A DNA stretch of 21,682 nucleotides from a virus. The position numbers and the translations under genes were made by a program. The stretch is taken from IMG/VR virus record IMGVR_UViG_3300042473_000161, positions 1 through 21,682 of that record; one strand, given 5' to 3'. The notes under the pieces are model-generated. The model did no database searches. It was given only the letters and a program-made list of their open reading frames with translations, and was not told the DNA's origin. Of this stretch, positions 1-21,682 are shown in pieces; the stretch's first letter is position 1, and each line of letters opens with the position of its first letter.

Positions 1-745
1 TTTTTTTAAATGGAGCATCGGCACGTGTTAAATAGTCTTGGTATGCTCTCCAAGAATTATCAGCATTTTTAAGGGTGTTTAAAATGTTTTCATTAACTTT
101 TTTTAATTCATCAACTAAAGCTAAATCAATTTTATGCGCACCTAATTTAGTTTCATTCTCGTGCTTTCTAATAAGCTCTTTTAGTTTTTCTATTGTATCC
201 ATTTCATTTATATTTTTACTCATGTCGTATTTATCTACAAAATAACCTTCTATTGAAAATCCTTTAACGTCACCGTCTTTTACCTTTTGCCACACTTCGT
301 CGTTGTTTACTTTCATTGAAATCATCCAAGTTCCTTTTGGTAAACTAAACCCGTACAATTTACTTTTATCCGTCTTTTCATCTTCAATTATCCAGCTTTC
401 AACTACACTCATCCCTTCTAACATTTTGCGCTCGTGTTCGTACGTTGCGTTGTTTTGATTAGAACGCATTAAAAATAGTTCCGAAGCTTTGCGTACAGTA
501 TCCTCACTAAAGTAAATGTAAAACTCTTTATCCTTGTTTTTACGGTATATCTGTTTGTTAGGAATTAAAGCCGCACCCATTAAAATGCGCTTTTCAGTAT
601 CTACCTCTTTTAGTTCAACTTCGTGTTTTTGTAACGCTACAAAATTTTCTTCAATCGCTGGGGACTCAACAACGGAAACGGCATTAATACCCATTTCTTC
701 TTTTGTCTCATCAATCAGTAATTCTATTATTTCAACTTTTGCCAT
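1..745 (-). CDS. XkdF-type prohead serine protease, 3' end outside window
   Basis: The frame opens with ATG at 745 and stays open to the left edge, giving about 248 visible residues. The N-terminal 170 residues resemble phage XkdF-type proteases, which process scaffold and capsid proteins during prohead maturation. Seen in the sequence: a His in YEHERK (about residue 104) and a Ser in KGFSIEG (about residue 164), the expected His/Ser pair of the herpes-assemblin-like protease fold. After about residue 175 comes a Lys/Glu-rich helical segment beginning MSKNINEMD, which could be a fused scaffold-like domain. The gene starts 11 nt after the tape measure stop. Head assembly genes (portal, capsid) are presumably beyond the left edge. 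The family call is from motifs only; the C-terminal role is inference. Confidence 0.75.
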   Translation of the reverse strand, partial: MAKVEIIELLIDETKEEMGINAVSVVESPAIEENFVALQKHEVELKEVDTEKRILMGAALIPNKQIYRKNKDKEFYIYFSEDTVRKASELFLMRSNQNNATYEHERKMLEGMSVVESWIIEDEKTDKSKLYGFSLPKGTWMISMKVNNDEVWQKVKDGDVKGFSIEGYFVDKYDMSKNINEMDTIEKLKELIRKHENETKLGAHKIDLALVDELKKVNENILNTLKNADNSWRAYQDYLTRADAPFKK

Positions 746-756
746 ATCTCATTAAC

Positions 757-3231
757 TTATAATGTTGCGTTTTGTACTCTATTTCGGTCTAAAGCTTGTG
801 CGCTTGTTACTTCGCCACTTACTACGTAGGCTTGTGTAGGCGTTTGTTGTAATTGTGCAAGTTGATTAATTCCACTTGATCCTATTGTGTTGAAATTTGC
901 AGTCATTGGCGCAGCCGCTGGTGTTGGTGTATCGTTACCTCCACCGCCTGAGCCGCCACCCCCTCCAAATTTAGAATTAGCAATTTTAATTATGTTTGCA
1001 GCACCCACTGTTCCAGCAATACCAGCTTCAACAAATTGCATACCCGTTGCTAATTTAATTGGGTTACCTCCAGCAGTTAACGCACCTGTTACCGCCATTG
1101 CAGTATTCGTAATTGCAGCCGCTAAATTGAAAGCCTTTTGTACTTGGAATTGTTTACGTGCGTCTTTTTCGTTTTTAGTATTAAACGAACCAGCTAATTC
1201 AGCTAAGGCGCTAAAAGATTTTGCAGTAAGGTCAAGTGTTTTTTGTCTTAATTCGTTTTTTCGTGCAATCTCTTTATCGTCATATTTCTTTTTTATGTCA
1301 TCCGTTTTCTTTTGGTTGTCCTCTTCAAGAATTTGTAATGCTTTATTGTATTCTTGTTGATTTGCAAAAGCACCTTGTGCGTATAATTCATTAAGTTTAT
1401 CTAATTGGTCTTGATATGATTTGCGTTGATTAAGTAATTCTTTTTGCTGTTCATTAGCCATTAATAATTCAGCTTGAAATCTATTAGCTAATCCCTTTTC
1501 AAATTCAGCATTCGCCTTTTCAATTGCCTCTTTTTCAGCTGCTAATTTTGCTTCTTCATTTTTCTTTTTTTCTTCAGCTGCTAAATCAGCATATTTTTTA
1601 TCTACATCTGCAAGCCCTTTATCTAATGCTTCACGTAATAACAAAGTGTCTTGGTTGTATTTGTCCCCTTCAATAATTAACGCTTCGTATTTTTCACGTA
1701 CAGCTTTTTTCTCTTGTTCCTGTTGGCTTAATAAACTTGTAAGGTATTCTTCTTCAGCTTGTGCTATACGATCTTGTAAATCTTTTAATTTCTCTAAGGC
1801 TTCACGTTGTTTATCTATTGCGTCTGTATTTGTATTTACCGAGCCAGTATATGTATTAGTTGTAACGGCAAGTTTAGAAAAATCTTTTATATTCTCTCTA
1901 CTTTGAGCACCGCTTTTCATCATATCAGCAAGTCTTTTATCATTCGCCTTTGACTGTCTATCTAATGCCTCTATATCTTTATCAAGCTGTTTTGTTCCAT
2001 AGGTTACAATATCGGTAAATTTACCATTTGCTGCCGCAGCATTTTCAGCACCCGTTTGAAATCCAATAAAACCATTTGCAGCATCATCACCTAATGTTAT
2101 CGCCCATCCTCCTAACGCACCATTTAACCCTGTTGTTAAATCTATTGATTCTTTTTGATATTCTAATTGTTGATTAAGTTTTTCTTGTAATTTATCTGCT
2201 CGTATTGCTTCAATAGCTTTTTGTTCAGCTTGTATTTTTAATAATTCAATGTTTTTAGTTAATTGTGTATTAATTTGGTCTATACTAATAGACTCTAAAT
2301 TCATATTTTGTAAAAGACCAGGATAAGCAGCTTGAAATTCTTTTACTTTTTGTATTTTTTGCGCCCGTGTTAAAGTTTCGTCTTTTAATTGGATTTTTAA
2401 TTTATCTGCTGCACTAATTTCATTTGCTATTGAAGCTGTTGCTTGTTTTGTAACTTGGTTAGAAACCCTTTGAGCTGCTGTTGCTTTACCTAATGTTTCT
2501 GAAACTTTATCCCAATTAGCCATTAACAAGCCTAAACCCGTAATTAATAAACCGATTCCAGTAATGGCAAATGCTTTACCAGCAGCACTCATACTATTAA
2601 AACCGTCAACTACTTTATTTTTAAAATTCATAAAAGTAGGCAAGGCTTCATTAAATGCAGCAGCACTTGAAACTATAGTCATTACGGCTTGCAACTTCAT
2701 CATAGTTTCTGCAAGTTTAGCACTTTCAGCACCAAACAAAGCAGCAGTACCCTCAGCAATACCAAACGCACCAGCCATACCGCCTACGGCTGTTGTCATT
2801 TGTTGAGCAGCAGGAACAGCACCAGCTTCCACTTGTAAATCTACTTGCTGCTGGATTCTTAAATAATTTTGAGTAGTTTGTAATAAATCTTGGTATTCTT
2901 TACTTGCCGTTTTACCAGCTGCTGCCAATTCATACAACCTATCTTCGGCTTCACCCATTCGTGTCGTCAAAGGCTGCATTTCTCCGTAAACATTGGCAAA
3001 GGTTGCACCCGTATCCGTAGCACTTTTATTTAACTCTTTGTAGCTTGTGGTTAATTCAGTAAGCTTATTATTAGCCGCTGTTACCTCTTGGCTGTTTTCA
3101 CCATAAGCTTGTGTTAACTCCTCTACTTCTTGAGTTGTTTTTGCAATCTGTTGACGTAGGTTTTCAAATTGTTGTTGAACCTCATTTGCATTATCTTTTA
3201 CTCTTAGTTCGAGCGTTCTTGTTTCAGACAT
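757..3231 (-). CDS. Tail tape measure protein
   Basis: This 824-aa protein fits a phage tape measure protein, which sets tail length and is threaded through the tail tube. Residues 1-135 are Gln/Glu-rich coiled coil. Residues 140-200 are Ala/Gly-rich. A hydrophobic segment spans about 219-238 (GKAFAITGIGLLITGLGLLM). Residues 250-690 are long charged helices rich in Lys, Glu and Ala. The C-terminus has a Gly-rich linker followed by a short end containing AYVVSGEVTSAQALDRNR, a type of ending common in Bacteroidota tape measures. The length would suit a short to medium tail if about 1.5 angstrom per residue applies. The start (ATG 3231) lies inside the upstream 53-aa gene, in a different frame. 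It follows the tail tip gene and precedes the prohead protease. Confidence 0.88.
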   Translation of the reverse strand: MSETRTLELRVKDNANEVQQQFENLRQQIAKTTQEVEELTQAYGENSQEVTAANNKLTELTTSYKELNKSATDTGATFANVYGEMQPLTTRMGEAEDRLYELAAAGKTASKEYQDLLQTTQNYLRIQQQVDLQVEAGAVPAAQQMTTAVGGMAGAFGIAEGTAALFGAESAKLAETMMKLQAVMTIVSSAAAFNEALPTFMNFKNKVVDGFNSMSAAGKAFAITGIGLLITGLGLLMANWDKVSETLGKATAAQRVSNQVTKQATASIANEISAADKLKIQLKDETLTRAQKIQKVKEFQAAYPGLLQNMNLESISIDQINTQLTKNIELLKIQAEQKAIEAIRADKLQEKLNQQLEYQKESIDLTTGLNGALGGWAITLGDDAANGFIGFQTGAENAAAANGKFTDIVTYGTKQLDKDIEALDRQSKANDKRLADMMKSGAQSRENIKDFSKLAVTTNTYTGSVNTNTDAIDKQREALEKLKDLQDRIAQAEEEYLTSLLSQQEQEKKAVREKYEALIIEGDKYNQDTLLLREALDKGLADVDKKYADLAAEEKKKNEEAKLAAEKEAIEKANAEFEKGLANRFQAELLMANEQQKELLNQRKSYQDQLDKLNELYAQGAFANQQEYNKALQILEEDNQKKTDDIKKKYDDKEIARKNELRQKTLDLTAKSFSALAELAGSFNTKNEKDARKQFQVQKAFNLAAAITNTAMAVTGALTAGGNPIKLATGMQFVEAGIAGTVGAANIIKIANSKFGGGGGSGGGGNDTPTPAAAPMTANFNTIGSSGINQLAQLQQTPTQAYVVSGEVTSAQALDRNRVQNATL

Positions 3232-3365
3232 TGTTTGCGCTTTTCTTGTTTATAAATCTTTTTTAAATTTCCCGTTAATTCGTGTTTTCCTTTCGCTACA
3301 TCTACTATCTCACTCACTCCGTAAAAATCATCGCTCTTTAATAGTTCTAAAATTAGTTGTATCAT
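3204..3365 (-). CDS. Small protein before tape measure (53 aa)
   Basis: A 53-aa frame (MIQLILELLKSDDFYG to KQERSN) fills the gap between the 775-aa tail protein and the tape measure gene. Its ATG overlaps the upstream TGA as ATGA (3362-3365), and its 3' end overlaps the tape measure start by 28 nt in another frame. That nesting is typical of translationally coupled phage genes and is the main evidence it is real. The protein is charged, with a basic C-terminal half (KKIYKQEKRKQ) and no membrane segment. The slot just before a tape measure is often held by tail assembly chaperones, but this product is much shorter than those, so no function is assigned. It carries one copy of the dispersed AACACGAA motif. 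Confidence 0.65.
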   Translation of the reverse strand: MIQLILELLKSDDFYGVSEIVDVAKGKHELTGNLKKIYKQEKRKQCLKQERSN

Positions 3366-5689
3366 TGTTGTAATATTTGAGTTTGTCCTGTTACTTGTTC
3401 CCCGTTGCTTAAAGTGTACGTAGTTATCAAAGTAATAACTTGCACCGCTGAATTTTCAGTTACTATGTTTTGAAACTCCTCCGTAATTAAAGGATCGGAA
3501 TTTTCAGCTAATATATTTGAAGGGGTGTTTAAATTTTCAGGAATTGTAACAGTTATAAATGCACTTTCTGTTATCGTGCTTGGTGTAATTGTAACGCCCG
3601 GAAAAGCCGTTGTAATATCTGCGCTTATAGCTCCATTAAGCCAATTAATAGGAACTTGTAAACTTTGCGCATTAAACGAAGGTACAATAGGCTTGCCAGC
3701 TCTTAAAGGTCGAAAATCTAAATACAAACTGAAATCTACTTGGCCCGTAGTTAAGTTGCTTTTCATTTCGTTTATAATGTATCTTTTATCTCTTATAATA
3801 AGACGGTCGTTTAATTGTAAGTTAGTCAGTAAAGAAATAGGTAAATTCGTCTTAACGTGAACTAATCTATTCTTTAAATTGAATAAACTAAATAAATACG
3901 CGCTATAATACTGAGCGAATAAACCTTGCTGAATTGTTTCTTGGTGAATTACTGAATTATCAGCTCCGAAGTTTAAACTATATTTCGTGTTTTGATAAGT
4001 AAGGTCTTGACCAAATTGTGCAAATGAATCTATATCCTGATGCGTAGTGCCATCGTAAAATTGAATGGGGTGTGAACTTAAATCGTTACTTTCACCATAC
4101 AAATAAAGCAGCATCGGTTTAGGCGTATAAGCGTTGAAACTTTCATTAAGCGTATAACCTAAAATGGCATAATTATTTGAATTATCTATTGATCGTGAAA
4201 ATAATAAATTCTCAAAAGGTGATTCAATAACGTACTCATCCCCATCGTACACATATTGATATTCTACATTTCCGTACTGCTGGCTATTTGCTTGAAAATA
4301 ATTCTTATTTACAAATGACTCGCTTTCTTGGTATTTGAAAGCTATTTTTTTATACAACTTAATTCGTTCAATATCGATTGAATCAATATCGGTGTATTGC
4401 GTAATGTCTACAATTGCACCTTGTGAATACCAATCTTCTAAAGGTAGTATTTCAAAAGTGTTTACTCCAGTAGCTACACACGTACAATTAAACTCTTTTA
4501 AAACACCTGAAAAGAAATCCGATACTTTCATGTCTGGCAAAGTAGAATTAACGCTTACATTACCATTTACAACAACTTGGTTAATACTTGCTGATTGTGC
4601 AAAATTAACCAACGAAGAGCCAATAACAAATTGATATTCATAAAACAGTACTAAATCAATATTCATTGAAGCTGTTGTACGTATTTTAAAAGTTATATTC
4701 GTGTCGCATCCTACCGTGTCCTGAATAACGCAAGCAGTAAAAAAACCTACGCTATCACGGGTTAAAGTTTGGAATAAATTACCGTCTTGATATACATCTA
4801 AATAAACCGTTCCTAAGGCACTCTTTGCACTTATATACATTGAATAGGTATGCGTTGCAGAAACTAATCCTGTAATGTCTTCATTTACTATATCAATTGA
4901 ATCAGTAGTTACGTTTATTCCACCAGTTATAGTTAAGTTACCAATTGTTGAAGTTATAGCGTTAATTTGTACGTTTTGCGCTTCACTTAGCCAAGCATAT
5001 TCATTCGTGTTTTTACCGTACAAAAAACATTGTGTAAATCGTGGGTCTGTTAAAAATGTCCCATTAAAAGTAACTCCATAATCATTGCTTATAGCTCCAA
5101 ATATTTGTTTGATTTTAACCGCTGGGAATAACTCATCGTATCTAATTGCTTTTGAGTTTGTTGTTATATCTTCGCTCCCGTGATGATATGTCCATAACCT
5201 ATTACTTGAAATTAAAGGATAGCGTACATCGTAATCCGTTGCCGTATCAATTATTCTATTGTATATATTTGTACCTGTATAAGCAAACTCTAAATCGCTT
5301 AAATTTAATAAGTTCAATTTATCTTCACCAAATAAATCTTTGAGCGTTCGTATTTCACCATAAAAAGTTAATTGATAATTTTCGGCATGTCCGTTTTTTA
5401 TGTTAGCTTTTTCAATCTGAATTTTACCACGCCTGAAAGTAGTTAGGTCAATTTCTATTACTGCGTTCCGTCTTATGTTATGGTCTATTGTACCGTCTAT
5501 ATCAGTTTGATAAAAGTGTTCAAATATTTCATTGTTAACCGTTGAAGCTGGCACTGTAAACGACTGCGAAAAGTCAGTAAATACTTTTGAAATATCGTTA
5601 ATGTTTTGAACGCTTGAAGTAACATTGATTTGTTCGTCTTCAAATAGTTCAATCTTAAGTCCTTCAATATATACTTGTACTTGTCTCAT
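3362..5689 (-). CDS. Large tail tip / baseplate-type structural protein (775 aa)
   Basis: This 775-aa protein resembles a family found in Bacteroidota tailed phages and prophages, recognisable by its start: a short strand segment, then DISKVFTDFSQSFTVPAS near residues 32-49. The rest is beta-rich with many aromatic residues, lacks signal peptide or membrane segments, and ends in a Thr/Ile-rich domain (about 690-775). Its position between a 358-aa structural protein and the tape measure suggests a tail tip, hub or distal tail component. It starts with an ATGA overlap on the preceding gene, so the two are probably co-translated. The structural role is inferred from family resemblance and context; the exact place in the tail cannot be told from sequence. 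Confidence 0.6.
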   Translation of the reverse strand: MRQVQVYIEGLKIELFEDEQINVTSSVQNINDISKVFTDFSQSFTVPASTVNNEIFEHFYQTDIDGTIDHNIRRNAVIEIDLTTFRRGKIQIEKANIKNGHAENYQLTFYGEIRTLKDLFGEDKLNLLNLSDLEFAYTGTNIYNRIIDTATDYDVRYPLISSNRLWTYHHGSEDITTNSKAIRYDELFPAVKIKQIFGAISNDYGVTFNGTFLTDPRFTQCFLYGKNTNEYAWLSEAQNVQINAITSTIGNLTITGGINVTTDSIDIVNEDITGLVSATHTYSMYISAKSALGTVYLDVYQDGNLFQTLTRDSVGFFTACVIQDTVGCDTNITFKIRTTASMNIDLVLFYEYQFVIGSSLVNFAQSASINQVVVNGNVSVNSTLPDMKVSDFFSGVLKEFNCTCVATGVNTFEILPLEDWYSQGAIVDITQYTDIDSIDIERIKLYKKIAFKYQESESFVNKNYFQANSQQYGNVEYQYVYDGDEYVIESPFENLLFSRSIDNSNNYAILGYTLNESFNAYTPKPMLLYLYGESNDLSSHPIQFYDGTTHQDIDSFAQFGQDLTYQNTKYSLNFGADNSVIHQETIQQGLFAQYYSAYLFSLFNLKNRLVHVKTNLPISLLTNLQLNDRLIIRDKRYIINEMKSNLTTGQVDFSLYLDFRPLRAGKPIVPSFNAQSLQVPINWLNGAISADITTAFPGVTITPSTITESAFITVTIPENLNTPSNILAENSDPLITEEFQNIVTENSAVQVITLITTYTLSNGEQVTGQTQILQQ

Positions 5690-6762
5690 ATTACATTGTT
5701 AATAGCATTGAAAGCAAAATCAAACTCTAAAGAATAGTTAATCATTTTTTGATTTATATTCTTGAATAGCTCCGTTGACTTCGTGTTAATCTTTACAGGT
5801 AAATTGTTTAATAATATTCTTTCGCTTGTCATTAGTTGCTCTAACAAATCGTTATAGCTTTCAGTTACCCAGTCAGTATTTACTTTAATGCTTCGTTTTG
5901 CAGTTGTGTTAAATACCTTTCGTTGCCCTTCTAAAGTATTGTAGTTAGGAAAAGTATTTTGCATTAAATTGTATTCCGTGTTTTCAACGCTAAACGTATC
6001 GTTAGACGCTGCGAAAAACCACGTTCTTTGCCAGCACCCGTATTTATTTACAAAGTCGCACAAAACAGGCGTATAACGACAAAGTTCAAACGGTTTAAAA
6101 TTGCTTTCCCAAACAGTAACGTCAGTGCCTAAAATATTAATTATTATTTCTAACTTATTTCCACCAGCATAATAGTTTTCGTAAACAGTTGGTACATCTA
6201 AAATAGAATTGTTTGTTAAGTTTTGTGTGAACGTTGCAGCCGTTGCTAAGTTAGTGTACTTCGCTTTGTAGCTTGTCGCAGTTTTAACCATTACATGACC
6301 AGCCCTTCTGCTGTTAGTCGTACTTGGGTTCGTGCCATCGTAGTAATAGAAAAACGTTCCCTCATCGTGTAGTATATCGTAAGTAGGTGAATAGTTATAT
6401 CCGTTCTCGTACCATCCAAAACCATCGTAAGCTACGTATGAATTATTACTAAGTAGCGTGTATGTACCTCCGTCTAATTTGTATCTTTTCAGTTGAACGT
6501 TGCACCATTGAGTAGTTTGACTTGCTGGGAAAGTATTATAAATTTCTTGCCTTGTATTCCAACTGATATACTCACGAATGTAAGGACTGATATTATAATA
6601 CGTCTTTACGTTGTTTGAAGCTGGTATTAATTTACTCAAAGTGTAACTTGGCGAAGCTGGTGCGCTCCCCGTTCCATTCCAAATAAATACCTCTAACTTA
6701 GAACCCTCTTGTCCTGTTTCCGATATTTCAACTATATAAGGTGAACGTGCAAAAATACTCAT
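5686..6762 (-). CDS. Probable tail structural protein (358 aa)
   Basis: A 358-aa protein without signal peptide or membrane segment. It is rich in Tyr, Asn and Thr with frequent beta-strand patterns. It has several conserved-looking aromatic and Cys stretches, for example CDFVNKYGCWQRTWFF near residues 235-250. It ends in SLEFDFAFNAINNVI. Proteins of this type occur beside the 775-aa tail protein family in Flavobacterium phages, from memory, without an agreed function. Its start overlaps the upstream stop as TAATG (6762-6764) and its stop overlaps the next start as ATGA, so it belongs to one tightly coupled tail block. A distal tail or adaptor role is plausible but not shown. Confidence 0.5.
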   Translation of the reverse strand: MSIFARSPYIVEISETGQEGSKLEVFIWNGTGSAPASPSYTLSKLIPASNNVKTYYNISPYIREYISWNTRQEIYNTFPASQTTQWCNVQLKRYKLDGGTYTLLSNNSYVAYDGFGWYENGYNYSPTYDILHDEGTFFYYYDGTNPSTTNSRRAGHVMVKTATSYKAKYTNLATAATFTQNLTNNSILDVPTVYENYYAGGNKLEIIINILGTDVTVWESNFKPFELCRYTPVLCDFVNKYGCWQRTWFFAASNDTFSVENTEYNLMQNTFPNYNTLEGQRKVFNTTAKRSIKVNTDWVTESYNDLLEQLMTSERILLNNLPVKINTKSTELFKNINQKMINYSLEFDFAFNAINNVI

Positions 6763-7274
6763 TATCTATTCTTTAAATTTTCTCTTAATATTTCGTCTAA
6801 TAGCTGTTCAGCATCTAAACCGTATTTATCTATTAACGTATCTGGTAAAGTTTTGTAGGCTGCCTCAAATGGCTTAGTAAAAAACAAACTTGGTTTTATT
6901 CCGTATTTGAATACACTTTTAGCAATTGCAAATTGTAAACTTTTTCTACTTTGAAATTTACCCGTTGCGCTTCGTGGTGCTATTCCTTTTCTAACGATCC
7001 ATTTATCAAAAGCACTCGGTGGCGGCATCTTAGATTTATACGAATAAGGCGTGTCAAATTTTCTTTGCGTACCTGAAACCCCTTTATCTTGAAAGTTTCC
7101 GTAAGGCTCCATCTCAAAATAAATACCTATTGAATTAGGCATTGCTTTTACATCGCCTTTAATCGAACTGGATAATTTACCGCTTGTGTCTTTACCCATC
7201 TTTTTTAAATTGGCTTTCGCCTCAGCTACTACCAAATCACGAAACTTCTCTAAGGCTTTTAATCTTTCACTCAT
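6762..7274 (-). CDS. HK97 gp10-like tail/neck completion protein (170 aa)
   Basis: The protein resembles the HK97 gp10 family, which helps join or complete the tail and head. Seen: an N-terminal helix with basic residues (MSERLKALEKFRDLVVAEAK), then a PYGNFQDKGVSG segment, equivalent to the conserved aromatic 'Y..F.e.G' part of the family, and a C-terminal helical end. I place the start at ATG 7274 because it forms a TAATG overlap with the stop of the gene upstream; a TTG six bases earlier is the only alternative. The length (170 aa) is slightly above the usual 110-150. The neighbouring gene looks like a tail terminator, which fits the family's usual company. Confidence 0.65.
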   Translation of the reverse strand: MSERLKALEKFRDLVVAEAKANLKKMGKDTSGKLSSSIKGDVKAMPNSIGIYFEMEPYGNFQDKGVSGTQRKFDTPYSYKSKMPPPSAFDKWIVRKGIAPRSATGKFQSRKSLQFAIAKSVFKYGIKPSLFFTKPFEAAYKTLPDTLIDKYGLDAEQLLDEILRENLKNR

Positions 7275-7729
7275 TAACAAACAGTCATTTCGTTAGGAAC
7301 TAAAATATCAAAAGTCATTGTCCAACCAGCTAAATAGTTTTCAAATCTTTCAGCAAAGGCTTCTAAGGTTGGGTTACCGTCAACTTGAAAAGGTAGTGTA
7401 TATAAATCACCCCTTCTTAACTCTTCGTACAATCTGTTTAAAACTGAAAGCATAGTATTTAATACATACACTTCGTTATCGTTTCCGTTAAATACGTCCG
7501 TATCTTCGTCTTTTGACTTGTTGACAATATCCATCGCCATCAAACTCACGTTAAAACGAATTATGTTACTTTCAAAAGTTGCGTTATTTACTATGATATG
7601 TACTAAAGGAAATATTGTTTGCTTTGCTAAATCCACTCCGAAAATATCACCTTGTGTAACCGTGTTTACAAATGGATCGTTTTCTAAGTTGGTTTTTAAC
7701 GTATCTAATACCGTGTAATAATTAGCCAT
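7274..7729 (-). CDS. Tail terminator/completion-like protein (151 aa)
   Basis: A 151-aa alpha/beta protein with the layout of small tail terminator proteins: an N-terminal helix (residues 5-20, VLDTLKTNLENDPFVNT), a beta region with a strand pair around FPLVHIIVNNATF, and a C-terminal strand in LAGWTMTFDILVPN. It precedes the gp10-like gene with a TAATG junction; such pairs (gp10-like plus terminator) are common in tailed phages. No catalytic motif is visible. The call rests on size, position and secondary-structure pattern, not on a recognised signature, so a different connector role remains possible. Confidence 0.45.
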   Translation of the reverse strand: MANYYTVLDTLKTNLENDPFVNTVTQGDIFGVDLAKQTIFPLVHIIVNNATFESNIIRFNVSLMAMDIVNKSKDEDTDVFNGNDNEVYVLNTMLSVLNRLYEELRRGDLYTLPFQVDGNPTLEAFAERFENYLAGWTMTFDILVPNEMTVC

Positions 7730-7759
7730 GTCGTTGTATTTTTTTTAATTCTCTATCTT

Positions 7760-8485
7760 CTATTTCTCTTTTTTGCCTTTCGTAAGTGAGGTAGGTAAGA
7801 CACTTTCTAACTCCCAGCTTGGTAACGTCATCAAACTTTGTAACGTCTCCCTGAGATAACGCATAGATTGAATTGTACCAGCCCCATCTTTTATTAAATT
7901 GCGTTCTTTCGCTAAAGTCATTATCTTCGGGTTCTTCTTTATCTCCGTCTCCAAAGAGGTAAGCGTATGTTGTACTAAGTCGCTTCCTAAAGTCGAAAAA
8001 AAAACCGTTGCACCTAAGACAACATTTAACGGTGCGTACTTCATTACCTCGCTAAATTCATCTGTCCCCGTGTATTCAAATATTTCATGCCTATCTTTTA
8101 CTTTCTTTGTGATAGGTCGGTACATAACAGCCATAGCTTTGTGAAAAGTTTCTACGCTTGAAATATTACTTTCTAAATCGATATACTCTCCAAAGGTCAT
8201 GTCCTCCAGATTAGGAATAAACCCAAATTCAACGCCCTTTATTTTGAATGTAGCTTGAAACTTTGGCTTTTCTTTGAAGATGTTATTTAGGTGTACTGTT
8301 AAATCTCTGATGTCATTCCATTTTACCCTTACTACGTCTTTCATTTGAAGACCGCAAAATATTTCAACCGTCTTTTGACCAATAAACTCTTGGTCGTTCG
8401 ACTTTTCTACTACCTTCATGAACTCTTGATAGCTCTTTAGAGGTATTTCACTTAATGAAGTAGGTATTACTATTTCTGTTTTCAT
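7760..8485 (-). CDS. Conserved phage protein, possible tail assembly factor (241 aa)
   Basis: A 241-aa soluble protein with a Lys-rich C-terminus (TSLTKGKKEK). It has an N-terminal segment with short beta strands (FKIKGVEFGFIPNLEDM, about 80-96), then the acidic patch MTFGEYIDLESN, then a mostly helical C-terminal half. The pattern 'G.iPnLe.mtfGEyiDLe' is one I associate with Bacteroidota phage proteins near tail genes, some of which are treated as tail assembly chaperones. It stands 113 bp after the large terminase and 30 bp before the tail terminator candidate. I do not recognise a defined domain, so the chaperone idea is only suggested by size and place. Confidence 0.4.
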   Translation of the reverse strand: MKTEIVIPTSLSEIPLKSYQEFMKVVEKSNDQEFIGQKTVEIFCGLQMKDVVRVKWNDIRDLTVHLNNIFKEKPKFQATFKIKGVEFGFIPNLEDMTFGEYIDLESNISSVETFHKAMAVMYRPITKKVKDRHEIFEYTGTDEFSEVMKYAPLNVVLGATVFFSTLGSDLVQHTLTSLETEIKKNPKIMTLAKERNLIKDGAGTIQSMRYLRETLQSLMTLPSWELESVLPTSLTKGKKEK

Positions 8486-8598
8486 CTTATTAATTAACTT
8501 TTTATTCGTGTTTTTGTAGTTTAAGCATTTTGCTGACGTTAGGAAAAAGGTATTTATACACTATTTGCATACTTGAACGGGTGCGAACTATTATTTAT
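8486..8598 (-). other. Intergenic gap in late operon
   Basis: This is the largest gap in the late block (113 bp), between the large terminase and the 241-aa gene. It holds one copy of the AACACGAA motif (8505-8512). It also holds one possible 22-aa frame on the minus strand (ATG 8570 to TAA 8502), too short to trust. I see no TAnnTTTG promoter and no hairpin followed by a T tract. Confidence 0.5.
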
Positions 8599-9951
8599 TT
8601 ACCAAATGTGATACTTGCCGTAGTTATTATTAAATCTTACATCAAAGTATTGTTTCATTAATAGCATATCTCTAAAGTCTGGTGAACGTCCTATATTTTG
8701 TTTTATTTGTTCTTTAGGTAATATTCTTAACTTGCCGTCAACGTCAGTATTAAATGTTTTAAGTTGTTCTAATTCTTCGATTATTTCTTCTTTCGTCTTT
8801 TCAGAAATATCAGCTTCAATATAAATACTACTGTTTTGTATTTTTTCAGCTAACTTAAAACCGCATTGAGATTGTAAATTAAAGTAATTTGTTTTTACAC
8901 CGTTCACAGTATTATCAAACGCTTTTGAATTGTTTACAAATCCAAGTATTCCACAACTATCTACTACGCCACCGCCTACGCCATCTTCATCGGCTATACA
9001 TTGGTCTTTAGGTATTTGATGTTTTACCCGTAATGCTTCAATACATGATTGTATTTGCGTTGTTTTACTTACTTCAAATATTTGTAACTCTATTAACACG
9101 TCCCCATCCCAAACACCTATAACAGCTTTATCACTACCAAAACGTGCGATATCAGCAACTAAATACTTTTTGTTAGGCTTTTGTACATGATTGTTTTGAA
9201 ACAGTCCTAAAATCTTTTCATAATCACATAATGCATCTGGGTCGTCATCGTATTCCCAGTTACCTTTTAATAATCTTTCTTTTGCGTTTTTAGATAGCAC
9301 CCTATTTAAGTTTTCCAAGTATCCAGCATCAAGCATTTTATTATCTTCAGGTAAAGCTTGAATAAATGCTTTATAAGATTCTAATTCGTTTGTCTTAAAC
9401 TTTTTGTAATATTCTTTGTATAGGTAGTTTTTACTTGGGTTACACGTCTGTAATATTTTACCAACTAATTTATATTTATCGTTTTTCCATCTACCTATTG
9501 AAGCGTGTAAATTTTGTTTGGCTTCATATTCAAACTCCCCAGCTTCTTCAATCATTCCCCTTGTCATTTGCATTGAACCAAAACGCATATACAACGGATC
9601 GCTTGGTAAATACTTTGCTTCTAATAAAAAGACTTTAGAACCGTTATAAAGCGTATAATAATTATCCGTTCCGTTAAAGTTGTAATATTGACTACCTAAA
9701 CCCCACGACTGAAATACTTCATGTATTGTAGGTATAGTAAACTTACGAATATCATTGAGTTTTTTACGTGCTATAAAATAATGCGTTTCAGGATACAAAA
9801 AAGCATCCCCAAAAATTAGATTAATACCGCCAAAAGATTTACCACTACCTTTAGAACCACCGTAAACAATATCTGTTATAGTTGGATTTACCCAACATTT
9901 AGCCATTTCTTTTTGCTTCGTGTTTCCGTTTGTGTTAAATGTTAACTTCAT
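8599..9951 (-). CDS. terL: Terminase large subunit
   Basis: This is the packaging motor, which uses ATP to drive DNA into the prohead and cuts concatemers. ATPase part: Walker A GGSKGSGKS at residues 31-39, Walker B with catalytic Glu in MIEEAGEF at 133-140, and a coupling-type motif in ILQTCNPS at 166-173. Nuclease part (RNase H-like): LVADIARFGSD with Asp 267, CIADEDGVGGG with Asp 321/323, and SPDFRD at 423-428. All three acidic clusters expected for the metal site are present. At 450 aa it is full length for the family. The ATG at 9951 overlaps the small subunit stop (ATGA). One AACACGAA copy lies near the 5' end. Confidence 0.95.
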   Translation of the reverse strand: MKLTFNTNGNTKQKEMAKCWVNPTITDIVYGGSKGSGKSFGGINLIFGDAFLYPETHYFIARKKLNDIRKFTIPTIHEVFQSWGLGSQYYNFNGTDNYYTLYNGSKVFLLEAKYLPSDPLYMRFGSMQMTRGMIEEAGEFEYEAKQNLHASIGRWKNDKYKLVGKILQTCNPSKNYLYKEYYKKFKTNELESYKAFIQALPEDNKMLDAGYLENLNRVLSKNAKERLLKGNWEYDDDPDALCDYEKILGLFQNNHVQKPNKKYLVADIARFGSDKAVIGVWDGDVLIELQIFEVSKTTQIQSCIEALRVKHQIPKDQCIADEDGVGGGVVDSCGILGFVNNSKAFDNTVNGVKTNYFNLQSQCGFKLAEKIQNSSIYIEADISEKTKEEIIEELEQLKTFNTDVDGKLRILPKEQIKQNIGRSPDFRDMLLMKQYFDVRFNNNYGKYHIW

Positions 9952-10367
9952 TTAATATCCATTCCAGTAATACCTTCTATTGATATCTTACTTTCGCTTT
10001 CAGTTTGCTCTTTTAAGTTGTTTAAACGTTGTGTAATGCTCGGGTTGTATTGTCCTACCATACCGCCCTCGATTTGATCTCTACGGATTTCTTTTCGTAT
10101 ATGCGAACAGATGGGGATATATTCCTCGTAGCGTTTGTCTACGTTCTTAAAATACTGTTCAACTTCGCCTACTTCGTGCCAACAAAATATCTCAAAGCCT
10201 TCCATTGTTAAAGGTCTTTCAAGTGGCTCTGCTCTTTCTTCAAATTCTTTACCACCGAATACGCTTTTTATTCGAGGGTTCGCTTTTACATCTTCTTTGT
10301 ATCTTAGGAATAGTTCGTAAAGTTGTTCCGGGCTATCTAAGTTTCTTGGTCTTCCTACTTTTGCCAT
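9948..10367 (-). CDS. terS: Terminase small subunit
   Basis: The small subunit recognises phage DNA and delivers it to the large subunit. The 139-aa protein starts with a basic MAKVGRPRNLDSPEQLYELF and has a helical N-terminal DNA-binding region that includes RPLTMEGFEIFCWH (about 51-64). Its C-terminal GGMVGQYNPSITQRLNNLKE (about 101-120) matches the 'G..G.yNp.itqrL..L' ending typical of small terminases in Bacteroidota phages. It lies directly before terL with a 4-nt overlap. It starts 14 bp after the Cys-rich gene, and that gap carries a copy of the AACACGAA motif at 10373-10380. Confidence 0.85.
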   Translation of the reverse strand: MAKVGRPRNLDSPEQLYELFLRYKEDVKANPRIKSVFGGKEFEERAEPLERPLTMEGFEIFCWHEVGEVEQYFKNVDKRYEEYIPICSHIRKEIRRDQIEGGMVGQYNPSITQRLNNLKEQTESESKISIEGITGMDIK

Positions 10368-10381
10368 TTTACTTCGTGTTT

Positions 10382-10777
10382 TTATTGTTCGTCTTTATAA
10401 CTATTGTATAAAATTTCAAGTTTATTCATTACATCCCTTAGACAAGAACCGCATGAAGTAGGTTGCATATTTACTTTAAATACTCTATTGTAAATCTTTA
10501 GTAGTTCCTTTTGTTCGGTAGGCTTCATGCTGTAACGCTTTTCAGTAAACCATTCAGATAAATATTCGTGTTCGTCTTTTAGTAAACATTCAGGCTTACG
10601 GTAAGGAAACAAAGAATTTAACTTTGCTTTTCTTTCGTCACAACCGCAGTCTTCACCTAATACCCATTTCGCTAATTTAGCTACTCCAGTAACTTCTAAA
10701 ACTTTTTCTACCGTGTCCCCTAATCCTTCGCTTTGTGCTGCTAATATTTCAGCTTTTGTACGTCTTTTTCGTGCCAT
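10382..10777 (-). CDS. Cys-rich conserved phage protein (131 aa)
   Basis: A 131-aa protein of unknown function. The N-terminus is basic (MARKRRTKAEILAAQ), followed by a helical region (EKVLEVTGVAKLAKWVLGED). It then has a Cys cluster CGCDERKAKLN at about 44-54, a single Cys near 64, and a second cluster SCGSCLRDV near 107-115. The CxC and CxxC pairs could bind zinc or take part in redox chemistry. From memory this type of protein often sits just ahead of terminase in Flavobacteriia phages. It has its own ATG 3 bp after the sigma-like gene and is clearly co-transcribed with it and terS. Confidence 0.55.
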   Translation of the reverse strand: MARKRRTKAEILAAQSEGLGDTVEKVLEVTGVAKLAKWVLGEDCGCDERKAKLNSLFPYRKPECLLKDEHEYLSEWFTEKRYSMKPTEQKELLKIYNRVFKVNMQPTSCGSCLRDVMNKLEILYNSYKDEQ

Positions 10778-10780
10778 AAT

Positions 10781-11320
10781 TTATTTTATTAATTCGTAAT
10801 CTTGGTTTTTAAAATCTTCGTAATCTTCACTTACATTTTCTTTCAATCGTTCCTTGCAAGTCTTAATTGTTTTCCATACGCTTTTAAAACTTATTCCTGT
10901 TACACCTTCTATTTGTCGTGTACTCATTCCTGAAGTTCGGTAAAGGTCAAATAATAATTGATCGTACCAATGCCATTGTTTAACCTCTTGGTTTATTTTT
11001 ATTTCTAAACGTTTTTTCGCTTCAAGTATTTCAGGCAAGTATTCGTCTTTTATTTGGTAAGCTTCTGTTATGCTTACTTTTGTTATTCGTGTTTTGCTTT
11101 TCTTGTAATCAAACGCCATGTTTCGTAATACAGTCCAAATAAAGTTTTTATTCAGTTTGTTGTTTAAATAGAACCGTTCTACGTTATTTATTACAGCCAT
11201 CTTTAAATACATTTCTTGTACTATATCTTGTGCGTAAAATTCCTCTCCAAAAGTGCCTACAACCTTAATCCAATCGTTGTGGTGTTTGCTTAGTTCTATT
11301 AAAAACTTTTCATTTACCAA
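10781..11320 (-). CDS. Sigma-70-like (ECF type) transcription factor
   Basis: The 179-aa product has the two-domain shape of an ECF sigma factor. Near residues 30-41 is AQDIVQEMYLKM, like the region 2.2 pattern 'D.vQe.fl.l'. Near residues 121-160 is YDQLLFDLYRTSGMSTRQIEGVTGISFKSVWKTI..., a region 4-type helix-turn-helix, followed by a basic helix. An acidic tail closes the protein. The start is uncertain: there is no in-frame ATG near the 5' end, so TTG at 11320 is proposed; the frame is open further upstream. It stands first in the block that leads to terminase and tail genes, which suggests it is the activator of late transcription. That role is inferred from position. Confidence 0.65.
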   Translation of the reverse strand: MVNEKFLIELSKHHNDWIKVVGTFGEEFYAQDIVQEMYLKMAVINNVERFYLNNKLNKNFIWTVLRNMAFDYKKSKTRITKVSITEAYQIKDEYLPEILEAKKRLEIKINQEVKQWHWYDQLLFDLYRTSGMSTRQIEGVTGISFKSVWKTIKTCKERLKENVSEDYEDFKNQDYELIK

Positions 11321-11457
11321 AGTGAAGTGAATAATTGTATTACTGATAAGCTGGATAAAAATATTAAAACACGGTGTATTGATTCTAATATTAATTCGTC
11401 TTTATATACCCACGTTTGAAACTTCTCACTTGTTACCCAAAAGGCAAAAACAAGAAA

Positions 11458-11482
11458 AACCCTATCTAAAATAAATAGGGTT
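11458..11482 (-). terminator. Rho-independent terminator ahead of sigma-like gene
   Basis: On the minus strand an 8-bp perfect stem AACCCTAT/ATAGGGTT with a 9-nt loop is followed by TTTCTTGTTTTT. It lies 55 bp after the stop of the 121-aa gene and 138 bp before the sigma-like gene. It can end the 121-aa transcript, and it also lies in the leader of the late block, where it could act as an attenuator. There is no T tract on the other strand. Confidence 0.75.
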
Positions 11483-11518
11483 ATCAAAAAAGGTAAAAGT
11501 AAGGCGTGTCTCACCCTA

Positions 11519-11526
11519 CAAAGTTA
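11519..11526 (-). promoter_or_regulatory. Possible -7 promoter element before sigma-like gene
   Basis: The minus strand reads TAACTTTG, a match to the Bacteroidota -7 box TAnnTTTG. A TTG lies 22 nt upstream (11549-11551), a longer spacing than in the other promoters here, and the conserved spacer is missing. A transcript from it would start near 11512 and meet the terminator at 11458-11482 within about 30-55 nt. If used, it would make the sigma-like gene depend on read-through. Confidence 0.35.
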
Positions 11527-11536
11527 TACTATTTTT

Positions 11537-11902
11537 TTAAATATTCGACAAACGTCTTTCTTCAAATATCATTTCTTGGTTAAAATCAAATTCCTCTTGC
11601 ATTAATTCGTACTCATCAAACTCAAAAGAATACGGATCATTATCCAAAATGCTTTCAATGTATTCACAAATTAATTTCGTGTTTCTTTTGTTTAGGTGCT
11701 TAGAACTTATTAACGCTCCATCTTCAGCGTAGAAGTCGTATTTACTTAGTTTAACTTGTACGCTTTCTAATTCACCGTCTTTTAATATCCATTCAGGTGT
11801 AAATTGAAACTGCATTTCTTTTCCTTTACCGCAGTCAATATCAAAATACCCTACTCCGTTATTAACTTCAATGTTTTTTACTGTTGTGTTTCGTGTTTTC
11901 AT
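11537..11902 (-). CDS. Hypothetical phage protein (121 aa)
   Basis: Not recognised. The protein has a beta-rich N-terminal half (NNGVGYFDIDCGKGKEMQFQ), a middle with two short charged helices, and a strongly acidic C-terminus (FEFDEYELMQEEFDFNQEMIF). Such an acidic tail would suit a DNA mimic or a protein-binding inhibitor, but nothing specific shows this. It is a single-gene unit: promoter 11926-11955 upstream, terminator 11458-11482 downstream. Sitting alone between the early recombination operon and the sigma-like gene, it is well placed for a control function at the early/late switch; that is inference. The gene carries two AACACGAA copies, one right after the ATG. Confidence 0.6.
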   Translation of the reverse strand: MKTRNTTVKNIEVNNGVGYFDIDCGKGKEMQFQFTPEWILKDGELESVQVKLSKYDFYAEDGALISSKHLNKRNTKLICEYIESILDNDPYSFEFDEYELMQEEFDFNQEMIFEERRLSNI

Positions 11903-11925
11903 AGCTTAAATATTAATTATTTCGA

Positions 11926-11955
11926 CAAATATAATATTAAATATTAATATAAATA
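11926..11955 (-). promoter_or_regulatory. Early-type promoter for the 121-aa gene (P4)
   Basis: The -7 box TATATTTG (11926-11933) is preceded by a 19-nt spacer that begins TTATATTAATA, the same spacer motif seen in the promoters at 13855, 15381 and 19521. The -33 position reads TAT rather than TTG, so the upstream box is weak. Expected start is near 11919, about 17 nt before the ATG at 11902. Confidence 0.65.
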
Positions 11956-11962
11956 CTATCTG

Positions 11963-11996
11963 AATAAAAAAAATGCGGAATTTTTTACGTTCCGCA
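11963..11996 (-). terminator. Rho-independent terminator of recombination operon
   Basis: On the minus strand, stem TGCGGAA/TTCCGCA (11974-11996, extendable by a G-U pair) with a 9-nt loop is followed by a run of eight or more T. It lies about 65 nt after the stop of the Cro/C1-type gene and just upstream of promoter P4, so it cleanly separates the two transcription units. Confidence 0.85.
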
Positions 11997-12010
11997 CCTT
12001 TGTAAACAAA

Positions 12011-12060
12011 CTATTCTAAGCGCGCGCGACCGTGGTTACCACAATCCAGAAGCGGAATAG
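12011..12060 (-). other. GC-rich 50-bp element bounded by inverted repeats
   Basis: Directly after the regulator's stop codon is a 50-bp block bounded by CTATTC and GAATAG (12011-12016 and 12055-12060). Inside are an alternating GCGCGCGCG run (12020-12028) and an 11-bp near-palindrome GTGGTTACCAC (12032-12042). It is much richer in G and C than its surroundings. It is not a tRNA by its arms. It could be a structured 3' untranslated region, an operator or another protein-binding site; the sequence does not decide this. Confidence 0.45.
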
Positions 12061-12267
12061 TTACTTGTTAGCATCTAAAAACTTTCCTATTCGTTCTATT
12101 GTAGCTGTGTTTATTGTTTTACCCTTCAGGAACGTGTGTATATTACTTTGGTGTAATTTAGCTTCCAAACAAAACTTATTTAGTGTTATTCCTTTGCTTT
12201 GAATATACCGCCAAATTAACGTCCGTGTTACATTATTTATATTAGCTACTATCTTTTCTTCTTTCAT
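12061..12267 (-). CDS. Cro/C1-type helix-turn-helix regulator (68 aa)
   Basis: A short DNA-binding protein of the XRE/Cro type. Residues 15-60 hold the five-helix pattern: LIWRYIQSKGITLNKFCLEA, then KLHQSNIHTFLKGKTIN as the recognition part, then TATIERIGKFLDANK. At 68 aa it is nearly all HTH domain, as expected for Cro-like proteins, and has no C-terminal protease or dimer domain. It is the last gene of the recombination operon, 3 bp after the preceding gene, and a terminator follows. Likely targets are the related early promoters with the shared TTATATTAA spacer or the palindrome at 12032-12042; both are guesses. No divergent repressor gene is present in the window. Confidence 0.75.
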   Translation of the reverse strand: MKEEKIVANINNVTRTLIWRYIQSKGITLNKFCLEAKLHQSNIHTFLKGKTINTATIERIGKFLDANK

Positions 12268-12270
12268 AGC

Positions 12271-12504
12271 TTAAAAGTTGTTTAAAAAGTCTGAAATATC
12301 GTTGCTTTGTGGCTTCGTGTTTTGCTCGTCTACGGGTTTAACAGATAAACTCAAATATCCTTTGCCCTGACCTGTTTGTTTTTTCCATGCGCTGATATAA
12401 AATTCACGTCCTAAAATTGTTACTTTACCGTTTAAATCCGGGTGCGTTTCTTTCGTCTTTTTGTCGTTTGTAAATAACGCTCCGCTGTTGTCTCTCTTTT
12501 CCAT
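12271..12504 (-). CDS. Small protein of recombination operon, possible ssDNA-binding role (77 aa)
   Basis: The 77-aa protein belongs to a type often seen in phages, with the pattern DNSGALFTNDKKTKETHPDL near the N-terminus, then a beta-rich core ending GKGYLSLSVKPVDE. The last residues, NDISDFLNNF, are mildly acidic and end in Phe, which loosely recalls the protein-docking tip of single-strand binding proteins. The core could be a small OB-like barrel. It sits between the coiled-coil gene after the exonuclease and the regulator, so a role in DNA recombination or replication is reasonable. Function is not established; the fold idea is inference. Confidence 0.5.
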   Translation of the reverse strand: MEKRDNSGALFTNDKKTKETHPDLNGKVTILGREFYISAWKKQTGQGKGYLSLSVKPVDEQNTKPQSNDISDFLNNF

Positions 12505-12505
12505 T

Positions 12506-12661
12506 TTATTTTACTTTTAATTTTAACATTTTAATTACTAAAGAATCAGCATTTACAGTGCCGCCTTCATCTGTTACGCTTGTTAGTACTTTTACTAATT
12601 GCTTTAATTCTTTAAGTTCTTTTTTTAATTCTTGTATCTCTTGGTTAACTTCTGGATTCAT
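12506..12661 (-). CDS. Small coiled-coil protein (51 aa)
   Basis: This frame encodes 51 aa with a clear Leu/Ile heptad run in residues 5-25 (VNQEIQELKKELKELKQLV), a turn DEGGTVNADS, and a basic end (VIKMLKLKVK). The ATG overlaps the TGA of the exonuclease gene as ATGA (12658-12661), and the next gene starts 2 bp after its stop. The coupling and coding pattern support a real gene despite its size. It may form a small homodimer or bind the exonuclease made just before it; that is inference. Confidence 0.65.
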   Translation of the reverse strand: MNPEVNQEIQELKKELKELKQLVKVLTSVTDEGGTVNADSLVIKMLKLKVK

Positions 12662-13332
12662 ATTACTTGAATTAAGTTATTATAATATTCTCTACATTCT
12701 TCAATTCGTGTTTTAATAGCTTCTATTACTTTCTCATCTCGCTTAATTACGTGCGTTTTAACACGCTTTTCTTTAGGTATATGCATAAAAGTATGTTTGG
12801 CTTCTACAAAATCAATTATATCGTCATTTTCATCAATCTCGTTTCTTCGCCAGTGTTCCCTTCTTATTTCATCACGTACTATTTGCAAAGGTGTATCGAT
12901 TAAACAGTAACATAATAAAGCCTCTTGTTTATCTGTTAGCCACATATAACCCTGTAATTGATAGTAGTAATCTTTGTTTTTTACTTCTTCTTCTACTACC
13001 TTTTCAAAGAATGTAAACGCATCCCAACTACTTTTAACGTCAATTAAAATGTCCGTGTTTACATCAGGTATTCCAGTTAAATATTCGTTTTCTAAACGTT
13101 CTTCGTTTTTATAAATAAATCCAACGTCTAAAACATCGTTAACAAGCGCTATTGCTTCAGCTTCTACCTCGTTTCCTTTGTCCGTATATCTACTCCAAAA
13201 CTCTTTGTGAATATTGTATTTTTCTTCAACCGCTAATTCAAGTAAATACGTTTTAGTAGTTTGAGAAAGACGCTCCCCCTTGGTGCGGGGGTTTGTCATT
13301 ATTTTTCCTATTTGTGAACATCGTATTTTCAT
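12658..13332 (-). CDS. YqaJ-like phage exonuclease
   Basis: The protein looks like a PD-(D/E)xK nuclease of the YqaJ / lambda exonuclease class, which degrades one strand of double-stranded ends so that an annealing protein can act. Seen: an acidic residue cluster in DKGNEVEAEA (51-60), GIPDV with Asp 90, then ILIDVKSS with Asp 98 and Lys 100 forming the catalytic core, and YYYQLQGYMWL (about 122-132), the Gln-containing helix typical of the family. At 224 aa it is of normal size. It follows the ERF gene with an ATGA overlap, the classic exonuclease/annealase pairing. Confidence 0.85.
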   Translation of the reverse strand: MKIRCSQIGKIMTNPRTKGERLSQTTKTYLLELAVEEKYNIHKEFWSRYTDKGNEVEAEAIALVNDVLDVGFIYKNEERLENEYLTGIPDVNTDILIDVKSSWDAFTFFEKVVEEEVKNKDYYYQLQGYMWLTDKQEALLCYCLIDTPLQIVRDEIRREHWRRNEIDENDDIIDFVEAKHTFMHIPKEKRVKTHVIKRDEKVIEAIKTRIEECREYYNNLIQVI

Positions 13333-13832
13333 AGCGCTTTCAATTGCTCAGGTGTTAAATCAAATTTAGCTCGTAGTTCTTCAGCGGTAAATTTACCCTC
13401 TTGTATTGCTTTTAGTGCTTCTAAAAAACGCTTACTATCCAACGGTTCAAGTTTTCTATTATCTTTTGAGTCTGGATCACTTTCTGTTTCATCAATTAAA
13501 AATAAACCGTTTAAAGCATATTTACGTGCGTAACTCGAAGCCGTACCAGTTGTTTGTTCGCTTGACATACCTTTGTGTTCGCTTAATTCAGCGTAGGCGT
13601 TTACTTTAATTTCTCCATCCGTGTTAATCAAAGTTGCAGTTGCTTTTAAAAATAACCTATTACCAACCTCTACTACTTCGTCAGTTAGTATTAATACACT
13701 TTCGTATTTGTATAAAATAGGTTTTGCAGATTCTAATATTTGTTCCGCACTACGATATTTGAAGCCGCCAAATTTGTTAAAGCTTCCTTTAGGGCATTTT
13801 AATTCCGCCTGAATTTTAGTTAACTGTTTCAT
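13329..13832 (-). CDS. erf: ERF-family single-strand annealing protein
   Basis: ERF proteins anneal complementary single strands during phage recombination and genome circularisation. The sequence has FNKFGGFKYRSAEQILESAK at residues 18-37 and the signature GMSSEQTTGTASSYARKYAL at 88-107, followed by GLFLIDE. The C-terminal third is charged and helical (EELRAKFDLTPEQLKAL), probably for partner binding. Length (167 aa) is in the usual range. It is first in an operon with the exonuclease, with a promoter 23 bp upstream (13855-13884). Confidence 0.9.
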   Translation of the reverse strand: MKQLTKIQAELKCPKGSFNKFGGFKYRSAEQILESAKPILYKYESVLILTDEVVEVGNRLFLKATATLINTDGEIKVNAYAELSEHKGMSSEQTTGTASSYARKYALNGLFLIDETESDPDSKDNRKLEPLDSKRFLEALKAIQEGKFTAEELRAKFDLTPEQLKAL

Positions 13833-13854
13833 GTTATTTTGTGTTTTGTGTTTA

Positions 13855-13884
13855 CAAATTTAATAATAAATTTTAATATAACTA
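13855..13884 (-). promoter_or_regulatory. Early-type promoter for recombination operon (P3)
   Basis: The -7 box TAAATTTG (13855-13862) has a 19-nt spacer beginning TTATATTAAAA, nearly as in the other early promoters. The -33 box reads TAG where the two best promoters have TTG. Expected start is near 13848, giving a leader of about 16 nt before the erf ATG at 13832. Confidence 0.75.
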
Positions 13885-13916
13885 TAATTAAAAAAAATAT
13901 TTATAGAAATAATTTA

Positions 13917-13967
13917 TTATAACAGTTGCTAAAAGCTATTAAAACAGCGTTTAGCTTTGTGTTATGC
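13917..13967 (-). repeat. attC-like recombination site, short form (attC2)
   Basis: A 51-bp imperfect inverted repeat. Read on the minus strand it starts with R'' GCATAAC, has inner arms GCTAAA...TTTAGC with an extra paired GC and one mismatch, and ends with R' GTTATAA. The lengths and arrangement of outer boxes, 4-5-nt spacers and inner boxes match a minimal integron attC. The stop codon (TAA) of the small gene at 13962-14159 is inside R''. The last six bases, TTATAA, probably belong to the ancestral phage site (see the site at 14445). Confidence 0.7.
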
Positions 13968-14159
13968 CTCATTTAAGACAAGACAATCCACCCATTCTGA
14001 TTTCATAAAATGAGTTCTACCTCCCCAACATTTACCATTTATATCAACACAAGTATCATTATGACTGAATCCTGTGCAAATACCAATTTCTTTATTTGGA
14101 TTTTCCTTACTTACTAAAATATCTCCTACATTATAGTCAATATCATGGAAACGAGGCAT
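13962..14159 (-). CDS. Cassette gene B, unknown function (65 aa)
   Basis: The frame from ATG 14159 encodes 65 aa (MPRFHDIDYNVGDILVSKEN... to ...WVDCLVLNEA). It is probably a small beta-barrel: NVGDILVSKENPNKEIGICTG reads like an SH3-type start, and three Cys and two Trp follow. The ATG sits inside the R' box GTTATGC of the upstream attC-like site, and the TAA sits inside R'' of the downstream site, exactly how integron cassette genes are framed. The reading frame is open further upstream (ATG 14213, TTG 14270), so an N-terminal extension through the attC-like stem cannot be excluded. No copy of the phage-wide AACACGAA motif occurs here, fitting foreign origin. Function unknown. Confidence 0.55.
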   Translation of the reverse strand: MPRFHDIDYNVGDILVSKENPNKEIGICTGFSHNDTCVDINGKCWGGRTHFMKSEWVDCLVLNEA

Positions 14160-14288
14160 AACAGCAGTCTTGCTCAATGCTGGGTCACTGTTGGTTTTGT
14201 TTGTTTCTTCCATTTTTTTAAATTTTTTACTGTTTGACAATTCAGTGCATTTTAAGCCCGCACTGCGCAAGGCTGCAAACCGTTATGC
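14156..14288 (-). repeat. attC-like recombination site, long form (attC1)
   Basis: A 133-bp imperfect inverted repeat. The outer boxes GCATAAC and GTTATGC are perfect complements. The arms continue with GCAG, CTTGC, a partly paired GCAGTGC/GCATTGA region and GGG, matched in order on the other side (CCC, GCAAG, CTGC), with unpaired bases only on one arm at several points. Such bulged bases mark integron attC sites, and the length is close to that of the long attC of Vibrio integrons. The start AACGGTTTGC after the box is also a form I recall from Bacteroidota genomes. The interior is AT-rich. Confidence 0.75.
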
Positions 14289-14456
14289 TCAATTCATTTT
14301 TCTTTTACGTTTCCAAGTTTTTATGGTGTCGATTATCCAAGCAAATACCGCTATTAAAATAATAACACCAAAAATGATTAGCCCAATTATATCTTTCATA
14401 TTCCAGACAACTATCTGACCTGAACAAGAAGAAAAAAGAACTAAGCATAACAGCAT
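14289..14456 (-). CDS. Cassette gene A, small lipoprotein/membrane protein (55 aa)
   Basis: From ATG 14456 the product starts MLLCLVLFSSCSGQ, a short signal peptide with a lipobox-like FSSC. A transmembrane segment follows (IIGLIIFGVIILIAVFAWII, about residues 25-44) and then a strongly basic end (KTWKRKRKMN). It is probably a membrane-anchored protein. The start overlaps the R' box of the upstream attC-like site and the TGA stop abuts R'' of the next one. An ATG at 14510 would add 18 residues but would lie in the attC stem, so I prefer 14456. Small membrane proteins are common cargo of cassette arrays; what it does for phage or host is unknown. Confidence 0.55.
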   Translation of the reverse strand: MLLCLVLFSSCSGQIVVWNMKDIIGLIIFGVIILIAVFAWIIDTIKTWKRKRKMN

Positions 14457-14573
14457 ATAAGCAAAAGCAAATATGCGTGTATAAAAATATGTGCTTATAT
14501 TATGTTTCATTGCTGTATAAAAGTTATGTTTTTAAGTTAAATTATGCCTTTGCCTATACGCCTATCGTTATAA
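14445..14573 (-). repeat. attC-like recombination site, hybrid (attC0)
   Basis: A 129-bp imperfect inverted repeat. On the minus strand it opens with TTATAAC, followed by AGGCGTATAGGCAAAGGC, and closes with GCTTTTGCTTATATGC and GTTATGC. The arms pair as GCGTATA/TATATGC (one wobble), GCAAA/TTTGC and GC/GC with single unpaired bases. The opening R'' (TTATAAC) does not match its own R' fully, but is the exact complement of the R' that ends the array at 13917-13923 (GTTATAA). This is what insertion of cassettes into a pre-existing site would leave. The stop codon of the 119-aa gene lies inside TTATAAC. Confidence 0.65.
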
Positions 14574-14927
14574 AAATTTCTTTAAACCTTGCACCGCATT
14601 CTCAATTGAGTTTGCACGTTCTTGAAGGCTTGTTATTTGTTCGAGGATAGTTTGCTTACAATCGCTTGTAAAATATCCCTGTGAGTTAGCTATTAAGGGA
14701 ATTAAGCCATTTGAACGTATGTAATTAACCATTTTGCGTAAACGCGGACCAGTCATTTTAATTTTGTATCCGTTGTATTGTAGATACTGATTCATTCGTG
14801 TTACTATTAATTCGCTTTTTATCGGGTTCGTCTTTTTATATGCCCTAAATCCATGAATTACAATTGGTAAAATTTCCAATTCCTGGTCCGTTAATTCATG
14901 CGTGTAATTTTCAAAATTTGTTATCAT
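14568..14927 (-). CDS. Hypothetical phage protein, winged-helix-like (119 aa)
   Basis: A 119-aa helical protein: THELTDQELEILPIVIHGFR at the start, then a segment GYKIKMTGPRLRKMVNYIRS (about 53-72) that reads like a winged helix recognition region, then NGLIPLIANSQGYFTSD, and a C-terminal coiled coil (ILEQITSLQERANSIENAVQ). From memory, short proteins with this 'G.RlRkmvnyIR..g.iP.i....GYf' pattern are frequent in Bacteroidota phages near replication genes. Its start overlaps the RadC stop (ATGA). Its TAA lies in the first box of the attC-like array, so it either precedes the inserted cassettes or is itself the first cassette gene. DNA binding is likely, the role unknown. Confidence 0.55.
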   Translation of the reverse strand: MITNFENYTHELTDQELEILPIVIHGFRAYKKTNPIKSELIVTRMNQYLQYNGYKIKMTGPRLRKMVNYIRSNGLIPLIANSQGYFTSDCKQTILEQITSLQERANSIENAVQGLKKFL

Positions 14928-15355
14928 AATTTTCCGTTATCTGCAAATGAATAAAAAGAATCAGCCGTTAAAATAACGTGATCTAAAACAGTTGAATCCA
15001 CTAAATTACAAAGCTGTTGTAAATCCTTAGTGATGTTTAAATCCGCTTGGCTTGGGTTTGCGTTTCCGCTTGGGTGGTTATGCGCTAAAATTATTCCACT
15101 TGCGAGGCTTTCAACTACGTACTTTAATAGTATTTTTTTATCGACTACGGTTCCAACAATTCCGCCTTGTGAAATTTTAGCATATCCAATAGTTTCGTTT
15201 GCCCTATTCAAAAGTAAAATAAAAAAACTTTCGTAGATTTCTAAATCGTCACCATAAAATTGGCGTATAAATTTTTCTGCAGTTTGAGAATCTATAATTT
15301 TTACTTTTGTAAATTCAGAATCAACCGCTTTTAAATCAAATTTTTTTGCTTTCAT
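14924..15355 (-). CDS. RadC-like JAB-domain protein
   Basis: The 143-aa product is the JAB/MPN metalloprotease-fold domain of RadC without the N-terminal helix-hairpin-helix part (full RadC is about 220 aa). The metal-binding signature is complete: AHNHPSG at 91-97 with His 92 and His 94, then NPSQAD with Asp 105, and a candidate Glu 42 in YESFFILLLN. DHVILTADSFYSFAD closes the domain. Such single-domain RadC proteins are widespread in phages, mobile elements and genomic islands; their substrate is not known, although a role in DNA recombination or in countering host defence has been suggested. A strong promoter lies 26 bp upstream. Confidence 0.85.
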   Translation of the reverse strand: MKAKKFDLKAVDSEFTKVKIIDSQTAEKFIRQFYGDDLEIYESFFILLLNRANETIGYAKISQGGIVGTVVDKKILLKYVVESLASGIILAHNHPSGNANPSQADLNITKDLQQLCNLVDSTVLDHVILTADSFYSFADNGKL

Positions 15356-15380
15356 ATACTTTGTTTTTTATTATGTTTGT

Positions 15381-15410
15381 CAAAAGTAATATAAATTATT
15401 AATATAACAA
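15381..15410 (-). promoter_or_regulatory. Early promoter for RadC operon (P2)
   Basis: A full match to the Bacteroidota promoter: TTG (15408-15410), 19-nt spacer, TACTTTTG (15381-15388). The spacer TTATATTAATAATTTATAT differs by one base from that of the promoter at 19521. Expected start is near 15374, 19 nt before the ATG at 15355. It begins right after the NinG stop codon. Confidence 0.85.
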
Positions 15411-15938
15411 CTATATATCAAAATTCTTTATCTTTTTTTTGTAGGTGTTAATTATTTGCTTTAATTCGTCTATTGTAAATTTCCGTGTTTTAGTAGCCTC
15501 AGCGCTTAAATTCTCAAATTCTTCTATCCCTATTTTCTTCAATAAGTTTTCACGGTAGTAAATTAAGTTACCTGAAAGATAGGTATTGCAGTGTTCACAT
15601 TGAAGGTGTACGTTCCTTTCGTCAAAACGCACCGACCAATGGTTGTTAGCATTGTAGAAATGTCCAGCATTGGTTTTTAACGGCTTCTTTTGGCACGATA
15701 TACAAACGTTCCCAGCATCCCGTAAACGGATATACTTATTGAATACTTGCTGCGCCAATTTAACGTGATCCTGAATTGTCATTAAGTCCATTTTTAACTT
15801 CGCCTTTTTACGTTTCCAGTTCTTTTCCTTTACTTCGTTTATCCATTCAGCTACGCAATTAGGTTCAAAACAATTCTTTTGTAGGGTTGTAATTGGTGAA
15901 AAGACAAATTTACAGTATTTACATTTTCGTGTTTTCAT
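15411..15938 (-). CDS. ninG: NinG/Rap-like recombination protein
   Basis: The 175-aa protein matches the lambda NinG (Rap) family, a recombination endonuclease acting on branched DNA. Two zinc-type clusters are visible: Cys 6, Cys 9, Cys 23 and Cys 28 (KCKYCK ... KNCFEPNC), and Cys 79, Cys 82, Cys 114 and Cys 117 (CISC ... CEHC). Between them lie YIRLRDAG (69-76) and NAGHFYNANNHWSVRFDERN, which carry the family's conserved His and Arg. SGNLIYYRENLLKKIG follows as in other NinG proteins. Length is near the usual 190-200. The gene overlaps its upstream neighbour by 4 nt and is the last gene of the main early operon. Confidence 0.85.
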   Translation of the reverse strand: MKTRKCKYCKFVFSPITTLQKNCFEPNCVAEWINEVKEKNWKRKKAKLKMDLMTIQDHVKLAQQVFNKYIRLRDAGNVCISCQKKPLKTNAGHFYNANNHWSVRFDERNVHLQCEHCNTYLSGNLIYYRENLLKKIGIEEFENLSAEATKTRKFTIDELKQIINTYKKKIKNFDI

Positions 15939-16216
15939 ATCTCTATTGTTTGATTGATTTGTTCTAAATGTCGAATCTTTTGCTTTAACTGCATTATTTC
16001 TATTTCCATTTGGTATTGCTTTGAGTTACTTGCTCTCAACAGTCGGTCTACGTGTTCAAAGTATAACACCGCTTCACCTACTTCTGTTAAGCTCTTTTCC
16101 ATTGAATCAATTAAATCTTTTCTGTGTCCGTGTTTTTCTTTGATGTTATCTAAAGAATTTTGAATCTTTAAATAAACAGTCCATAAACCCGTTTTACGCT
16201 TTATCATTTCTAACAT
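15935..16216 (-). CDS. Hypothetical helical protein (93 aa)
   Basis: Not recognised. The 93-aa protein is almost all helix: residues 1-30 basic, 35-60 amphipathic (MEKSLTEVGEAVLYFEHVDR), and 68-90 a coiled coil (QMEIEIMQLKQKIRHLEQIN). No membrane segment. It starts just after the tandem-repeat cluster that follows the helicase gene and is joined to NinG by an ATGA overlap. A scaffolding or binding-partner role in replication/recombination is possible but unsupported. Confidence 0.55.
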   Translation of the reverse strand: MLEMIKRKTGLWTVYLKIQNSLDNIKEKHGHRKDLIDSMEKSLTEVGEAVLYFEHVDRLLRASNSKQYQMEIEIMQLKQKIRHLEQINQTIEI

Positions 16217-16225
16217 AATTTTTTA

Positions 16226-16280
16226 TTTTTAGACATTTTTTAGACATTTTTTAGACATTAATTATCCCGCTTTATCCCGC
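16226..16280. repeat. Tandem-repeat cluster, possible replication iterons
   Basis: Two sets of direct repeats fill the gap between the helicase and 93-aa genes. Three perfect 11-bp copies of TTTTTAGACAT run from 16226 to 16258. Two copies of TTATCCCGC follow at 16262-16270 and 16272-16280, with a 10-bp period. Both periods are about one helical turn, so bound proteins would line up on one face. Iterons of this type mark replication origins in many phages and plasmids, and replication genes lie right beside. Function is inferred. Confidence 0.6.
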
Positions 16281-16293
16281 CAAGACCTGATAA

Positions 16294-17295
16294 TTAAAAT
16301 GGCATTTCGGGGTTTCCGTCTTTATTTATAACTGGCTCTAATTCTTTAAAAGCTCCTTGCTTCATTCTTTCACTAAACGAAAGTAATTCTTTTCCATTTA
16401 CAATATCTGGCTTTAAAGTTGGAAAACTATTAGACGTTTTAGGTCTAAACGCTTGTAAAGGGTCAACATCATTTATTTTAAAGCCTAATCCAAAATTATA
16501 ATCGCAGTAAATTGGATCATTCAATCCAGTATGTTTACCACCCGTGTCAGTATCTTTTACTTTTTCAACGTTTACCCAAGTTACAAATTTCATTGTTTCG
16601 TGTTTTACTAAGCGATGAATAACAAACATATCGTCACACCTATTTATAAAAGCTTTACCGCCTTCAATATGGTCTTTTAAGGGTGCTTTTAAGTGTCCTT
16701 GATATAAACCGTCAGTGTATAAATTACCACTGCGACCGCTTTCACTATTCGGGTGCGTGTTTATGTAAATTGTTAATCCGTATTTATTGCAGTAATCACG
16801 GCATTGATTCAAAAATAAATAATTACTTTGAAAATCCATTTGCCTATCTAACCCCGTGAACGGGTCAATCAATGCTACATTACATTCAGATTCTTTAAAT
16901 AGGTTTAAAAGGTCTTTAGGTTTGTACAATTCAGCATTATTTACAAAGTAAAATTGCTGTTCTAAAATAGTCATGCCGCTTTTTATTTGGTCGTATGTCA
17001 AATCTTTAAACTTTATGCCGTAGTACATTTGTATTAAATCTCGAAGTATGTTTCCCTTCTTGTTTTCGCCACTCCAGATACAAAACTTTAAATTGTGCCT
17101 AAGTGCTAAATTTAGAAAGTACCAATTTATCCAATAGGTTTTACCTACGTTATCGTGTCCTAAAATAATATTTAGTTGATTAGGTTTAAATCGTAGGTAT
17201 TCATCGAGGTAACATCCTATTCCTAATCCGTCTTTTATTTTACCATCTTTGTAATCTAACAAATATTGTAAGCTATCTCCAGAAGTTGTTATCAT
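16294..17295 (-). CDS. RecA/DnaB-like replicative helicase ATPase
   Basis: The 333-aa protein is a RecA-fold ATPase of the DnaB-helicase/RepA type. Walker A is GHDNVGKT at residues 46-53. A Glu-containing strand FCIWSGENKK lies at 71-80, as in the 'sgE' of DnaB. Walker B is NVALIDPF, with Asp 144. INTHPNS near 178-184 is the sensor-type segment. It lacks the DnaB N-terminal domain, so it is a short phage form. The C-terminal 70 residues are low-complexity and charged. It begins with an ATGA overlap on the replication-initiation-type gene, the normal pairing of initiator/loader and helicase, and is followed by the repeat cluster. Confidence 0.8.
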   Translation of the reverse strand: MITTSGDSLQYLLDYKDGKIKDGLGIGCYLDEYLRFKPNQLNIILGHDNVGKTYWINWYFLNLALRHNLKFCIWSGENKKGNILRDLIQMYYGIKFKDLTYDQIKSGMTILEQQFYFVNNAELYKPKDLLNLFKESECNVALIDPFTGLDRQMDFQSNYLFLNQCRDYCNKYGLTIYINTHPNSESGRSGNLYTDGLYQGHLKAPLKDHIEGGKAFINRCDDMFVIHRLVKHETMKFVTWVNVEKVKDTDTGGKHTGLNDPIYCDYNFGLGFKINDVDPLQAFRPKTSNSFPTLKPDIVNGKELLSFSERMKQGAFKELEPVINKDGNPEMPF

Positions 17296-17909
17296 TTTGT
17301 AGGTTTTAAAAATCCAAGTTTAATTGCTTTCAGTTCTTCAGGTGAAATGCTTTCTTGTTGGTATTGATTAGGGTTTCTATTGTACCAAGTTCTTAATCGT
17401 TGTTCTATACCGAATGTTTTTTCCTTTTCAAATCTAAGCTTTTTATCTTTATCACCGTGTTCAGTCCAGTAATCGTAAAATTCACGTAGCATTTTTTTAG
17501 GGTATTCATCAACAAACAAAGAAAGCGAAGCGTAAAACTTGCTTTTACGTTCTTCTATATTATCTATTTCTTTATCTTTTACATTTACATTATCATTAAC
17601 AGCTATTTTTGCCATGTCGTTTATGCGATTGCTATCTTCTGTTATATTTTGCCACCTTTTGTTAGCGCCTGCTTTACCTGCCTTGCTTCTGTTTTCTTTT
17701 GTTTCTTCGTATTTTATTAAGTCCCTTTTCAGTTGTTGTTGAATAGGTGTAAAAGCTAACTTAATAATTAAATCGTCTGTTTCTGGGTTCTCATCGTTTA
17801 CATAACTTAATATAAACTTTATTAATTCACCAGCTTTGTCGTTTGGTAGTTGGTCAAAAATTGCTTTTTGATCCGCATACAAAATAAATCCTTTTTTGTC
17901 TTTTGCCAT
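17292..17909 (-). CDS. Replication-initiation/helicase-loader type protein (205 aa)
   Basis: The N-terminal 95 residues (KGFILYADQKAIFDQLPNDK, then helices, ending RSKAGKAGANKRW at about 74-86) match a domain common at the start of phage and prophage replication proteins (the DUF6291-like type). After a variable linker, the C-terminal part (SLFVDEYPKKMLREFYDYWT ... RFEKEKTFGIEQRLRTWYNR) is like the DnaD/loader-type end that contacts helicase. It lies immediately before the helicase gene. The ATG at 17909 is only 18 nt after the T tract of the RNA element at 17928-18019. A TAAATTTG box (17914-17921) is too close to the ATG to be a normal promoter for it. Role in origin binding or helicase loading is inferred from context. 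Confidence 0.65.
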   Translation of the reverse strand: MAKDKKGFILYADQKAIFDQLPNDKAGELIKFILSYVNDENPETDDLIIKLAFTPIQQQLKRDLIKYEETKENRSKAGKAGANKRWQNITEDSNRINDMAKIAVNDNVNVKDKEIDNIEERKSKFYASLSLFVDEYPKKMLREFYDYWTEHGDKDKKLRFEKEKTFGIEQRLRTWYNRNPNQYQQESISPEELKAIKLGFLKPTK

Positions 17910-17927
17910 TTGTCAAATTTAAGTCAT

Positions 17928-18019
17928 AAAAAAAGCCTCTTAAAATCCTGCGCATCTGACTTCGCATTCATTTAAAAGGCTAATAACTTCTTTAGGTTCG
18001 TATAATGTCAGATGGAACC
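17928..18019 (-). ncRNA. Candidate structured RNA with complementary hairpin loops
   Basis: In a packed operon this 127-bp gap is non-coding and highly structured. Hairpin 1 has stem GGTTC/GAACC (18015-18019 with 17995-17999) and a 15-nt loop containing CATCTGAC (18007-18014). Hairpin 2 has an 11-bp stem AGCCTTTTAAA/TTTAAGAGGCT (17971-17981 with 17934-17944), an internal loop, a second stem TGCG/CGCA and a 10-nt apical loop containing GTCAGATG (17953-17960). The two loop sequences are perfect 8-nt complements, so the hairpins can kiss. Seven T follow the outer stem, making it a terminator. A TATATTTG box at 18025-18032 would start the RNA at about 18019, exactly at hairpin 1. It may be an independent small RNA or a cis-acting attenuator for the replication genes. 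Confidence 0.7.
17934..17981 (-). terminator. Terminator/attenuator before replication genes
   Basis: An 11-bp stem with one G-U pair and a 26-nt structured loop is followed by seven T (17928-17934 on the plus strand read as A). It stands between the small early genes and the replication genes. Since no good promoter lies after it, the replication genes must depend on read-through from 19521, which makes this a likely control point. Confidence 0.7.
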
Positions 18020-18024
18020 GTGTG

Positions 18025-18032
18025 CAAATATA
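18025..18032 (-). promoter_or_regulatory. -7 promoter box for the structured RNA
   Basis: TATATTTG on the minus strand fits the Bacteroidota -7 consensus and lies 4 bp after the stop of the 49-aa gene. No TTG is found at the usual distance and the early-promoter spacer is absent, so it would be weak or need another factor. The predicted start coincides with the first base of hairpin 1. Confidence 0.5.
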
Positions 18033-18036
18033 CGAA

Positions 18037-18186
18037 TTATTTTATAATTACTGTTGGTATTGCTGAATTAATTTCAAATATTTCGTCTATTTCTAATAAT
18101 CCATTTGAATAAAACGCTCTGTAATACGTTAAATCCGTTTCTTTGTCGTGGATTCTTTCAACTTCAGTTAAATAATATACTTTCAT
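18037..18186 (-). CDS. Small hypothetical protein (49 aa)
   Basis: A 49-aa frame (MKVYYLTEVERIHDKETDLT to AIPTVIIK) between the 41-aa gene and the RNA element. It starts 2 bp after the upstream stop. The alternating hydrophobic and charged residues suggest a small alpha/beta protein; no membrane segment or known motif. Tight spacing and normal codon use support a real gene. Function unknown. Confidence 0.55.
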   Translation of the reverse strand: MKVYYLTEVERIHDKETDLTYYRAFYSNGLLEIDEIFEINSAIPTVIIK

Positions 18187-18188
18187 AA

Positions 18189-18314
18189 TTAATCAAATTC
18201 GTTGTTTATCCATTTTTTTAAAACTTTTCTTTTCCAGTATTGAAATATTCTATTGTTACGTACCGTTATTGGCTGGTGGTGGTATCGTGTTAAATTAATT
18301 CTACGTCTTTTCAT
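18189..18314 (-). CDS. Small very basic protein (41 aa)
   Basis: A 41-aa frame (MKRRRINLTRYHHQPITVRN to KKWINNEFD), starting with an ATGA overlap on the 96-aa gene. About a third of residues are Arg, Lys or His, which suggests nucleic-acid binding. It stands in the row of small early genes where phages often keep host-takeover proteins. Function unknown; the overlap is the main support. Confidence 0.55.
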   Translation of the reverse strand: MKRRRINLTRYHHQPITVRNNRIFQYWKRKVLKKWINNEFD

Positions 18315-18601
18315 CTTCCTCTACCTAATGCTTCAATAAATTGATATCGAGTTACTGCGCTTAGCTTGTTCTTAAAGTCAAAGAATTCGTAAACGTTGCC
18401 AGTATATCCAAACTCAATCTTTTTAGCTTGTTTGTGAATAGTAAAAAAATAGTTTATTTCGTCTTTTAGTATTTCGTAGGTTTTTATTCCTTGGTTTCTA
18501 AATACTACCGAGTAGATCGTACCGCCAAACTCCTCACTTTCTACGATAGCAAAAGGCGTACGTGTTAAATACAACTCTTTTAAAGTTACTTCTGATTTCA
18601 T
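18311..18601 (-). CDS. Hypothetical early protein (96 aa)
   Basis: Not recognised. The 96-aa protein reads as a beta-rich fold: TPFAIVESEEFGGTIYSVVF, then helix YEILKDEINYFFTIHKQ, then strands KKIEFGYTGNVYEFFDF, and a final helix ending EALGRGR. No signal peptide or membrane helix. It is coupled to its neighbours by ATGA overlaps at both ends. As part of the early gene row it may act in host takeover; this is only from position. Confidence 0.55.
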   Translation of the reverse strand: MKSEVTLKELYLTRTPFAIVESEEFGGTIYSVVFRNQGIKTYEILKDEINYFFTIHKQAKKIEFGYTGNVYEFFDFKNKLSAVTRYQFIEALGRGR

Positions 18602-18693
18602 TTTTCGTTTATTTTATTATTTATTAATCCTATTACTATTGCTATAAAACCCACACTAAATAATAGTAGTGCCATCTTTGCTTCTTCTACCAT
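18598..18693 (-). CDS. Single-pass membrane micropeptide (31 aa)
   Basis: A 31-aa frame: MVEEAKMALLLF leading into a hydrophobic helix (ALLLFSVGFIAIVIGLI, about residues 8-24) and a polar end NNKINEK. It begins 1 bp after the upstream stop and overlaps the next start as ATGA. The complete fit between neighbours and the clean membrane helix argue for a real gene. Function unknown; it could be an early inner-membrane effector. Confidence 0.5.
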   Translation of the reverse strand: MVEEAKMALLLFSVGFIAIVIGLINNKINEK

Positions 18694-18694
18694 C

Positions 18695-18928
18695 TTATTC
18701 TGATTTAAAGGTTTCGTTGTAGTATTGTTCAAATTGTTTTTCTAATAATTTTTGAAATGATTTATTTTCATACGAGTGTTGAATACAAGCATTTTTCATC
18801 TGCTCCTTCTCCATTTCTTTGGCTTGTTCAACTAAATTTGTTATAATTTTATGGTGTGATATTATAGTGCCGTCACTTGTTGAATAACTAAGTTTTTCTA
18901 CCAACCACTCTACTGCTGTCTGTTTCAT
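18695..18928 (-). CDS. Hypothetical early protein (77 aa)
   Basis: A 77-aa helical protein starting KQTAVEWLVEKLSYSTSDGT and continuing with VEQAKEMEKEQMKNACIQHS. The 'TAVEWL...L' start with a later 'qAkeMEKeQ' segment is a pattern I recall from many small Bacteroidota phage proteins, none with known function. It starts 3 bp after the gene upstream. Soluble, no cysteine cluster. Confidence 0.6.
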   Translation of the reverse strand: MKQTAVEWLVEKLSYSTSDGTIISHHKIITNLVEQAKEMEKEQMKNACIQHSYENKSFQKLLEKQFEQYYNETFKSE

Positions 18929-18931
18929 ATT

Positions 18932-19201
18932 CTAAAAATTACTTTTAATTACTAACTTCAATTCACCATTAATATCTGATTCCGTACTTTCATGAATCTT
19001 ATCTACGAACTTTTGGCTAAATTCTACTTCGTGCCATTTATCTGCTGTTTCAACGCTTTTCTTTTGATTGTGGTACATTTCTACTCCCGAACCAATTAAC
19101 TCTCTTAAATCGCTTAAAATAGATATTAAATCGCTTTTATTTGTCCATTCGAAAGAAACGTTTACTTGCTTAGTTCGTTTTACCTTATTTCCGTAATTCA
19201 T
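18932..19201 (-). CDS. Hypothetical early protein (89 aa)
   Basis: Not recognised. The product is an alpha/beta protein: a basic N-terminal strand (KVKRTKQVNVSFEWTNKS), helix LISILSDLRELIGSGVEMYH, a charged linker, a strand KWHEVEFSQKF and a final strand GELKLVIKSNF. No membrane segment. It overlaps the 56-aa gene upstream by ATGA, so it is translated with it. Confidence 0.55.
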   Translation of the reverse strand: MNYGNKVKRTKQVNVSFEWTNKSDLISILSDLRELIGSGVEMYHNQKKSVETADKWHEVEFSQKFVDKIHESTESDINGELKLVIKSNF

Positions 19202-19368
19202 TTTGTGTAATTTATTATAGCGTCTAAATAATCGTTGTATAGCTTTTCGTTGAATGATCCACCTTTGTCTTCAGGGCAAATTTTATTCATCCACTTGCGC
19301 TTTAAATAAGTTACGTTAGGACGGTGTGGAAAATAGGTATTAACCACGTTTTTAATTTTTGAGTTCAT
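19198..19368 (-). CDS. Small early protein (56 aa)
   Basis: The frame encodes MNSKIKNVVNTYFPHRPNVT through KWMNKICPEDKGGSFNEKLY to IINYTK. It is basic and aromatic, without membrane helix. The ATG lies within the end of the 48-aa gene (17-nt overlap) and the TGA overlaps the next ATG as ATGA. Nesting between two genes supports it. Function unknown. Confidence 0.6.
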   Translation of the reverse strand: MNSKIKNVVNTYFPHRPNVTYLKRKWMNKICPEDKGGSFNEKLYNDYLDAIINYTK

Positions 19369-19498
19369 GTCTTTTAGTTTTAGAAATTAGTACTAAAGAT
19401 AAACAAATTACACCAGCTCCAAATAATAACCAGTTGTCGTAACCGTAACCAATTACCATTAAAGCTAAATTAATAAAGATTCCTGTTCGTTTTTTCAT
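19352..19498 (-). CDS. Small two-helix membrane protein (48 aa), first early gene
   Basis: The first gene after the early promoter, with the ATG about 16 nt from the predicted transcript start. The 48 residues form MKKRTG, hydrophobic helix IFINLALMVIGYGY, a short DNW turn, a second hydrophobic helix LLFGAGVICLSLVLI, and a basic end SKTKRHELKN. This looks like a hairpin of two membrane helices with both ends basic, so both likely face the cytoplasm. First-expressed small membrane proteins in phages often alter the host envelope or block superinfection; here that is inference. Confidence 0.6.
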   Translation of the reverse strand: MKKRTGIFINLALMVIGYGYDNWLLFGAGVICLSLVLISKTKRHELKN

Positions 19499-19520
19499 AG
19501 TGTTTTTTTAAATGTTTCTA

Positions 19521-19550
19521 CAAAACTAATATAAATAATTAATATAACAA
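19521..19550 (-). promoter_or_regulatory. Main early promoter (P1)
   Basis: A full consensus Bacteroidota promoter: TTG (19548-19550), 19-nt spacer TTATATTAATTATTTATAT, and TAGTTTTG (19521-19528). Expected start is about 19514. It lies just after the late-operon terminator and drives the row of small early genes and, through read-through, the replication genes. Confidence 0.88.
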
Positions 19551-19576
19551 TAACTTTTTTCAATTATTTTTTACAT

Positions 19577-19608
19577 AAAAAACAAAACCCCTGATTTCTC
19601 AAGGGTTT
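19577..19608 (-). terminator. Strong terminator at end of late/lysis operon
   Basis: A 10-bp stem AAACCCTTGA/TCAGGGGTTT (one G-U pair) closed by the stable GAAA tetraloop (19585-19608) is followed by TGTTTTTT. It begins 27 nt after the last lysis-region gene and separates the late operon from the early promoter. Confidence 0.9.
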
Positions 19609-19635
19609 CATAACACAAAACAAACAGAAAGATTT

Positions 19636-19920
19636 TTATTTACCTATCTTAAAACGTCTTAAAATAAACTTTACTACACGTTTAGCTATCAGTTTCCAAA
19701 GTGCGCCTTGGGCATCGACTTTCACCTCGACACCGTCGGGCGTCTTTTTAATATCAATATCAATATTTTTAGAATCCAATTTGAACTCCTTGTTTATTTC
19801 TCCTTTTAATACGTGAATATCTACGTTCTTTGAGTCTATATCGAGCTTTATATTCGTACCGTCTTTTTCTAAGTTAACGTCTAAGTTATCCGTGTCAATT
19901 GTAATTTTTTTCTTTGCCAT
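19636..19920 (-). CDS. Repetitive beta protein with cationic amphipathic C-terminus (94 aa)
   Basis: The first 70 residues repeat a beta-strand unit of alternating charged and hydrophobic residues (ITIDTDNLDVNLEKDG, IKLDIDSKNVDIHVL, FKLDSKNIDIDIKKT, VEVKVDAQG), suggesting a small beta sheet or solenoid. The last 24 residues, starting GALWKLIAKRVVKF, form a strongly basic amphipathic helix. Such a tail binds membranes well and recalls cationic antimicrobial peptides. It is the last gene before the late terminator, 6 bp after the endolysin, so a part in lysis (outer-membrane disruption or a spanin-like step) is an attractive idea. No spanin signal peptide or lipobox is present. From memory, similar proteins occur in other Flavobacteriia phages without assigned function. 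Confidence 0.6.
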   Translation of the reverse strand: MAKKKITIDTDNLDVNLEKDGTNIKLDIDSKNVDIHVLKGEINKEFKLDSKNIDIDIKKTPDGVEVKVDAQGALWKLIAKRVVKFILRRFKIGK

Positions 19921-19926
19921 AATTAA

Positions 19927-20301
19927 TTATTTAGTCCAACGTGCTGCAGTACCTCTTACATCGTAATGTACCCAAGTTGAATACGTACCAATTCCACCTT
20001 GTTTCATTTTACCAGCTGCGATCAATTTCTCGATAATAGCAGCAACTTGTTTCGGTGTGTAACCTTCTACTTTTATATCAGCAGCTTGGCCTGTAATATG
20101 TTTACTTGATTTAACTCCTCCTACTTTAGCGTTGTGTTCTGGTGAACGGTAGCCGCTTGTTATCTTAATAGGCTTCTTTACTTCGTCTCTAAGCACTTGT
20201 AAATTCTTTGCGAGTTCCTGAATGTTACGTAATACAGTTTCAGTTAAAGCGAAATTATGCTTGTTAAACTCGTTTAAATTAAAATTGTTTGTTAGCTTCA
20301 T
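19927..20301 (-). CDS. Peptidase M15 endolysin (L,D/D,D-carboxypeptidase type)
   Basis: A 124-aa single-domain zinc peptidase of the M15 family, which cuts peptide cross-links or stems of peptidoglycan at the end of infection. Motifs: KITSGYRSPEHNAKVGG (46-62), then SKHITGQAADI at 66-76 with zinc ligands His 68 and Asp 75, and WVHYDVRG at 110-117 with the third ligand His 112 and acidic Asp 114. All metal and catalytic positions expected are there. There is no signal peptide, so it needs the holin upstream (2 bp apart) for release. Length is normal for phage M15 lysins. Confidence 0.92.
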   Translation of the reverse strand: MKLTNNFNLNEFNKHNFALTETVLRNIQELAKNLQVLRDEVKKPIKITSGYRSPEHNAKVGGVKSSKHITGQAADIKVEGYTPKQVAAIIEKLIAAGKMKQGGIGTYSTWVHYDVRGTAARWTK

Positions 20302-20303
20302 AA

Positions 20304-20555
20304 TTATTTTTTCGCTAAGATACGCTTTTTACTATCAATCACAGCAACAGTATCAGATTTTATGATCGGAGCTTGTGGCTGTTTCTCCTCAATAGGTTTT
20401 CTATTGTAGTATTCGTTTTTATCTAAACAGTTGTACAAACGTGCTTTCACATCTTGTACTTCAAAGTGTGTGTAAGCTAACCACATTGCGAGTACTCCTA
20501 CAGCGCCTTGTTTCTTAATCACTTCAATAAATTGTGTAATAGGTATCATTTTCAT
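20304..20555 (-). CDS. Holin-like membrane protein (83 aa)
   Basis: The product has one hydrophobic helix near the N-terminus (KQGAVGVLAMWLAYTHFEVQ, about residues 15-34), followed by a charged helix VKARLYNCLDKNEYYNRK and a basic C-terminal tail. This 'qGa.gvl.lwl.yt...d...rLY.C' layout is that of small holin-like proteins in Bacteroidota phages (BhlA/UviB-like shape). It starts with a TAATG junction on the previous gene and lies 2 bp before the endolysin. A holin role follows from shape and neighbour; it has a single membrane helix, so a class III type would fit. Confidence 0.7.
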   Translation of the reverse strand: MKMIPITQFIEVIKKQGAVGVLAMWLAYTHFEVQDVKARLYNCLDKNEYYNRKPIEEKQPQAPIIKSDTVAVIDSKKRILAKK

Positions 20556-20806
20556 TATTCAAAAGGTGGTGGTGTTGGTTTTGGTTTATATTCAATCAAT
20601 GGTAAATCTTTTATCCAATCAAAAGACGGAAAAATATTTTGTTCTATTTCTTCAATAGATATTATCCAATTATCATTAATATCCTGAATAGGATTAAAAT
20701 AAGAATCATCGTCATATAACTGACCTACTAATTCGTCTTTTTGTAACTCAGTAAGTAAGCCTACATAAGTTAGTCTTTGTTCTTTTGTTAGTTCTGTTAA
20801 TTTCAT
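20555..20806 (-). CDS. Small acidic late protein (83 aa)
   Basis: Not recognised. Residues 1-25 are helical (MKLTELTKEQRLTYVGLLTE), the middle is acidic and aromatic (LYDDDSYFNPIQDINDNWII), and the end is proline-rich (EYKPKPTPPPFE). It is coupled by ATGA to the tail protein gene upstream and by TAATG to the holin downstream. The position directly after a tail appendage gene suggests a tail chaperone or a small virion protein, without proof. Confidence 0.5.
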   Translation of the reverse strand: MKLTELTKEQRLTYVGLLTELQKDELVGQLYDDDSYFNPIQDINDNWIISIEEIEQNIFPSFDWIKDLPLIEYKPKPTPPPFE

Positions 20807-21682
20807 ACGTTACGTCCTAAAGTTGTTTGGAATGCTTGTACTGCTGTTGTTAAATTTGTTACATCAGTAGCAGTTAAAGTATCTGCTAAAAATGCAAAGG
20901 CTTGTTGCCTTGAATCATACGCGTTTGATACACCTGTATAATTCCTTGCTCCTAAATATACCGTTAAATTTGGATTTGCACTATTTGTTGGTGTTGTAGT
21001 ATTTATTGCAGTTCCATCTCTATATAATTTTTTAGTTCCTGAACCCTCTCTATTGGCTATAAATAATTTCTGAGTATTAGTTACATAATTTCCAGAGCCG
21101 TCTGAAATAGAATCATTTGCTCCATAATAAGTATTGTTATCTGTAAATTTAGGTGAAATTTGTAAACCTCTAAATGAGCCATCAATAGCACCAATAGAAA
21201 CACCACTTGTTATTGCATTTGTTCTTGAATAAAACCCACCTGATAGATTTGAAGTTGTAGATTGAGTTGATAAATTATATTTAGTATCAGCATAAGCATT
21301 TGTTCCGTTAGGCAAAGCCCCATTAGCCGAATGAGTCCACCCACCACTAAACACAAGCCTAAACGCTGCATCCGTATCTAAAGGATTTTTAAGGTTGAAT
21401 TTATGCGTTGTACTTGTACCGCCAACATAAGGATAAATAGCTTTCATTTTATCCCATATAGAATAACCTTTTAAATCAACTACTAAAGTATTAATAGCAC
21501 TTTGTTGAGTAGGGTCTGTTATTGCAGCCGCTGTAATGAATGCTTGTGCATCCGTATCAAAAGCTACTGTTCCGATAATATCAGTTGCACCAGCTTCAGA
21601 AACGGAATAAACCGAACCCCAGCCGATTGCATTATCAGCACCTTGCCCCCATCCTATGTCGTTATTTGAAGCACCATCGCCC
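20803..21682 (-). CDS. Tail/appendage protein, 5' end outside window
   Basis: The frame is open to the right edge, giving 292 visible C-terminal residues. It starts inside a Gly/Trp-rich repeat segment (IGWGQGADNAIGWGSVYSVS). A helical stretch follows (AFITAAAITDPTQQSAINTL), then WDKMKAIYPYVGGTSTTHKF. From there to the end is a beta-rich domain with KLYRDGTAINTT and LTVYLGARN, like the LamG/concanavalin-type jelly rolls on phage tail appendages. This architecture is common in Flavobacterium phage tail proteins and may contact host surface glycans. ATG at 21447 is internal and not the true start. It is the last structural gene before lysis. Confidence 0.65.
   Translation of the reverse strand, partial: GDGASNNDIGWGQGADNAIGWGSVYSVSEAGATDIIGTVAFDTDAQAFITAAAITDPTQQSAINTLVVDLKGYSIWDKMKAIYPYVGGTSTTHKFNLKNPLDTDAAFRLVFSGGWTHSANGALPNGTNAYADTKYNLSTQSTTSNLSGGFYSRTNAITSGVSIGAIDGSFRGLQISPKFTDNNTYYGANDSISDGSGNYVTNTQKLFIANREGSGTKKLYRDGTAINTTTPTNSANPNLTVYLGARNYTGVSNAYDSRQQAFAFLADTLTATDVTNLTTAVQAFQTTLGRNV

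Follow-up and report, generated by a model that had tools for sequence, protein, structure and literature searches.

This study concerns a window of DNA, meaning the whole stretch of 21,682 nucleotides from IMG/VR virus record IMGVR_UViG_3300042473_000161, which carries ERF, NinG and RadC genes. On its minus strand there is a gap between a small open reading frame ending at 18037 and a DUF6291 gene starting at 17909. A first-pass annotation placed a compact RNA with two interacting hairpin loops in this gap, and left undecided whether it is a small RNA or a switch for the gene that follows. Very little is known about the control of genes in Bacteroidota phages. The questions addressed are what kind of element the RNA is, and on what it acts.

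All elements of the RNA lie on the minus strand. The −7 box TATATTTG (18025–18032) has the form TAnnTTTG of a Bacteroidota-type promoter, and is followed by five bases and then by a leader RNA of about 92 nt (17928–18019), defined by sequence and RNA folding. The leader opens with hairpin P1 (17995–18019), which reads GGTTC-CATCTGACATTATAC-GAACC and pairs GGUUC (18019–18015) with GAACC (17999–17995) around a 15-nt loop; the loop contains the first kissing strand, K1, CAUCUGAC (DNA CATCTGAC, 18007–18014). A 13-nt linker, UAAAGAAGUUAUU (17982–17994; TAAAGAAGTTATT in the window), connects P1 to the terminator hairpin (17934–17981), whose sequence is AGCCTTTTAAA-TGAA-TGCG-AA-GTCAGATG-CGCA-GGAT-TTTAAGAGGCT and which runs into a U-tract of seven T (17928–17934), the first T closing the stem. 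This hairpin is predicted by folding to have a lower stem, P2 (17981–17971/17944–17934), an internal loop and an upper stem, P3 (17966–17963/17952–17949). Its apical loop contains the second kissing strand, K2, GUCAGAUG (DNA GTCAGATG, 17953–17960), a perfect complement of K1.

Just two hairpins, P1 and the interrupted terminator hairpin, come out of RNA folding (−21.6 kcal/mol, z −2.3 relative to shuffles), and both loop 8-mers are left unpaired in the prediction. Thus the −7 box, the P1 hairpin, the terminator and the 8-nt complement between single-stranded loops are all found as first described, and the promoter and terminator positions agree on a compact RNA of about 92 nt. Two conserved parts had gone unmentioned. 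The terminator stem is broken by a conserved 4×4 internal loop rich in purines, UGAA/GGAU, and few parts of the leader are as well conserved as the linker, in which UUAUU is near-invariant in alignments A2 and A3.

The DUF6291 gene (17292–17909, minus strand) encodes a protein of 205 aa that matches Pfam PF19808 (E 8e-23) and a PHROG annotated as ‘primosomal protein’ (E 1.6e-7); the gene after it matches DnaB-like/primase-helicase families. The product is probably a replication-initiation or primosomal protein, in agreement with the initial reading, and its ATG at 17909 is 18 nt past the U-tract end at 17928.

To follow the RNA beyond the window, relatives of the DUF6291 protein were gathered from viral contigs and the regions upstream compared. 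The same architecture is present in most of these contigs, with loop sequences that vary yet remain complementary. More contigs were added by a scan for the promoter box and linker that is blind to the loops. A covariance model, R1, was then built from P1, P2 and P3 only, with the loop pairing left out, and it yields 97 good members; the window RNA scores 100.5 bits, its sequence being part of the training alignment. Among 75 unique R1 members, which have 28 different loop sequences, 74 have a perfect loop–loop complement of at least 7 nt; in the remaining one a G-U pair extends a complement of 6 nt. With partners swapped, a complement of at least 7 nt is found in 12.6%. Even two members with only 37 and 33 bits (L144 and L126) keep the loop-to-loop match CATCCAC/GTGGATG.

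In two model-derived alignments, six of the eight kissing-helix pairs have changed on both sides, and the helix is paired in 90–91% of cells, a figure that takes in a few weak chance hits and out-of-register rows. All five pairs of P1 show changes on both sides in the model-derived alignments, and pairs of P2 and P3 covary as well. The covariation score for the whole structure is 0.66–0.72 and falls to at most 0.15 when partners are slid by one column; these are plain counts, with no tree correction for shared ancestry. A first covariation count, which gave 100% pairing, was dropped because its sequences had been picked for loop complement. The covariation proposed as a check on the original description is therefore present. 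The loop–loop covariation indicates that the fold itself is under selection, and at the level of sequence the ~92-nt leader with kissing loops is confirmed as a family, beyond chance in one sequence.

The variety of the loops suggests a comparison with plasmid-like copy-number or immunity systems, in which RNAs of the same phage would pair in trans and the loops would give specificity. Loops do differ widely between phages, and also between two copies within one phage. A clear recent case of compensated loop change appears in L095 (5511–5600) and L187 (10281–10370), which are identical outside the loops and differ by just two compensated pair changes in the kissing helix. However, comparison of close pairs shows the loops diverging at no greater rate than stems P1 and P3, and specially fast loop evolution was accordingly rejected; apart from isolated cases, nothing points to diversifying specificity. 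An antisense RNA of the pT181/ColE1 type is not indicated either: a host-type promoter box on the opposite strand occurs in only 1/74, against 12% in the control. In addition, intramolecular pairing should win over pairing in trans. A copy-number or immunity function is therefore considered very improbable.

A second subtype, type B, has GAGUAG...CGAAA in the terminator hairpin in place of the UGAA/GGAU of type A, and shorter P1 loops. The internal-loop motif (GAGUA/GAAA) is similar to loop-E or sarcin–ricin motifs. Scanning for GAGTAG and CGAAA together with the promoter box gives 75 unique type B sequences with a T-run, and 73 of these have a loop–loop complement of 6–8 nt. A looser relative is found at positions 1308–1408 of L085, an Aequorivita MAG contig; its loops are complementary over 9 nt (GTTGACGCT/AGCGTCAAC), and no open reading frame of at least 40 aa was found close downstream.

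Position provides the main evidence on function. TAnnTTTG is found 4–7 nt ahead of P1 in 42 of 43 members of the protein-based collection, at exactly 5 nt in 33 of them, compared with a rate of 0.7% at random positions. In type A (n=73) 92% of the sequences, and in type B (n=73) 89%, have a co-directional ATG no more than 25 nt from the end of the T-run. Of 139 other intergenic terminator-like hairpins in the same contigs, a control counted without removal of duplicates, 18% are as close. The gap between U-tract and ATG is too small for a promoter and none is conserved there among relatives, hence transcripts of the gene must begin no later than the RNA itself and run through its terminator. 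The arrangement is that of an attenuator, with an intrinsic terminator between promoter and start codon and no later promoter, leaving aside a non-conserved box in the window itself. There, TAAATTTG (17914–17921, minus strand) lies 6 nt past the U-tract and 4 nt ahead of the DUF6291 ATG. It could be a promoter box that gives a leaderless mRNA in the window phage; relatives do not conserve it.

The closeness of the hairpin end to the ATG (0–25 nt) might also be explained by a 5′-UTR structure that stabilizes the mRNA or tunes translation, the U-tract being an A/U-rich landing site for ribosomes. Bacteroidota ribosomes are reported not to use Shine–Dalgarno pairing (PMC9976891), which would suit such a site. 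Against this, the distance from U-tract to ATG is variable, and in nearly every member a strong stem runs directly into 4–8 T, which is the signature of an intrinsic terminator. In 74 unique relatives the U-tract has a median of 6 T and the hairpin a median of −16 kcal/mol; these lengths and energies support real termination. A role confined to the 5′-UTR is thus improbable, though less so than the copy-number reading.

The main rival is a free-standing small RNA that the phage would make early in infection and that would act in trans on a host mRNA, a host protein or another phage RNA, with the gene behind it fed by upstream read-through or leak. The RNA has its own promoter and terminator, which also suits such a molecule; it has a hairpin at each end, the fold is compact and stable, and a phage may hold several copies. 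Compact genomes can also place terminators near the next gene for other reasons. What a small RNA leaves unexplained is the rigid spacing to the start codon, far tighter than for other terminators, and the variety of the genes downstream. Moreover, the loop 8-mers do not behave as target-recognition seeds within their own phage contigs, where they recur 0 times and 2.8 recurrences are expected. This reading is regarded as unlikely.

The genes downstream of the leader fall into 65 clusters. When 62 proteins (61 cluster representatives and the window protein) were scanned, 22 matched DUF6291, 19 a primosomal PHROG, 8–10 DnaD-like or O-like initiator families and 8 NUMOD4/HNH; two matched DNA methylases, and the primase, helicase, thymidylate synthase and Mom families were each matched by a single member. 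The first genes behind the leader are therefore mutually unrelated, and include DnaD-like helicase loaders, O-like initiators, nucleases, primases and a methylase. The initial association with a replication gene holds, since replication genes do follow the leader, but it was too narrow. A regulatory head that is portable would be expected to show just this, the same fold before unrelated genes. Since promoter, fold and terminator together make up a single block attached at the start of the next gene, a portable cis-acting leader appears to fit the position and the gene variety better than a free small RNA does. Of the two possibilities originally left open, position strongly favours the cis-acting leader, i.e. 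the switch.

The best explanation, to which we give a probability of roughly 0.6, is that the leaders are a family of cis-acting transcription attenuators heading replication and other DNA-function operons in Bacteroidota phages. Sequence shows the fold with its loop pairing, the promoter box, a hairpin of terminator shape and the placement in front of unrelated genes. The course of events would be as follows. Host RNA polymerase would start at the TATATTTG promoter and P1 would form at once; about 60 nt later the terminator hairpin would be made, and the two hairpin loops would pair, joining both hairpins into a single elongated fold, about 31 base-pair steps long, alongside which the linker strand would run. 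Transcription would mostly end at the U-tract, ahead of the start codon by 0–25 nt. Expression of the gene would then need read-through by the polymerase, which may be regulated. The folded state would then decide between stop and read-through, and a common factor, either a small molecule or a protein of phage or host, would probably bind the fold at the kissing helix, the internal loop or the linker.

The elongated fold can be looked at geometrically. The ~31 steps comprise the kissing helix, P1, P3, the internal loop and P2, and on a crude geometry of 6.2 Å per nucleotide and 2.8 Å per pair, the linker (12–19 nt in type A, mostly 16–21 in type B) is just long enough, if extended, to close such a rod. 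Thus the kissed and terminated states can coexist, and consequently the fold alone does not tell whether kissing favours the stop or read-through. Linker length and stack length do not increase together among members, so that geometry does not separate an active switch from a rigid fold.

Inspection by eye recognised no mutually exclusive antiterminator pairing. A classical antiterminator made of the linker and a terminator arm was considered and rejected, as the pairing, also judged by eye, is not kept across relatives. A factor that recognises the fold would therefore be the likeliest switch. A leader peptide in the conserved AAUGAA was likewise rejected by eye: the frame is not kept, and AAUGAA is missing in type B.

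A more specific proposal can be made tentatively, at clearly lower confidence than attenuation as such. The leader might be a new class, a portable switch with one tertiary fold in which a kissing helix is built onto the terminator hairpin. A single dedicated factor (a metabolite, or a protein of phage or host) would read this fold during infection and so turn on the operons for replication, DNA modification and homing nucleases jointly.

How the leader relates to known RNAs bears on its novelty. None of the 4227 families of Rfam 15 matches the window or three isolate genomes above the gathering threshold, in line with the first-pass annotation, which had not recognised a known family. Below threshold only weak, chance-like matches appear, the best having E 0.82 for the window RNA and E 0.31 for seven relatives; the RNA of Olleya phage Harreka_1 reaches 23.3 bits at best (cut-off 56.1, E 0.012). 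No description was found in the literature covered, which lies outside subscription journals and preprints. Kissing loops are part of the lysine and purine riboswitch scaffolds, and these resemble the phage leader in having an intramolecular loop–loop helix and conserved purine-rich internal loops. As in riboswitches, a conserved RNA fold is joined to a gene-control element, as seen from the covariation and the terminator. The phage leader differs in having no multi-helix junction and no Rfam match; it is roughly half as large as the lysine riboswitch, and its terminator is itself a kissing hairpin. The phi29 pRNA is also a phage RNA with two complementary, covarying loops, but these join different molecules in the packaging ring, whereas the present leader ends in a terminator and precedes genes of replication type, not those for packaging. 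The put RNA of HK022 is a two-hairpin phage leader at the start of an early operon; it acts on later terminators and, unlike the present leader, carries none itself. Replication attenuators of pT181-type plasmids and their synthetic derivatives likewise combine a leader, loop–loop contacts and a terminator before a replication gene, with contact to an antisense RNA that switches exclusive folds (PMC3753616, PMC4878617). In the phage leader both loops are in one RNA, no antisense box was found and no exclusive fold recognised. The fold thus seems to be new; attenuation, should that prove to be its function, is a familiar kind of control. In an attenuator of this form the terminator hairpin itself would join the kissing complex, which would couple an RNA tertiary contact to termination. 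To our knowledge, such a coupling is not known from other leaders.

The architecture is also present in cultured phages. It precedes DUF6291-type genes in Cellulophaga phages phi13:2 and phi19:3, Flavobacterium phages 11b and elemoC, Muminviruses filifjonk and tooticki, and Olleya phage Harreka_1; in Riemerella phage CRP19 and Vibrio phage 1.240.O, the region just ahead of the DUF6291-like gene has no recognisable copy. Widespread, strongly covarying and unmatched in Rfam, the RNA stands at the head of replication operons in phages that can be grown, and its function is directly testable. With strict filters, R1 finds a single copy in 397 Flavobacteriaceae genomes, located 10 nt ahead of an open reading frame on a short contig, and model R2 finds none in them; matches of a loose detector that have no promoter box are mostly chance-like.

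The RNA can occur twice in one phage. Nine contigs have both subtypes ahead of different genes (L001, L003, L005, L011, L014, L090, L131, L163 and L192), and tooticki has an additional copy before a NUMOD4 endonuclease gene. In L003 the RNA is immediately before an HNH gene that follows ninG, and in L005 it is before an HNH gene that follows a 119-aa gene; at both places the window has neither HNH gene nor RNA. This joint presence and absence suggests that the RNA and nuclease gene travel together, and they look like one mobile cassette.

Copies directly before NUMOD4-HNH homing-endonuclease genes are found at L090:3523-3608, L003:2709-2791, L005:5824-5910, L131:5857-5940, L163:5268-5353 and L215:11600-11683. 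Other copies, either a second one of type B or one of type A, precede large open reading frames (L001:1123-1210, L011:1163-1250, L014:1182-1269, L192:3830-3917 and L043:405-495); the gene behind the L043 copy encodes a ParB-like/N6 DNA methylase fusion.
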